Assembly (NCBI GenBank): GCA_027068765.1
Contig: JAMOMC010000112.1
Location: 1-62,755, forward strand
Source: Campylobacterales bacterium
GTDB taxonomy: Bacteria; Campylobacterota; Campylobacteria; Campylobacterales; QNZT01
Direction: 5' to 3'
DNA length: 62,755 nucleotides
The notes under the pieces are model-generated. The model saw only the letters and a list, made by a program, of their open reading frames with translations. It did no database searches and was not told the origin of the DNA. The translations under genes and the position numbers were made by a program. The stretch's first letter is position 1; each line of letters starts with the position of its first letter. Shown piece by piece: positions 1 through 62,755 of this stretch.

Positions 1-2
1 AA

Positions 3-2138
3 AAAGAACTTTATCTTCAAGAAAAAGAGCAACAAAATATAGCTTTAGAAAACAAAGTTGCTACTTTGGTTGAGATGGTAGAGTCTATGCGTATTAAAAA
101 TCGTGTTAAGAGAGTTATAAAAAAGATACTCCCTTTAAATAATCACCAAGCTAAAGAGGTCGCTAAAAAAACTATAAAATTATTAGCAGGTGAGAAAAAT
201 TATACAAAATTAAAAAATATCTATAGCCAAAAACAGATGAATATAAGCACTCATATGAAATTAGCAAGAGAGATAAATTTTGAATTAGATAGGGTGCTAT
301 ATGTTTTTCCTGTGATAGATTGGAATTTTCGTATCCAAAGACCACAGCATATCGCTTCACAATTTAGAAATGATGGATATAAAGTTATCTACTTTAGTAC
401 AACTTTTCATATCTCTAAAAATCCAGGGTATTTTTTGAGTGAGATTGAAGAAGGTATTTTAAATGTAACACTTTTTTTGGATGAAAATAAAAATATTTAT
501 AAAGATGCTTTAAATCAAAAGAGTATTGATTTTTTATTATTAAGTATGCTAAAACTAGAAAAAGAGTTGTTTATAAATAGAAGAATTTCAATTATAGACC
601 ATCCATTTTGGTTTGATATAGCATATAAGCTTAGTGGTGCATTTACCATTTATGATTGTATGGATTATCATGCAGGCTTTGGCGATGATTCAAAGTATTT
701 AATTGAGCTTGAAAATGTGGCTATGGCAAAAAGTGATTTATTAATTTTATCTTCGCAAGATTTATATGAGCGATTTTCTAAAAAAAATAAAAATGCTATA
801 TTGGTTAGAAATGGATGTGAATTTAGTTACTTTAATACTAAAACTCAATTAGTGCATAATAATACAAAAAAACAAATAGGCTATTATGGTGCGATATCAA
901 GTTGGTTTGATGCTGATTTGGTAATAGAGTTGGCAAAATATTATTCAGATTATGATTTTATACTTATTGGTGCAATGCATGGATGTGATAATGTCCAAGG
1001 TTTAAAAGCAATGGATAATATTACTTTGGTTGGGGAGATACCGTATCTTGAATTGACAAAATATTTGTATAGTTTTGATGTTTGTATTATGCCTTTTAAA
1101 GTTAATGAGCTTACATATGCAACGAACCCTGTTAAAGTATATGAGTATTTAGCTTCTGGAAAGCCTGTTGTTAGTACCTTATTGCCTGAAGTAGTGATGA
1201 TGGGTAATGTTGTATATACTGCTAAAGATTTAAAAGAGTTTATCAAAAAAATTAAAGATGCTATAGAAAATGATTCAAAAATCAAACAACAAGCAAGAAT
1301 TAACTTCTCAAAATCAAATGATTGGCAAAGCCGCTATAAAATGATCGCTCAAAAAATAGATGAAGTGAAAATAAACTTGCCTAAAGTATCGATAGTGATT
1401 GTAACTTACAATAATCTTGATTTTACTAAAAATTGTTTAGAAAGTATGGAGCGATTTAATAACTATGAAAACTGTGAAGTCATCATAGTTGATAACTTAT
1501 CTAGTGATGGTACTAGGGAGTATTTAACAAAATATGAACAGAGTAGAGACAATATAAAAGTAATTTTACATGATGAAAATTCAGGATTTGCAGGTGGTAA
1601 TAATATTGGTATAAAAGCTTCAAGTGGTGATTATGTTATTTTGTTAAATAATGACACTTATGTTACACCAAATTGGATTGTAAATTTGTTAAAATATTTT
1701 AATGATGACAAAATAGCAATGGTTGGACCTAGAACAAATAATATTGGAAATGAATCAAAAATAGATATCAAATATGATAGTTTAGATGAGATGATTGTAA
1801 AGTCATATGATATATATTATAAAAATGTTTTAAAGCAGTATGAAATGAAGGTATTGGCATTTTTTTGTGTTGCAATCAAGAGAGAAGTTATTGATGAAAT
1901 TGGTCTTTTGGATGAGATATATACTATTGGTATGTTTGAAGATGATGATTATTGTAAAAAAATAAAAAGTGCTGGATATAGATTGGTTTGTGCGGATGAT
2001 GTTTTTATTCATCATCATTTGGGTGCCTCTTTTGATAAAGATCCAGAGTGGAAAGAGAAGCTTTTTAAGAAGAATAAGGCTATTTTTGAGAGCCGGTATG
2101 GTGAGTGGATACCGCATAAATATAGAATGGAAAATTAA
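3..2138 (+). CDS. Two-domain glycosyltransferase (GT4-like plus GT2), 5' end outside window
   Basis: The frame is open from the first bases of the window (K-E-L-Y-L-Q-E...), so the TTG at 66 is probably not the start and the gene is cut by the window edge. The visible N-terminus is charged and helical, like the end of a coiled coil. Next comes a GT4/TuaH-like domain (about residues 75-430 counted from the TTG) with RPQHIA, YDCMDY and the donor-site segment NPVKVYEYLASGKPVV. A GT2 domain begins near residue 440 (SIVIVTYNN) and contains LLNNDT and FEDDDY, as in rhamnosyltransferase-like enzymes. It probably adds two sugars to a surface glycan; donor and acceptor cannot be read. The next gene starts on the base after its stop. 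Confidence 0.85.
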   Translation, partial: KELYLQEKEQQNIALENKVATLVEMVESMRIKNRVKRVIKKILPLNNHQAKEVAKKTIKLLAGEKNYTKLKNIYSQKQMNISTHMKLAREINFELDRVLYVFPVIDWNFRIQRPQHIASQFRNDGYKVIYFSTTFHISKNPGYFLSEIEEGILNVTLFLDENKNIYKDALNQKSIDFLLLSMLKLEKELFINRRISIIDHPFWFDIAYKLSGAFTIYDCMDYHAGFGDDSKYLIELENVAMAKSDLLILSSQDLYERFSKKNKNAILVRNGCEFSYFNTKTQLVHNNTKKQIGYYGAISSWFDADLVIELAKYYSDYDFILIGAMHGCDNVQGLKAMDNITLVGEIPYLELTKYLYSFDVCIMPFKVNELTYATNPVKVYEYLASGKPVVSTLLPEVVMMGNVVYTAKDLKEFIKKIKDAIENDSKIKQQARINFSKSNDWQSRYKMIAQKIDEVKINLPKVSIVIVTYNNLDFTKNCLESMERFNNYENCEVIIVDNLSSDGTREYLTKYEQSRDNIKVILHDENSGFAGGNNIGIKASSGDYVILLNNDTYVTPNWIVNLLKYFNDDKIAMVGPRTNNIGNESKIDIKYDSLDEMIVKSYDIYYKNVLKQYEMKVLAFFCVAIKREVIDEIGLLDEIYTIGMFEDDDYCKKIKSAGYRLVCADDVFIHHHLGASFDKDPEWKEKLFKKNKAIFESRYGEWIPHKYRMEN

Positions 2139-3515
2139 ATGATTCGTTATACATATTTTAAATTATTTTTTATCGTACTTTTTTCAATAAATGTACTTAT
2201 GTATACATATACAACTGCGGGATCTTTTGTAAGATCAGATGGCTGGAGATTTATTGATATATACTTAATACCATGGTTTGAAAATAAATTTGAATTTTTT
2301 ATGTTATGGTTTGATCATCACCCTCAGCCATTAACTGCATTAGCATTTATAGTTAATGCAGAGGTTTTTTCATTAAATATGACATATGAGGCTTTGTTTG
2401 GAGTATTTTTTCAAGTTTTGATGTCGATAATATTGTTAAAAATCTATATTAAAAGTATTGAAAAACAAAATTTATTTACAACCTTTTTATTTATTGTGCT
2501 TTTAAGTATTTTGTTTAGTTTAAATAGTAGTGTTAAATATGATTGGTCATTAGTGGCACTTTCTAATATTGCATTGTTTTTATTTTTTGTATTACTTTAT
2601 CTGTTTGATAAATCAGAGAAATGGAATATATCAGCTTTTATTGGTTTCTTTTTAGCAACGCTTTTTTTATCTCTTATTTATATTGATATTTCAAAAATTG
2701 TAATTGCTACTTTATTGGTTATTGGTTTTTTAGCTTTAGTAATTAATAAAAAATTGAATTCAAGTTATATGAGGATTATATTATTATTGTTTATTATTCT
2801 TGTTCTTCAAAAACTTTTTTTAAGTTTTATTGGATTTCAAACAGAATATAAAGAGAGTTTATTGATAGGTCTATATGATATATTTTATAACGATTTTGTA
2901 GGTTTCTTAAAAAGCTTTTCAATTGGAATAGCAAATGGAGTATTAAATTATAATTTTTTAAAAGAGCTAGGGTTTAACGATAAAAGTATTGAATTACTAG
3001 CATTTGGTATTATGTTATTGTATATTTTTACTGTATATCAATTTTTTAATAAAAAATATTGGAGATATACATGGGCTCCATTGTCCTTAATTACTTTTTC
3101 TGTTTTGTTTTGTATAGCGGTTATAGTTTATAGATATCCGCCTGGGGATTTTTCTCCTTATATGGTCGCTTCGCCAAGAAATACTAAATTTTTTGAATTA
3201 GGTGGTATTGGTGTAGTATGGATTATAGGAATGTATATATATTTTGAATCAAAAAATTCTATTAAGTATTTTTATATGGCTATTTTATTGATTTTGCTCT
3301 CTTTGCAAGTTTATTATGTTCAAAAACAGTGGATTTTTGGTTTATATTTAAATAAGATAAATTCTCAACAGGTAAAATTGATTCAAAATTATGAAGAAAA
3401 TTTGAGTAAACGACCAGCAGATTGGATTATTGGAGGAGGGGGGTTTTCTGTGGAAGATATTAATTTTTTAAAAAGTATGAAGTTGAATGTTTTTGCAGAT
3501 AAATACAGAGAATGA
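2139..3515 (+). CDS. Polytopic membrane protein, candidate GT-C-type glycosyltransferase
   Basis: A 458-residue protein with roughly ten or eleven hydrophobic segments and a short soluble C-terminus. I recognise no family motif. The length, the N-terminal helix followed by a loop with WRF and WFDHHPQP (residues about 35-65), and the position in a set with a polyprenyl-phosphate glycosyltransferase, a small flippase and an aminosugar aminotransferase suggest a GtrII/ArnT-like enzyme that moves a lipid-linked sugar onto a periplasmic acceptor. That role is inference; a polymerase-like or other transport function is possible. It directly abuts the stop codon of the upstream glycosyltransferase and is very AT-rich. 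Confidence 0.7.
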   Translation: MIRYTYFKLFFIVLFSINVLMYTYTTAGSFVRSDGWRFIDIYLIPWFENKFEFFMLWFDHHPQPLTALAFIVNAEVFSLNMTYEALFGVFFQVLMSIILLKIYIKSIEKQNLFTTFLFIVLLSILFSLNSSVKYDWSLVALSNIALFLFFVLLYLFDKSEKWNISAFIGFFLATLFLSLIYIDISKIVIATLLVIGFLALVINKKLNSSYMRIILLLFIILVLQKLFLSFIGFQTEYKESLLIGLYDIFYNDFVGFLKSFSIGIANGVLNYNFLKELGFNDKSIELLAFGIMLLYIFTVYQFFNKKYWRYTWAPLSLITFSVLFCIAVIVYRYPPGDFSPYMVASPRNTKFFELGGIGVVWIIGMYIYFESKNSIKYFYMAILLILLSLQVYYVQKQWIFGLYLNKINSQQVKLIQNYEENLSKRPADWIIGGGGFSVEDINFLKSMKLNVFADKYRE

Positions 3516-3545
3516 TATATATATTCAAAAAATTAGGAACAAAAT

Positions 3546-4472
3546 GTGAGAAATAAAGTTTTAATTTCAATAATTATCCCCGTATACGGTTGTTGTAAAA
3601 GTTTAAGATTATTATATGAAAGATTAGAAAAAACTCTATCAACTATAACTGAAAATTTTGAAATCATCATGATAAATGATGCTAGTCCAGATAACTCATG
3701 GAGTGTAATTCAAGAGTTATCTAAAAAAGATAAAAGGGTTAAGGGAATTAATTTTTCAAGAAACTTTGGACAACATTATGCTATTACAGCTGGTATAGAT
3801 TATGCACAAGGTGACTGGGTTGTTGTTATGGATTGTGATTTGCAAGATCAGCCAGAGGAGATTATTAAACTATATAACAAAGCCCAAGAGGGTTATGATG
3901 TAGTGTTAGCACAGAGAATAGAAAGGGAAGATAGTTTTTTTAAAAAAATTGGTTCAAAGATTTTTTATAAGGTTTTAAGTTATTTAACTGGCACAGAACA
4001 AGATGCATCTATAGCTAATTTTGGTATTTATCATAAGAAAGTTATTAATGCTGTAAAAGACATGAATGATTATCTTAAATATTTTCCTGTTATGGTTAGA
4101 TGGGTTGGCTTTAAGTTGGCTGTGATGCCTGTTAAACATTCTAAACGCTATGAAGGTGAATCATCTTATTCTTTGTTTAAACTCCTTTCGTTATCGATTG
4201 ATGTCATGTTGTCTTTTTCAGACAAACCATTAAAAATAGTTGTTAAATTAGGTTTTTTCATTTCTTTGACTTCACTATTAATTTCAGTAATTCTTTTTAT
4301 GTTGGCTTTGTTAAATTACTATACAGTACCAGGCTGGGCTAGTACTATGATAACTTTATGGTTGCTTAGTGGCTTAATAATGATGATACAAGGTATTGTA
4401 GGTATATATGTTGGAAAAACATTTGATCAAACAAAAAATAGACCTACATATATAATTAAAGAGATAATATGA
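3546..4472 (+). CDS. GT2 polyprenyl-phosphate glycosyltransferase (ArnC/GtrB/DPM1-like)
   Basis: Starts with GTG at 3546, because the ATG two bases upstream runs straight into TGA; an AGGA lies just before it. A GT2 catalytic domain fills residues 1-220 with SIIIPVYG, NDASPDNSW, the metal-site DCDLQDQPEE and the acceptor-side RxEGESSYS. Two C-terminal membrane helices (about 228-255 and 263-290) precede a cytosolic tail. This is the layout of enzymes that load a sugar onto undecaprenyl phosphate at the inner face of the membrane. The last 4 bp overlap the formyltransferase gene, indicating coupled translation. The transferred sugar is probably the aminosugar made by the neighbouring aminotransferase and formyltransferase (inference). 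Confidence 0.85.
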   Translation: MRNKVLISIIIPVYGCCKSLRLLYERLEKTLSTITENFEIIMINDASPDNSWSVIQELSKKDKRVKGINFSRNFGQHYAITAGIDYAQGDWVVVMDCDLQDQPEEIIKLYNKAQEGYDVVLAQRIEREDSFFKKIGSKIFYKVLSYLTGTEQDASIANFGIYHKKVINAVKDMNDYLKYFPVMVRWVGFKLAVMPVKHSKRYEGESSYSLFKLLSLSIDVMLSFSDKPLKIVVKLGFFISLTSLLISVILFMLALLNYYTVPGWASTMITLWLLSGLIMMIQGIVGIYVGKTFDQTKNRPTYIIKEII

Positions 4473-5350
4473 AAATAATTTTGTATTTAATGAATGAAAA
4501 AGGTAAAAAAACTCTAGAAGCAGTTATTGAAAAGTATTCAAATAGACTAATATTACATGTTGTAGGGAGTAAAGATAAAAGTGTTAAAGATGACTATTAC
4601 AATGATATACAAGAATTATGCATAAAAAATCATATAAAGTTTTTTGATCGAAAAAATATTTCTGAAAATTATCAAAAGAAAAAGAATATATATAAAATTG
4701 TTGTAGGATGGCGTTGGATAATTGATGATAGTCATAATTTAATAATTTTACATGACTCACTTTTACCGAAATATAGAGGGTTTGCACCTCTTGTGAATGC
4801 CTTAATTAATAAGGAAAAGAAAGTAGGTGTAACTGCTATTTTTGCTGATAAAAAGTTTGATTGTGGAGATATTCTTTCTCAAAAGGAAATAAAAATTAAT
4901 TATCCTATTACAATACAAAAAGTAATAGAAAAAATATCAATTTTATATGTGCAGATAGTATTAGAATTATTGGAACTTATTGAAAATAATACTTTAATCG
5001 TTAAATCACAAAATGAAAAAAAAGCTACATATAGTATATGGCGAGACAGTAATGATTATTGTATTAATTGGGATCAGAAATCTTCTAAAATTGAGCGTTT
5101 TATAAATGCTGTAGGATATCCATATTTAGGAGCATCTTCAGTAATGGAAAATAAATTAGTAAGGGTATTAAAAGTTAGTCAATATCCTGATGTAAAATTG
5201 GAAATACGAGATATTGGAAAGGTATTATTTATAGATCGTGGACATCCGATAGTTGTATGTAAAAAAGGTTTGCTAAAAATAGAAGAGCTTATTGATAATG
5301 ATGGAAATGATTTATTGCCATTAAAAAAATTTAGAGTAAGGTTCCAATAA
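4469..5350 (+). CDS. Sugar N-formyltransferase-like protein (Fmt/ArnA-N fold)
   Basis: 293 residues with the formyltransferase core: LHDSLLPKYRG around residues 94-104 and FDCGDIL around 130-136, matching the 10-formyltetrahydrofolate enzymes Fmt, ArnA and the sugar N-formyltransferases. The C-terminal third (W-R-D-S...I-N-W) resembles the Fmt/ArnA C-terminal domain. Counting from the catalytic His and Asp of ArnA (H104, D140) gives H95 and D131 here with identical spacing, but the position of ArnA Asn102 is Ile93. Either catalysis differs or this subfamily uses another residue. The aminotransferase nearby would supply the amino group to be formylated. It overlaps both neighbours (4 bp upstream, 1 bp downstream). 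Confidence 0.8.
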   Translation: MKIILYLMNEKGKKTLEAVIEKYSNRLILHVVGSKDKSVKDDYYNDIQELCIKNHIKFFDRKNISENYQKKKNIYKIVVGWRWIIDDSHNLIILHDSLLPKYRGFAPLVNALINKEKKVGVTAIFADKKFDCGDILSQKEIKINYPITIQKVIEKISILYVQIVLELLELIENNTLIVKSQNEKKATYSIWRDSNDYCINWDQKSSKIERFINAVGYPYLGASSVMENKLVRVLKVSQYPDVKLEIRDIGKVLFIDRGHPIVVCKKGLLKIEELIDNDGNDLLPLKKFRVRFQ

Positions 5351-5715
5351 TGGGTTATTTTTATATCTTCGGAACTATATTTTTTACAGTATATGGACAG
5401 ATAGTTTTAAAGTGGAGAATCTCAGGAGTTGGTGAACTGCCTGTACTTGCTAGTGATAAGATTATGTTTTTAGCAAAGTTGTTATTTGATCCATGGATTT
5501 TTAGTGGGTTTCTCTCTGCATTTATAGCATCATTTTTTTGGATGGCTGCAATGACAAAGTTTGATTTGAGTTTTGCTTATCCGTTTATGAGTGGTGCATT
5601 TGTATTGGTATTTTTACTATCAGTATTTATATTTCATGAGCCTGTTACTTGGCAGAAGATAGTTGGTTTGTTGTTAATTGTCGCAGGGATAGTAGTTACA
5701 AGTAGGAGTATGTAA
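5350..5715 (+). CDS. Small DMT/SMR-family membrane protein, ArnE/ArnF-like flippase candidate
   Basis: 121 residues with four hydrophobic helices, of EmrE/EamA half-size. Features include YGQIVLKW in helix 1, the SFAYPFMSGAF segment in helix 3 and FHEPVTWQKIVGLLLIVAGI at the end, typical of the small EamA proteins that include ArnE and ArnF. Its ATG shares a base with the formyltransferase stop, and the aminotransferase starts one base after its own stop. The context favours translocation of an undecaprenyl-phosphate aminosugar to the periplasmic face rather than drug export. ArnE/F work as a pair, whereas only one gene is present, so this one may be a homodimer. Confidence 0.8.
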   Translation: MGYFYIFGTIFFTVYGQIVLKWRISGVGELPVLASDKIMFLAKLLFDPWIFSGFLSAFIASFFWMAAMTKFDLSFAYPFMSGAFVLVFLLSVFIFHEPVTWQKIVGLLLIVAGIVVTSRSM

Positions 5716-5716
5716 A

Positions 5717-6847
5717 ATGATACCATTTAATAAACCACCTCTAACTGGGAATGAACAGCAGTATGTTTTGCAAGCTATGCAAAGTAGTAAGATATCTGGT
5801 GATGGGCAATTTACACAAAAATGCCATCAATGGTTTGAAAAAGAATTAGGATGTAAAAAAGCATTATTAACCACATCATGTACACATGCTCTTGAGATGG
5901 CGGCTATTTTGATTGATATACAAGAGGGTGATGAAGTGATTATGCCTAGTTATACTTTTGTATCTACTGCAAATGCTTTTGTTCTTCGTGGTGCAAAAAT
6001 AGTATTTGTAGATATACGACCAGATACGATGAATATAGATGAAACATTAATAGAGCAATCTGTTACAGATAAAACAAAAGCTATAGTCCCCGTACATTAT
6101 GCAGGTGTAAGTTGTGAGATGGATCTTATAATGGATATTGCAAATAGGCATAATTTATTTGTCATTGAGGATGCAGCACAAGGAATGATGTCAACTTACA
6201 AAGGAAAACCACTTGGCACAATTGGTCATTTAGGCACTTTTAGTTTTCATGAAACTAAAAACTATACAAGTGGTGGAGAAGGCGGTCTTTTAATCATTAA
6301 TGATGAAAGGTTTATAGATAGAGCTGAAATCATAAGAGAAAAAGGGACAAATCGAAGTCTATTTTTTAGAGGCATGGTAGATAAGTATTCTTGGGTAGAT
6401 ATTGGAAGTAGTTATTTGCCAAATGAGTTAAGTGCTGCTTATCTTTGGGGGCAGCTGGAAAAGGCTGATGAGATAAATCAGGATAGATTAGAAACTTGGC
6501 AATATTATTATGAAAATTTAAAAGATTTAGAAGATAAAGGTTTTATTGTTCTTCCAAGTACTCCAAATGAATGTGTACATAATGCTCATATGTTTTATAT
6601 TAAAGTTAAGGATTTAAAAGAGAGAACTGATATTTTAAAGTTTTTGGTTGATAATGGTGTTTTGGCAGTATTTCATTATGTTCCTTTACATAGCAGTGAA
6701 GCTGGTTTGAAATTTGGGGAGCTTAGTAATAATAAATATACAACAAAAGAGAGTGAACGATTGATTAGATTGCCTATTTGGCATAAAATAACTCAAAAAG
6801 AGTGTCAGAATGTAATTGATGTTCTTCTTAAATTTTATGTTATTTAA
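5717..6847 (+). CDS. wecE: PLP-dependent sugar 4-aminotransferase (DegT/WecE family)
   Basis: 376 residues, full length for the DegT/DnrJ/EryC1/StrS family. Seen are N-terminal IPFNKPPLTGNE, the TTSCTHALEMAA cofactor loop, EDAAQG, and the Schiff-base lysine in SFHETKNYTSGGEGG, which is close to the WecE/RffA signature. WecE converts dTDP-4-keto-6-deoxyglucose to dTDP-4-amino-4,6-dideoxygalactose (Fuc4N) with glutamate as amino donor. With the formyltransferase two genes upstream the expected product would be a formamido sugar. The dTDP-glucose genes rmlA and rmlB are not in the window. The symbol reflects family resemblance; sugar configuration is not proven. Confidence 0.85.
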   Translation: MIPFNKPPLTGNEQQYVLQAMQSSKISGDGQFTQKCHQWFEKELGCKKALLTTSCTHALEMAAILIDIQEGDEVIMPSYTFVSTANAFVLRGAKIVFVDIRPDTMNIDETLIEQSVTDKTKAIVPVHYAGVSCEMDLIMDIANRHNLFVIEDAAQGMMSTYKGKPLGTIGHLGTFSFHETKNYTSGGEGGLLIINDERFIDRAEIIREKGTNRSLFFRGMVDKYSWVDIGSSYLPNELSAAYLWGQLEKADEINQDRLETWQYYYENLKDLEDKGFIVLPSTPNECVHNAHMFYIKVKDLKERTDILKFLVDNGVLAVFHYVPLHSSEAGLKFGELSNNKYTTKESERLIRLPIWHKITQKECQNVIDVLLKFYVI

Positions 6848-6856
6848 GTAATAGAT

Positions 6857-8020
6857 TTGAATACAATATTAAAACGCTTTATTTCCAATCCCAAAGAGTT
6901 TATACAAAGAATATCACTAAAATATGCTTATAAAATTGTTCCGAATTTCTTAAACTTTAGAGCTTTAAGAGGTTTTTATACATCAAAATACTATAAAAAT
7001 TTTTATCAAAAGTTTGATGATTATTGCTTTGTTGTGCCTTTGGGGATACCTTATAATTATATGAAACAGCGACCACAGCATATAGCAACACATATGAGTA
7101 ATTACTTTCCCACTTTTTATTTTACAGGTGCACTGTTTGTAAATGATGATAATATAAAGGGTATTGATGAAATCAAAGATAATTTTTTTCTTATCAATGA
7201 TGGAATAAATGGAAATTCAATATTTGATCTGAAAAAGAAGATTATATATACATATTGGCCAATTGATCACTATTTTTACATCAAAGATGATGAAGAGTCA
7301 TTTTTGATATATGATTGTTTAGATGAGATAGACATAACCCCTAGATTCAATAGTGATACCATAGATAAACATGCATTTATGCTAAAGCGGGCAGATTTGA
7401 TTTTGGCTTCATCTGATAAGCTTTATGAAAAAATACCAGATATATATAAGCAAAAGTCACTGCTCATAACTAATGGTGTTAATGTTGAACACTTTAATAT
7501 AAATCATAATGAATTATATATAGAAAATAAAGAGTATACAGTTGGTTTTTATGGTGCTTTAGAGAAGTGGATAGATATTGATTTGATTGAAAAGATTGCA
7601 AAAGGAGATAATTTAAAAGTTAAATTGATTGGACCTATTGTTGATCCAGAGTTTAATAGATTAAAACAAAATCCACATATAGAGATGTTAGGTCATCAAC
7701 CCTATGAAAAGTTGCCAACTCTTACACATGATGTAGATATCTTTATATTGCCGTTTAAAGTTAATGAATTAACAAAAAGTGTCTCACCCGTAAAGTTGTA
7801 TGAATATTTTGCATCTGGTAAACCTGTTGTTTCTACCTCATTGCCAGAGTGTATGAAATATGATACTGTCTTTGTTATGGATAAAGATAATTGTGTTATA
7901 AAAATTGAAGAGGCAATAAGATGCTTAGGAGATAAAGAGTACATAGAAAAGTCTAAAAATTATGCAAAAGAGAATAGCTGGGATATAAAAGTTAAAGCAA
8001 TTGTTGATAAAATCATGTAA
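6857..8020 (+). CDS. Glycosyltransferase family 4-like protein (TuaH-like)
   Basis: 387 residues from a TTG at 6857; no better start lies nearby and the Shine-Dalgarno is weak, so the N-terminus is uncertain. Motifs RPQHIA, YDCLDE, GFYGALEKWID and SPVKLYEYFASGKPVVST mark the GT4-like fold with a C-terminal nucleotide-sugar site. The same signatures occur in the same order in the N-terminal half of the partial gene at the left edge, so the two are paralogues flanking the aminosugar genes. It is last in the polysaccharide cluster, 9 bp after the aminotransferase. Donor and acceptor are unknown. Confidence 0.8.
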   Translation: MNTILKRFISNPKEFIQRISLKYAYKIVPNFLNFRALRGFYTSKYYKNFYQKFDDYCFVVPLGIPYNYMKQRPQHIATHMSNYFPTFYFTGALFVNDDNIKGIDEIKDNFFLINDGINGNSIFDLKKKIIYTYWPIDHYFYIKDDEESFLIYDCLDEIDITPRFNSDTIDKHAFMLKRADLILASSDKLYEKIPDIYKQKSLLITNGVNVEHFNINHNELYIENKEYTVGFYGALEKWIDIDLIEKIAKGDNLKVKLIGPIVDPEFNRLKQNPHIEMLGHQPYEKLPTLTHDVDIFILPFKVNELTKSVSPVKLYEYFASGKPVVSTSLPECMKYDTVFVMDKDNCVIKIEEAIRCLGDKEYIEKSKNYAKENSWDIKVKAIVDKIM

Positions 8021-8081
8021 TTATCAGAAATATTGCCATCAATATTCTTAGAAGAATGAAATTTATTAATTTCGTAACAAG

Positions 8082-8190
8082 CTATTTATATGATATATTG
8101 TAAATCTGTTTTTGAGTGCTTAAATATTTCAAAACTTTAGTTCTTACAAGTGTTAAAATGGCAGATATATATCCAAATGCTAAAGCAGAA
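8082..8190 (-). pseudogene. Remnant of a second amidohydrolase gene
   Basis: Positions 8106-8175 align without gaps to 8400-8469 inside the intact amidohydrolase gene; I count 52 of 70 identical bases. On the minus strand the remnant reads SAILTLVRTKVLKYLSTQKQ where the intact gene reads SALLTPTRAKVLKHLSEQKQ, in the same frame. Weaker resemblance continues on both sides (GYIS upstream, QIYN downstream) and ends at an in-frame TAG at 8082-8084. There is no start codon and the matching part covers only about 30 residues. It looks like the decayed end of a diverged tandem copy. The rest of the 178-bp gap shows nothing clear. Confidence 0.6.
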
Positions 8191-8198
8191 GATTCAAA

Positions 8199-9182
8199 TT
8201 AATCTACTACTATTTTCTCATAATTACTAAAAATTTCATTTTTCTCATTAAAAAACTCCAAAATCATTTTCACATATCTATCATGAGGGTTTTTTTCACC
8301 TGAAATTTCAAAACTTTTTTTGATGTTTAAACCGTGAGTATTAAAAACCGTAGTAAAAGGAACAGGAAAATCAGTACCAAAAAGAAGCTTATTATGTATC
8401 TGTTTTTGCTCACTCAAATGTTTTAAAACTTTAGCTCTTGTGGGTGTAAGAAGAGCAGATATATCTGCATATAAGTTATCATAATTCTCTAGCATCTTCA
8501 AAAGTTGAAAATACTCATGGTTGAAATTTTTAGGATTTTTTGAAAGTGCTTTAAAGATTTTTAAACTCTCATAACTTAGAGCCATATGAGCACAGATTGT
8601 GTTCACCCCAACTTCAAGGGGATGAGAGAGCATCTCTATACTTTCACACTCTTTGTATGAGTGAACTGAACTCTCACTTCCGATATGAACAATTAATGGC
8701 AGACTTTTTTCTTTTAGTTTTTCAAAGTAGGGTAAAAATCTCTTCTCTCTTGTGTCAACTCCCCAGTAATTTTGTAAAAACTTAGCTCCCTTAAAACCTA
8801 AATCGTGGTATTTGTCTATCAAATCTAATGCATCTGGGCGATTTGGATTGATTGAGAAAAAAGGGATTATTATATCTTGGTTTTTAAGATATAACTCTAA
8901 TAAGTCATCGTTTGTGGCACAGACGGTTATATCTTTGTGGAGAGTATTACCTTTTTTATCTACCCTTGCATCTACTCCAAAAATTACAGATTTTTTGATA
9001 TATCTTGACTCTCTTATATTTTTTACTAATCCTTGTGTGTATGCTAGATATGGATTTTTTATAAGCTCTTTTGCACTTATTCCAAGCTTAGATGCAAAAA
9101 AGATGATAGCTAAACGATCGTAAATTCTATCAAATTTTACATCTTTATTTAGAAGATGAGCATGTACATCAACCGTCTGCAC
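8199..9182 (-). CDS. Amidohydrolase-family (amidohydrolase_2) metal-dependent hydrolase
   Basis: 327 residues with the TIM-barrel amidohydrolase pattern: VDVHAHLL at the N-terminus (metal HxH), GFKGAKF near the middle, a barrel-strand histidine in LPLIVHIGSE, a further His in NTICAHMAL, and LLFGTDFPVPF supplying the late metal-site aspartate. The family includes decarboxylases and hydrolases, and the substrate cannot be told. Its first 14 bp overlap the 3' end of the acyltransferase/synthetase gene, so the two are probably co-transcribed with the MerR gene. A role linked to lipids or acyl groups is only suggested by this linkage. A degraded relative lies just downstream. Confidence 0.8.
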   Translation of the reverse strand: MQTVDVHAHLLNKDVKFDRIYDRLAIIFFASKLGISAKELIKNPYLAYTQGLVKNIRESRYIKKSVIFGVDARVDKKGNTLHKDITVCATNDDLLELYLKNQDIIIPFFSINPNRPDALDLIDKYHDLGFKGAKFLQNYWGVDTREKRFLPYFEKLKEKSLPLIVHIGSESSVHSYKECESIEMLSHPLEVGVNTICAHMALSYESLKIFKALSKNPKNFNHEYFQLLKMLENYDNLYADISALLTPTRAKVLKHLSEQKQIHNKLLFGTDFPVPFTTVFNTHGLNIKKSFEISGEKNPHDRYVKMILEFFNEKNEIFSNYEKIVVD

Positions 9183-12100
9183 TACTAAGCTTTGTTGCTA
9201 TTTTTTTAGCCTCTTTTAAATCCGTCTTACCGCTTCCAAGTTTTGGCATCTTGTCAAGTAGATAGTACTTACTAGGGATCATAAGTGGATTTAATTTAGA
9301 ATTTTTTATCAGCTTTTTTAACTCATCTTCATCTATCTCTCCATTATAAAGGAGTACCACTTTTTCACCCTTTTTTGCATCTGGAGCATTTGCTGCAACT
9401 ATATCAATATCATCAGGAAGTATATCTCGTATAGCCTCTTCAACAGCACCCAAAGAGATCATCTCTCCTGCAATTTTAGCAAACCTTGAGTATCTATCAA
9501 CTATGGTTAAAAAGCCGTCATTATCAACTCTTCCCTTATCTCCTGTGATATACCAGCGAATGCCATCTTTTTCTATAATTACTTCTTTAGTTTTTTTCTC
9601 ATCTTTTAAATAACCTTTCATAATTTGCATCCCACCACAAATTATCATACCCTCTTCACCAACAGGTAACTCTTCATAACTCTCAGGATCAACTATCTTG
9701 CAAGTGGATCCTGGAAAAGGCATTCCAACTGTTCCTACTTTTTGTCCGATTTGAAGGTTCCAATATTTTGTATTTAATGCATCTGGTATGTTTGCACTTA
9801 TTCCTGGTGTGGCTTCAGTAGCTCCGTAAGCTTCATAGATTTGGAGTCCAAATTTTTGTTTAAATCCTTCTCTTACATCTTTAGATACTTTTTCAGCCCC
9901 TCCGACTACAAAACGGATACTTTCAAACATATGAGGGATTAGTTTTCTATTTTTAGTGTAAATTCTAAAAAATGTAGATGTTCCAAAAAGAAGAGTTCCT
10001 CTAAATTTAGCTGTTAATTTTCCAACACCCTCTGCATCTGTTGGATCTGGTTGACAGATAAAAGGTACACCTTCTATAAGTGGTGCAAGAGTAGAGACGG
10101 TTAATCCAAATACATGAAAAGTTGGAAGTGTAGCCATGATGACATCATCATCTTTTAAATTTAATACATTGCAAAACTGTTTTACATTTCCCATAAAGTT
10201 TTTATGAGTTAACTCTATTCCTTTAGGCATTCCTTCACTTCCACTACTAAAGAGTATGGCAGCTACATCGTTTATATCACTCTTTTTAATCCACATCTTC
10301 TCTAATAAAAAAGCAGGCAAAAGTTTCATCAAAGCCCAATTTTTTAGAACATCTATCTTTTTAATATCTTGTTTGATATCTTCAACAAATACAACTTTAG
10401 CACTATCTAAAGCTTCATCTATATCTATTCCTTTGGCTTTTAGTTTTACTAAAAATTGTTTAGATGTGTAGATAGTTTTAATCTCTGCCATATTTATAGC
10501 ATGGATTAATGATTGGTTGTTTGATGTGTAGTTTAGGTTTACTACTGTTTTTCCAAGCATTAAAGTTGCCAAATTTATGATAGCGGCTCCAGCTGAGGTT
10601 GGCATTATGATTCCTACATTTTGCTCATCTTTTGAGTTTTGTTCAATTTTTTGTGAAAAGACTCTTACAACAGCTGCTAGTTTGTGATTGCTTAACTTCG
10701 TTCCTGTTGCATCTGCAACACTTAGTTTTTCTCCTTTTCTTTTTGCCATTTTAAGCCAAGCATTTGGAAGAGGTTTTAGAGTATCTATATATATGCTCCA
10801 AGCCTCTATCTGAAGCTCAAACATCACTTTTTTAAGCTCTATGGCTGTTGTGGAGCTTGGAAGAGCTTTTCCAAAAGTTACAGATACATCTCTTATCTGA
10901 CTTTTTACATTATCTTTTTGTTTTTTGTGAGCAAATGAAAATCTACTTCCCCAAAGACCGTGAATATAAAAAGGAATGATAGGGATATCACTATCTTTTA
11001 AAGCAAACTCAAACCCTTTAGCAAAAGCTCCTAAATGTCCATTTCTGCTTATTGCACCCTCAGGAAATATAGCTACAATTTTACCCTCATCAAGTTTAGA
11101 TCTTATATCTCTAAATGCTTCACGAGAAGCTTTTGAAGATATAGGAATTAGTCCAAAAAATTTAAATATAGGTTTTAAATACCACTTCTCATAAAAGCTT
11201 CTCTCTATCACGAAGCTAATTCGTCTAGGGCTAGCTATTGATACTATCATCCAGTCAATCCAACTAACATGATTTCCAAGAAGAAGAGCTGGACCATCTT
11301 TTGGGAAGTTTTTTAAACCATAAGTTGAAAACTTGTATCTAAAATTTGCAGCTAATTTAAAGATAAGACGAAGCAGAAATTGAGGCAAAGTTATAAAAGC
11401 ATAAATAGCACCAAGTATCATAACATAAACTAAAAGTGTAAAGATGCTAGAAGTAGAAACTTCAAAAATAGCTCCAAGCATAGTTAAAATTAAAAATATA
11501 AGCATTAAAAACATCTGAACAAAATTGCTTGTAGCCATTATACGACCAAGTTCATGTTCTTTTGCTCTATACTGGATTAAAGAGTTTAAGACAACTATCA
11601 AAAAACCACCAAATAGACCATAAGTAAAAAACTCAAATCCAAGCAGATAAAGAGATGAACTATTTGTTATAAATAAGATAGAAAGAGCTGCACCTGCAAC
11701 ACCGATAGGTAGTAGACCAGTTTCGATATAGTTTTTTGAAAGTTTCATTGTCAAAATTGAACCAACTGCTATACCAACTCCAGCCATTGCCATTATGCTT
11801 TGTGCTATTATTGTATTGTGTTCATCCGCAACATCTTTTAAATGTACACCAAAGATAGCCAAGATGACTTGTGTAACTGCATAAAAGATGGCAAGACCAA
11901 GAATACTCTCTAAAATAACTCTATTTGAAAAAGCTAGTGATAAATTCTCTTTTAGATAACCAAATCTTAAATACTTTTTTCTCTCAAATACAAGAGTTTT
12001 ATCACCTTCAACAGTTGATGGGATAATCTTTGTAAAGTGAACCTGTAAAGCAGCAAGTGCGATAAAAACCAGAGTAATTGGCCAGATATTTTCTAAAATC

Positions 12101-12627
12101 TCTCCACTTGCTAACTCTTTTGTATCGATAAACCACTCAAAAGCAAATGAGAATAAAACAGAACTAAGCAGAAGTGCGACTATAGTTACAGATTGCACTA
12201 TCGCATTTCCTTCAGTTAATCTATCTTTGCCAAATAACTCTTTTATAAGACCATATTTTGCAGGAGAAAATATAGCACTTTGAAAGGCTAAAATAAATGT
12301 CAAAAATAGTGCAATTTCAAATAATCCAAAAAAGTAGGAGATGGAGATAAATATAGTTATAACAAGTGCTAGTTTTGAGGATTGTTGTAAAATCCAATTT
12401 TTTCTATATCTATCACTTAAAAATCCAGCAGGTGTAAAAAACATCACAAATGGTAAAAGTATTAAGCCATTTACAAGGGCTGTTAACATTATTTGGGTTG
12501 AACCATCGTAGATTTTGAAAACTGTGTTTTGAAGTAAAATTTTATCTCCAAGATCAACAATTGTGTTTAGAAAAATAACTATAATGTACGGGAAAAGACC
12601 CCTTATATCTAGTAGTTTGTCGTTCAT
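9169..12627 (-). CDS. aas: Fused LplT-type MFS transporter, PlsC acyltransferase and acyl-ACP synthetase (Aas)
   Basis: 1152 residues in three parts. Residues 1-410 form an MFS membrane domain like LplT, the lysophospholipid flippase. Residues about 430-620 are a PlsC-type acyltransferase with NHVSWID (HX4D) and FPEGAISR. Residues about 640-1150 are an AMP-forming acyl-activating enzyme with LFSSGSEGMPKG, YGATEATP and ITGDKGRVDNDGF. Together they would import lysophospholipids and re-acylate them at the inner membrane; in E. coli lplT and aas are separate genes in one operon. The start codon overlaps the MerR stop as ATGA, with AAGGAG inside the MerR end, so translation is coupled. Confidence 0.9.
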   Translation of the reverse strand: MNDKLLDIRGLFPYIIVIFLNTIVDLGDKILLQNTVFKIYDGSTQIMLTALVNGLILLPFVMFFTPAGFLSDRYRKNWILQQSSKLALVITIFISISYFFGLFEIALFLTFILAFQSAIFSPAKYGLIKELFGKDRLTEGNAIVQSVTIVALLLSSVLFSFAFEWFIDTKELASGEILENIWPITLVFIALAALQVHFTKIIPSTVEGDKTLVFERKKYLRFGYLKENLSLAFSNRVILESILGLAIFYAVTQVILAIFGVHLKDVADEHNTIIAQSIMAMAGVGIAVGSILTMKLSKNYIETGLLPIGVAGAALSILFITNSSSLYLLGFEFFTYGLFGGFLIVVLNSLIQYRAKEHELGRIMATSNFVQMFLMLIFLILTMLGAIFEVSTSSIFTLLVYVMILGAIYAFITLPQFLLRLIFKLAANFRYKFSTYGLKNFPKDGPALLLGNHVSWIDWMIVSIASPRRISFVIERSFYEKWYLKPIFKFFGLIPISSKASREAFRDIRSKLDEGKIVAIFPEGAISRNGHLGAFAKGFEFALKDSDIPIIPFYIHGLWGSRFSFAHKKQKDNVKSQIRDVSVTFGKALPSSTTAIELKKVMFELQIEAWSIYIDTLKPLPNAWLKMAKRKGEKLSVADATGTKLSNHKLAAVVRVFSQKIEQNSKDEQNVGIIMPTSAGAAIINLATLMLGKTVVNLNYTSNNQSLIHAINMAEIKTIYTSKQFLVKLKAKGIDIDEALDSAKVVFVEDIKQDIKKIDVLKNWALMKLLPAFLLEKMWIKKSDINDVAAILFSSGSEGMPKGIELTHKNFMGNVKQFCNVLNLKDDDVIMATLPTFHVFGLTVSTLAPLIEGVPFICQPDPTDAEGVGKLTAKFRGTLLFGTSTFFRIYTKNRKLIPHMFESIRFVVGGAEKVSKDVREGFKQKFGLQIYEAYGATEATPGISANIPDALNTKYWNLQIGQKVGTVGMPFPGSTCKIVDPESYEELPVGEEGMIICGGMQIMKGYLKDEKKTKEVIIEKDGIRWYITGDKGRVDNDGFLTIVDRYSRFAKIAGEMISLGAVEEAIRDILPDDIDIVAANAPDAKKGEKVVLLYNGEIDEDELKKLIKNSKLNPLMIPSKYYLLDKMPKLGSGKTDLKEAKKIATKLSSADG

Positions 12628-13184
12628 CTATTCTCCTTTGTATTTTTGATAACTCTTTTTTTATGCTCTTTTAAAGTCGCTTTATTTAAAATATAAGGTT
12701 TATAAGTTAATATAATATCAAAAAGTAGTTTATGAAGAAGATTTTTATCATTATTTGAGTTTTTTTCTAATAGTTTAGCTCCCATTTCGTACTCTAACTT
12801 AGCTAACTTTTTTGCAACTTTTGCATAAGTTTCAAAAACTTCTGCATCTATATTAAAGTTTTTAGCTCTTAGTTTGATATCTTCTATCTCTTCTTCTTTG
12901 TTTTTTCCATTTAGTGCTATTAGATAATTTATAACTCTTTTACTATCATTTTTAAAGTCGATTTTATTGTCATTGATGATAGATTTTATCTCTACAATTG
13001 TATAGTTTAAATGCTCTTGGAGGTATTTTATAAAGTTTATAATCTCTACAGAGTTTTCATCATAAAGATGCACATTTGGTTTTGGTTTTTTTGGGTGGGG
13101 TAAAAGTCCCTCTTTTATGTAAAAGAGGATTGTTGATTTTGAAGTGTTGCTTAGTTTTGTAAGCTCTGCCATTTTTATACTCAC
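12624..13184 (-). CDS. MerR-family transcriptional regulator
   Basis: 186 residues. The N-terminal 70 form a MerR winged helix: MAELTKLSNTSKSTILFYIKEGLLP, then LYDENSVEIINFI and an EIKSII helix. The C-terminal 110 residues are helical and charged, without the cysteines of metal-sensing MerR proteins, so an organic or lipid signal is more likely than a metal. It is the first gene of the operon with the LplT-Aas fusion and the amidohydrolase, which are its likely targets. A palindrome over the -35 element of its promoter is a candidate operator. The ligand is unknown. Confidence 0.85.
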   Translation of the reverse strand: MSIKMAELTKLSNTSKSTILFYIKEGLLPHPKKPKPNVHLYDENSVEIINFIKYLQEHLNYTIVEIKSIINDNKIDFKNDSKRVINYLIALNGKNKEEEIEDIKLRAKNFNIDAEVFETYAKVAKKLAKLEYEMGAKLLEKNSNNDKNLLHKLLFDIILTYKPYILNKATLKEHKKRVIKNTKENR

Positions 13185-13212
13185 GATAAATCCTTTTCAA
13201 ATAGTTAGAGGA

Positions 13213-13251
13213 AGTTTAGCATGAAAAAGCAAAAGTGTCAAGTGATACTTT
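13213..13251 (-). promoter_or_regulatory. Promoter and candidate operator of the MerR-aas operon
   Basis: On the minus strand there is TTGACA (13241-13236), a 17-bp spacer, then TAAACT (13218-13213), about 30 bp ahead of the MerR start. An inverted repeat AAAGTATC-N4-GACACTTT (13251-13232, 7 of 8 bases pairing) covers the -35. Classical MerR operators sit between -35 and -10, so this placement suggests repression or a different binder. Confidence 0.5.
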
Positions 13252-13266
13252 GCACTTTGTAAAAAA

Positions 13267-14379
13267 TTATATATCTACAATTACAAGACCTTCCCATCCA
13301 TCAGCTACATAAGCTTTATTTTCCTCGTTTGAGAGTGTAATGTTTTCTGCAAAACTTTTTGTATCTAAAGTGTTTAAAAGTTTTGGATGCCTAATTTTTG
13401 ATATATCAACAACTCTTATGCCAGACTCGTAATCTGAAATATAAGCATATTTACCACTCTTTGAGAGGGTGATATTTGTTGTTTTACTTTTCGTCTTAAG
13501 TGAAGAGATAATCTTTGGTGAGTAGATATTGTTCAAATCTATTATCTGTACACCCTCTTTGTCATCAGCGATAAAAGCATATTTAGCATCTTTTGAGATT
13601 GTAACACCTTGGGCATAACCTGGAGTATCGATTTTTGAGATTGTGTGTGGGTAGCTTATGTTTTGTATATTTATAATTTGAAGTCCAAAGGCTCCAGTTG
13701 CTATAAAAGCATATCTGTTATCATTAGAGATAGTTATAGCTTCTGCATAACCATCTGTTTTTAATGTTTTTAATATAATTGGATTTTTTTTATCTATTAA
13801 ATTTACAAGCATTATGCCAGCATCATCATTTGCCATAAACAAGATATTTCCACTTTTTGATAATGAGATGCTTTTTACTTCACTTGAAGTTTTTAAAGAG
13901 CCGATAATCTTTGCATCTTTTGGAGTTTTTATATCAACAACTTGTAAACCAAAATCTTTATCTGCTATAAAAATGTACTTCTCATCACTAGATATTGCAA
14001 GATTTAGTGCAGAGCCTGGAGTATCTACACTATGGATTATTTTACCACTTTTTAAATCTGCAATTTGCAAACCAGAACGAGAATCAGCTATATAAGCAAA
14101 GTTACCATTTTTTGAGACAATAACATCTTTTGCATATACAGAAGTGTTAATGGTAGAAGAGATAGTTGGCTCTAATAATATAGATACATCAGCAAATGTA
14201 AGCTCTTTCTTTGTAGAAGTTTTTTTCTCTTTAATTAAAATATCACTTATGAGTTTATAGGCATTTTTTATATCTGTTTCTTGATTAATATTTTTTTGAT
14301 GAGTAGCTTTATAGTCATCAGCTGTAAGAGTAAATGTTGTTAATAAAAGTGTAGCAATTAGTGGTAAAATCTGTTTCAT
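13267..14379 (-). CDS. Secreted LVIVD-repeat beta-propeller protein
   Basis: 370 residues with a Sec signal peptide (hydrophobic stretch ending near TLTADD, residues 19-22). From about residue 75 it consists of repeats of about 43 residues, each with a variant of AYIADSRSGLQIADL or YAFIADDKEGVQIIDL and a following SLKT/TPGYA segment; about seven copies can be read. These are LVIVD repeats, expected to close into a bladed propeller in the periplasm or at the surface. Such propellers usually mediate binding; no catalytic residues are apparent. It is transcribed divergently from the M3 peptidase across 148 bp with no other recognisable gene. Confidence 0.8.
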   Translation of the reverse strand: MKQILPLIATLLLTTFTLTADDYKATHQKNINQETDIKNAYKLISDILIKEKKTSTKKELTFADVSILLEPTISSTINTSVYAKDVIVSKNGNFAYIADSRSGLQIADLKSGKIIHSVDTPGSALNLAISSDEKYIFIADKDFGLQVVDIKTPKDAKIIGSLKTSSEVKSISLSKSGNILFMANDDAGIMLVNLIDKKNPIILKTLKTDGYAEAITISNDNRYAFIATGAFGLQIINIQNISYPHTISKIDTPGYAQGVTISKDAKYAFIADDKEGVQIIDLNNIYSPKIISSLKTKSKTTNITLSKSGKYAYISDYESGIRVVDISKIRHPKLLNTLDTKSFAENITLSNEENKAYVADGWEGLVIVDI

Positions 14380-14527
14380 TCTTTAATCCTTTCACTCATA
14401 ATCGGATATAAGCAAGATCTCTTTATATATTTGCAATAAAAAATTCACAAAAGCTAAAATCTTCAATTTTAAATTTTAATTTAGTTACCAAAGGGTACAC
14501 TTATCAAAAAAATTAAAAAGGTCGGGG

Positions 14528-16501
14528 ATGGGCATAAGAGATTTTACACTAACACAGGAGAATTTACTAAAACATAAAGAGATGGTTTTAGATACTATAA
14601 GTGAAAATAAAAAAGAGATACAGAGGTTATTAAAATTTGAAAATTTAACATATAAAAATTTCTTAACTCCATATCAAAAGTTATCACTTGAATTGGAGTT
14701 TTATTTTACTCCAATTTCACACTTAAATTATGTGAATAACTCAGATAAAACACAAGAGGTTTATAATGAGCTTCTTCCTGCTTTAACAGAGTATAGTACA
14801 GAGATTAGCCAAAATGAAGATATTTATAAAGCTTTTAAGCAGATACAAAAACAAGAGTCAAAAACTTTAAATAGTGAGCAAAATAAAGTTTTAAAAGATG
14901 CAATACAGTCTTTTGAATTAAGTGGAGTAGGGCTAGAGAAAACTAAAAAAGAGAGATTAGCCAAAATAAATCTAGAACTAAGTGATGCTACAACAAATTT
15001 TGCTCAAAATCTCTTAAAAGCGACAGATGCATATGAGATGATAGTTGAAGATTTTCAAGATGTAAAACAGATTCCAAAATCAGACTTAGAATCTGCAAAA
15101 GTTGAAATCGATGGGAAAGAAGTTTATAAGTTTACTCTACAACAACCTTCATTTATAGCCTTTATGACTTATAGTAAAAATAGAGAGTTAAAAGAGAGAT
15201 TATATAAAGCATATACAACAAGAGCACCAGAAAATTCACAGTTGATTGAAAATATTTTAGCTCTAAGAGATGAAGAGGCAAAGATTTTAGGATTTGAAAA
15301 CTTTGCTGAGCTTAGCCTTGCTCCTAAAATGGCACAAAAAGCAGCAGATGTGATAGAGTTTTTAGAAGATCTTGCAAAAAGTAGTAAAGTGCAAGCACAA
15401 AGAGAGTTTAAAACTCTCCTAGAATTTGCAAACTCCATAGGATTTGAAGGAGAGTTAGAGTCTTGGGATGTGGCATATTATAGTGAAAAGTTAAAGATAG
15501 CATCTTTAGATGTGGCTGATGAGGCTTATATGGCATATTTTGAAAAAGAGAGATCTATAAAAGGGTTATTTGATTTTACATACAAACTTTTAGGAATTAA
15601 ATTTAAATTAGCCAACACTCCAACTTGGCATAAAAGTGCATCTGCATATGATCTTTTTAAAGATGATGAGAAGATAGCTAGAATTTACATAGATTTAGAA
15701 GCTAGAAAAGGAAAGAGGGGAGGAGCTTGGATGAATGACTGGGTAACTCACCATATAGATAAAGATGAGAAGAAAGTACTTCCTGTTGCTTATATAGTTG
15801 CAAATTTTGCTCCAAGTGTTGGAGATAACCCTTCACTTTTAAGACCATCAGATGTTGTTACACTTTTTCATGAAATGGGTCATGCACTTCATCATATGTT
15901 AAGTCTTGTAAATGAGCCGTATGTAAGTGGTATAAATGGAGTTGAGTGGGATGCGGTTGAGTTTCCAAGTCAGTTTCTGGAAAACTTTGCTTATGAGAGT
16001 GAGGTTTTAAAGGATTTTGCTTTTCACTATGAGAATGGTGAAGTTTTGAGTGATGAGATGATAGAGAAGTTAAAAATCTCTAAAAACTTTGAATCCGCCC
16101 TTGGCATGATGCGACAAATTGAGTTTGCTCTTTTTGATATGAGAGTTCATATGGGAAAAAAATCTGCTTTAGATGTTCAAAATATATTGGATGATGTAAG
16201 AGAGAATTATGCTGTTATAAAACCACCAAAGTACAATAAATTTCAATGGGGGTTTGCTCATATATTTGCAGGTGGTTATAGTGCTGGATATTATAGTTAT
16301 AAATGGGCTGAGGTTTTGAGTGCGGATGCATTTTTTCAGTTTATTGATGAGGGTATATTTAGCCAGAGAATTTCAAAAAGATATTATGATGAGATTTTAG
16401 CAAAAGGTGGAAGCAGGAGTGCTATGGATAGTTTTATAGCTTTTAGTGGTAAAAAACCTGATAGTCAAGCACTCCTTAGACTTAACGGGATTAAAAGTTA
16501 A
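14528..16501 (+). CDS. M3-family zinc oligopeptidase (oligopeptidase A/PrlC-like)
   Basis: 657 residues, normal for M3 thimet-type peptidases. The zinc motif is H448-E-M-G-H452 in LFHEMGHALHHM, with the third ligand Glu about 25 residues later (LENFAYES). The C-terminal FAHIFAGGYSAGYYSYKWAEVL carries the conserved substrate-binding Tyr and Gly-rich loop. It has no signal peptide, so it is cytosolic and degrades short peptides, including cleaved signal peptides. The start is the ATG at 14528 behind a GGTCGGGG stretch. The superoxide reductase gene follows 79 bp later from its own apparent promoter. Confidence 0.93.
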   Translation: MGIRDFTLTQENLLKHKEMVLDTISENKKEIQRLLKFENLTYKNFLTPYQKLSLELEFYFTPISHLNYVNNSDKTQEVYNELLPALTEYSTEISQNEDIYKAFKQIQKQESKTLNSEQNKVLKDAIQSFELSGVGLEKTKKERLAKINLELSDATTNFAQNLLKATDAYEMIVEDFQDVKQIPKSDLESAKVEIDGKEVYKFTLQQPSFIAFMTYSKNRELKERLYKAYTTRAPENSQLIENILALRDEEAKILGFENFAELSLAPKMAQKAADVIEFLEDLAKSSKVQAQREFKTLLEFANSIGFEGELESWDVAYYSEKLKIASLDVADEAYMAYFEKERSIKGLFDFTYKLLGIKFKLANTPTWHKSASAYDLFKDDEKIARIYIDLEARKGKRGGAWMNDWVTHHIDKDEKKVLPVAYIVANFAPSVGDNPSLLRPSDVVTLFHEMGHALHHMLSLVNEPYVSGINGVEWDAVEFPSQFLENFAYESEVLKDFAFHYENGEVLSDEMIEKLKISKNFESALGMMRQIEFALFDMRVHMGKKSALDVQNILDDVRENYAVIKPPKYNKFQWGFAHIFAGGYSAGYYSYKWAEVLSADAFFQFIDEGIFSQRISKRYYDEILAKGGSRSAMDSFIAFSGKKPDSQALLRLNGIKS

Positions 16502-16529
16502 TATAGGAGTAGTTTTATCCTATATTAAT

Positions 16530-16545
16530 TATTTTGTGCTAGAAT
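16530..16545 (+). promoter_or_regulatory. Putative promoter of the superoxide reductase gene
   Basis: A TGTGC-TAGAAT element (-10 at 16540-16545) lies 35 bp before the ATG after an AT-rich stretch. No good -35 is seen, as is usual for sigma70 promoters in Campylobacterota. Confidence 0.4.
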
Positions 16546-16580
16546 CGCTTTGTGTGATTAAAAAAAATGAGGAGATAAAA

Positions 16581-16967
16581 ATGCCAAAGATTAATAGATA
16601 TGTAGATATAGATACTGTAGAGAGAGAGTCAAAAAAAGATTATATAGATAGACATTCACCGTTTATTCACTGTGAAGATAGTGCAAAAGCGGGTGAGATG
16701 TTTCAAGTAACTGTAAAAATGGGAAATGAGTATGCTCATCCTGATGATTTTGATCATTTTATTGCAAATATGTCACTTTTTAATGGTGAAGCACTGCTTG
16801 CAAGAGCTGATTTTTTACCTGGAGCTTTAGGAAATATTAAAGCACATGCAACTGTTACATTTCACATCGTTCCAACTGGAAGTAAGTTAAATCTTGTAGC
16901 TCAATCATACTGTACAAAACATGGTGTTTGGGAATCAACTCCTGTTGAAGTAAAAGTAACACAATAA
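16581..16967 (+). CDS. Superoxide reductase (one-iron neelaredoxin type)
   Basis: 128 residues from the ATG at 16581, which has GAGGAG (16569-16574) at good spacing; the open frame continues upstream into the peptidase gene but without a credible start. The Fe(His)4Cys centre is recognisable as H25, H53, H59, C111 and H114 (RHSPF, YAHP, FDHF, SYCTKHG). There is no N-terminal rubredoxin-like cysteine domain. The enzyme reduces superoxide to hydrogen peroxide in the cytoplasm. The usual EKHxP lid motif is DRHSP here, replacing both Glu and the substrate-attracting Lys by Asp and Arg. It is probably transcribed alone. Confidence 0.85.
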   Translation: MPKINRYVDIDTVERESKKDYIDRHSPFIHCEDSAKAGEMFQVTVKMGNEYAHPDDFDHFIANMSLFNGEALLARADFLPGALGNIKAHATVTFHIVPTGSKLNLVAQSYCTKHGVWESTPVEVKVTQ

Positions 16968-16975
16968 GTTTTATT

Positions 16976-17010
16976 TTGCAATATTAGGGTTTTATAGCCC
17001 TTTATTGCAA
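16976..17010 (+). terminator. Hairpin downstream of superoxide reductase
   Basis: TTGCAAT (16976-16982) pairs with ATTGCAA (17004-17010), and AGGG (16986-16989) with CCCT (16998-17001), just after the stop codon. There is no strong T-tract, so termination is likely but not certain. Confidence 0.45.
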
Positions 17011-17178
17011 CTTTCAAATGAATTTCAAATCTTCTTGCTATTGCTAATTTTTTATATTTATTAGATCGTAAAAAGTAAAATATTAACATTAAAGCAAATA
17101 ATACTTTACTTTTCTTTCTCAAAAGGTTATAATATTATCTAAAAACAGTATCTTTGTTTTTGGATAAAGGTTTTATAT

Positions 17179-20100
17179 TTGAAAAAATTATCTTTAATGT
17201 TGGTTTTTATCTCACAAACTCTTTTTGCAAATATCTATCATTTGAAAGTTTTAAGTGATAAAGTTCCAGACTTATCAAATATCGAAACTTTTGGTTCAAA
17301 CATTGGTGACAATTGGGAGAGTAACAACGAAAAAGCTATAATTTTGAGTTACTGGATTGACCAGCTTACGACATATTCTTCACCTTTATACTACTCAAGA
17401 CAGTGGAATGATCCTATCGCTTTTTTAAACAATACTGAGTTTGGAATGTGTAGTGATTTGACTCTTTTGATGAATGCAATGGGGGAGGGTGCTTTTGGAT
17501 TTACAGGTCGTCGTCATGAGCTTTCGTTTTTAAATGTACCAATTGATCATACTGTGCCTGAGATAGAGTATGATGGAGCTTTGCATTTTTTTGATCCGTC
17601 TTTTGGATTTGCTTATGGACATTATGACAATGGAGTTGTTACATCTTTGAAAGACTATGCCTTAAATCCATACTACTCAAGAAACAATACCCCAACAGCT
17701 TTAACAAGAGATAGTGATGGAGCTTCTTTTATCAAGGCTTGGCTTAGTATAGATCTGTTTGGTTGGTCGATTGATAGGTTTAGACATGATGAGTATTCGC
17801 CAGAGCTTACTTGGCAAGAGAAGAGAACTGAGGGTTATTATGGTGTTCATAGATTTGATATTAGTATAGAAGATTATGAGTATTATACTAGGTATTGGAG
17901 TCATCTTGATGGCTTGGCAGGTTTTAGTTCAAAAGACTTTTTTTGGCCAAATTATAACTATAATGATGTAAATGATTATACCTTAAATGACAATGACAAA
18001 TATAAAGCTCACCATAGAGGAAATGGGCTTTGGGTCTATGAGCCTGATTTAAAAGATGCTCTATCTTTTGAAACAAGTGAAAAAATTACTCTTACAAATG
18101 ATATGATTTATCCTACACAATTAGATGTAGAAGGCTTGGTTGTTTTTAAAGTTGATTCGGCAAACTTTGTAACTGGTGTTTTAATCGAAGCAGATATAAA
18201 GCGAGAAAACCCTGAAGATAGTATTATCATAGAAGCAAGCAGTAGTGGTGGAAATTTTTGGTTTCCTGTATGGGAAAATAAGGCTTTGGGAGATATAAAT
18301 ATAAAAGAGAATATCTCAGATATGATAAAAGGAACACTAAAAAGCCAAGATTTAAGGCATGTTACTGATTTTTTAGTTCGAGTTAGATTAAATACAAAAT
18401 CAAATCTAACAGCCGCTACTTTAAAATCTATGAAAATATCAACTGTAACAATGCTTGGAAAATCTTCACTTCCAAAACTGATGTTAGGAGAGAACGAAAT
18501 AACAGTAGCAAAAGCAAATAACCACTCTTCATATCAGACAAAAACATTTAATCCTGTTTTAACAAAATTAGAAAATGGTATAAATGATGAAATTTATTGG
18601 AGTGATATTGAGGCTTGGAAGCTTTATGTGAAAGATTATAAAAACTTAGAAGCATATGAAAATTATGGAAATTTATATACTGTTTTGGAGAAAAATCATT
18701 GGGAAAAAGGCTTTGTTACTTATGAGTTAGATGCACCAAGAGCTATCAAAAAAGCTAGGCTTGGAGGTTTATTTGTAGTAAAAGATAACCAAAAAGATAT
18801 GTTTAAAATCAAATATCGAGTGCATAATGGTAGCTGGAGTGAGTGGAGTGAGGTTGCAACTTATGATTTCTCTACAAGAAACAATAGAGATAAAAGAGAG
18901 AACCAATCCCACTTAGAAGCTTGGGATATTGAAGAGGAAAATGTTAAAAAAATAGAGTTTAAAGTAGAGGTTTTTAATTATGCTCATATCGAAGCACTTC
19001 ACATGGAGATTGATTATGAGGCTAAAGAAGTACCTTTTAAACCTCTATATATAACATATAATTGGAGTGAGTATTATGAGAATGAAGATGGGCATTTACC
19101 TCAAAATGAAGATGCAGGAATAACTAGAACATTTTCACAAAAAGTTGGTGAGTTACCATATAAATTTTCGATAAATATAGGTGGGGATATTCAGCCTCGT
19201 ATGAATTGGATAAGCATGCATCTTGAAGGAAATAAAGATCCAAAAAATTATGCTCCTATTGGTTACTTAGATGGTATTGATAAGGGAAATAGAGATTTTA
19301 TACCCATGATAAATTATGACATAGGAGATATTATCTCAATCAACAAATCAATTTTACTAAATCACTCTCCTTGGCATGGTGCAAAAAATCAGTTAGTTGA
19401 TGGGAGAATTATTGCAGGCTCTAAAAGTAGTAGAGGAAATGCTGGTGGTGGAAAAGTTGAGATACAAAATGATGAGGATGATATTGTAAAGTTTAGTAAA
19501 GGGGTTGGAGTAGTTGAGCTTGTGATAGATTTAGGTGAAGTTAAAAGTGTTGGTGGTGTTAGAGTTGACTCTTATAAAGATAGTTGGGATGCATATTTTC
19601 CTGAGTCTATTATCGTTGAGAGTGCTGTTAGTGATGATTTTATCTATAGATCAAGAGATGCATACAAAAGCGCAAAATATGCTCACAATCTATACCCTGT
19701 AGCTTGGTCACTTCCTAGAGATGCAACTTCAAGATACTTAGGTCGTTTTCCAAACTATGGACTATTATCAAATTATACTTTTATACCTTTTGATGAGAGA
19801 GTAGATGCAAGATATATCAAAATTAAAATCAAAGAGCAAAACCACTATGGAAGTGCAAAAGGCATCACACTCTCAGAAGTTCATGTTTATGATAAATTAA
19901 TAGCAAATCATTGGTTACCAAGATTAAAACATGCAAAACAAATAGTAGTAGAACCAAGTGTAGAAACTATAGAGTTAGAGGCAGAAGATGGAGTATTGTC
20001 ATCACCAATGTATGTAAAAAATAGTGCTACTGCATTTAATGGTAAATATATCACAAATGACAATGGAAGTGGTAGTGCTTTATATACATTTACACTTCAA

Positions 20101-20793
20101 TCAGCTGGTATTTATAAAATATGGGGAAGATTTATAGCACCTAATGGTGCATCTGATTCGTTTTTTGTAAAGATGGATGAAGATGTGGAAGATATTTGGG
20201 ATATGCATCCAAATGGGAGTAGTTGGAGATACAATATAGTTAACGGTAGAGAGTATGGTGGAGAAAAAAGTTATAACTTAACAAAAGGAGAGCACACTTT
20301 GCTAATTAGAGCAAGAGAGGGTGGAGCTAAGCTTGATAAGATTATTATCACAAATGATGATGAGTTTACCCCTTCAAATCCACCACTTGTTGATGAAGTT
20401 TTAGAGATAGAAGCAGAAGATGCGATACTTTTATCTCCTATGTCCATAAGAGATGATACGACAGCTTCGGGTTCAAAATATATAACAAAAGATTATGGTG
20501 AGGGGAGTGCAAAATTTATTTTTAATATTGCTGAAGCTGGAGATTATAAGCTAAAAGCAAGATATATAGCACCTAATGGTATATCTGATTCGTTTTTTGT
20601 AAAGATGGATAACTCTACAGAAGATATTTGGGATATACATCCAAACACAGATAGTTGGAAAAGTACAAATGTAGCAGGACGAGAAAATGGAGGTGAATTT
20701 ATCTATAACTTGACAGAAGGTGAACATGTTTTCACCATAAGAGGACGAGAAAATGGGAGTAGACTTGATAAGTTGACACTTATACCAAATTAA
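17179..20793 (+). CDS. Large secreted protein: transglutaminase-like, discoidin-like and two CBM-like domains
   Basis: 1204 residues from a TTG with AAAGG upstream; residues 1-17 are a Sec signal peptide (ending QTLFA). A transglutaminase-like region follows with Cys91 (FGMCSD), His124 (IDHTVP) and Asp139 (FFDPSFG) in the right order and spacing for the Cys-His-Asp triad. Residues about 720-920 resemble an F5/8 type C (discoidin) domain (VVELVIDLGEVKSVGGVRV...YIKIKI). Two galactose-binding-like modules of the CBM6/35 kind (about 930-1060 and 1075-1204) begin LEAEDG and IEAEDA. It probably acts on or binds surface glycan or protein. I do not recognise it as a known full-length family. It converges with the pseudopilin genes, with overlapping stop codons. 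Confidence 0.75.
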   Translation: MKKLSLMLVFISQTLFANIYHLKVLSDKVPDLSNIETFGSNIGDNWESNNEKAIILSYWIDQLTTYSSPLYYSRQWNDPIAFLNNTEFGMCSDLTLLMNAMGEGAFGFTGRRHELSFLNVPIDHTVPEIEYDGALHFFDPSFGFAYGHYDNGVVTSLKDYALNPYYSRNNTPTALTRDSDGASFIKAWLSIDLFGWSIDRFRHDEYSPELTWQEKRTEGYYGVHRFDISIEDYEYYTRYWSHLDGLAGFSSKDFFWPNYNYNDVNDYTLNDNDKYKAHHRGNGLWVYEPDLKDALSFETSEKITLTNDMIYPTQLDVEGLVVFKVDSANFVTGVLIEADIKRENPEDSIIIEASSSGGNFWFPVWENKALGDINIKENISDMIKGTLKSQDLRHVTDFLVRVRLNTKSNLTAATLKSMKISTVTMLGKSSLPKLMLGENEITVAKANNHSSYQTKTFNPVLTKLENGINDEIYWSDIEAWKLYVKDYKNLEAYENYGNLYTVLEKNHWEKGFVTYELDAPRAIKKARLGGLFVVKDNQKDMFKIKYRVHNGSWSEWSEVATYDFSTRNNRDKRENQSHLEAWDIEEENVKKIEFKVEVFNYAHIEALHMEIDYEAKEVPFKPLYITYNWSEYYENEDGHLPQNEDAGITRTFSQKVGELPYKFSINIGGDIQPRMNWISMHLEGNKDPKNYAPIGYLDGIDKGNRDFIPMINYDIGDIISINKSILLNHSPWHGAKNQLVDGRIIAGSKSSRGNAGGGKVEIQNDEDDIVKFSKGVGVVELVIDLGEVKSVGGVRVDSYKDSWDAYFPESIIVESAVSDDFIYRSRDAYKSAKYAHNLYPVAWSLPRDATSRYLGRFPNYGLLSNYTFIPFDERVDARYIKIKIKEQNHYGSAKGITLSEVHVYDKLIANHWLPRLKHAKQIVVEPSVETIELEAEDGVLSSPMYVKNSATAFNGKYITNDNGSGSALYTFTLQSAGIYKIWGRFIAPNGASDSFFVKMDEDVEDIWDMHPNGSSWRYNIVNGREYGGEKSYNLTKGEHTLLIRAREGGAKLDKIIITNDDEFTPSNPPLVDEVLEIEAEDAILLSPMSIRDDTTASGSKYITKDYGEGSAKFIFNIAEAGDYKLKARYIAPNGISDSFFVKMDNSTEDIWDIHPNTDSWKSTNVAGRENGGEFIYNLTEGEHVFTIRGRENGSRLDKLTLIPN
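20133..20610 (+). repeat. Duplicated module DNA inside the large secreted protein
   Basis: Positions 20133-20178 and 20565-20610 match at 44 of 46 bases, an offset of 432 bp (144 codons). They encode the APNG-S-DSFFVKMD core of the two carbohydrate-binding-like modules, while the flanks are much more diverged. Confidence 0.85.
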
Positions 20794-21353
20794 TTATTTG
20801 CAGGAGTTGGAGATGTTTTGTTTGTCTCATTTACATCTTTTGAAACTCTTGTTTTCATCGGTTTGAAAAACTCATAAACTAAAGGCTCTTTATCTTTAAA
20901 CTTTATATGGATTAAGATATTGTCTCTATCTTTTGATTGGTAGATTTTAAATCTTTCACAATCCTCTTTTACCTGAGTGATATGATAAAAATTTACATTG
21001 TCAGATGTCATTTTTGTAAAAGGTTTGACGGATTCAACTCTTAAAAGAGTGTTTTTTTCATAACTCACAAGCCAAGATACATAAGGATGTTCAATATCAT
21101 AAATTGAGTTTGATGTCAGAAGATTTATCGTGGAGTTTTTTGATCCTGTAATCTCCAGCTCACTTGCCAAGAAGATATCATCATAAAGTAAATCTAATAA
21201 CTTCTGCTTATTTTGTTCCTCTTGGCTTTTTTGGTTAAAAAGTATATTTGTTTTTTGTAAATTGCCAATTGCAGAATATAAAAAATTTACAATTAATCCA
21301 AGCAAAAATATTGATACGAGTAGTTCAATTAAAGAGAAAGCTTTTTTCATCAT
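20790..21353 (-). CDS. Pseudopilin with type IV prepilin leader
   Basis: 187 residues beginning MMKKA/FSLIELLVSIFLLGLI, a short basic leader, cleavage before Phe, Glu at +5 and a hydrophobic helix: a class III signal processed by prepilin peptidase. The remainder is a soluble globular domain without a clear subfamily, and the tail is Thr/Pro/Asn-rich. It is third in a run of three pseudopilin genes, directly abutting the one before. It probably forms a minor component of a type II secretion or type IV pilus-like apparatus whose other genes are not in this window. Confidence 0.8.
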   Translation of the reverse strand: MMKKAFSLIELLVSIFLLGLIVNFLYSAIGNLQKTNILFNQKSQEEQNKQKLLDLLYDDIFLASELEITGSKNSTINLLTSNSIYDIEHPYVSWLVSYEKNTLLRVESVKPFTKMTSDNVNFYHITQVKEDCERFKIYQSKDRDNILIHIKFKDKEPLVYEFFKPMKTRVSKDVNETNKTSPTPANN

Positions 21354-21788
21354 TTACCTTAGATGCATCTTATAGATAAAAGTGGAGTTTTGTTTATCTC
21401 CAACAAGTATTTTGTCAAAAACTATTTTAAAATTCATACTTTGATTAGAATCATCATCTTTATTTTCACTTGATCCCAAAGGCTCAAATGTTGTAAACTC
21501 TTGATGATCATAGTATACTTTTTTCTCTTTTAGATATTTTCTAAAATCATCATCTTTTATATCATAATCATCTCTAATAAATTCATAAAGATTTTTTTCT
21601 GAGTTGTGAAAAGCTTGGTCATTGTGCATAAGAGCAAGAGAGTAAAGAGTTGTAAACTCCCCTTTTTTGGTTAAATATGAGAAGTTATTTTTGCTATTTG
21701 TACTAATTTCAAAAAGCATTACAGCCACAGTAGATAGTATGATAACAGACACCAAAACTTCTATAAGTGTAAATGCTTTTTTATTCAT
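21354..21788 (-). CDS. Pseudopilin with type IV prepilin leader
   Basis: 144 residues starting MNKKA/FTLIEVLVSVIILSTVAVML, with the +1 Phe and +5 Glu of type IV prepilins and a 20-residue hydrophobic helix. The soluble part is charged and Asp-rich (DDFRKYLKEKK, ENKDDDSN). The sequence resembles GspI-type minor pseudopilins only in the leader. The start overlaps the upstream pseudopilin by 8 bp and the next gene starts immediately after its stop, so the three are translated together. Confidence 0.8.
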   Translation of the reverse strand: MNKKAFTLIEVLVSVIILSTVAVMLFEISTNSKNNFSYLTKKGEFTTLYSLALMHNDQAFHNSEKNLYEFIRDDYDIKDDDFRKYLKEKKVYYDHQEFTTFEPLGSSENKDDDSNQSMNFKIVFDKILVGDKQNSTFIYKMHLR

Positions 21789-22320
21789 CTACTACTCTAA
21801 TCTTTGTAAACTCTTCAGACCTTTGCATCTCTAAAGCATCATTTAGTTTTGAAGTGATATAAGTTTTTTTAAAGTATGGAAAAAAAGCATAATATTTTTT
21901 TCCACTTTTTACAACATAAGAGGATGAAGAGCTATTTGGAAATATTGTATATTTAAAACATACTTTATGAAGTTTTTCATCTATTAAAGTAGGAGAAAAC
22001 TCTATCTCTCTCTCACTAGAGTGAATATCGTTTTTGTAAACTTTTATATCTTTAAAAATATCAATACTAATATCTATATTCATCTCCTCTTGTAATTCAT
22101 CATTTATTAAAAGTGCAGATTTTTGGCATCTATCATATACATAAAATTCAATTTTTTTCCCTTTTGTCCAGTGAGGCAAGAGAGCATCTTTTATATGTTC
22201 AAGTGTGATGACTTTAACACTTTTTTTTGGATCAAATGTCCCTAAAACTAGAGAGTAAATAACACCAATGATTAAAACAACTATCATGATTTCAAAAAGT
22301 GTAAATGCAGATCTTCTCAA
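21781..22320 (-). CDS. Pseudopilin with type IV prepilin leader (GspH/FimT-like size)
   Basis: 179 residues starting MRRSA/FTLFEIMIVVLIIGVIYSLVLG. The cleavage motif and +5 Glu are present, with Phe instead of Ile at +4. It is the first gene of the three-gene pseudopilin operon and is divergent from the response regulator across about 80 bp. As in the other two, residue -1 is Ala rather than the usual Gly. The body is mixed alpha/beta with no motif I recognise, and the subunit position in a pseudopilus cannot be assigned. Confidence 0.8.
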   Translation of the reverse strand: MRRSAFTLFEIMIVVLIIGVIYSLVLGTFDPKKSVKVITLEHIKDALLPHWTKGKKIEFYVYDRCQKSALLINDELQEEMNIDISIDIFKDIKVYKNDIHSSEREIEFSPTLIDEKLHKVCFKYTIFPNSSSSSYVVKSGKKYYAFFPYFKKTYITSKLNDALEMQRSEEFTKIRVVDE

Positions 22321-22399
22321 TTTTTTTACTCTTATAATTCAATATTTTAATCTATTATAGCTAAACGAAATTTATGTTACAATAGACAAAAGGATAGAG

Positions 22400-23074
22400 A
22401 TGTCAAAAAAGAGAATACTGCTTTTAGAGGATGATCCAACATTAAATGAGACGGTTGTTGAGTATTTTGAGGATTTGGGTTATTTGATTGATGGGATTGA
22501 AGATGGATTAGATGCACTTGATAAGATTTATGAAAATAGTTATGATATTTTGCTTTTGGATGTGAAAGTACCTCAGATGAGTGGATTTGATTTACTAAAA
22601 GAGCTTAGAAAGCGTGATATTGCAACTCCTGCTATTTTTATAACTTCTTTGAACTCTATCGATGATTTGAGTGAGGGGTATGAGAGTGGATGTGATGATT
22701 ATATTAGAAAACCTTTTGCTTTAAAAGAGCTTTTGGTTCGAGTTGAGAGTATATTGAAAAGAGATTTTTACCACAATGGTAGTGAAAAAATTGAAATTTC
22801 AAAAAATATATATTATGATATAAGTTCAAATATGCTCTACATTGATGAGAAAATTGAAACGTTAAATAACAAAGAGGCAAAACTTTTAAAACTATTTTTA
22901 CAAAATATAGGGCAGATACTCTCCCATGAGAGGATTTATGATGCATTGTGGGATTATGATGAGACATACTCTGAGGCAAGTTTGAGAACTTATATAAAAA
23001 ATTTACGAAAGATATTGGGGAAAGAGAAGATTGTTAGTATCAAAAAACAGGGGTATAAATTTATTAAAGAGTGA
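22400..23074 (+). CDS. OmpR-family response regulator
   Basis: 224 residues. The receiver domain (1-120) has the acidic pocket E10-D11-D12, phospho-acceptor D54 (LLLDVKVPQMSG), switch Thr in FITSLNS and Lys in RKPFALKEL. The C-terminal winged helix (about 130-224) ends with the usual SEASLRTYIKNLRKILG and IKKQGYKF. It overlaps the histidine kinase gene by about 44 bp, so the two form a couple. The direct repeat ahead of the cytochrome genes is a plausible binding site. AGGA lies before the ATG, and TTACAAT about 25 bp upstream is a possible -10. Confidence 0.92.
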   Translation: MSKKRILLLEDDPTLNETVVEYFEDLGYLIDGIEDGLDALDKIYENSYDILLLDVKVPQMSGFDLLKELRKRDIATPAIFITSLNSIDDLSEGYESGCDDYIRKPFALKELLVRVESILKRDFYHNGSEKIEISKNIYYDISSNMLYIDEKIETLNNKEAKLLKLFLQNIGQILSHERIYDALWDYDETYSEASLRTYIKNLRKILGKEKIVSIKKQGYKFIKE

Positions 23075-24218
23075 GAGAAAAACACTTATCTCTTTTTTGT
23101 TTTTATACTCATTTTTATCACTTTTGATTTTGTTGTTTTTGGCATTTATCTACTATAATTTTCAAAAAGAGAGTATGCTTCAAGAACAAAATTCTAGATT
23201 AAAACAGCACTCTTTTGAGTTAATCCCAAAGCTTCAACACTTACATGAAAATTTTGATAAAATACGATTTTATCCACGATTTTCATACTTTAACTCAGCT
23301 ATTTATGATAGTAGCGGGAGAGTAATATTTTCAACTCTAAAAGAAAATAAGACAAATTTAAATAGCTCAATTTATAAGATAAAAGATAAGATACATTATG
23401 TAAGACTGCTTGAGAGTTATTATCTTGGGGCTATGTATATAGTTGTTGAAATTGATGATGATGAGGTATGGCTTAGTTTTGTAAAAATGAAAGTTATAGC
23501 TTATGGGGTTATGTTATTTTTTATTTTATTAATAGCTGGCTATTTTCTATTAAAGATATTTTTAAAACCTATGCGAGATAGTATATATCTTCTAAATCGT
23601 TTTATTAAAGATACAACACATGAGTTAAACACCCCAATATCTGCAATTTTAACAAATATAGAGATGATTGATGAGAGTAAGCTTGATAAAAAAGATGCAA
23701 AAAAGATAAAAAGAATTGATATAGCTTCAAGAACCATCTCAAATTTATACAATGATCTAACTTATGTTGCATTAGGAAATCAGATACAATCAAAAGATGA
23801 AGATATTGATTTATCAATTTTAATAGATGAGAGAGTAGAGTATTTTAAAGTCTTATCAAATGCTAGAGAACTTGAAGTTGTTTTGGATTTAGATAGAAAC
23901 ATAATGCTTTTTATAGATAGATATAAAATAACAAGACTACTTGATAATCTAATCTCAAATGCAATAAAATACAATAAAAAGGGGAGTTTTATAAAAATTA
24001 CTTTAAAAGATAGATATTTATGCATAGAAGATGGGGGTGTTGGTATTAAAAAAGAGAAGATTAAATTTATGTTTGATAGATATTCTAGATTTAATGAGAG
24101 TGAGGGTGGATTTGGTTTGGGGTTAAATATAGTAAAAGAGATTGCAAACGAGTATAAACTTCTTCTAAAAGTAGAGTCAAAATTAAAAATTGGAACACAA
24201 GTGAGTGTGATATGGTAA
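23031..24218 (+). CDS. Membrane sensor histidine kinase
   Basis: 395 residues from a TTG at 23031, the only plausible start, lying inside the response regulator gene. Two membrane helices (about 20-45 and 150-180) enclose a periplasmic sensor of about 105 residues with no known fold. Then come the H-box (DTTHELNTP, His197), N-box (DNLISNAIKYN), G1 (IEDGGVGIK) and G2 (GGFGLGLNIV). It is linked with the OmpR-type regulator and overlaps the following haem protein gene by 7 bp, which hints that redox state or electron-carrier supply is what it senses (inference). Confidence 0.88.
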   Translation: MLVSKNRGINLLKSERKTLISFLFLYSFLSLLILLFLAFIYYNFQKESMLQEQNSRLKQHSFELIPKLQHLHENFDKIRFYPRFSYFNSAIYDSSGRVIFSTLKENKTNLNSSIYKIKDKIHYVRLLESYYLGAMYIVVEIDDDEVWLSFVKMKVIAYGVMLFFILLIAGYFLLKIFLKPMRDSIYLLNRFIKDTTHELNTPISAILTNIEMIDESKLDKKDAKKIKRIDIASRTISNLYNDLTYVALGNQIQSKDEDIDLSILIDERVEYFKVLSNARELEVVLDLDRNIMLFIDRYKITRLLDNLISNAIKYNKKGSFIKITLKDRYLCIEDGGVGIKKEKIKFMFDRYSRFNESEGGFGLGLNIVKEIANEYKLLLKVESKLKIGTQVSVIW

Positions 24219-24568
24219 AAAAAGTGATTTTTTTTATGTTTATATTTAATACTTTAGTTTTTGCTAAAACCTTGGAAAGGAATGAGCAAAATATTTATGA
24301 ACAAAACTGCCTGCCTTGCCATAGTCCACTCTCTATTGGGATTGATAAATTTTTCTTTCAGTATCTTGTAAAATATAGTAGTGAGTTATCTGTTAAATCT
24401 GCATTAACCTATTTTCTTAAAAATCCAGATGAGTTAACTTCAGCACTCTCTAGTGACCAACTAAGACGCTTTGGTGTAAAATCAAAAACAAATTTAAGTG
24501 ATGAAGAGTTAGATGAAGCTATTGATATATATTGGGAAAAATACAAAGTTTTTGGGAAAATAGAGTAG
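24212..24568 (+). CDS. Small periplasmic monohaem cytochrome c-like protein
   Basis: 118 residues: signal peptide (residues 1-18, FNTLVFA), then one haem-binding NCLPCHS near residue 35. The rest is helical and acidic with no clear distal methionine motif, though the C-terminal EELDEAIDIYW helix resembles the last helix of class I cytochromes. The start overlaps the kinase gene by 7 bp, placing it in the same transcript as the two-component pair. It may be a signalling accessory or an electron carrier; neither is established. Confidence 0.75.
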   Translation: MVKKVIFFMFIFNTLVFAKTLERNEQNIYEQNCLPCHSPLSIGIDKFFFQYLVKYSSELSVKSALTYFLKNPDELTSALSSDQLRRFGVKSKTNLSDEELDEAIDIYWEKYKVFGKIE

Positions 24569-24589
24569 TTATATAAATTGTTACACAAT

Positions 24590-24622
24590 TTTCACGATTG
24601 TTTCACGATTATCTTTTACAAT
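24590..24622 (+). promoter_or_regulatory. Direct repeat and -10 ahead of the cytochrome c genes
   Basis: TTTCACGATT occurs at 24590-24599 and again at 24601-24610, one helical turn (11 bp) apart, the arrangement bound by OmpR/PhoB-type regulators. A TACAAT -10 is at 24617-24622, so the repeat replaces the -35 as in activated promoters. The regulator gene lies 1.5 kb upstream. Confidence 0.6.
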
Positions 24623-24659
24623 ACAGGGGTAAGAAAAATTTTAAAGTGAGGAAGTAAGA

Positions 24660-24953
24660 ATGAAAAAAATAGTATTAGCATGTATGGCAGTGGGTGCAAT
24701 GAGTTTTTTAGCAGCAGATGCTGCACTTTATAAGAAGTGTTCAGGTTGTCATGGAGTAAATGGTGAGAAAAAAGCACTAGGTAAAGGTAAAGTTATCACA
24801 GGTATGGCAGCGGCTGATGTTGTAACAGCACTTAATGGTTATAAAGATGGTTCATACGGTGGGGCTATGAAAGGTATTATGAAAGGACCATTGGCAGGTC
24901 TTAGTGATGATGATATCAAAGCTTTAGGTACTTATATAGAAGGTCTTAAGTAA
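24660..24953 (+). CDS. Class I cytochrome c (c553-like), copy 1
   Basis: 97 residues: signal peptide to about residue 18, haem site C27-SGC-H31, and a distal methionine candidate in GGAMKGIMKG, with the usual C-terminal LSDDDIKALGTYIEGLK helix. Small soluble periplasmic electron carriers of this type pass electrons from the bc1 complex or periplasmic dehydrogenases to terminal oxidases. It is the first of three near-identical genes and lies directly behind the direct-repeat promoter. It differs from the other two at the haem loop (CSGC against CAGC) and near the methionine (GPLAG against GQVTG). Confidence 0.92.
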   Translation: MKKIVLACMAVGAMSFLAADAALYKKCSGCHGVNGEKKALGKGKVITGMAAADVVTALNGYKDGSYGGAMKGIMKGPLAGLSDDDIKALGTYIEGLK

Positions 24954-25003
24954 TATTTTATTACTTAAAGTTACATTAAAATTAAAAAAACAAGGAAAAA
25001 ATT

Positions 25004-25297
25004 ATGAAAAAAATAGCATTAACAATGATGGCAGTAGGCGCGATGAGTTTTTTAGCAGCAGATGCAGCACTTTATAAAAAATGTGCAGGTTGTCATGGAG
25101 CAAATGGTGAGAAAAAAGCATTAGGTAAAGGTAAAGTTATCACAGGTATGGCAGCAGCTGATGTTGTAACAGCACTTAATGGTTATAAAGATGGTTCATA
25201 CGGTGGAGCTATGAAAGGTCTTATGAAAGGTCAAGTAACAGGTCTTAGTGATGATGACATTAAAGCTTTAGGTACTTATATCGAAGGTCTTAAATAA
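25004..25297 (+). CDS. Class I cytochrome c (c553-like), copy 2
   Basis: 97 residues, same layout as copy 1: signal peptide, haem site KKCAGCHGANG, distal methionine region GGAMKGLMKG. It follows copy 1 after 50 bp with its own AAGGA and no visible terminator between, so both are probably on one transcript. A perfect hairpin lies 14 bp after the stop codon. Much of the DNA is identical to the other copies, pointing to recent duplication or gene conversion. Confidence 0.92.
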   Translation: MKKIALTMMAVGAMSFLAADAALYKKCAGCHGANGEKKALGKGKVITGMAAADVVTALNGYKDGSYGGAMKGLMKGQVTGLSDDDIKALGTYIEGLK

Positions 25298-25311
25298 TTT
25301 TTATATCTACA

Positions 25312-25338
25312 TTAACTCCATCTTTTTGATGGAGTTAA
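25312..25338 (+). terminator. Hairpin after cytochrome c copy 2
   Basis: Perfect 11-bp stem TTAACTCCATC (25312-25322) / GATGGAGTTAA (25328-25338) with a 5-nt T loop. Only a weak pyrimidine tract (ACTCTCTTTA) follows. The rest of the 241-bp gap to copy 3 is AT-rich with no gene recognised. Confidence 0.65.
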
Positions 25339-25538
25339 ACTCTCTTTAAATTTCTGAAAAATCCTCTTTTATCTGTAATAAAAATATTTATAATTTATTT
25401 TGTATTGATATTTATTGAAAATATAATTATCGTATTATAAACTTTTATTATAGTTGTGCTATTATGAAAATAATTGCTTCATTAGTTTTACTTATATTGA
25501 TGAAGTGATAAAATTTTAAAGTTAAGGAGATTTAACTA

Positions 25539-25832
25539 ATGAGAAAAGTTATATTAACATGTATGGCAGTAGGTGCGATGAGTTTTTTAGCGGCAGATGC
25601 CGCACTTTATAAGAAGTGTGCAGGTTGCCATGGAGCAAATGGTGAAAAAGCGGCTTTAGGTAAATCAAAAGTTATTACAGGTATGGCGGCAGCTGATGTT
25701 GTAACAGCACTTAATGGTTATAAAGATGGTTCATTTGGTGGAGCTATGAAAGGTCTTATGAAAGGTCAAGTAACAGGTTTAAGTGATGATGACATCAAAG
25801 CTTTAGGTACTTATATCGAAGGTCTTAAGTAG
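25539..25832 (+). CDS. Class I cytochrome c (c553-like), copy 3
   Basis: 97 residues with the same signal peptide, haem site (KKCAGCHGANG) and C-terminal helix; it differs from copy 2 mainly at the first residues, K-to-A at EKAALGKSK and F for Y in GSFGG. It stands 241 bp after copy 2 behind AAGGAGA and beyond a terminator hairpin, so it probably has its own promoter. The hairpin after it repeats the stem after copy 2, indicating that the duplicated unit included the terminator. Confidence 0.92.
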   Translation: MRKVILTCMAVGAMSFLAADAALYKKCAGCHGANGEKAALGKSKVITGMAAADVVTALNGYKDGSFGGAMKGLMKGQVTGLSDDDIKALGTYIEGLK

Positions 25833-25845
25833 ACTCTATTTTAAC

Positions 25846-25886
25846 TTAACTCCATCTTCTTGATGGAGTTAAACTCTCTTTTTTTT
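25846..25886 (+). terminator. Rho-independent terminator after cytochrome c copy 3
   Basis: The same 11-bp stem as after copy 2 (25846-25856 with 25862-25872), loop TTCTT, followed by ACTCTC and a run of eight T (25879-25886). Confidence 0.8.
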
Positions 25887-25905
25887 AAACTCCAAAAAAC
25901 TTTGT

Positions 25906-25911
25906 TATAAT
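25906..25911 (+). promoter_or_regulatory. -10 element of the ankyrin gene
   Basis: TTTGT-TATAAT-GTC, 31 bp before the ATG; the same TTTGTTATAAT string occurs ahead of argH. The -35 is poorly conserved. Confidence 0.5.
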
Positions 25912-25941
25912 GTCCCTTACATATATCATATAGGGGGAAAT

Positions 25942-26433
25942 ATGTCTGATATTCAAAAAGCGATAGGCTTAGATAGCTATGTGCAGATAAAAAAATATAT
26001 AAAAGATGGTGGAGATTTTAATCAAATTATAGAAAACGAAGATAATGAAAATGATGAGTGTTTGATGTTTTATGCTATTCATAAAAAATGCTCTTTTGAT
26101 ACATTAAAATTTATGGTTGAAAATGGTTTTGATATAGATTTTACTGATAGAGATGGTGTTAGTATTTTTGATGAAGCGATAGTTTTAGGAGATATGGATT
26201 TTATAAAGTATCTTTTGATTGAGAAGAAGATAGATGCAAATCATACTAAAAGAAAAAGTGGACTAACTCCAATAATTCAAGCAGCATGTTATGGAAATAT
26301 TAATCTTATAAAACTTTTAGTTTCACATGGGGCGGATGTAAATATCAAAGATGCTTTTAATTTAAGTGCAGCTGATTATGCAAGAAAACTACAAAGAAAA
26401 AAAATGCAAAAATTTCTTGAAGAAGAGTTATAA
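25942..26433 (+). CDS. Ankyrin-repeat protein
   Basis: 163 residues, no signal peptide, with about four ankyrin repeats: weak N-terminal ones, then FMVENGFDIDFTDRDGVSIFDEA, KYLLIEKKIDANH and a clear SGLTPIIQAACYGNINLIKLL followed by SHGADVNIKD. GGGGGAAA precedes the ATG. It is a protein-protein interaction module with no catalytic part. Its own promoter and the terminator upstream separate it from the cytochromes, and oadG follows after a 75-bp gap. The partner is unknown. Confidence 0.85.
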   Translation: MSDIQKAIGLDSYVQIKKYIKDGGDFNQIIENEDNENDECLMFYAIHKKCSFDTLKFMVENGFDIDFTDRDGVSIFDEAIVLGDMDFIKYLLIEKKIDANHTKRKSGLTPIIQAACYGNINLIKLLVSHGADVNIKDAFNLSAADYARKLQRKKMQKFLEEEL

Positions 26434-26508
26434 TAACTTATTGCTTTTGTTTAATATTGCATATGTTATTATTTTGGAACTATACTATATATTTTAAAAG
26501 GATTGGTT

Positions 26509-26751
26509 ATGGAGGTAAATTTTGCTGTTGAAGGTTTAAAGTTTATGTTTTTGGGCATGACGACTGTTTTTACATTTTTGTTTTTACTTGTTGTTATTCT
26601 TAAAATACAAGAGAAGATATTTAAAAAATATTTTCCTCAAAAAGAGGTAAAAACTCCACCTGTTGTTCCTGCAGTTAGCTCAAACAAGCAAGATGATAGT
26701 CAAACTATTGCCGCAATTAGTGCCGCAATTACTGAATTTAAAAAGAAATAA
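26509..26751 (+). CDS. oadG: Oxaloacetate decarboxylase gamma subunit
   Basis: 80 residues from the ATG at 26509 (AAAAGGA at 26496-26502 fits this better than the TTG two codons earlier). One N-terminal membrane helix (GMTTVFTFLFLLVVIL) is followed by a charged, Pro-containing tail, as in OadG, which anchors and assembles the alpha and beta subunits. The tail is Ser/Lys-rich and lacks an obvious His-rich zinc-site end. It begins the oadG-oadA-oadB set. Confidence 0.85.
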   Translation: MEVNFAVEGLKFMFLGMTTVFTFLFLLVVILKIQEKIFKKYFPQKEVKTPPVVPAVSSNKQDDSQTIAAISAAITEFKKK

Positions 26752-26759
26752 GGTAAAAA

Positions 26760-28580
26760 ATGGCAAAAAAATTAATTGATATAATGGATACTACTTTTAG
26801 AGATGGATTTCAATCTGTTTTTGGAGGAAGAGTTTTGATGGAGGACTTTCTTCCAGCTTTACAAGCTGCAAAGCATGCTGGTATTAGTCATTTTGAATTT
26901 GGTGGAGGAGCTAGATTTCAGAGTCTTTTTTTCTATTTAAATGAGAATGCTTTTGATATGATGGATAAGTTTCGTGAAATTGTAGGGGCTGAGGCAAATT
27001 TACAAACTTTAGCAAGAGGTGTTAATACAATTTTATTAGATACAGCAAGTAGTGATTTAATAGACTTACATGCAAAGATGTTTAAAAAACACGGTACAAC
27101 AACAATTAGAAATTTTGATGCATTAAATGATGTAGAAAACTTAAAATTTAGTGGAGAGTGCATCACAAAATATGGTTTAAATCACGAAGTTGTAATAACT
27201 ATGATGGATCTTCCTCCTGGCTGTAAAGGTGCTCATGATGTGGCATTTTATGAGAAGACTTTGAGAGAGATTTTAGATGCAGAAATTCCTTATGATAGTG
27301 TCTGTTTTAAAGATGCAAGTGGAACTTCTAGCCCTCATAAAGTTTTTGAGACTATCTCAATGGCAAAAAGATTACTACCTGAAAATGTTCATGTAAGACT
27401 TCATACTCACGAAACAGCAGGAGTTAGTGTGTCTTGTTATTTGGCTGCATTAGAGGCTGGAGTTGATGGAATTGACCTTGCTGCTAGTCCAGTTAGTGGA
27501 GGGACTTCTCAACCTGACATCTTAACTCTTTTACATGCCACAAAAGGGACAAAATTTGACCTTGGTGGATTAGAGACTTCAAAGATCTTAGAGTATGAAG
27601 ATGTTTTAAAAGATTGTTTAAAAGATTATTTTATGCCACCAGAGGCTATTCAAGTTTCTCCATTAATTCCATTTTCTCCAATGCCAGGAGGGGCATTAAC
27701 TGCAAATACTCAAATGATGAGAGACAATAGAATACTTCATAAATTTCCAGAAGTTATAAAAGCTATGCAAGAGGTTGTAGAAAAAGGTGGGTATGGGACA
27801 TCAGTTACACCTGTTTCACAATTTTATTTCCAACAAGCTTTTAACAATGTCATGTTTGGACCTTGGAAGAAGATAGCTGATGGTTATGGAAAGATGGTTT
27901 TAGGATATTTTGGTAAAACTCCAACTGCACCAGATAGTGAGATAGTAGAGTTAGCAAGTAAACAATTAAAGTTAGAGCCAACAGCAAAAAGTGCAAGAGA
28001 TATTGCTGATAGTGATGAGAAAAAATCACTAAAATATTTTGAAAAAATGTTAGTTGAAAATGATTTAGAAGTGAATGATGAAAATATTTTTATAGTAGCA
28101 TCATGTGATGTAAAAGGTATCTCATTTTTAAAAGGTGAAGCGGTAGTAAATGTTAGAAAAAATGATACTTCAAATAGCACACAAAGTGATGGAGTAGTAG
28201 CAAATATATCAAAAGGGAGTGGTGAAATGGCAGGAAAATATACAGTAGTTGTAAATGGTACAACTTACAATGTAGATGTAGCAGATGGACACGATGGAGT
28301 AGCAAATGTAACAAATGTTGCACCAGCGACACCTGTAGCAATAGCTGCGAGTTCTGGAGGAAAGGGGAGTATTGAAATTCTCTCTCAAACTCCTGGAAAT
28401 GTCTGGAAAGTAGTTGCAAACATTGGAGATACTTTAAAAGAAGGTGATCCTATTATGATTTTAGAGGCTATGAAGATGGAGATAGATATACCAGCTCCAC
28501 AAGATGGAGTTTTAAAAAGTATAGATGTTAACACAAATGATGTTGTTTCTGATGGTCAACTTCTAGCAACTATGGAGTAA
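26760..28580 (+). CDS. oadA: Oxaloacetate decarboxylase alpha subunit / pyruvate carboxylase subunit B-like
   Basis: 606 residues. The N-terminal carboxyltransferase TIM barrel starts [11 protein letters not shown] and contains [12 protein letters not shown] and the metal-site RLHTHETAG; a conserved linker domain follows, and the C-terminal biotinyl domain has EAMKME with biotin acceptor Lys572. It removes CO2 from oxaloacetate and passes it via biotin to OadB. The homologue in Campylobacter is called PycB and works with a separate PycA. The presence of oadB and oadG alongside supports a Na+-pumping decarboxylase here, but carboxylation of pyruvate cannot be excluded. Confidence 0.92.
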
Positions 28581-28587
28581 TTTAAAG

Positions 28588-29904
28588 ATGAAAAAATTTC
28601 TTTTATCTTTTGCACTAGTTTTTGCAATATTTTTCCCAACTCTCTCAAGTGCAGGTACTGCTGCTGAGTTTGATGAAAATGCTGTACAGAGCGAGTATGA
28701 ATCAAAATCAGTAGGTGAACTTTTTGGAAGTTTTTATAACTCAACAGGATTAAATGCACTAATTAGTCCAGAAGATGGCGTGAAAACTGCTAGTGGCGAG
28801 GATATGTCCATTTTTGAGCAGGGCTTGGGTCGTTTGATTATGTTTGCTATATGTCTTACGCTTCTCTATCTTGCGGTTGCGAAAAATTTTGAACCACTTC
28901 TTTTAATTCCTATAGGTTTTGGTGGACTTTTGGCAAATATTCCTATCGCAAATTTAGGAGCAGATGATGGAATGCTTGGTATTATCTATAACATGGGTAT
29001 TGCAAATGAATTTTTTCCTCTTCTTATCTTCATGGGAGTTGGAGCGATGACCGATTTTGGTCCACTTCTTTCAAATCCTAAAACTGCAATTTTGGGGGGA
29101 GCGGCTCAATTTGGAATTTTTGGCTCTTTAGTTGCAGCAGCTAGTTTATCTCAACTTGGAATTTTTGATTTTACACTTCAGCAGAGCTCTGCTATTAGTA
29201 TTATAGGTGGTGCTGATGGACCTACATCGATTTTTATAGCCAGTGAATTAGCTCCTGAGCTTTTAGGTGCAATTGCCGTTGCTGCTTATTCGTATATGGC
29301 ACTTGTTCCTGTTATTCAGCCTCCAATTATGAGAGCACTTACAACTGAAGCTGAGAGAAAAATCAGAATGGTTACATTAAGACAAGTATCTAAAATGGAG
29401 AAGATGATTTTTCCACTTATTGTACTTTCACTTACTATATTGGTTTTGCCAGATGCTGCTCCTTTAATTGGAGCTTTTTGTTTTGGAAACTTCTGTAAAG
29501 AGGTAGGTGTTGTAGAGAGATTAAGTGATACTATGCAAAATGCTCTTATAAATATAGTAACTATATTTTTAGGTCTTGGTGTTGGATCAAAACTTGCATC
29601 TGATCAATTTTTAGCAGCTGAGACTTTAGGAATTATGATTATCGGTTTGGCGGCTTTTGCTGTTGGTACTGCTTCTGGAGTCTTAATGGCAAAAGTTATG
29701 AATAAATATAGCAAAGATCCTATCAACCCTCTTATTGGGGCGGCTGGAGTCTCTGCTGTTCCTATGTCTGCAAGAGTTGTTAGTAAAGTAGGACAAGAGT
29801 ACAATAAATCAAATGTATTACTTATGCATGCGATGGGTCCAAATGTAGCGGGTGTTATTGGTTCGGCTGTTGCTGCTGGTGTACTTATATCTATATTTAA
29901 GTAG
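28588..29904 (+). CDS. oadB: Na+-translocating oxaloacetate decarboxylase beta subunit
   Basis: 438 residues of mostly hydrophobic sequence with the family landmarks [24 protein letters not shown] and the C-terminal [21 protein letters not shown] contains the Asp involved in Na+ transport. The N-terminus is a cleavable-looking hydrophobic stretch (residues 4-22, ending SSAG) not found in all OadB proteins. It decarboxylates carboxybiotin on OadA and exports Na+ across the inner membrane. The gene is 7 bp after oadA. Confidence 0.93.
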
Positions 29905-29960
29905 ATTTTATGGTTAAGGTAAATATAATATTGTATTAAAATATTAAGGAAAAGAAAACT

Positions 29961-31541
29961 ATGGTCACGGCTGAGGATTTAAAGAGTTTAGGGTTAGCTA
30001 ATGTGGAGGATGTTTTTTATAATTCAACTTATGAAGAGCTAAGAGAGCGTGAGCAAGAAGAGGGTTTAAAATTCTCTAGTAGCGGTGCTGCGATGGTAGA
30101 TACTGGTATCTTCACAGGTAGAAGTCCTAAAGATAAATTCTTTGTAAAACAAGATCCCTCAAGCAAATATATAGCTTGGGGAGATATAAATTTTGAAACT
30201 TCAAAAGATGTTTTTGACTCTCTTTTTGAAAAAGTAAAAATGCAACTTTCAAATAAAAAAATATATATTCAAGACCTTTTTTGTGGTGCTAGTGAAAATA
30301 GTAAAAAAAAGGTACGATTTGTAACTGAAATTGCTTGGCAAGCTCATTTTGTAAAAAATATGTTCATAAGACCAAAAGTTGAAGAGTTAGATGGTTTTAC
30401 TCCTGACTTTGTTGTATATAATGCTTGTAAAGTTGTAAATGATGATTTTAAAAAAGATGGTTTAAACTCTGAAGTTTTTGTGATTTTTAATATTGAAGAG
30501 AATATCGCAATCATAGGTGGTACTTGGTATGGAGGAGAGATGAAAAAGGGAATCTTCTCTATGATGAACTACTGGTTGCCATTAGAGGGTAAACTTCCTA
30601 TGCACTGTTCTGCAAATGTTGGAAAAGATGGAGATACAGCTTTATTCTTTGGACTCTCTGGAACAGGAAAAACTACACTATCAGCTGATCCAAAACGAAG
30701 TCTCATTGGTGATGATGAGCATGGTTGGGATGATGATGGTGTTTTTAATTTTGAGGGTGGTTGTTATGCCAAATGTATAGGCTTAAATGCCGAGAGTGAA
30801 CCTGAAATTTTTGGAGCTATAAAAGATAATGCACTTTTAGAAAATGTTGTAGCAAATGCAAATGGTGTTGTTGATTTTAATGATGCTAGTAAGACTGAAA
30901 ATACAAGAGTCTCATACCCAATTGATCATATTGAAAATCATGAGGCTTCTTTGCAAGCTGGACACCCTAAAAATATAATCTTTTTGAGTGCAGATGCTTT
31001 TGGTGTACTTCCTCCTGTTAGCAAGCTTACAAAAGAGCAGGCGATGTACTATTTTTTAAGTGGATATACCGCAAAAGTTGCAGGAACAGAGAGAGGTGTT
31101 ACTGAGCCAACTGCTACTTTTTCTGCTTGTTTTGGAGAGGCATTTTTACCACAACATCCAACAGTATATGCAAAACTTCTTGGTGAAAAGATAGAGAAGC
31201 ACAATGTAAATGTCTATCTTGTAAATACTGGCTGGAGTGGTGGTGCATATGGTGTTGGGAAAAGAATGAGTTTAAAAACTACAAGAGCTTGTATAGATGC
31301 TATTATGGATGGTTCAATTTTAAAGAGTAAATTTGGAACAACAGTTAGATTTGGATTACATTTTCCTGAAACTTTACCTGGAGTTTGTGAGACTATACTA
31401 AATCCAAAACATGCTTGGGAGAGTAGAGAATCATATCTTAAAACAAGAGATTATTTAGCAAAGCTTTATATTGAGAATTTTAAAAAATACCTTAAAGATG
31501 ATGCGGAGTTTGATTATTCTAAAGCTGGACCACAAATGTAA
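29961..31541 (+). CDS. pckA: Phosphoenolpyruvate carboxykinase (ATP)
   Basis: 526 residues. The P-loop is [11 protein letters not shown] (Lys237), preceded by the metal/oxaloacetate-site [12 protein letters not shown] and MHCSANVG, and followed by [11 protein letters not shown], the signature of ATP-dependent PEPCK. It interconverts oxaloacetate and PEP. Next to OadGAB it places PEP, oxaloacetate and pyruvate conversion in one block, useful for gluconeogenesis from TCA-cycle (possibly reverse TCA) intermediates. The SQR-like gene follows after 4 bp. Confidence 0.96.
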
Positions 31542-31545
31542 ATAT

Positions 31546-32703
31546 ATGAAAAATATTCTTATTTTAGGTGGAGGATTTGCTGGTGTTGAAGCAGCAATTT
31601 ACTTGAGAAAAAAGGGTTTTGAAGTTACGATTATCTCAAATCGTGACTTTTTATATATATATCCAACTTCTATCTGGATACCTGTTGGTACCTCCTCTTT
31701 TGAAAATAACTGCATCTCTTTAGAGAGCTTAAAAAAAGTACATGGATTTAATTTAATTATTGATGAAGTTGAAGTTATAAAAACTAAAGAGAGAAAAATT
31801 TATTGTAAAAATAAAACTTATGAATTTGAGTATTTAGTTATCGCAATTGGCAGTGGGAAAGTGAGTCATGAGGGTATTTCTAATACTTTAACAATTTGTG
31901 GGGAGCCAAAAGAATCAATAAAATTAAAAAATAAGATAGATAAGCTGATAGTAAAAGGTAATGGAAAAATCTCTATTGGTTTTGGAGCAAATCCAAAAGA
32001 TGCAAGCAATGTTAGAGGTGGCCCTGCATTTGAGCTTCTTTTTAATCTCCATAATAAACTTCAAAAGCTTGGAATTAGAGATAATTTTGAGTTGACATTT
32101 TTTGCCCCGATGAGTGAACCAGGAGCAAGAATGGGAAAAAATGCATTAAAACTTATGGATAAACTTTATAAAAAGCTAGATATAAAACAGCAAATTGGAA
32201 AGAAAATTTTGAGATTTGAAGAGAGTGGAATTTTATTTGAAGATAATATATTTATTGAGAGTGATTTGACTATGTTTATTGCAGCTGGTGATGGTCATAA
32301 TGTTTTTAAAAACTCAAATCTTTCATTAAATGATGCAGGCTTGATTAATATAAATGACTTTTGTGAAGTGCTTGGAGAAGAGAAAGTTTATGCTATTGGT
32401 GATAGTGTATCATTAAAAGGACCTAATTGGAGAGCAAAACAGGGGCATTTAGCAGAAGTGATGGCTAAAAATGTTGCTTTTAATATAGATGCAAAAAGTG
32501 ATAGTGATAAAAAAAGTTACACTAAGCATCTTAATATTTTATGTGTGATGGATAGTGGAAATGGAGCTATGTTTGTATATAGAAGTGAAAAAAGAGCTCT
32601 ATTGATACCTCTTCCTATCATTGGGCACTGGCTTAAAAAAGGTTGGGGATGGTACTACAAAAATTCCAAACTAAATAAGATACCTAGAATCCCTGGGATG
32701 TAA
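31546..32703 (+). CDS. FAD-dependent pyridine nucleotide-disulfide oxidoreductase, sulfide:quinone reductase-like
   Basis: 385 residues from the ATG at 31546; the open frame continues upstream into pckA but this start fits the N-terminal FAD motif (ILGGGFAGVEAA). Other landmarks are VIAIGSG, a VRGGPAFELL middle region and the second FAD segment YAIGDS. The C-terminal GHWLKKGWGWYYK is amphipathic, as in membrane-attached SQR/NDH-2 enzymes. Of the three SQR cysteines I can place only a counterpart in TICGEP and perhaps one in LCVMDSG. Sulfide oxidation is therefore unproven; flavocytochrome-like or NDH-2-like roles are alternatives. Confidence 0.75.
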   Translation: MKNILILGGGFAGVEAAIYLRKKGFEVTIISNRDFLYIYPTSIWIPVGTSSFENNCISLESLKKVHGFNLIIDEVEVIKTKERKIYCKNKTYEFEYLVIAIGSGKVSHEGISNTLTICGEPKESIKLKNKIDKLIVKGNGKISIGFGANPKDASNVRGGPAFELLFNLHNKLQKLGIRDNFELTFFAPMSEPGARMGKNALKLMDKLYKKLDIKQQIGKKILRFEESGILFEDNIFIESDLTMFIAAGDGHNVFKNSNLSLNDAGLININDFCEVLGEEKVYAIGDSVSLKGPNWRAKQGHLAEVMAKNVAFNIDAKSDSDKKSYTKHLNILCVMDSGNGAMFVYRSEKRALLIPLPIIGHWLKKGWGWYYKNSKLNKIPRIPGM

Positions 32704-32725
32704 CAATCCATTAACAACTTTTTGT

Positions 32726-32731
32726 TATAAT
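32726..32731 (+). promoter_or_regulatory. -10 element of argH
   Basis: TATAAT in TTTTTGTTATAATCTC, 22 bp before the argH ATG, with AAGGGG as ribosome binding site between. No consensus -35. Confidence 0.5.
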
Positions 32732-32752
32732 CTCTATACTTAAGGGGATTAT

Positions 32753-34141
32753 ATGGCAAAACTTGCGACTGGTAGAGTTACAGTAAAAAGCTCTAAGCTT
32801 TTAGATGAGTTTAATGCATCGTTAATGTTCGATAAAAAATTGTATGCTGAAGATATTAAAGGTTCTTTAGCTCATGCTTGTATGCTTAAAAAACAAGGAA
32901 TTTTAACAGATGATGAGTTAAAACAGATAGAAGATGGTTTAGTGCAAGTAAAAAGTGAGATTGAGAGTGAAAAATTTCTCTTTGATATATCTGATGAAGA
33001 TATTCACATGGCGATTGAAAAACGCTTAACTGAGATTATTGGAGATGCAGGTAAAAAACTCCATACCGCAAGAAGTAGAAATGATCAAGTAGCTTTAGAT
33101 TTTCGTTTATATGTTCAAAAAAGTGGTAAAAACTTAGAGAGTTTAACTATAAATCTTATGAAAACTCTCTTAAATATTGCAAAAAAACACGACAAAACAA
33201 TGCTTCCTGGCATGACACATCTCCAACATGCTCAACCTATAAATTTTGCCTATCATATGTTAGCATATGTAGCAATGTTTCAAAGAGATGTGCAGAGGTT
33301 TAGTGATAGTTATAAAAGAAACAACCTCTCTCCTTTGGGGTGTGCGGCACTTGCTGGAACTCCATATGATATAGATAGAGAATTTACAGCCAAAAAGCTT
33401 GGATTTGATGGAGTTAGTATCAATTGTCTTGATACAGTTAGTGATAGAGATTTTGCATTGGAGATACTTTTTAATATTGCAACTTTATTAACTCACATAT
33501 CAAGATTGGCAGAAGAGCTTGTTATCTGGTCTAGTTGTGAGTTTTCTTTTGTGGCTCTTAGTGATGAGTATTCGACAAGCTCTTCTATAATGCCACAAAA
33601 GAAAAACCCTGATGTACCTGAGCTTTTACGAGGGAAAACTGGACGAGTTTATGGAAATTTAATCTCCCTTTTAACAGTTTTAAAAGGTTTGCCTTTAGCT
33701 TATAATAAAGATATGCAAGAGGATAAAGAGGGTGTTTTTGATAGTGTAGAGACTGCTGATATTTCGCTTCGTATTTTAAATGAAGCTATGTTGACACTAA
33801 GTGTAAATGAGAAAAAGATGCAAGATGCTTGTAAAATTGGGCATCTTAGTGCTACTGATTTAGCTGATTATCTTGTGAACAAGTGTGATATACCATTTCG
33901 AGATGCTTATAAGATTACGGGTTCTATCGTAGTTTTAGCTGAGAAATTGGGTGTTGATTTAAGTGAAATTGCACTAGAAAATCTAAAAATGGTTGATAGT
34001 AGGATAGATGAAGATGTGTTAGAGTATTTAAACTTAAGAAACTCTATGAATGCAAGAGATTCTCAAGGCGGAACTTCAACTAAAGAGACAAAAAGACAGA
34101 TAGAGTATTTTGAAAAATGGGTGAAAAATTATGAAAAATAG
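32753..34141 (+). CDS. argH: Argininosuccinate lyase
   Basis: 462 residues, full length. The fumarase/aspartase superfamily signature [12 protein letters not shown] is present, with [19 protein letters not shown] and the N-terminal DEDIHMAIE. It cleaves argininosuccinate to arginine and fumarate in the cytosol. The order oadA/pckA/argH agrees with what I recall from Campylobacter. The 3' end overlaps the CAP-domain lipoprotein gene by 11 bp. Confidence 0.97.
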
Positions 34142-34736
34142 ATTTTACTATATTTTGATAATAGCTATTTTGATGAGTGGGTGCAAAGGTGTAGATCTCA
34201 TAAAAGATAAAGAGAATATAGAAGTTGATATTGATTTGGATACAGATGTATCTCAAGGATTAGAGGCTCACAATAGTATTAGAGATAGGTTTTTTGATAA
34301 AGCATTAAGTTGGAGTGCTAAGCTACAAAAAGATGCACAAGATTATGCAAATAAGTTAGCAAATAGTGGAAAATTTGAACACGATCCTAAAAACATAGAT
34401 AAGAACTATGGGGAAAACCTTTATGCAAGTGTTAGTGGTAAGAGTAAAATCCCTACATTTAAAGATGCAGTTGAAAATTGGGCTGTTGAAGAGAGGTATT
34501 ATAACTATAGTGATAATAGTTGTAGTGTAGATGCAGGTAATACAGATAAAGTTAATCTTACAACATATAATACTTGTGGACACTACACACAGATAATTTG
34601 GAAAAGTACCTCTTATTTAGGTTGTGCTAAAGCCAAGTATAAAACAGGTGAGTTAAAAGATGGATATATCATCGTTTGCAAATATAGCTCACCTGGAAAT
34701 ATAGTTTTTAATGGTACAGCACTAAAGCCATATTAG
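34131..34736 (+). CDS. CAP (SCP/PR-1)-domain lipoprotein
   Basis: 201 residues. A lipoprotein signal ends LMSGC (Cys18). The CAP domain follows with EAHNSIRD, a His in FEHDP, GENLY, and [11 protein letters not shown], the characteristic HYTQ motif. Two cysteines ([14 protein letters not shown]) could pair with the later GCAK and VCKY. Bacterial CAP proteins are exported and often bind lipids or peptidoglycan; no enzymatic role is clear. It overlaps argH and converges with the HIT gene, sharing 4 bp. Confidence 0.88.
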
Positions 34737-35089
34737 AGAGATTTATGAGTCTCTTTTGGGCTAAAGTGAGGCCAGCTAAGTTTAGTTCCACCTAAAAGAT
34801 GAAAATGAAGATGTGGTACTTCTTGTCCACCATCTTCTCCATTGTTTAAAATCAATCTATATCCGCTTAAATTTAAACCCATTTTTGAAGCTACTTCTTG
34901 AATAAATGGAGTTATATTAGCCATAAGCTCACTAGATGCATCTTGAAATTTCTCAACATGAGCTTTAGGAATAATCAAAAGGTGAATTGGTGCTCTAGGA
35001 TTTACATCATGAAAACATAAAAATTCTTCACTCTCTAATATCTTATTTGATGGAATTTCTCCATCTACAATTTTACAAAATATACACAT
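34733..35089 (-). CDS. HIT-family (HinT-like) nucleotide-binding protein
   Basis: 118 residues, starting MCIFCKIVDGEIPS with the two CxxC cysteines typical of HinT, and the catalytic histidine triad HLHFHLLGG near the C-terminus. It hydrolyses aminoacyl- or purine-nucleoside phosphoramidates. AAGGAG precedes the ATG. It lies 22 bp downstream of the AAA+ gene and could be the last cistron of the large operon. In Campylobacter the HIT gene is, from memory, next to pheS, which here lies 10 kb away. Confidence 0.93.
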   Translation of the reverse strand: MCIFCKIVDGEIPSNKILESEEFLCFHDVNPRAPIHLLIIPKAHVEKFQDASSELMANITPFIQEVASKMGLNLSGYRLILNNGEDGGQEVPHLHFHLLGGTKLSWPHFSPKETHKSL

Positions 35090-35111
35090 TTTTAACTCCT
35101 TTTTTATGATT

Positions 35112-36752
35112 TTATTGTAAATGAGCTTTGTTTTGATATATTTTAGGGATTAAACTTCTATATGTAGAAAATTGTGCTGCATACTTGGCTTGTTGTTGGC
35201 GTTGAGATTTGACTATATCAAAATTAAGATCTTTTACAATCTCAACAATATCAAGATTGGGCTCAATCTCTAATTCAGATGCAACTTCATATACCATCAT
35301 ACGGATATTATCACTTGAAAAACCCTCTGTGTATTTGACAAGTTCTTGTCTTTTTTTATATTTTTTTATATCTATACCTTTGCTTTGAAACATTAACTCG
35401 ATAAATGAGCTTCTCTCATCTTTGTTAAGGTCAAAAATTGGTAATTTTATCTCAATTCGACGTTGAAAGTCTACTGGAAACATTTGTGGTCTTGATGTAT
35501 TAAAAATCCAAAATACTCTCCCTCTATCGCTATTATCTGCCATCCAATCAAGAAATATTGCTGTTAGTTCTTGATCTGTTTGATGTGCCTGTTTTGCTTG
35601 TGGATCTGGAAAAAGTTTATCAGCTTCGGATTTAAAGATGGCGATTTTGTTAAAAGATTTAGCTACCATTTTAATTTTTTCTAAAATTACAGCAGTCTCT
35701 CCATACCATTTTGATTTAATAGTTTGAAGTTTCATAATGGGAATTCCAGCTTCATATAAAAAAGCTTCTGTTTGAAAATCTTTACCAGTACCAGTTGCTC
35801 CAATATAAGCTATAGCTCTCCAAGGATTTTTACTATTCATTCTTTTTATTAAAGTGCGGGCTTTAGCTTTTAAATCTTCATATCCTATCACTTGTTCAAA
35901 TCCATAAGTAGGATGTAGTACCTTCACATGGCTTCCAAGGCTTTTTTCAATAATCTTAGCTACCTCATTTTTTATATGTGCTGTAATTCTTTTAGGCTCT
36001 TGTTTTAAAATAGATTGAAGTGTTACAAGTGTTATGCCAGCACTAAGTGCTGCAATCTCTTTTATCTGTTCATCTTTAATACCTTTATCATAAATAGCAT
36101 TTTCATAAGATATAAAAGCAACTCTTGTCTCTTCATCTGGCAGTGGTACTTCTATTTGATATAGTCCCATTATCGCTCTAACACCTTGTGAAATTGCTAA
36201 AAAGCTCTCTGATAATAGTATTACAGAGTCACTAGAGTTTGTAAACTCTCCGCTACCTAGCATCTCTCTTGCTAAAGATAAAATAAGTCTTTCATCATTA
36301 CTCATATGCTCAACTGGTTTATTTGGAAAAACAATATCAGCATCATCAATTAAAACTACTAAGTTTTTTAACTCTGTATCTTTATATTTTTTTCGCATTT
36401 CTCTATATGAGGAGAGTAGAACTTTTATCATATGAAGTCCAGATAAAATATCATATTTTGTATGTGCATAGTCCAATGAAAAAGCTTTTTGGTGAATCTC
36501 TTTTAGAGTAGGGTCAATTGAATAAAACTCATCTAAATCTCTTTTATCTGTATATTTTATACCAACAGAGGGGCTAAAGTAGAGAAGATGATTATTTTTT
36601 TGTAGTTTTTCAATGAGAATCTCTTCAATCTGTTTTACATTTTGTCTATTTTTCTCTTTATATATTGCAATATCATTAATATTTCCAGTTACTGCAAATA
36701 GATTTGTAGCCACACTTTTATATGCATAGGCGATCTCATTATATAGTTTCAT
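35112..36752 (-). CDS. Double AAA+ ATPase with complementary degenerate motifs
   Basis: 546 residues, no signal or membrane segment. The N-terminal half (about 1-260) contains a Walker B-like LVVLIDDAD (131-139) but no P-loop where one is expected (LLYFSPSVGIKY). The C-terminal half has a P-loop GATGTGKDF (Lys324) but a degraded Walker B, FKSEAD (373-378), and a sensor-like FWIFNTSRP, then RRIEIKLPIF and a helical lid. It resembles the classic AAA clade (Rubisco activase, CbbX or spastin-like) in the second half. It overlaps the ABC ATPase gene by 14 bp, so it is a fixed part of the importer operon. Confidence 0.75.
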   Translation of the reverse strand: MKLYNEIAYAYKSVATNLFAVTGNINDIAIYKEKNRQNVKQIEEILIEKLQKNNHLLYFSPSVGIKYTDKRDLDEFYSIDPTLKEIHQKAFSLDYAHTKYDILSGLHMIKVLLSSYREMRKKYKDTELKNLVVLIDDADIVFPNKPVEHMSNDERLILSLAREMLGSGEFTNSSDSVILLSESFLAISQGVRAIMGLYQIEVPLPDEETRVAFISYENAIYDKGIKDEQIKEIAALSAGITLVTLQSILKQEPKRITAHIKNEVAKIIEKSLGSHVKVLHPTYGFEQVIGYEDLKAKARTLIKRMNSKNPWRAIAYIGATGTGKDFQTEAFLYEAGIPIMKLQTIKSKWYGETAVILEKIKMVAKSFNKIAIFKSEADKLFPDPQAKQAHQTDQELTAIFLDWMADNSDRGRVFWIFNTSRPQMFPVDFQRRIEIKLPIFDLNKDERSSFIELMFQSKGIDIKKYKKRQELVKYTEGFSSDNIRMMVYEVASELEIEPNLDIVEIVKDLNFDIVKSQRQQQAKYAAQFSTYRSLIPKIYQNKAHLQ

Positions 36753-37665
36753 TTACATTCTCCAAGTTGTTTTGTTGTCGTGCATCTGGGTGTTCGAGTG
36801 AGAAATTTTTCTCATCTTGTCTAAATTTAGGGTTAAAACACTCATGTTTTACTCTCTCAATCCATTTTATTGTAAAAGGTGATTTGATTCTCTCATTCAT
36901 TGAAATATTTTGACCATTTAGAGGGTGTGCAGAGTCAAATGCAATTTTAGCTCCACTTTGATTACCATCATAGTGAGGAGTTAATGCTAATAATCTTGTT
37001 GCCAATGCAGGAACATCTCCATCTAAATCATGTGTGACAAATATAATAGTTAAGTTATTTTTCTCTTTAAGTTCTATTAAGTTTTTTCGCATAGCCATTT
37101 TAGTCTCTGGGTCAAGTGCAGAGAAAGCTTCATCCATTAATAATACAGAAGGCTTTAGTGCTAAAGCCGAAGCAATTGCAACTCTTTGTTTTTGTCCACC
37201 TGAGAGTTGATGAGGATATTTAAGTGCATGTTCATCCATCTCAACAAGCTTTAAATTTTGTATAGCTATTTTTTCAAGACTTTTCATAAAAGGTGTTTTG
37301 ATTTTAAATAATTTTAATATATCATACATAAGATTTTTCATAAAACTGCACTGGTCAAGATATAACCCTTGGGTAACATTTCCAACTGCTGTATAGTTTG
37401 GAAAAAGTGAATAGTTTTGTGCTATAAATCCCATATGGCGATTTGGGCCTCTCACTTTTTGATTTTTGACATTTATGATACCACGACTTGGAAGCTCTTC
37501 TCCCAATATTTGACGAAGTAGTGTTGATTTGCCTGCTCCTGATGGACCAACAAAACAGACTATCTCTCCTTGTCGAATACTTAAATTTACCGATTTTAAA
37601 ACATGATGTTTTCCATATGAAACATCTAGATTATCTATTTGAATAAGGTAATTATCATTTTTCAT
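36739..37665 (-). CDS. ABC transporter ATP-binding protein (NitT/TauT type)
   Basis: 308 residues with Walker A GPSGAGKST, signature LSGGQKQR, Walker B VLLMDEAFSALD and the switch His in FVTHDLD. The core matches SsuB/TauB/NrtC. It carries a C-terminal extension of about 70 residues (from LLALTPHYDG) rich in charged residues, with the motifs IKWIERVKHEC and RQDEKNF; this is longer than usual and might contact the AAA+ protein. The start shares one base with the permease stop. Confidence 0.92.
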   Translation of the reverse strand: MKNDNYLIQIDNLDVSYGKHHVLKSVNLSIRQGEIVCFVGPSGAGKSTLLRQILGEELPSRGIINVKNQKVRGPNRHMGFIAQNYSLFPNYTAVGNVTQGLYLDQCSFMKNLMYDILKLFKIKTPFMKSLEKIAIQNLKLVEMDEHALKYPHQLSGGQKQRVAIASALALKPSVLLMDEAFSALDPETKMAMRKNLIELKEKNNLTIIFVTHDLDGDVPALATRLLALTPHYDGNQSGAKIAFDSAHPLNGQNISMNERIKSPFTIKWIERVKHECFNPKFRQDEKNFSLEHPDARQQNNLENVNETI

Positions 37666-38483
37666 TATTTACTTCCTAAATACCACGGGTATCGTTTTTT
37701 TATAATAAACTCTATTGAGAAGAAAATTGTCATAGCAATAATGGTAATTAATATAATGTATGGAAATATAATATCATTTGCTGAAAATCGTTTTAAAATA
37801 AAAATACGAGTACCTAAACCATATTGAGCACCAAGTGTCTCTCCATAAAGTAATGCAAACCATACAAGAGGCAGGTTTATCTTTAATGATTGTAAAATGC
37901 TTGGCATTATTATGTATAAGTTTTCTCGTCCTATTTCCCACTCACTTGCACCTTTTGTAAATAGTAGAGTGTTTAGATTTCGAGGTATTTTTTTTATCTG
38001 ATTTACAATATCTTTAACTAGTACAAAAAACAGTGCTAAAAAGATAAAAAGTATACTAAGCTCATATCCAGGGTCTGCTATTAAAAATAGTATAGGCACA
38101 ATAGCGGCAGGAGGTACGGAACTAAAAACATTAACTATCGGCATTAAACTTGCATTGATAAACGGAAAAGTTCCTGCTAACACTCCTATACAAAGTGCAA
38201 AGATAAAAGCTAAAGAGATTCCTGCAAATAGTGAGCCCATAGAGGCTTTAATATCTTCTACAAATTGATTTGTGCCACTTCGTTTATCGATTTTAATTAC
38301 AAAAGTTGACATTGAGTCATACATTTTTGATATGCTAGGAAGTACCTTATCTCTAGGATTTTCTAAAAGACGCTCTTTTGAGAAGTGGTCATATATAAAA
38401 AATGCCATTAAAAATGGTAAAAAACCCAACACTAACCGCCCCCAAAGAGGTACTTTGGCACGGTTTCCAAACTTAAATCGCAT
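37665..38483 (-). CDS. ABC transporter permease (NitT/TauT type)
   Basis: 272 residues with about six membrane helices and the binding-protein-dependent permease core: GSLFAGISLAFIFAL, SVPPAAIVPILFL and the EAA-like loop with KGASEWEIGRENLYIIMPSI that contacts the ATPase. A single permease gene implies a homodimer. N-terminal residues 1-15 are basic and cytosolic. It sits 10 bp after the binding protein gene and overlaps the ATPase gene, so the three form a complete importer. Confidence 0.92.
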   Translation of the reverse strand: MRFKFGNRAKVPLWGRLVLGFLPFLMAFFIYDHFSKERLLENPRDKVLPSISKMYDSMSTFVIKIDKRSGTNQFVEDIKASMGSLFAGISLAFIFALCIGVLAGTFPFINASLMPIVNVFSSVPPAAIVPILFLIADPGYELSILFIFLALFFVLVKDIVNQIKKIPRNLNTLLFTKGASEWEIGRENLYIIMPSILQSLKINLPLVWFALLYGETLGAQYGLGTRIFILKRFSANDIIFPYIILITIIAMTIFFSIEFIIKKRYPWYLGSK

Positions 38484-38493
38484 TTTTTAAACC

Positions 38494-39480
38494 TTATTTA
38501 ATATCAAAATAGATTGTTGCAGGAACTTTTGTATCTCCGCCATTTTTATCATCTAATTTATAACTTATACTATCAGCTAAAAATTCATTCTCTACTGCTA
38601 AATTGTATGTATCTTTTTGTAGTGTTGGTAGAGAATTTTTAAAAAACTCTAGTTCTTGTTTTGGAGAGAAAATCTTTGCACCATTTAACATAGTTTTAGC
38701 TTCTCCTACTGAAGAACCCATATCATCGGCGATTGCTAACATAAAATTGTTATACTCTTTACCTCTTTTTGAGTGAATAACACTCGCTGTCTTATCCCAA
38801 CAAGCCCTTAAAAAAGCTGCTTTTTTATCAAAATTTTCAACATTTTTACCCAAAACAATCATATCGATGATAAGACCTGGAAAATCTGCACTTGAGGCGA
38901 TTGTCTTTTTTGATTTGGTCTGCTGAAGAAGATACTCAAGAGCAGGATTCCAAGTGACTATATTGTCAATTTTACCAGCATCATAAGCTGAACGAAGGTT
39001 TGAGTCTAAATCCATATGTCTTATCTTAAAATCTTTATAAGGATCAAAACCTGCCTTTTTAGCTGCTTTTATCCAAAGTTGCTCTGAAATTGACTTTGTA
39101 ATCATCCATATTTCTTTGCCTTTTAAATCACTAATTGTCTCTGCTTTTCTTGAGATAACACCATCATTTCCATTACTAAAATCTTGTAAAACTACAGATA
39201 CACTTGGACGAGAACTAATGGCAGTCATTTGATCTAAATTTGTAACAGTAACCGCATCAGCTTTTGTGGATTTGAAGTAATCCAATGATTGTAAATAATC
39301 AGGATAATAGACAATTTTTAATTTACAATTGTGCTCTTTTTCAACACTTTTATATAGACCTGAATTTTGAGATGCATTTATTGCATTCCAATTTACATAT
39401 GCTGATGTTGTGAGAGTTACATCACAATCAGATGCAAATAATTGCATAGATGCAAAAGCTAAAATATATATTTTTTTCAT
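38494..39480 (-). CDS. ABC transporter substrate-binding protein (NMT1/urea-carboxylase-region type)
   Basis: 328 residues with a Sec signal peptide (residues 1-16, ending LFASDC). The mature protein has the NMT1/SsuA-like pattern: YVNWNAINASQNSGLY near the N-terminus, PDYLQSLDYFKSTKADAVTVTN and later IVTWNPALEYLL. It resembles binding proteins annotated from urea-carboxylase loci, but no urea carboxylase is present and the ligand is unknown. It is the free binding protein of the importer; two related domains occur upstream fused to OmpA-like domains. Confidence 0.82.
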   Translation of the reverse strand: MKKIYILAFASMQLFASDCDVTLTTSAYVNWNAINASQNSGLYKSVEKEHNCKLKIVYYPDYLQSLDYFKSTKADAVTVTNLDQMTAISSRPSVSVVLQDFSNGNDGVISRKAETISDLKGKEIWMITKSISEQLWIKAAKKAGFDPYKDFKIRHMDLDSNLRSAYDAGKIDNIVTWNPALEYLLQQTKSKKTIASSADFPGLIIDMIVLGKNVENFDKKAAFLRACWDKTASVIHSKRGKEYNNFMLAIADDMGSSVGEAKTMLNGAKIFSPKQELEFFKNSLPTLQKDTYNLAVENEFLADSISYKLDDKNGGDTKVPATIYFDIK

Positions 39481-39498
39481 TTTTTTTCCTTTAATTAA

Positions 39499-40293
39499 TT
39501 AAATATTTCGTTCTGTTTTTACTGCTATTTTACTTCCACTACCAGCCTCTTTGGCTTTTTTGGAAGCTGCTCTTTTGGCTAAAATTTCTTGTAATTTTGC
39601 ACTACTTTGTGCTGCTTGACCTTTTGCTTTATATCTTTGCATTCTTTTATCTGTATCTGCACCAGAAGCTCTTGAGAGTGTTTTTGCTGTAGCTCTTTTT
39701 TTGTTAATAGACTCACGAATAGCATCAACACCTGAACGGTCAATAGATTTTTTAAGACCCATCTCCTCTTTGGCAAGATTTGCCTCAAGTGTTGCAAGTG
39801 CCAAGTCTGATACAGACTCCTCTTCTTCTCTTTTTAAATCTGTAATTTCATCTTTGATTTTATTTAGCATCATCTGCTTATCTTCGAGATTGTTTTCCAT
39901 TTCAGCAATCTCATTAATAAGACTCTCTTGCTCTTTATCAATCTCCTCTTGTCTAGAATCTAAGCGATTAAAATCCTCTACAGCTTGCATGTCATCTGGA
40001 CTGTTTTGCACAATTGTGATAATTCCTTCAAGTGAGTGTTGAAGCTCTATTTCCTCTTTATTAAGTTTTTCTAAGAGTTGCTCTTTTTGTGCTTTAATAT
40101 TTTCAATACCAGCTACACCACTAACAACTTGCTCAAATTGTTCAACTAATTGATCACGAAGTTCTGAGTATCCAGCTCTAACTCCATCCTCACTTCCTGT
40201 ATATACTCCATCTGCAACACGATTTGCTTTGTATTGTCCTAATGTAATAATTGCCATAAAAATACGACCAATTGCACTTAATAATTTACCCAT
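39499..40293 (-). CDS. PspA/IM30-like coiled-coil protein
   Basis: 264 residues, almost wholly helical: an amphipathic N-terminal helix (KLLSAIGRIFMAIITLGQY), long Glu/Lys-rich heptad stretches (about residues 45-190), then a basic Ala-rich tail (QAAQSSAKLQEILAKRAASKKAKE). This layout fits the PspA/IM30/ESCRT-III-like membrane-remodelling proteins, although identity cannot be proved by eye. It would sit at the inner face of the membrane. The start overlaps the two-TM protein gene by 8 bp, so both are made together. Confidence 0.65.
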   Translation of the reverse strand: MGKLLSAIGRIFMAIITLGQYKANRVADGVYTGSEDGVRAGYSELRDQLVEQFEQVVSGVAGIENIKAQKEQLLEKLNKEEIELQHSLEGIITIVQNSPDDMQAVEDFNRLDSRQEEIDKEQESLINEIAEMENNLEDKQMMLNKIKDEITDLKREEEESVSDLALATLEANLAKEEMGLKKSIDRSGVDAIRESINKKRATAKTLSRASGADTDKRMQRYKAKGQAAQSSAKLQEILAKRAASKKAKEAGSGSKIAVKTERNI

Positions 40294-41104
40294 TGTTATT
40301 TACCCCTTTTTTTTGATATTTTTTATAAATGTTATGCATTTCATCTTCTTTACCATAAGATAATGCATGTAGCTTAGTTTGAACAGTTTTTGCTGCTTGT
40401 ATTGCATCTTGAAGCTCTGAGATATTGAAAATATCCTCCTTTAAATTAGTTTTTGAAGTTACTGTGGCTAAGTTTGTAATAGCCAGCATGTATGAGTGTA
40501 AGATACTTTGAAAACTTTTAGTTAGTTTTTGTAGATTATTTTCATTATGTTCATACGATTTTATAATAGCTTCTATTTTAACCTCACTGATATTTATAGA
40601 GTTTTGAATTACTAAAATATCGGCAATTTCAGCAAGTAATTTAGTACCTGTTTCAAATGCTTGTTCTGCTTTTGTTTTGAAACTTGCTCTTATATGTTTT
40701 GAGATGACTCTTTGTTTAGATAGGGCACTATTAAATGCTAAAAATTGTTCTTGTAAATCTAGTTTCATTTTTTGATAAGTTGGATAATATGATAGATCAA
40801 TCATCTCATAATGTTGTATTAGTTTTAACTTACGCTCTTTCTCTTGCTCTTTTAGATATTTTAAAGCTCCCTCTTTGGCAATATCTTCAACTTTATAAAA
40901 CCAGTGCCACCAATAAGAGGTACCAACCATTCCAATAAGTGCCGCCAAATTAAAAAATTGTAAACTTATGGGCCAATTAGCACTCATCATAGAGATTGAA
41001 GAGATTGATGGTAATAAAATACCTGCTAATGTAAGGGAGTTATTTTTAAATCTATTCCAGATATATTTTTGAGTATATCTTTGACTATTATCTTGTGTAA
41101 TCAA
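40286..41104 (-). CDS. Two-TM helical protein, function unknown
   Basis: 272 residues. Two hydrophobic helices lie at about residues 20-40 and 46-66 (LTLAGILLPSISSISMM and FFNLAALIGMVGTSYWW), followed by about 200 residues of predicted helix with Gln/Lys/Glu-rich heptads and no motif I know. The topology suggests a membrane hairpin with a cytosolic bundle, a good partner for the PspA-like coiled-coil protein encoded immediately after it with overlapping reading frames. It could be an anchor or receptor. This is inference from layout only. Confidence 0.65.
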   Translation of the reverse strand: MITQDNSQRYTQKYIWNRFKNNSLTLAGILLPSISSISMMSANWPISLQFFNLAALIGMVGTSYWWHWFYKVEDIAKEGALKYLKEQEKERKLKLIQHYEMIDLSYYPTYQKMKLDLQEQFLAFNSALSKQRVISKHIRASFKTKAEQAFETGTKLLAEIADILVIQNSINISEVKIEAIIKSYEHNENNLQKLTKSFQSILHSYMLAITNLATVTSKTNLKEDIFNISELQDAIQAAKTVQTKLHALSYGKEDEMHNIYKKYQKKGVNNNG

Positions 41105-41113
41105 AATCCCCTC

Positions 41114-42688
41114 CTAATAGTCAATAAAGAGAAGTTCTACTTTATTGTTTTTATTAAGATATTGGTAGTAATTCTCCCCTTTTTTATGTGGTTTAATCCC
41201 TTTTGAACCAAGCCCTAAAGGGTGTAGTCTATTTTTATCAATTGACCAATATTTTGTTAAATAATCATAAACCATTTGAGCTTTTTTTTCTGTTCGTTTA
41301 ACAAGTTTTTGCTCACTAACTCCTCTAGCTTTACCTGATCGTCCAACGATTGCGATATAATAATCAAAATTATTAATGCTATTTTGTGCAAAATCATCTA
41401 AAGTGTTTTTGGCATCACTATTTAGGCGACCATCTCTTAAAAAGGTGATTTTCAGATCATCTCGTGTAAATTTTGGATCTTTTATGAGTTTTTCCCAAGT
41501 TTTGTTAGAGATGCTAATATAACTCTTATCTTCTTTGTGAGGTTTAGAGATACTGCCAGCTGGATATGAGTTAAATACTTTACTTAAAATTCCTGTATAT
41601 ACAATGTTTCTTGAATCACTATTTTTTATAGGATTATCTTCGATAATAGTCATTTTTTTTAATTTTATAGCAATTGCATCTATATAGTCTAATATCTTTT
41701 CAGATGAGTTAGAGTTTGTCTTAAAGAGATTAAAAGCATTGTCATTAAGTGTATAAAGTTTGACTGTTTTTAGTGAAGAGGATATATCAACTTTGTTTAA
41801 ATCACCACCTTGTTTAATCTCAATTTCACTAACAAGAGAGGGTATATCTTGGTTAAAATACTCTACACTCTCATAATAAGTCTTTAAAAAAGTTTGAAGC
41901 TCATTTTTATGATTTGCTAAAAAAGATTGATTTAGTACAATTACATCTATAATTTTTCCAAGTTTTAACTCAGCTGAGTCCATAAGAACAACAAAACCTC
42001 TCTCTTTTGCTTTAGTTATATAAGGCTCCCACAAGCCTACAACATCATATCTACCAGAGAGTAGACCATCGTATGTTATCTGTATATCAGGATTTGCATC
42101 TATCCCTCTTTTGTTTAGAAGTAGTGGTACATTTGCATCAATTGCCATTGAACCGAGCATAAATTGGCTTGTATAAGCGGCTTTAATTTTTTTCATTCCT
42201 TTAAGTGCATCGATGTTTGGAAACTTTTTTGGATTAGCTACAACTGCATCTGAACCCCTTGATTCAGAGATAGCCGCAATAATAAGAGGTATTTTCTCAT
42301 CTTTTTTTTGCATTAAAGAGAGCTGTTGGATATAGTCATGAATTGGCATTACTGCCATATCAATTTTGCCCTCTATCAGTTTTGCAAATCTTTGTGAGTA
42401 GTCTGCATTATCATTATCTAATGTTATTGATATGCCAAGAGCTTCAAGATCTCTTCTAAATCGTTTTGATTCAAGAATAGAGTAGCCTATATATTTGTCA
42501 TATCCTATTTTAATATCTAAATCACTACTGTTTTTTCTCATAAGATTATTGGTTTTTACTTTTGTTACTACATCATCAAAACTTTCTTTAGCACCGCTAT
42601 ATTTCCATATTGCAAGGCTTATTGCAAAGATTAGTGTGAGAAAACCGATAAGTCCAAGAATAGATCTAATTTTACTATTTTTCATCAA
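41114..42688 (-). CDS. Periplasmic substrate-binding domain fused to OmpA-like domain (B)
   Basis: 524 residues. An uncleaved-looking membrane anchor (residues 8-28) is followed by an NMT1/SsuA-type binding domain (about 60-330) with IKIGYDKYIGYSILESKRF, KLIEGKIDMAVMPIHDY and DGLLSGRYDVVGLWEPYI. The C-terminal 130 residues are OmpA-like: YIAIVGRSGKARGVSE, LVKRTEKKAQMVYDYL, LGLGSKGIKP and NNKVELLF, the peptidoglycan-binding fold. It would hold a ligand-sensing domain between the inner membrane and the wall. It overlaps the vWA gene by 4 bp (ATGA). Confidence 0.75.
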   Translation of the reverse strand: MMKNSKIRSILGLIGFLTLIFAISLAIWKYSGAKESFDDVVTKVKTNNLMRKNSSDLDIKIGYDKYIGYSILESKRFRRDLEALGISITLDNDNADYSQRFAKLIEGKIDMAVMPIHDYIQQLSLMQKKDEKIPLIIAAISESRGSDAVVANPKKFPNIDALKGMKKIKAAYTSQFMLGSMAIDANVPLLLNKRGIDANPDIQITYDGLLSGRYDVVGLWEPYITKAKERGFVVLMDSAELKLGKIIDVIVLNQSFLANHKNELQTFLKTYYESVEYFNQDIPSLVSEIEIKQGGDLNKVDISSSLKTVKLYTLNDNAFNLFKTNSNSSEKILDYIDAIAIKLKKMTIIEDNPIKNSDSRNIVYTGILSKVFNSYPAGSISKPHKEDKSYISISNKTWEKLIKDPKFTRDDLKITFLRDGRLNSDAKNTLDDFAQNSINNFDYYIAIVGRSGKARGVSEQKLVKRTEKKAQMVYDYLTKYWSIDKNRLHPLGLGSKGIKPHKKGENYYQYLNKNNKVELLFIDY

Positions 42689-43329
42689 AAATCTTGTAGT
42701 AAAAATTCATTATCTAGGCTAATTTCAGAGTTTATAGCTTTTTTCATAGCCTCAACAAGTTGTTCCACTGATGAAGCTTCTGTAAAATTAGTCACTGATT
42801 TTAAAGTATGACTTCCAATATCAATACCTATTGTTTTTATCTCAATACCCTCATCAATCGCTTTGTCAACAGCTTTTAACATCTCATTTTGTTTATTAGC
42901 CGCACCATCTGTGGCGATTACAATAGTATATGTACCATATCCAGCTTGAATGCTTTTTTGTTTTTGCATCTTATTTACCATTTTATTTATAGCTTTAGCT
43001 ATGGGTGTGGATCCTTTTGCTCTCATTGTTGAGATTATTTTGGTTATCTGTTTGAGACTTTTTTCATCAACTGCTTGAAGAGGAAATTTATAACCATGGT
43101 TTAAGCCATAAAAGCCAAGATTATAGTTATTTGGCAGATGAGATACAAATTTTATAGTAGACTCTTTTGCACGAGATAGTCTTGATTTTTTATTTTTTGC
43201 TTTAACTCTCATAGAGCCACTATCATCAAAAATTATAATGATATTTTTACGAAGCAATAAATCATCACTTGCGAAAGAGTTACTTGAAAAAAGTAGTAGT
43301 GTTAGTATAAGTGCTATTTTTTTTATCAT
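42685..43329 (-). CDS. Secreted von Willebrand factor A-domain protein
   Basis: 214 residues from the ATG at 43329, one base after the upstream stop; this start leaves a proper signal peptide (MIKKIALILTLLLFSSNSFA). The vWA domain has a full MIDAS: DDSGSM (DxSxS), a Thr in GSTPIAKAI and Asp in IATDGAAN. It is expected in the periplasm, binding a partner through a divalent cation. The acidic C-terminus (NEFLLQDF) is short. Position between two OmpA fusion genes suggests that it bridges them. Confidence 0.82.
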   Translation of the reverse strand: MIKKIALILTLLLFSSNSFASDDLLLRKNIIIIFDDSGSMRVKAKNKKSRLSRAKESTIKFVSHLPNNYNLGFYGLNHGYKFPLQAVDEKSLKQITKIISTMRAKGSTPIAKAINKMVNKMQKQKSIQAGYGTYTIVIATDGAANKQNEMLKAVDKAIDEGIEIKTIGIDIGSHTLKSVTNFTEASSVEQLVEAMKKAINSEISLDNEFLLQDF

Positions 43330-43330
43330 G

Positions 43331-45025
43331 TTAAAAATCTTGTATTTCATTAAATTCAGAAATTTCAGCATTATAATTTGTAATTACAAACTCTACACGG
43401 ATATTTTTTAAAAACTGTTTTTTATTGAGAGGTTTTTTATAAACAGGATTATCTCCTCCTTCTCCAAGCACAATTAATCTTGCTGCATCTAGGTTGTAGT
43501 TTCTTTTTTGTGCATATTTGATAATGGCAGATTTGACAGCATTTGCTCTCTCTTTTGAGGTTTGTTTGGCGGCATTTTGTACACTATTTCTCTCTGTTTT
43601 AATTCGTTGTATACTCATAGTTTGAAGATTATTATTAACCCCTGTTACTTTTTTCAAATATCTTTCAACTTTCATAAGTTTAGCTGTTTTATGGCTTTTT
43701 TTAAACTCTACTGCTTTATTCCAAGCTCTTTGTAGTTGAGGGTCAACATTTCCTATTATTTTGATAACCGCACCACCATATGTTGCAGCGAGTCTTATCG
43801 TCTCTTCAAATTCACCTTTATAGGCTGTTTCGCTAAAAGTGCTCTGGTTTGGTTTAAAAAGTATACTTTTTTTAAAGATGTCTTGTCCTTGTCCTTTTAA
43901 ATCTAGTGATTGTATTTTATGTATGACACTAGCTTTTGCTTTTTTATCAAGCTCTGTTATTTTTGCTTTTTTGTCGATTTTTACATCCCAGTTGTATTTG
44001 TCAATTGATAAGTTTTTTGAAGAGATATATCCAGCTTTTGAGTATGCTGAAATGATTTGTGAAGTTTTACGATCAAAGTTCATTAAGTTTGAACTGTTGT
44101 ACAAAAAATTATTTGATCTTTTTTTATTGTGAAAACGAGTCTCATCTCTCATTGCAATAAAATCATCAACTCCTTGTTTGCCTTCTCCAAAAAGAATTTT
44201 TGCTGAAGATTTTATTAGCTTGTCATTTTTGATATTTTCTCTTGATGCAAAATAGCCATCTCTAATTTTTTTAAGTCTATCTCTATTTTTGTTTGCCCAA
44301 TCTTCTCGTACATAAATAACATCTTTTATAGCATCACTCATTACTTTTGTAGAAGTTAATAGATGCAAGTTATCTAAAGCATACTCACCACTAACTAATG
44401 TGGCTGCACTTGGAGAGATTACAAAAGCGATATCGATACTTTTATCTTCAGCAATTGCTGACTCTGGAGAGTTTTCTCCAAATAGATTCTCTGTATATTT
44501 GATAGTAACATCATCAATACTAAGTTTAAGTGAATCTAAAAGTTGAATTAACCATCCCATGTGTGGACCGCCCCACTGAATAGCGATTACTGGTTTTTTA
44601 CCCTTTTTAACCATGGTTTTTAGATAGTTTAAGTTTTTAATCTTTTTTTTGGAGACTATCACATCTGCACCTAAAGAGTCAGAGAGTGAATGAAATAAGA
44701 TCATATCAACTCCAGCTTTTTTTAGTGCATCTACAATCATCACACCAGAGCCGACTGTTTGACGAATAAATGGTGTCTTACCATCAATAACATCATCTAT
44801 TTGCTTGATTGGGTCATCAACAAGCTTAATTCCATTTGGAAAAAGTTTCTCATTATCGATAGAGAGCATAACATCCGCCCAAGTAATTACAGGCATATGG
44901 TAAGAGCTTGAGACTTTTTTTGCCTTTTTCTGTTTGATATGTTTACTAAATGGAGTAGGAGTTATATAGCTTGAAGCATTTAATATGCCAAGAGATAAGA
45001 AGCTTAAAATAAAAAGTCGTAACAT
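43331..45025 (-). CDS. Periplasmic substrate-binding domain fused to OmpA-like domain (A)
   Basis: 564 residues from the ATG at 45025, chosen over longer frames because AAGGAT precedes it and it leaves a signal peptide (MLRLFILSFLSLGILNASS). Residues about 45-330 form an NMT1-like binding domain (VITWADVMLS, RQTVGSGVMIVDALKKAG, VIAIQWGGPHMGWL). The C-terminus is an extended OmpA-like domain (ILFKPNQSTFSE, SKERANAVKSAIIKYAQK, LIVLGEGG, FLKNIRVEFVI). It is the first gene of the operon and a paralogue in architecture of the 41114-42688 protein, though the two sequences differ strongly. Confidence 0.75.
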   Translation of the reverse strand: MLRLFILSFLSLGILNASSYITPTPFSKHIKQKKAKKVSSSYHMPVITWADVMLSIDNEKLFPNGIKLVDDPIKQIDDVIDGKTPFIRQTVGSGVMIVDALKKAGVDMILFHSLSDSLGADVIVSKKKIKNLNYLKTMVKKGKKPVIAIQWGGPHMGWLIQLLDSLKLSIDDVTIKYTENLFGENSPESAIAEDKSIDIAFVISPSAATLVSGEYALDNLHLLTSTKVMSDAIKDVIYVREDWANKNRDRLKKIRDGYFASRENIKNDKLIKSSAKILFGEGKQGVDDFIAMRDETRFHNKKRSNNFLYNSSNLMNFDRKTSQIISAYSKAGYISSKNLSIDKYNWDVKIDKKAKITELDKKAKASVIHKIQSLDLKGQGQDIFKKSILFKPNQSTFSETAYKGEFEETIRLAATYGGAVIKIIGNVDPQLQRAWNKAVEFKKSHKTAKLMKVERYLKKVTGVNNNLQTMSIQRIKTERNSVQNAAKQTSKERANAVKSAIIKYAQKRNYNLDAARLIVLGEGGDNPVYKKPLNKKQFLKNIRVEFVITNYNAEISEFNEIQDF

Positions 45026-45154
45026 TATCAATATCCTTAAAGGTGTAAATTTAAAATCTTCTGCTAATATCGACAAATAAGTAAAATTGTTTAGTTTTAG
45101 AGGCACTTTTAATCTACTTTTATATACAATTTGCAAAAAAATTATAGGTCTATT

Positions 45155-46159
45155 TTGGAAAAATTACAAGAGTTAATCAAATCTGCTGATACTTTAAAAG
45201 CATTAGAAGAGGTTAGAATTGAGATATTTGGTAAAAAGGGTGTTTTGGCTTTAGAATTTGCTAAGATGAAGAGTGTGCCAAATGAAGAGAAAAAAGCATT
45301 TGCACAAAATCTAAACATTCAAAAAGCGAAACTTACAGATATTTATGAGACAAAGAGGTTAGTTTTAGAGTCTTTTGCACTTAGGCAGATGATGAGAGAA
45401 GATGGTGTTGATGTCACTTTGTTTAACGGCATAAATGAGAGTGGAGCTTTGCATCCTGTAAATGAGACTATGAATAAAATTATCGACTATTTTGTGAGTA
45501 TGAACTTCTCTTTAGAAGAGGGTAGTTTTATAGAGGATGATTTTCATAATTTTGAAGCATTAAATCTCCCAAAACACCACCCAGCTAGAGATATGCAAGA
45601 TACATTTTATCTAAATGATGATTTAGTTTTAAGAACTCATACCTCACCTGTTCAAATTAGAACTATGATGAGAGAAGATGTAAAACCTCCAATTCGCATG
45701 ATAAGTCCAGGGTCTGTTTTTAGAAGGGATTTTGATGTTACTCATACTCCTATGTTTCATCAGATTGAGGGTTTGGTAGTTGATAAAGCAGGAGAGATAT
45801 CGTTTGCTAATCTTAAGTTTATTTTAGAGGATTTTCTTCGTTATATGTTTGGAGATGTTAAGGTTCGGTTTCGTCCTAGTTTTTTTCCTTTCACTGAACC
45901 TAGTGCTGAGGTGGATATATCTTGTGTCTTTTGTGATGGCTTGGGGTGTCGTATCTGCTCTAAAACAGGATGGCTTGAAGTGTTAGGTTCTGGAATGGTT
46001 GATCCAAATGTTTTTAAAGCCGTAGGTGAAGGATATGAAGATGTTAGCGGGTATGCTTTTGGACTTGGTGTTGAGAGGTTTGCAATGTTGATTCATAAAA
46101 TTCCAGATCTAAGATCTCTTTTTGAGGGAGATATAAGATTGTTGGAGCAGTTTAGATGA
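45155..46159 (+). CDS. pheS: Phenylalanyl-tRNA synthetase alpha subunit
   Basis: 334 residues from the TTG at 45155, with TATAGG 7 bp before it; a TTG at 45131 would add eight residues without a good ribosome site. N-terminal coiled arm, class II motif 2 ([25 protein letters not shown]) and motif 3 ([12 protein letters not shown]-like GLGVERFAM). A short Cys-rich insert ([12 protein letters not shown]) precedes motif 3. Divergent from the ABC/PspA operon across 129 bp that must hold both promoters; TATACAAT at about 45122-45129 may be its -10. Confidence 0.95.
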
Positions 46160-48477
46160 TAGTTACAAAACAGTGGTTAAATGAGTGGGTTGATTTAAGT
46201 GGAGTTTCGACACAAAAAATATGTGAAGCTCTTAATGCAATTGGTTTAGAGGTGGATTCACTTGATGAGGTTAGAGTTCCAAAAGGCGTAAAAGTTGCTT
46301 TAGTAAAATCTTGTAAAAAGCATCCAGATGCAGATAAATTAAATATTTGTCAAGTTGATTTAGGAGATGAGATAACACAGATAGTTTGTGGTGCCAAAAA
46401 TGTTAGAGAGAATCAATTTGTAGCAGTAGCAACTATTGGTACAGTTTTAAAAGATGACTTTATAATCAAAGAGGCAGTTTTAAGAGGAGTAGAGTCAAAT
46501 GGCATGATTTGTTCATCAACTGAGATAGGCTTGCCAAAAATGGATGATGGCATCTTGGTTTTAGATAAGAGTATTGGTGAGCTTACATTGGGAAGAGAAT
46601 TAAGTGAATTTTCTTTGTTAAATGATGATGTTATCGATATAGAGTTAACTGCAAATAGAGGAGATTGTCTTAGTATTAGGGGAGTTGGACGAGATTTAAG
46701 TGCTGTTTTAGAGTCTGAGATGAGAGGTGTAAAATGTGAGTTTGATGAAGATTTGAGAGGTATTGCTCAGGTTTTGTCACTTGAAGTTTCTAAAGATGTA
46801 CAAAGTAGTATAGAGCATAGATGTTTTGAGTTAAAGTCTTTGGATTTGCCACTTTTATATGCTTTTAGGTTAGCTTGCATAGGAAGTGAAAATAGTGATA
46901 ATTTATCAGCTTATCTCTCATATGCAACTCACTCTACTGGTGTGCTTTTAAGAGCTTACGATATGAAAAAGCTAAAAAAAGATGATGAAGCTTTGCATCT
47001 TAGTTTGAGAAAAAATGATTTAGGTTTTGATACTATTTTTTGTGATGATAAATCTCTTAGTGTTGTTGGTATCTCTCAAAATAGTGAGTTTAAGATAGAA
47101 AAAGAGGCAGATACAATCATAGAAGCTAGTTTTATAGACCCTGAGCTTATATCTAAGAAAAAGAGCGAGAGTAAGATAGAAGTAGATGAACTTTTTTATA
47201 AATCTTCAAGAGGAAGTGAGTGTGAGCTTAGTTTTGGTATGAATTATCTTTGCTCTTTGGTTTTTTCAAAAGGTGTGACAATTTACTCTGGTTCAAATGT
47301 ACACAAAAATGATATTTTGGAGAAGATAGTTCAAATTGAACATACATACATTAACAGCTTTATAGGTCAAGATATAGAAAAAAGAGAAGTTGTTAGGATA
47401 TTGGAGCATCTTGGGTTTGGTGTTAGAGAGTTTGATGACTCTTTTATAGTTACAATAGCCCCTTTTAGATATGATGTAAATCATTCTCAAGATATTATTG
47501 AGGAGTTAGTTAGGATAATTGGAATTGACAACATCAAATCAAAAGCTCTAAACTTTAGTGAAACAAGAGTGATAAACAGTTTTTATAAAGCATATAAAAA
47601 GAGAACTCATTTTAGACAAAAATCAGCCTCTCTTGGCTTTTTTGAGACAATTCACTACTTTTTTGATAACAAAAGCTTGATGCAAAAGTACGATGTTGAT
47701 ACTGTAAAAAGTGAGTTAGATATAACAAATCCTATAACAAATGAGTTAAATACCCTCCGTACAACTCTGATTTTAAATCTAATAAACTCGACTAGTAGAA
47801 ATATCAGCTTTGGTAAAAAAAGTGTTAAACTTTTTGAAGTTGGAAAAGTTGTAGATAAAAATAGAGATGAAAAGAACAAGATAGCATTTATCTTTAGTGG
47901 AGAGACTCAGTCTGCTAGTGTGTCAAATCATGGAAAACCAAAAACAGTAGATTTTTTTGAATTTGCTAAACAAATTTCTATGGTTGTTGGAGAGTTTCAA
48001 CTTGAAAAAAGTGAAAGTGAATGTAAGGTTTTAAGTCCATATGAAAGTGCAAGAGTTTTAATAGATGGAGCCAAAGTAGGATTTATGGCAAGAGTTCATA
48101 TAGAGTTAGAACAAGAGTTTAACTTGCCAAAAACTTATATCTGTGAGCTTGATTTTGATATGTTGAAATATGAGTTAATTATTGCATCTTCATACTCAAA
48201 GTTTCCATCTTTATCTCGTGATTTGTCACTTATAATTCCAAAAGAGATTAAGTTTAGCACAATAAGGGAGCATTTAAATACTATATTGCCAAAAGAGGTT
48301 GTAAGTTTTGCTCCTATAGATGTTTATGAGAGTAAAGAGTTAGAAGATGATAGGAGTGTGACTGTAAAGTTTCATCTTCAATCTGAAAAACAGACACTTC
48401 AGGATGAGCAGATTGTAACTATAATGGAGAATATACTCTCTAGTTTAAAAGATAAATTTGGGATAGGTATGAGATGA
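46156..48477 (+). CDS. pheT: Phenylalanyl-tRNA synthetase beta subunit
   Basis: 773 residues, full length. In order: tRNA-binding OB domain ([20 protein letters not shown]), B3/B4 editing region (shorter and more diverged than in E. coli), B5, the catalytic-like core ([16 protein letters not shown]) and a C-terminal anticodon-binding FDX-ACB domain ([15 protein letters not shown]). It forms the alpha2-beta2 enzyme with PheS; the start overlaps the pheS stop by 4 bp. Confidence 0.95.
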
Positions 48478-49760
48478 ATTTTTTAGAAGTAAAAAAGAGT
48501 GGTGAGTTTGAAGTGGAGATTGATTCAATCGCAAGTGATAAATCTATATCTCATAGGTGTGCAATTTTTTCACTTCTCTCAAATAAACCATCTAAGATAA
48601 CAAACTTTCTTCAAGCAGAAGATACTTTAAATACTCTTCATATAGTTAAGCAGCTTGGGGCTTGTGTAAAAATAGATAAAAATGTTACGATTATCACACC
48701 TCCTAAAACCATAAAAGAGCCTTCAGAAATTTTAGATTGTGGAAATTCAGGAACAGCTATACGACTTTTTATGGGGTTTTTGGCTTCACATGATGGCTTT
48801 TTTGTCCTTTATGGAGATAGATATCTTGCATCTCGTCCAATGAGAAGGGTGGCAGATCCTCTAAGAAAAATTGGGGCAAATATCGATGGAAGAGTAAAAG
48901 GAAATTTAGCACCAATCTCAGTAAGAGGTGCAAAATTAAAAGGGTTTGATTATGAGAGTCCAGTCGCATCTGCTCAGGTAAAAAGTGCGATGATATTAGC
49001 TGCTTTAAATGCTTCTTCACCATCTTTTTATAAAGAGCCGTATTTGAGTAGAGACCATAGTGAGAAAATGTTAAGGGGCATGGGGGCTGATGTTAGTGAT
49101 GATAATGGAAAGATTAAAATATCTCCAAATAAAAAACCACTTAAACCTTTAACTATCACAGTTCCATCAGATCCATCAAGTGGATTTTTCTTTGCAGTTG
49201 CTGCTGCAATTGTGCCAAATTCTAAAGTCATACTTAAAAATATTTCGTTAAACAAGACACGAATAGAAGCTTATGAAGTTTTAAAAAAAATGGGAGCTAA
49301 AGTTACATATGTGCAAAGAGAGAGTGAGTATGAGGTTATTGGAGATATAGAAGTATCTCACTCAGAACTAAAGGCTGTTAAGGTTGAGAAAAACATTGCT
49401 TGGCTTATAGATGAACTCCCAGCCCTCTCAATCGCTTTTGCATGTGCCAAGGGTGAAAGTGTGGTTAAAAATGCTAGTGAACTTCGTGTTAAAGAGTGTG
49501 ATAGAATAAGTGTAGTTGTGGATAATTTAGAGAAGTGTGGTATTAAAACTACTGAGTTTGAAGATGGATATACTGTTTTTGGTGGTAGCTTGAAAAGTGG
49601 GGTGATTGATAGTTGTGGTGATCATAGAGTTGCTATGAGTTTTGCGATTGCGGGGCTTAAGTGTGGTATGAGGGTTGAAGATATTGATTGTATAAAGACA
49701 TCTTTTCCAAATTTTGTAGAGATATTAAAGGATTTTAGTGAGGTCCAAGTTGGAGATTAG
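48474..49760 (+). CDS. aroA: 5-enolpyruvylshikimate-3-phosphate synthase
   Basis: 428 residues with class-defining DKSISHR (catalytic Lys), [28 protein letters not shown] and the C-terminal RVKECDRI and DHRVAMSFA. It joins PEP and shikimate-3-phosphate in aromatic amino acid synthesis. It overlaps pheT by 4 bp and the IspH gene starts within its last codons. Confidence 0.96.
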
Positions 49761-50583
49761 ACTAGCTAAAAATTATGGTTTTTGTTTTGGAGTTGAGAGG
49801 GCTATTGATATTGCAGAAAACTCCAAAGATGCTACAACTATTGGACCATTAATTCACAATAATGAAGAGATAAATCGTCTTAAAGAGAATTTTAATGTAG
49901 TTACATCAAATAATATAAGTGAGTTAAATGGAGCAAAAAAAGCGATAATTAGAACACACGGTATCACAAAAGATGATTTTGAAGAGTTAAAAAAAACAGA
50001 TATTGAGCTTATAGATGCAACTTGCCCTTTTGTGACAAAACCACAAGAGATTGTCAAAGAGATGAGTGATTATGGTTATAAAGTAGTTATTTTTGGAGAT
50101 GCAAATCATCCTGAGGTAAAAGGTGTAAAGAGTTATGCTACAAATAGTCCTGTTGTTGTTATGAGTGTTGATGAGTTAAAAAATCTTAATATCAAACAAA
50201 AAGTTGCTGTTATTTCTCAGACAACTAGAAAAATTAGTGAGTTTCAAAAAATTATAAATTTTCTTGTGACAGAAGTAAAAGAAGTTAGAGTATTTAACAC
50301 TATCTGTAATGCAACATTTGACAATCAAGAGGCTGCAAAAGAGTTATCATATGATTCAGATGTCATAATAGTAATTGGAGGTAAAAACTCTTCAAATACG
50401 AAACAACTTTTAAGTATTGTATCGGAAAATTGTAATGATAGTTATCTTATTGAGAATGAGTTAGAGCTTAGATTAGAGTGGTTTAAAAACAAAAAAAAGT
50501 GTGGAATTACAGCGGGAGCATCTACTCCTAATTGGATTATTGAAAAAATTGTTGAAACTATAAGAAATTTTTCAGTAACATGA
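49750..50583 (+). CDS. ispH: 4-hydroxy-3-methylbut-2-enyl diphosphate reductase
   Basis: 277 residues from the TTG at 49750 with GAGG 6 bp before; this gives [15 protein letters not shown], matching the family N-terminus. A GTG at 49738 would add four residues. The three [4Fe-4S] cysteines are in GFCFGV, DATCPFV and [15 protein letters not shown] is at the C-terminus. It performs the last step of the non-mevalonate isoprenoid pathway. The frame ends 28 bp before rpsA, so it is not the IspH-S1 fusion seen in some Firmicutes. Confidence 0.95.
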
Positions 50584-50611
50584 GCAAATTTTAAAAGCAA
50601 AAAGGATTGTG

Positions 50612-52306
50612 ATGTTAAATGAGGTGGGCACTAAAGTACATAGTAAAAGTGCTATTGAAGCGATGGATTTAGGAGATGAAGGAGATTTTGCGTCGATGTT
50701 TGAGGCGTCGCTCAAAAAAGAGAAGAGCGGCAGTTTAGTTGAGGGTGTTATCGTAGCTATAAAAGATGAAGATGAGAGTATTTTAATTGATGTTGGTAAA
50801 AAGCAAGAGGGAGTTTTGCGAAAATCTGAGATTTTAGACGAAAATGGTGAACTTATTTTTGGTATCGGTGATAAAATTACGGTAGTAATTACAGGTTATA
50901 GAAATGAAAGACCAGGCTTGTCATATAAAAAGGCAATAAAAAGTAAAAAAGTTGAAGAGTTTATCTCAAGCTATAGTGAAGATGTTGAGGTAATTATTGA
51001 TGGTGTAATTGTTGGTAAAAATAAAGGTGGTTACATAGTTGAAGCTGATGATGTAGAGTTCTTTTTACCAAAATCACAAGCATATTTTAAAGATTCAAAC
51101 ACAATCGTTGGAAAAAAAGTAAAAGCAAAGGTTATTAAAGTTGATAAAGATGCTAAATCTATTGTAATTTCTAGAAAAGTTTTGATAGAGCTTGATCGTG
51201 AAAAAAGACAAGAGATTATAGATGTACTTTTAGAAAAAAATGAGATTACAAGAGGCGTTATTAAAAAGATAACTTCTTATGGAATGTTTGTAGATGTTGG
51301 TGGTGTTGATGGTTTAGTCCACTATAGTGAGATAAGCTATAAAGGTCCAGTTAATCCATCAAATGTTTATGAAGAGGGTGAAGAGATAGAGGTTAAAGCT
51401 ATAAAATATGACCAAGAAAAAAGACATCTTTCTCTCTCTATTAAGGCTACAATCGAAGATCCTTGGGATGATTTAGCAGAGCAGTTAGAAGTTGGAGATG
51501 CTGTAAAGGTATTGGTTAGCAATATTGAGCCTTATGGTGCATTTGTAGATTTAGGAAATGATGTAGAGGGGTTTTTACATGTATCTGAAGTCTCTTGGGA
51601 TAAAAATATCAAACATCCAAAAGATTATTTAGAAGTTGATCAAGAGATTGATGTTGAAATTGTTGAGATGGATTTTGAGAAGAAAAAACTTAGAGTTTCA
51701 CTTAAAAATATTCTTCCAAAGCCATTTGAAGGTTTTACAAAGACGCATAAGTCAGGGGATAATGTTAAAGGTGTCATCACAACAATTACGAACTTTGGTG
51801 CTTTTGTTAAGATAGGAAGTGTTGAGGGATTGCTTCATAATGAAGATGCATCTTGGGATAGGTCTCAAAAATGTAGAGATCTTTTCAAAGAGGGTGATGA
51901 GGTTGAAGTAAAAATTATCAAGATTGATTATGATAAAGAGAATATATCTCTTAGTAAAAAAGATCTTGAAGAGAGTCCTATTGATGTTTTTGCAAAAACT
52001 CATAAAACGGGTGATATTGTTATGGCTAAAGTTAGAGATAAAAAAGAGTTTGGTGTTTTCGTAGAGTTAGAAGATGGTGTAGATGCACTTATAAGACACG
52101 AAGATTTAGGAGAGAAGAGTGCAGATGAGTTAGAGGTTGGTGAAGAGCTTGAAGCTGCAATCTCTTTTATAGATACTGATAAAAATAGAATTAGACTCAA
52201 TGTTAAAAAAGTAGCTCGCCTAAAAGAGAAAGCTCAGTTAGAAGAGTACAATAATGACGAGAGATCAACTTTAGGTGATGTTTTAAAAGATCAGTTAAAT
52301 AAATAA
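50612..52306 (+). CDS. rpsA: 30S ribosomal protein S1
   Basis: 564 residues from the ATG at 50612 with AAAGGA at 50601-50606 (a GTG directly before is less well spaced). Six S1 RNA-binding repeats are readable: two diverged N-terminal ones for ribosome attachment (from GSLVEGVIVAI and DVEVIIDGVIV), then four closer copies, each with a version of YGAFVDLG and GLLH/GFLHVSE. It helps mRNA bind the ribosome. It lies in the pheST-aroA-ispH block and may be cotranscribed. Confidence 0.96.
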   Translation: MLNEVGTKVHSKSAIEAMDLGDEGDFASMFEASLKKEKSGSLVEGVIVAIKDEDESILIDVGKKQEGVLRKSEILDENGELIFGIGDKITVVITGYRNERPGLSYKKAIKSKKVEEFISSYSEDVEVIIDGVIVGKNKGGYIVEADDVEFFLPKSQAYFKDSNTIVGKKVKAKVIKVDKDAKSIVISRKVLIELDREKRQEIIDVLLEKNEITRGVIKKITSYGMFVDVGGVDGLVHYSEISYKGPVNPSNVYEEGEEIEVKAIKYDQEKRHLSLSIKATIEDPWDDLAEQLEVGDAVKVLVSNIEPYGAFVDLGNDVEGFLHVSEVSWDKNIKHPKDYLEVDQEIDVEIVEMDFEKKKLRVSLKNILPKPFEGFTKTHKSGDNVKGVITTITNFGAFVKIGSVEGLLHNEDASWDRSQKCRDLFKEGDEVEVKIIKIDYDKENISLSKKDLEESPIDVFAKTHKTGDIVMAKVRDKKEFGVFVELEDGVDALIRHEDLGEKSADELEVGEELEAAISFIDTDKNRIRLNVKKVARLKEKAQLEEYNNDERSTLGDVLKDQLNK

Positions 52307-52319
52307 TTAAGAGGGTTTT

Positions 52320-52580
52320 GTGAAAAAGAGGTATCTCTATCTAGTTTTTACAAGTTTAAGTATTCTTGTTGTTCTTTTGATTGCTGTTATATTTAAGCTT
52401 TCAAAGACAACAAATGCACAAGAGGAAACACTTCTTTTCAAAACACAAGAGTCTGAAAAATTACAAACCTTGGTTAAGGCACAAAATTATAAAGATAGCT
52501 GGGTTGGAAAAATATCAAAAGAGACAAATCAAAAAACATATCAGTATAGTGAAGAAAAATTTTATATAGAGTTCAATTAG
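52320..52580 (+). CDS. Small single-TM protein, unknown
   Basis: 86 residues from a GTG at 52320 (AAGAGGG just upstream). One membrane helix (residues 6-25) is followed by a charged, Gln/Lys-rich periplasmic tail (NAQEETLLFKTQESEK) ending YSEEKFYIEFN. No family recognised. A gene of similar size and position, between rpsA and serA, exists in Campylobacter as far as I recall. It ends 13 bp before serA, suggesting cotranscription. Confidence 0.7.
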   Translation: MKKRYLYLVFTSLSILVVLLIAVIFKLSKTTNAQEETLLFKTQESEKLQTLVKAQNYKDSWVGKISKETNQKTYQYSEEKFYIEFN

Positions 52581-52593
52581 GGTAGGGGAAAAA

Positions 52594-54174
52594 ATGAAGA
52601 AAATAATAGTATGTGATGCGATACACCAAAAAGGTTTAGATATATTGGAAGCTTGTTTAGATGTGGAGTTTATAGATGCTTCAAAAGAGTCAAAGGATAA
52701 GCTTTTAGAAATTGTTGGAGAGTATGATGTTGCGATTACTAGAAGTTCAACTGATGTTGATCAAAAGTTTATAGAAAAAGCTACAAATATAACTTCAATT
52801 GTAAGAGCTGGAGTTGGGGTTGATAATGTTGATATAGAGGGTTGCAGTAAAAAAGGAATAGTTGTTATGAATGTTCCAACTGCAAACACTATCGCTGCGG
52901 TTGAGCTTACTATGGCTCATCTGCTCTCAAGTGCAAGAAGTTTTCCAAATGCGAATAATCATCTAAAATATGATCGTATCTGGAAGAGAGAGAAGTGGTA
53001 TGGTATTGAGTTAAAGGGAAAAAAATTAGGTGTTATTGGTTTTGGAAATATTGGAAGTAGAGTCTCCAAAAGAGCTTTAGCTTTTGAGATGGAAGTTATA
53101 GCATATGATCCATATATTGATTCTTCTCGTGCATTAGATAGTGGTGTGGGTTATACTTCGAATTTTGATGATATTTTAGACTGTGATTTTATAACTATTC
53201 ACACACCTAAAAATAAAGAGACCATAGATATGATAAATTTTGAAGAGATTGAAAAGATGAAAGATGGTGTAAGGCTTATAAACTGTGCAAGAGGTGGCTT
53301 GTATAATGAAGATGCACTATATAATGGTTTGAAATCTGGCAAAATTGCATATGCTGGAATTGATGTTTTTACAAAAGAGCCAGCAGTTGACAATAAACTT
53401 TTAGAGCTTGATAATATTTCAGTCACTCCTCATCTTGGAGCAAATACAGTAGAATCGCAACAAAAAATAGCTATAGAGGCAGCAGAACAAGCCATAAGTG
53501 CGGCAAAAGGTATCAGCTATCCAAATGCATTAAATTTAGCTTATAAAGAGAGTGAATTGCCTCAATTTGTAAAGCCATTTTTGCTACTTGCAGGAAAGAT
53601 GGGTTATTTAGCTTCACAAATTAATCTTGGACATGTTAAATCTATAAAAGTTATAGCTGAGGGTGAGATTTCTAATTATTTAGAGCCTTTGATAACTTTT
53701 GCTTTGGTTGGAAGTTTAAAAGAGTCTATGGGTGAGATGATAAATTATGTTAATGCTGATTTTGTTGCAAAAGAGAAATCTATACTTATTCAAGGTATAA
53801 AAGAGGCAAATAGAAGTGAGTATAAAAACAAGATTCAAATCGCACTTACAACTGATAAAGATTACGTTTTAATTGGTGGTACAGTTTTTGATGAGGAGAT
53901 TGAAAAAATTGTTCATGTAAATAAGATAAAATTAGATTTTAAACCAAAAGGGAGAATGATATTTTTCTCAAACAGTGATAAACCTGGAGTTATTGCAAAT
54001 ATCTCCAAAGCTTTGACTGAACACAATATAAATATTGCAGATTTTAGATTAGGTAGAGGTGAACATGGAAATGCTTTTGCTGTTGTAGTTGTTGATGAAG
54101 CAGTTAGTAAAGATGTACTTCGTAAATTAGAGAGTATTGAAAATTGTAATAAAGTAGCATATGCTACTTTATAA
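52594..54174 (+). CDS. serA: D-3-phosphoglycerate dehydrogenase
   Basis: 526 residues, the long form. Substrate-binding segment VRAGVGVDNVD, NAD-binding GVIGFGNIGSRV, catalytic Arg in INCARGGLYNED, Glu in FTKEP, His in TPHLGANT. An intervening domain and a C-terminal ACT regulatory domain (FFSNSDKPGVIANISKAL) follow. First step of serine synthesis, normally inhibited by serine through the ACT domain. A GGTAGGGGA ribosome site precedes the ATG. It converges with the multiheme cytochrome gene across only 14 bp. Confidence 0.96.
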   Translation: MKKIIVCDAIHQKGLDILEACLDVEFIDASKESKDKLLEIVGEYDVAITRSSTDVDQKFIEKATNITSIVRAGVGVDNVDIEGCSKKGIVVMNVPTANTIAAVELTMAHLLSSARSFPNANNHLKYDRIWKREKWYGIELKGKKLGVIGFGNIGSRVSKRALAFEMEVIAYDPYIDSSRALDSGVGYTSNFDDILDCDFITIHTPKNKETIDMINFEEIEKMKDGVRLINCARGGLYNEDALYNGLKSGKIAYAGIDVFTKEPAVDNKLLELDNISVTPHLGANTVESQQKIAIEAAEQAISAAKGISYPNALNLAYKESELPQFVKPFLLLAGKMGYLASQINLGHVKSIKVIAEGEISNYLEPLITFALVGSLKESMGEMINYVNADFVAKEKSILIQGIKEANRSEYKNKIQIALTTDKDYVLIGGTVFDEEIEKIVHVNKIKLDFKPKGRMIFFSNSDKPGVIANISKALTEHNINIADFRLGRGEHGNAFAVVVVDEAVSKDVLRKLESIENCNKVAYATL

Positions 54175-54188
54175 TTAGTAGAAGTTTC

Positions 54189-55745
54189 TTATTTAGCCAT
54201 AGTACTACTAAACCCTTTGCCATACTCTTTTTTATTATGACATATAGGATTACAAGAGCCACCATCTGGAGTCTTTATATATCTTAACCTAAACTCAGTG
54301 CCAGAAAATTGAGTCTTCTCTTTTATAAGAGGATTTGGTTTTTTTGCACCGTGAACATCATGACAAGTTGTACAGACAATAGATCGATCTTTTACATGTA
54401 TAGTGTGTAGATTTTTCTCATTTATTCTAAAATTTGTTTGGGTTGTAGTTTTTCTCTCAGTTATTTTCTCCTCTTGATGACAATTAAAACATACATAACT
54501 CTCTGGCTTGAATGGTATAATGCTTTTTGTTGGAAATGGTCCCTTTAGCATTCTATGATAATCAGATCCGTGAGGGTTATGACAACCTGCACAATCACCT
54601 TGTTTGATAGGTCCATGCCATCTTCCATTCTCTTTTAGATGCTTTTTAATATTTTGAAGTTTTTTCCCATCTTCATCTCTTATTAACACTTTATTGTGAC
54701 AAGTTAAACATAAATCTCTTACTGTTTTTCCCTTTATCATTTTTGGCTTACCAGTGTAGTGAGGGTCATGGCAAGCTATACAACCACCATTTTTAAGATC
54801 TATCGCACCGTGTTTGTTTTTTACATTTTTAATCCACTCTTTTTTCTCTTTATGACAAGTTAAACATAGTGCTTTTCTCTTATCTGCTTTTAATCTCTCT
54901 TTATTTTGTCCTGCATGAGGGTCATGACAAGCAGCACAATTTTTCTTGACAGGAGGATGGACATTTTTAGTACTTTTTTTGATAAATTTTTTCTTATTTT
55001 TATGACATGATACACACAGTTTTGCTGTACTTGACTCTTTTAGCATTCTATAATTGTTGGATCCGTGAGGATTGTGACAGCCTGCACAATCACCTTGTTT
55101 GATAGGACTATGTAAAACTTTGCTTTTGTCAAAAAATCTTTTCATATTTTTTATAGTTTTTCCATCTTCATCTCTTTTTAATTTTTTATTGTGACAAGAT
55201 AAACAGAGTTCTTTTGTTGTATCTGATCTTAGCATCTTGGCTCTACCAGTGTAGTGAGGGTCATGACAAAAGAAACAGCCACCATCTTTAAGATTTATCG
55301 CACCGTGTTTGTTTTTTACATTTTTAATCCACTTCTTTTTATCTGTATGGCAAGTTAGACAGAGGTCTTTTTGCTTATCAGCTTTTAATCTAAATTGTAA
55401 ATCTCCAGAGTGAGGATCATGGCAACCTGTACAATCTTTTAAAACTGGAGGATGTACATTTTTTTTAATCTGTTTTACAAGTTTTCGTTTGTCTGAATGA
55501 CACAATATACACGACTCAATAGGAGCAGCTCTTAAAAGTTTAGCTTTTTTTGAAGATAAGTTGTGACATAAACTACATGAACCTGCTAAGATTGGTTTAT
55601 GAATATATTTTCTATCTTGTTTAACATCGTGACACTCTTTACAACTTTTTTGTTTATCCTCTTTTGTATGTTTATAAGGCTCATTAGCAGATAAAGAGAT
55701 AGTAAATATAGCTTGGCAAAATAGTATAAGTATGATATTTTTCAT
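54189..55745 (-). CDS. Periplasmic multiheme cytochrome c with 16 CxxCH sites
   Basis: 518 residues with a Sec signal peptide (ending SLSA, residue 20). I count 16 CxxCH motifs plus one CxxxCH at C498 (CNPICH). Many follow the doubled-CXXCH pattern with CHDPH or CHNPHG. The middle is an internal duplication: N96-VHPP to about residue 260 is repeated from N261, a period of 165 residues. His residues outside the motifs suggest bis-His haems. It probably carries electrons through the periplasm in respiration; no oxidoreductase motif identifies a substrate. It stands alone on the minus strand, divergent from the efflux operon. Confidence 0.9.
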   Translation of the reverse strand: MKNIILILFCQAIFTISLSANEPYKHTKEDKQKSCKECHDVKQDRKYIHKPILAGSCSLCHNLSSKKAKLLRAAPIESCILCHSDKRKLVKQIKKNVHPPVLKDCTGCHDPHSGDLQFRLKADKQKDLCLTCHTDKKKWIKNVKNKHGAINLKDGGCFFCHDPHYTGRAKMLRSDTTKELCLSCHNKKLKRDEDGKTIKNMKRFFDKSKVLHSPIKQGDCAGCHNPHGSNNYRMLKESSTAKLCVSCHKNKKKFIKKSTKNVHPPVKKNCAACHDPHAGQNKERLKADKRKALCLTCHKEKKEWIKNVKNKHGAIDLKNGGCIACHDPHYTGKPKMIKGKTVRDLCLTCHNKVLIRDEDGKKLQNIKKHLKENGRWHGPIKQGDCAGCHNPHGSDYHRMLKGPFPTKSIIPFKPESYVCFNCHQEEKITERKTTTQTNFRINEKNLHTIHVKDRSIVCTTCHDVHGAKKPNPLIKEKTQFSGTEFRLRYIKTPDGGSCNPICHNKKEYGKGFSSTMAK

Positions 55746-55782
55746 TTTAACCTTTTCTATTAGTTTTATATTATAATATTTT

Positions 55783-55806
55783 ATTAATGGTAATGATACT
55801 GTTAAT
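55783..55806. promoter_or_regulatory. Fur-box-like tandem hexamers
   Basis: Four adjacent hexamers ATTAAT-GGTAAT-GATACT-GTTAAT, each 4-5 of 6 identical to the GATAAT unit of Fur sites. They lie 38 bp before the multiheme cytochrome start and about 185 bp before the efflux operon. The surrounding 244-bp gap (55746-55989) is very AT-rich and shows no gene. Confidence 0.35.
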
Positions 55807-55989
55807 ATACTTATACTTTAGGTAATTTTTTTTACTCACTAGTTGATATAATAAATTTTAATAATGAGATAGTTGCAAATATATAATAAAAACTTATAAT
55901 AAAAAGAGATTTTTTTAATAAATTACTAAGTATAACTTATGTAGAATTCTCTTCATAATTAAATATATTTTTAAATATTGGGGGTTTAT

Positions 55990-57417
55990 GTGAAAAAAGT
56001 ACTTTTTTTAATCTGTTTTTTCTTTATTGCATCTTTGTTTGCAAATGAGAGTGTAGCTTATGAAAAGCTATCTTTAAAGGATGCACAAGAGATTGTAAAA
56101 AAAGATAATCTTGAGATAAATATCGCTAAGTTTGATAAGCAAGTTGCATCTTTGGGAGAGAAAATTGCTTTAGGTTATAGCTTTGGTAAATTAGATGCAC
56201 AGATGTTAGGACTTCGATCAAACGATGCTGGAAATGTGTTTGGTTTTAAGCTTCAAAGTAGAGAAGCTACTTTTGGAGATTTTGGATTTTCTGAATTTTT
56301 AAGTGGAGTTGGCGGAGCTATTGGAGCTAGTGGTGGAGATTTTGCATCTTTTGCAAATATGATGGCTGATCCTAAAATGAGTGGGGAGCTTTTAAATACA
56401 ACTCCAAAAGATTTGAATTTTCCAGATGATAGAAATCATTTTGACTTTAAACTCACATATGCTCTTCCTCTATATACTGGTGGAAAACTCTCTTATTATC
56501 GTGATATCTCTAAAAAGATGGTTAAAATGGGTGAATTAGATCGTCAAAAAGTTGAAGCTTTGAAGATGTATGAGGTTAGAAAAACATATTATGATATTTC
56601 ACTTTTGTATCAGTTTGAGAGTGATTTAACTAAAATCAGGGAAAATATTGAGAAGTTAAAAAAATCAACAACTCTTTTAAGAGATGAGGGATATGCTAGA
56701 AAAACAGATCTTTTAGAGGTTGAAGCAAAACTATCAAATGTCGAGAGAATGTTATTTAGTTCGCAAACAAATAGGGATTTGGCTTATGAGTTTTTAAGTT
56801 TTTTACTAAATGCAGAGGTTAAATCGATAAAAAAGCTTCCTCTTAATGTAGTTGAACATAATGTAACACTTGAAGATATTTTAGTAAAAAATAGAGATAT
56901 TCAAAAGGCAAAGTTAGGGTTAGAGATACAGTCTAAAATGCTTTTAGTTTCAAAAGCATCTTTTAAACCTGAAATTGGTGCATTTGCTGAGTATGGGAGT
57001 AGTGATGATAAGTTTTTAAATGATTTTAAAGAGCATGACAGATATACAATAGGCGTTCAAGCAAAATTAAATATCTTAAATGGTGGTATAGATAGTGCCA
57101 AGATTGAGCAAGAGAAAGTAAAAAGATTAAAAGTTAAAAAGCAAATAGAGTTAGCTACAAAAGGTATAACTTTACTTTATGACAAGATAAATACGGAGAT
57201 TAAAAATCTTGATAAACAGATAGATAGTATTAAAAAAGAGATAGAGCTTATGGATGAGATTTATCTATCTTATCAAGAGAGATACAAAGAAGGATTGGCA
57301 TCTATAAATGATGTTGTGATTAAACAATCTTTACAAATTGAGAAACTTTTGAAATTAGTTGAACTTCAAAATAGTAGAAATGAGAAAGTTTCTCAAATAT
57401 TTAAATTAGCCTATTAG
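55990..57417 (+). CDS. TolC-family outer membrane efflux protein
   Basis: 475 residues from the GTG at 55990, giving MKKVLFLICFFFIASLFA as signal peptide with GGGGG 5 bp upstream; the frame open to a TTG at 55978 adds four less likely residues. Two OEP-type halves with long helices (EALKMYEVRKTYYDISLLYQ and LYDKINTEIKNLDKQI) and the typical YQERYKEGLASINDV near the end. A Gly/Ser/Phe-rich insert of about 60 residues (FGDFGFSEFLSGVGG...) near residue 90 is unusual. It forms the exit duct for the RND pump encoded downstream. Confidence 0.88.
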   Translation: MKKVLFLICFFFIASLFANESVAYEKLSLKDAQEIVKKDNLEINIAKFDKQVASLGEKIALGYSFGKLDAQMLGLRSNDAGNVFGFKLQSREATFGDFGFSEFLSGVGGAIGASGGDFASFANMMADPKMSGELLNTTPKDLNFPDDRNHFDFKLTYALPLYTGGKLSYYRDISKKMVKMGELDRQKVEALKMYEVRKTYYDISLLYQFESDLTKIRENIEKLKKSTTLLRDEGYARKTDLLEVEAKLSNVERMLFSSQTNRDLAYEFLSFLLNAEVKSIKKLPLNVVEHNVTLEDILVKNRDIQKAKLGLEIQSKMLLVSKASFKPEIGAFAEYGSSDDKFLNDFKEHDRYTIGVQAKLNILNGGIDSAKIEQEKVKRLKVKKQIELATKGITLLYDKINTEIKNLDKQIDSIKKEIELMDEIYLSYQERYKEGLASINDVVIKQSLQIEKLLKLVELQNSRNEKVSQIFKLAY

Positions 57418-57426
57418 GAGAGAATA

Positions 57427-58218
57427 ATGAAGAGAATTTTAATTTTATTGGTAATGATAGCAGGATATATAAATGCTGCACAGTTTGAGTTAACAGGTAC
57501 GGTAGTCTCCGATAATAGTAAAATGTTAACAAGTAGATATATGGGTTTTATAAAAGCAGTCCATGTTGCTGAGGGAGATAGAGTTACAAAAGGAGAGCTT
57601 CTTTATGAGATTGATTCAAAAGAGATTGATAGTGCAAAAGCTCAAGTTGAGCTTATGATACAGCAAGCTATTTTATCTCTTGGGATGTATCAATCTCAAC
57701 ATACAAATCTTCTTTTAAATCTGCAAAGAAATAGAAGACTTTATGCAAAAGATGTAGTCTCAAAATTTCAACTTGAAAATTTAGAGCTTGGTGAGAAAAA
57801 TTTAAGAGATATGATAAAAGTTGCAAAAAAACAGGTGGCACAAGCAAAAGCCAGACTTAAAGAGGTTGAAAATCAATATAATTATCTAAGAGTTAGAGCG
57901 CCAAATGATGGAGTTATTGTTCAAAAAAATATAAATGAAGGAGAGATGGCAATGCCTGGAATGCCAGCTTTAGTTCTTACAGATTTGTCAACTCTTAAGA
58001 TTGTCATAGAGGTCTCTGAGAAAAATTTAAAACATATTAAAATTGGAAAAGAGGTGAAAGTTTTGATACCATCAGCAGATTTTGAAGGTGTTGGAAAAAT
58101 TGCATCTATTATTCCTAACTCTAATCCTATGACTCATTCGTTTAAGGTAAAAATTAGTTTTGATGCTTCGGATAAAGTGATTTATCCTGGATTTTATACA
58201 AAAGTTACATTTAACTAA
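57427..58218 (+). CDS. RND efflux periplasmic adaptor (membrane fusion) protein
   Basis: 263 residues, shorter than most adaptors. Signal peptide to AAQF (residue 18), a lipoyl half-motif (GFIKAVHVAEGDRVTKGELLYEID), a long alpha-hairpin (about 65-140), the second lipoyl half (VRAPNDGVIVQKNINEGEM) and a beta-barrel domain; the membrane-proximal domain is reduced. It joins the pump to the TolC-like duct. It sits 9 bp after the duct gene and 11 bp before the pump gene. Confidence 0.92.
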   Translation: MKRILILLVMIAGYINAAQFELTGTVVSDNSKMLTSRYMGFIKAVHVAEGDRVTKGELLYEIDSKEIDSAKAQVELMIQQAILSLGMYQSQHTNLLLNLQRNRRLYAKDVVSKFQLENLELGEKNLRDMIKVAKKQVAQAKARLKEVENQYNYLRVRAPNDGVIVQKNINEGEMAMPGMPALVLTDLSTLKIVIEVSEKNLKHIKIGKEVKVLIPSADFEGVGKIASIIPNSNPMTHSFKVKISFDASDKVIYPGFYTKVTFN

Positions 58219-58229
58219 AAGGGGATTTG

Positions 58230-59852
58230 ATGCAAGAGAAAAATATCTCTAATATAAAAGTTACAGATTATGCTGGTAAATTAGCAAAAGCATTTATCTA
58301 TAATCCTTTAACTCCTATACTAGCTCTGTTTTTGCTGGCTATTGGGTATCTCTCTTTGGTTATTATGCCAAGGGAGGAGGATCCTCAAATTGCGATTAGT
58401 GGTGGTACTGTTATGGTGGTACTTCCTGGTGCTACTCCAAAAGAGATAGACAATATCATAGTAAAACCGTTAGAGAGAAAACTTCGAGAGATTTCAGGGG
58501 TTGAGCATATCTATGGAGTAGCTACTGATAATGTTGGAATTATCAATGTGATGTATAAGATAGGTGAAAATAGAGAAGATTCAAATCTGAAACTTTATGA
58601 TAAAGTGATGCAAAATATGGAACTTTTACCAAAAGGAGCGATGCAACCTCTTATAAAACCTTTTGATATAGATATAGATGTACCTATAGTAACTGTTGCT
58701 TTTTATCTAAAAGAGTCATCAACTCTAAAAAATGTTGAACTGTTTAAGAGTGTTAGAGATATACAACAAGATTTTAATGAGATAGAAAATGTTTCTAAAA
58801 CAACTTTAAAAGGTGAACACAAAGAGCAGTACAATGTAAAAGTAGATCTCTTTAAACTCTCAGGTTATCATCTTTCTTTAGGGCAGATTATGGAGAGTTT
58901 AAAATCTTTAGCTTCAAATGTACCTGATGTTAAAAGTAAAGTTAGTGATGGAAGTATCATAGTTTTTGGTGTTAAAAATGCGATAGAGAGTGTTGAAGAT
59001 GTTGGAAATGTTATAGTCGCATCTTATATGAACTCTCCAATTTATCTAAAAGATGTGGCAACGGTTGAAAAAACATATGATACTCAAAACTATAAAGGGG
59101 CAGAGATTGTCTATAAAGATGGAGAAAATTTTACTAATACAAAAGAGCAAATTACTCTCTCTATCTCAAAATTAAAAGGTACAAATGCTGTAAATGTTGC
59201 ATCTTTAGTAGTTGAGAAATTAAGCCTTTATAAGAAAGATTTGAGTGAAGCTGGTATAGGTTATGTTGTGACTAGAAACTACGGAAGCAGGGCAGATGAG
59301 GCTGTAAATGAGCTTGTCCATCATCTTGTGATTACTATTTTAATAATTGCTGTTGTTTTGGTTTTGGCACTTGGATGGAGAGAGTCTTTGATAGTTACAT
59401 TTACTGTTCCTGCGATTTTGGCAATTACACTTTTTATAGCATATTTGACGGATCAATCGATAAATAGAATTACACTGTTTGCATTTTTGCTAAGTCTTGG
59501 TCTGCTTGTAGATGCTGCAATCATTGTTATAGAAAATATACATAGGCACATGCATGACCATAGTGCGATAGATAGAGATAAATCTGAAATCATAATAACA
59601 GCAACAGATGAGATTGGAGCTCCAACAAATGTAGCAACTTTGGCTATTATCTTGACTATGGTTCCGATGGCTTTTGTTGGTGGTATGATGGGTGAGTTTA
59701 TGAAACCTATACCTTATAATGTTCCTGTTGCTCTTTTTGCATCTTTGGTTGTGGCTTATATATTTACTCCATATCTTGCAAATAAAATGCTTAAAAAACC
59801 AAAATTACATCATCATAAACACCATTTTCAAAAAGAGGATAAAAAATCATGA
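58230..59852 (+). CDS. RND efflux pump, N-terminal half
   Basis: 540 residues from the ATG at 58230 (AAAGGGG upstream; a TTG one codon earlier is too close). It contains TM1 (FIYNPLTPILALFLLAIGYL), the porter region starting REEDPQI and PGATPKEIDN, and TM2-6. TM4 reads SLGLLVDAAIIVIENIH, with one Asp (D429), where AcrB has two; CusA-like pumps also have one. It ends with a His-rich tail (KKPKLHHHKHH...) and a stop exactly where full-length pumps continue into TM7. The stop overlaps the next start as ATGA. Confidence 0.9.
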   Translation: MQEKNISNIKVTDYAGKLAKAFIYNPLTPILALFLLAIGYLSLVIMPREEDPQIAISGGTVMVVLPGATPKEIDNIIVKPLERKLREISGVEHIYGVATDNVGIINVMYKIGENREDSNLKLYDKVMQNMELLPKGAMQPLIKPFDIDIDVPIVTVAFYLKESSTLKNVELFKSVRDIQQDFNEIENVSKTTLKGEHKEQYNVKVDLFKLSGYHLSLGQIMESLKSLASNVPDVKSKVSDGSIIVFGVKNAIESVEDVGNVIVASYMNSPIYLKDVATVEKTYDTQNYKGAEIVYKDGENFTNTKEQITLSISKLKGTNAVNVASLVVEKLSLYKKDLSEAGIGYVVTRNYGSRADEAVNELVHHLVITILIIAVVLVLALGWRESLIVTFTVPAILAITLFIAYLTDQSINRITLFAFLLSLGLLVDAAIIVIENIHRHMHDHSAIDRDKSEIIITATDEIGAPTNVATLAIILTMVPMAFVGGMMGEFMKPIPYNVPVALFASLVVAYIFTPYLANKMLKKPKLHHHKHHFQKEDKKS

Positions 59853-61519
59853 AGTGGCTAGAAAATCTTATATACAATATAAATGGAAATGGATTTAAAC
59901 GACTGCTTGTTATCGTTTTGACAATTATCGCTCTACTTCTTTCAATTTTAATGCTACCAACTAAAATGGTAAAAGCAAGAATGCTACCTGGGAAAAGTAC
60001 AAATACTTACTCTATTTATGTAGATACACCAACAGGAAGCTCAATTGTGCAGACGAAAGCTACAACAGATTGTGTTTTGGATATTTTAAGAGGTGAAAAT
60101 GAGGTTATAAATGCAGAAGTTTTTTTAGGGCAGGGTTCACCTTTGGATTATGCAGGACTTGTTAAAGGCTCAACTCTAAAACAAGGTGAAAATGTTGCAG
60201 AAATTGTAGTAAATCTAACAGATAAACACACAAGAGATGAAGCTTCATTTTTGATGGTAAAAAGACTTCGTCCTATTATACAAAGTAGATGTAAGCTTCA
60301 AGAGGAGACAAATATAAAAATGATAGAGCAACCAGCAGGTCCTCCAACTCTTGCATCTATTGTTGTTGAAGTCTATGCAGATAGTGAAAAATCTATAAGA
60401 GATATCTCTTTAAAAGTTGCAAATATCTTAAAACAGACAGATGGCTTGGTAGATGTGGATATCATGCAAGATGAAATATATACAAAATATGAATTAATTG
60501 CAGATGCACAAAAGATTAGTAAATCTGGCATCTCCATCTCTCAGTTAAACAATATACTTTATTTAGCATTTGAAGGTATGAAGATAGCTGTTAAAAACTC
60601 ACAAAACTCTCCTGATCAAGTGCCGATATTTTTAGTTTTGAGTGATGAGACAAAAGAGTTAAAAGGCTCTTCAAAAAAGATGCTTGAAGCAAAATTGTCA
60701 TCTTTGAGACTTATGAATAACAAAGGAATGATGGTTCCGTTTAATGAGTTAGTTAGTGTAAAGGAAGCAAAAAACTCTCCAACAATTTTCTCAAAAAATC
60801 TAAGAAAGATGGCAAATGTTTTAGCTGAAACAGATATGGTAAGTCAACTATATCCACTTTTAGATGCAAGAGAGAAGATGATAGAGGTTTTTAGTAAAGA
60901 TTATGAAGTTATAAAAGTTCCTGGAATTACTACAAAAATGTTTGATCTAACTCTTGTAGATAAAAAAAGTGGTGAAGAGATACTTCTTAGTTGGGATGGA
61001 GAGATGAAAGTCTCTTTGGATACTTTTAGAGATTTAGGAGGTGCTTTTATCGCAGCTCTTGTTCTTATATTTTTACTTTTGGTGATATATTATAAAAGTT
61101 TTGCCATTAGTGGCATCATACTTGGTGGTAGTTTTTTATCTATCATAGGTGTTTTAATAGGACACTTTATTGCTAATTTATTTACAAGTGAGACTTTCTT
61201 TTTAACAGCTACTTCACTAATTGGTTTTATAGCTTTGATGGGAATAAGCTCAAGAAACTCTCTTTTGTTAATTGATTTTGCAAAATCTCTTATGAAAGAT
61301 AAAGGCATGGAAAAAAGAAGAGCGATAGCAGTCGCAACGGCAACAAGAGCTACTCCTATTTTTTTAACAGCAATCGCTATCATCCTAGGTTCAGCACTTT
61401 TGGCAACTGATCCAGTGTTTGGTGGACTTGGAGTTGCTTTGATATCTGGAACTATAGCTGCTGTTGTTGTATCTTTGTTGTTTGTTCCTGTACTTATGTA
61501 TAAGACTAAGGCTGTATAG
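59849..61519 (+). CDS. RND efflux pump, C-terminal half
   Basis: 556 residues: TM7 (LLVIVLTIIALLLSILML), second porter part (PTGSSIVQTKATTD, ...QPAGPPTLASIVVEV) and TM8-12. TM10 reads GISSRNSLLLIDFAK, with Arg469 at the position of AcrB Lys940. Together with the previous gene it makes about 1096 residues, the length of a normal RND pump. No frameshift signature is seen; each half has a proper start and stop. It would assemble with the first half in the trimer. The substrate is unknown. Confidence 0.9.
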   Translation: MKWLENLIYNINGNGFKRLLVIVLTIIALLLSILMLPTKMVKARMLPGKSTNTYSIYVDTPTGSSIVQTKATTDCVLDILRGENEVINAEVFLGQGSPLDYAGLVKGSTLKQGENVAEIVVNLTDKHTRDEASFLMVKRLRPIIQSRCKLQEETNIKMIEQPAGPPTLASIVVEVYADSEKSIRDISLKVANILKQTDGLVDVDIMQDEIYTKYELIADAQKISKSGISISQLNNILYLAFEGMKIAVKNSQNSPDQVPIFLVLSDETKELKGSSKKMLEAKLSSLRLMNNKGMMVPFNELVSVKEAKNSPTIFSKNLRKMANVLAETDMVSQLYPLLDAREKMIEVFSKDYEVIKVPGITTKMFDLTLVDKKSGEEILLSWDGEMKVSLDTFRDLGGAFIAALVLIFLLLVIYYKSFAISGIILGGSFLSIIGVLIGHFIANLFTSETFFLTATSLIGFIALMGISSRNSLLLIDFAKSLMKDKGMEKRRAIAVATATRATPIFLTAIAIILGSALLATDPVFGGLGVALISGTIAAVVVSLLFVPVLMYKTKAV

Positions 61520-61539
61520 AGAGAAAAGTAGAAGTATAG

Positions 61540-61571
61540 ATTTCAAAGTAAGAGTTAACTTACTTTGAAAT
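61540..61571. terminator. Hairpin between the RND operon and the Cys-rich lipoprotein gene
   Basis: Perfect 13-bp stem (61540-61552 with 61559-61571), loop AGTTAA. It lies between convergent genes and may serve both; T-tracts are weak on both sides. Confidence 0.55.
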
Positions 61572-61590
61572 TACAAAAATCTACCTAGTT

Positions 61591-61785
61591 TTAGCATTGT
61601 GGGCAAGGAACAGGTGTCTTTTTGCAAGGTGTTGGGCAAGGAACAGGTGTCTTTTTACAAGGTGTAGCACAACTTGGAAGGACAGGTTTTGTACAACTTG
61701 CACCTTTAGTAGCAGCCTTAGCACCACAACCACTAAATCCTATAACAGCTAGAGCTAAAACTGCACTAATTAATATATTTCTCAT
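61591..61785 (-). CDS. Small Cys/Pro-rich lipoprotein
   Basis: 64 residues. A lipoprotein signal peptide ends GFSGC (Cys20). The mature 45 residues hold seven further cysteines (31, 39, 43, 50, 54, 61, 64) in a repeated PCKKTPVPCP pattern with no large domain. AAAGGAG stands 6 bp before the ATG. The pattern suggests a membrane-attached metal- or redox-binding peptide, or a disulfide-rich structural one. It is convergent with the RND operon. A second tiny Cys-containing lipoprotein lies upstream on the same strand. Confidence 0.75.
   Translation of the reverse strand: MRNILISAVLALAVIGFSGCGAKAATKGASCTKPVLPSCATPCKKTPVPCPTPCKKTPVPCPQC
61601..61656 (-). repeat. 33-bp direct repeat in the Cys-rich lipoprotein gene
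   Basis: An identical 23-bp segment starts at 61601 and again at 61634 on the plus strand, a period of 33 bp (11 codons) encoding CKKTPVPCP. Confidence 0.85.
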
Positions 61786-61919
61786 GATTTCTCCTTTCGT
61801 ATATTTTTCATAACAGCTACAAAAGTAATCTATATATAACTAATGTACCTATTAAGATAAATAAAGTTTACCAAAAGTAAAATTCAACAAAGAGTATAAT
61901 GAGAATTTTAATGATTTTT

Positions 61920-61969
61920 ATAAAACTTTAATGTTACAAAATGTAGCAATAAAGTTTTATAATTTTTTT
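61920..61969 (+). terminator. Long hairpin with T-tract, plus strand
   Basis: A 19-position stem (61920-61938 with 61942-61960; one mismatch, one G-T pair), AAA loop, then AA and seven T (61963-61969). A TATAAT at 61895-61900 lies 20 bp upstream on the same strand. It may also terminate the small lipoprotein transcript from the other direction. No gene is seen in 61786-61919 otherwise. Confidence 0.6.
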
Positions 61970-61974
61970 GCTAG

Positions 61975-62100
61975 TTAAATTTTAAAAAGTTTTTTCGTTT
62001 TTTCATGACAAGGTGTTGCTCCACAACCTGTTTTTTCTGCACATCCCAAGATAGATATAAGTATAATTATCAAAATAGAATTTAGTATAATTTTTTTCAT
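61975..62100 (-). CDS. 41-residue Cys-containing lipoprotein
   Basis: A short reading frame with a strong AGGAGG ribosome site 5 bp before its ATG. It encodes a basic start (MKKIIL), a hydrophobic helix, a lipobox ISILGC (Cys20) and a tail AEKTGCGATPCHEKTKK with two more cysteines and one His. The signal and ribosome site make it a credible gene despite its size. Its tail resembles the Cys-rich lipoprotein encoded 190 bp downstream in lacking a folded domain. Function unknown. Confidence 0.65.
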   Translation of the reverse strand: MKKIILNSILIIILISILGCAEKTGCGATPCHEKTKKLFKI

Positions 62101-62180
62101 AATACCTCCTACTAGTTTGTTTTTATTTTATCATGATTTTTGAGTATTTTACTTTAAGAAAAGGTAAGCATTTAGTAGAT

Positions 62181-62516
62181 TTATAGATTTTTATCTAACT
62201 CTTTTTTATCAAAACCTACCATAACTTTTCCATCAAACTCAATGACAGGTCTTTTTATCAATAAATTCTCTTTTGCCATCAAGCTTATTTTATCTGTATC
62301 ACTTAAGTTTTGCTCTTTTAATTTAAGTGTTCTGTAGGTTGTGCTTCTTGCATTAAAAAGTTTTTCTAATTTACACTGTTTTAACCAAGATGTTATCTTT
62401 TTTTCATCAACAGCTTCAAGTTTAAAATCGACAAAATCATACTCTAAGTTTGCATCTTTTAGATATTTTATAGTTTTTTTTACACTATCGCAGTTTTTTA
62501 TGCCGTATATTTTCAT
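62181..62516 (-). CDS. ArsC/Spx-family thioredoxin-fold protein (YffB-like)
   Basis: 111 residues: MKIYGIKNCDSVKKT with a single active-site Cys (Cys9), YDFVDFK, the AR/ST segment FNARSTTYRTL and the cis-Pro region IKRPVIEFDGKVMVGF. This fits the ArsC-like YffB group rather than classical arsenate reductases, as no ars genes are nearby. It lies 8 bp downstream of queA and is probably cotranscribed with it. Confidence 0.88.
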   Translation of the reverse strand: MKIYGIKNCDSVKKTIKYLKDANLEYDFVDFKLEAVDEKKITSWLKQCKLEKLFNARSTTYRTLKLKEQNLSDTDKISLMAKENLLIKRPVIEFDGKVMVGFDKKELDKNL

Positions 62517-62524
62517 TTTTTTCC

Positions 62525-62755
62525 TTATATAATCAACATCGCATCCCCATATGAGTAGAAGCGATATTTGTTTTCTATAGCCTCTTCATAAAGTTTAAGA
62601 CTTTTATTTATACCTACAAAACTAGCTACTAGCATAAGGAGTGTTGATTTTGGTAGGTGAAAATTTGTTAAAAGATGGTTGACTCGGATTGGTCTGTTTT
62701 GTGGATGTAAAAATAGATCAGATTCACCACTTGTTTTTTTCTCTCTTTGATAATA
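62525..62755 (-). CDS. queA: tRNA ribosyltransferase-isomerase QueA, C-terminal part
   Basis: The last 76 codons only; the gene begins beyond the right edge. The readable part contains SGESDLFLHPQ, LLTNFHLPKSTLLMLV, EEAIENKYRFYSYGDAMLII, the conserved end of QueA. The enzyme transfers and isomerises the ribosyl group of S-adenosylmethionine onto preQ1 in tRNA to give epoxyqueuosine. Confidence 0.93.
   Translation of the reverse strand, partial: YYQREKKTSGESDLFLHPQNRPIRVNHLLTNFHLPKSTLLMLVASFVGINKSLKLYEEAIENKYRFYSYGDAMLII

Follow-up and report, generated by a model that had tools for sequence, protein, structure and literature searches.

A nine-gene operon joining an ABC importer, OmpA-fused binding domains and a PspA-like protein, a variant of a system found in plasmids and large phages

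In a 62,755-nucleotide stretch of DNA from a Campylobacterales bacterium (the window), we detected a nine-gene operon that combines the genes of an ABC importer with two substrate-binding proteins fused to OmpA-like domains (SBP-OmpA), a vWA protein, a PspA-like protein and a double AAA+ protein. The operon is genuine and conserved, the association of its genes is partly known, and it represents a type I form of a wider PspA-coupled SBP-OmpA/ABC system also present in phages and plasmids. We lean, by a little over even confidence, towards the view that its products form one wall-anchored envelope complex around an SsuABC/NMT1-type importer, coupled to membrane maintenance.

An ORF check of the window confirmed all nine ORFs on the minus strand at 35112-45025, linked by very small gaps or overlaps as a preliminary description of this DNA had stated. 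In the order of transcription, and preceded by a candidate promoter, the features are:

45141-45169, minus strand, best promoter-like site in the coding direction (TTGTAA-17-TATAAT), ahead of the first gene; identified by consensus alone
43331-45025, minus strand, SBP-OmpA 1 (paralogue A); Pfam OmpA 1.8e-3, NMT1_2 0.026
42685-43371, minus strand, secreted vWA-domain protein; VWA 5.1e-12, real start possibly at 43329
41114-42688, minus strand, SBP-OmpA 2 (paralogue B); NMT1_2 8.5e-5, N-terminal TM segment, degenerate OmpA domain
40286-41104, minus strand, 2TM membrane protein; N-terminal hydrophobic hairpin and cytosolic helical region
39499-40293, minus strand, putative PspA/ESCRT-III-like coiled-coil protein; helix order H4-32, H35-97, H102-224
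38494-39480, minus strand, free periplasmic substrate-binding protein (free SBP), TIGR03427/SsuA-like; TIGR03427 8e-39
37665-38483, minus strand, ABC importer permease, TauC/SsuC-like; BPD_transp_1 1.3e-12, TauC 6.6e-17
36739-37665, minus strand, ABC importer ATPase; ABC_tran 1.5e-31
35112-36752, minus strand, double AAA+ protein; AAA 1.1e-12 at residues 317-437

The intergenic gaps are 10, 18 and 9 bp (none above 18 bp) and the overlaps 14, 1, 8 and 4 bp. Taken from its first ATG, the vWA ORF shares 41 bp with the first gene; taken from the in-frame Met at 43329, it shares none. The coding strand has one weak terminator-like site and no convincing internal terminator, and the five terminator-like sites found in all compare with 4.2 expected by chance. 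The operon is flanked by a HIT-family gene (34733-35089) and pheS (45131-46159). Its GC content (31%) matches that of the flanks (33%). The Pfam and NCBIfam domains identified were AAA, ABC_tran, BPD_transp_1, NMT1, NMT1_2, VWA and OmpA, and the PspA-like and 2TM proteins had no significant family match in either collection.

All parts of an SsuABC/NMT1-type importer are present, namely an NMT1-type binding protein, a BPD_transp_1 permease and an ATPase in which the Walker A, signature, Walker B and H-loop motifs are intact. The free SBP scores 133.7 bits against TIGR03427, far under the curated cut-off of 333.9, and the nearest solved relatives are nitrate- and sulfonate-binding proteins.

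The two further binding domains had been described as fused to OmpA, and this was borne out for both, for paralogue A by Pfam and for paralogue B through a Vibrio orthologue. In SBP-OmpA 1 an OmpA-like domain is joined to an NMT1/SsuA-like binding domain; the protein is predicted to be secreted, paralogue A having a signal-peptide-like N terminus. Paralogue B carries an N-terminal TM segment in all copies. Pfam made no OmpA call in the protein encoded at 41114-42688, and the Vibrio orthologue aligned to it matches OmpA at 1.2e-16. An Asp and an Arg of E. coli OmpA and Pal contact diaminopimelate. Both residues are present in SBP-OmpA 1, and paralogue A keeps both in six of the seven type I loci, Vibrio coralliilyticus lacking the Arg. 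In paralogue B the Asp is missing from every copy, and those of the window and of L002 (a locus described below) lack the Arg too; the window protein has G and K at these positions. The expectation that the OmpA domains bind peptidoglycan may thus hold for the protein at 43331-45025, where the contact residues are kept, and probably not for that at 41114-42688, where they are lost. In the phage homologues described below, both residues are kept in the Lak/735-type SBP-OmpA and the Arg only in the phage G type. The vWA protein, predicted earlier to be secreted, was found as such, with an intact MIDAS motif (DxSxS-T-D) whose residues are invariant in six homologues.

The identity of the coiled-coil protein required closer inspection. 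No match to PF04012 was found in it at E<=0.05 and Foldseek gave no match at E<=0.001; the top PDB match, VIPP1, was not significant (E 0.022). In its AlphaFold model (pTM 0.47), which is confident for residues 50-160, a helix at the N terminus precedes a long hairpin, an order that fits the alpha-0 helix and hairpin of PspA. The profile of the protein aligned with that of the viral PspA counterparts at a score of 35.5, the maximum among 40 shuffles that keep the heptad register being 25.1. From topology and profile, PspA-like is the best reading of this protein. No genome locus scored above the PF04012 cut-off of 33.9 bits, which four viral counterparts exceed (L025, 42.4; L052, 42.0; L051, 36.7; L036, 34.0); the remaining viral counterparts fall under the cut-off or have no match. 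The view that PspA-type proteins belong in such operons is supported. The 2TM protein has homologues in L002, in the Vibrio plasmids and in a 595-kb phage. Using hhalign, we detected no homology between TelA, which occurs in related operons, and the PspA-like protein, nor between the 2TM protein and viral PspA, and the solved structures matched by the PspA-like and 2TM profiles were chance coiled-coil matches only.

The AAA+ protein aligns with enzymes of the Cdc48/Msp1/Vps4 clade. Its N domain lacks a P-loop, and its C domain reads GATGTGKD instead of GxxGxGKT and FKSEAD instead of hhhDE, so that the canonical Walker A (GxxGxGK[ST]) and Walker B (hhhDE) motifs are in neither domain. The substitutions are shared with L002, apart from a change of S to P (FKPEAD). 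Since both domains are degenerate, a power source for PspA remodelling should not be assumed, and the protein is likely to be a structural partner.

The operon was acquired horizontally. In four congeners (G002, G003, G004 and G005) nothing separates the HIT gene from pheS, and this empty site marks the operon as inserted in the present lineage. The AAA+ gene was identified in one of 298 genomes of the phylum (absent from the 297 others) and the PspA-like gene in one of 59 relatives, which rules out a widespread phylum trait. A scan of genome contigs with the least conserved protein as the query returned one locus. All nine genes in identical order are found in L002, a metagenome-assembled genome from a marine glass biofilm, with different flanks and, over the aligned parts, 50-75% identity. 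A homologous eight-gene operon without the AAA+ gene is present in the Vibrio megaplasmids pIFO15640, pAM7 and pSEA1, in the order ATPase, SBP-OmpA 1, vWA, SBP-OmpA 2, 2TM, TelA, free SBP and permease. Smaller sets were also detected, namely the SBP-OmpA/vWA/SBP-OmpA triad alone at the locus read in G404 (L013) and an SBP-OmpA/vWA pair in V. coralliilyticus p380. The accessory genes vary, with TelA in Vibrio, the AAA+ gene in two loci only and just three genes in L013, where an apparent read-through that suggested TAG recoding proved to be two adjacent genes.

Among phages, the type I form was identified in LR756511, a 595-kb record labelled as an uncultured phage and with a terminase large subunit. 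Its homologous eight-gene operon has the order SBP-OmpA 1, vWA, SBP-OmpA 2, 2TM, PspA-like, free SBP, permease and ATPase, and is followed by GroES- and DnaJ-like genes. The linked set is conserved, with nine genes in L002 and eight in the Vibrio plasmids and this phage. No type I operon came up in IMG/VR when profiles A1 and A2, or the protein of the 595-kb phage, served as queries. A search with the protein of this phage matched 15 records of Lak phages as well as gp249 of Bacillus phage G; gp249 in turn matched two 735-kb records, Lak and one gut fragment, and the protein of a 735-kb phage also matched that of a 462-kb phage over 59% of its length.

A related five-gene core (CC1, PspA, SBP-OmpA, permease and ATPase) is present in phage G, Lak, the 735-kb phage and about 40 IMG/VR contigs. 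The order is permease, ATPase, CC1, PspA, SBP-OmpA, SBP-OmpA in phage G and CC1, PspA with a TM segment, SBP-OmpA, permease, ATPase in Lak and the 735-kb phage. Scanning IMG/VR with the SBP-OmpA profile gave 31 loci, 29 of them with a PspA gene; a second, independent search by PspA profile yielded 35 loci, SBP-OmpA lying beside PspA in every one and the permease being present in 33. Combined, the scans cover 43 contigs by contig name, phage G included. Of the records tested for a terminase, 13 of 28 in one set and 11 of 15 in a second, overlapping set had one. Phage G is an isolated phage, and the viral status of the IMG/VR contigs, some of which are fragments, is that of the IMG/VR classification. 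We dropped the idea that the module is confined to phages above 460 kb, since IMG/VR contigs of 100-250 kb with a terminase are also carriers, some of which may be fragments. Rare co-occurrence, which would have spoken against a functional set, was not observed: the components are found together in L002, the Vibrio plasmids and many phages, whereas the full nine-gene form is rare.

Paralogues A and B form separate clades (support 100/100 and 100/99) with the same carriers in both, so the duplication is old, preceding the spread of the operon, and the genes were inherited as a set. These congruent clades and the conserved gene order rule out a chance cluster. SBP-OmpA 2 also matches phrog_25518, the family of phage G gp249 (E 1.5e-6, residues 97-498 of 526), and along nearly its whole length, so that the fusion itself looks shared by descent. 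Trees of the permease and the ATPase recovered type I, Lak/735 and phage G groups and did not fix where the root lies with respect to TauC/SsuC and TauB/SsuB; our claim is therefore one of shared architecture and homologous SBP-OmpA fusions, rather than a proven single origin of the operon.

The preliminary description had proposed a wall-tethered importer with a membrane-scaffold module on the cytosolic side. As anatomy, in gene set and domains, this stands; for its working we infer a physical complex, import activity and a coupling of import to membrane maintenance. SBP-OmpA 1 would be secreted and held on the peptidoglycan through its OmpA domain, SBP-OmpA 2 would be anchored in the inner membrane, and the vWA protein probably links the periplasmic parts through its metal site, while the free binding protein would deliver solute to the permease. 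On the cytosolic face, the PspA/ESCRT-III-like protein and the membrane-anchored helical protein may form a coat on, or stabilise, the membrane surrounding the transporter, the degenerate AAA+ protein being a putative assembly partner in this lineage. We consider this the best explanation of the gene order shared with L002, the homologues in Vibrio and the 595-kb phage, the A and B clades, the co-occurrence of PspA and SBP-OmpA in IMG/VR, the PF04012 matches, the intact ABC motifs, the OmpA Asp and Arg, the invariant MIDAS residues and the empty HIT-pheS site. Against it stand the low TIGR03427 score, the lack of a PF04012 or Foldseek match for the window protein, the unsettled trees and the varying accessory genes.

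ABC proteins of the FtsEX or Bce type serve signalling rather than transport, and the operon could likewise encode an envelope sensor or mechanotransmission machine instead of an importer, with wall-tethered binding domains reading the state of the wall or periplasm and the ABC ATPase cycle signalling to, or recruiting, the PspA scaffold. The presence of three binding domains, two of which carry OmpA domains, beside a single permease fits this, as do the vWA protein with its MIDAS motif, the PspA or TelA on the cytosolic side and the triad in L013 without an adjacent transporter. We nevertheless regard it as rather unlikely, given the complete ATPase motifs, the TauC/SsuC-like permease and the importer-type free SBP retained in all complete type I loci. 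The same free SBP, through its resemblance to TIGR03427 and SsuA, and the solved nitrate- and sulfonate-binding relatives would suit an ordinary nutrient importer (for urea, an amine, a sulfonate or similar) into which unrelated stress genes have been gathered. This is improbable, as SBP-OmpA adjoins PspA-type genes in 35 of 35 PspA-anchored viral loci and the duplicated SBP-OmpA and vWA genes travel together across phage, plasmid and chromosome, which incidental neighbours would not do.

The carriers, being phages and megaplasmids, and the rare inserted copy in the window might also suggest a phage-competition module, for superinfection exclusion or defence, that resides on phages, plasmids and the occasional chromosome. 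We consider this very improbable: the operon has no nuclease, toxin or lysis domain, and PADLOC gave only generic ATPase or coiled-coil similarities, with no specific component match that would indicate a known anti-phage defence system. It is conceivable, and we hold it tentatively at somewhat less than even confidence, that the system is a recurrent envelope-takeover machine of large tailed phages, among them phage G, Lak and the 595- and 735-kb phages, importing a solute and reinforcing the host membrane during long infections, and that the window holds a variant exchanged between phage, plasmid and chromosome. The operon unites nutrient-type ABC importers, peptidoglycan tethering and ESCRT-III/PspA scaffolds, usually separate topics of study, in a combination that the largest known phages also carry and for whose proteins most PHROG families bear the label unknown function. 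It offers candidate genes for the means by which phages of about 500 kb genome size sustain a living host with a sealed membrane in the course of infection, and as phage G is cultivated, the role of gp243-gp250 is directly testable.

The preliminary description knew of no named system with this set; the association of the components had already been described by Ravi et al. 2024 (PMC11237479), who reported bacterial operons of PspA/Snf7-TM, double AAA+, ABC ATPase, permease and PBPB-OmpA and suggested that membrane remodelling is linked to solute transport. The window operon belongs to this type, all component classes being present, with the identity of PspA assigned by topology and profile only. 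As there, the double AAA+ protein has an inactive N-terminal copy, and OmpA was proposed for peptidoglycan and PBPB for solute; unlike there, the second AAA+ domain of the window is degenerate too. The main text of that study has no vWA, paired SBP-OmpA genes, TelA or virus. The main texts of the huge-phage and Lak papers examined do not mention the operon, and the Jug phage paper notes a pspA-like gene beside terD. In the phage G record, gp243, gp249 and gp250 carry permease-like and OmpA/MotB annotations; the parts had thus been noticed but, as far as could be found, not put together. We found no report of the five-gene core in phages in the literature examined; the vWA, paired-SBP and TelA variants appear to be new, as does the repeated occurrence in the largest phages.

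With PspA/IM30/Vipp1 of the ESCRT-III superfamily, the window protein appears to share a predicted amphipathic N-terminal helix and long helical hairpin, and differs in lacking the PF04012 match that some viral counterparts do have. A canonical Psp operon is ruled out by this and by the absence of PspF, PspB and PspC nearby; the partners here are those of a transporter. TelA (PF05816) fills the PspA-like slot in the Vibrio plasmid operons, adjoining the same 2TM protein, with no detectable sequence relation to the window PspA-like protein. The operon resembles SsuABC/TauABC importers in its NMT1/SsuA-type binding proteins, TauC-like permease and complete ABC ATPase, whereas its permease sits on a long branch of its own relative to TauC/SsuC and the window adds two OmpA-fused binding domains, a vWA protein and PspA-like partners.

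The cultivated phage G, which infects a Gram-positive host, carries a permease, an ATPase, CC1, a PspA-like protein and two TM-anchored fusions of a substrate-binding domain to an OmpA-like domain (SBP-OmpA) in consecutive genes (gp243-gp250, L021:4986-12071). Lak-A2 (L022:6334-12700) and the 735-kb phage (L024:7904-13662) share the gene order CC1, TM-PspA, SBP-OmpA, permease and ATPase. The operon of the 595-kb phage is directly followed by GroES-like and DnaJ-like genes (L009:19707-21103).

In the Vibrio megaplasmid operons (L005:14009-22793, L006 and L007), TelA occupies the position of the PspA-like gene of the window. Reduced loci without adjoining transporter genes were detected as an SBP-OmpA/vWA/SBP-OmpA triad in one genome (L013:5590-9624) and, on a plasmid of Vibrio coralliilyticus, as paired SBP-OmpA and vWA genes (L023:9863-12908). 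On the 7.5-kb fragment IMGVR_UViG_2820250282_000001 (L033), an SBP-OmpA gene adjoins a terminase large subunit gene (L033:214-3533), and neither a permease nor PspA was found on this fragment.

Inspection of the OmpA domains of L021, L025 and L034-L058 showed that the phage G-type SBP-OmpA proteins have lost the Asp that contacts diaminopimelate but retain the Arg, whereas the Lak/735-type proteins retain both contact residues. This difference could track the type of host wall.
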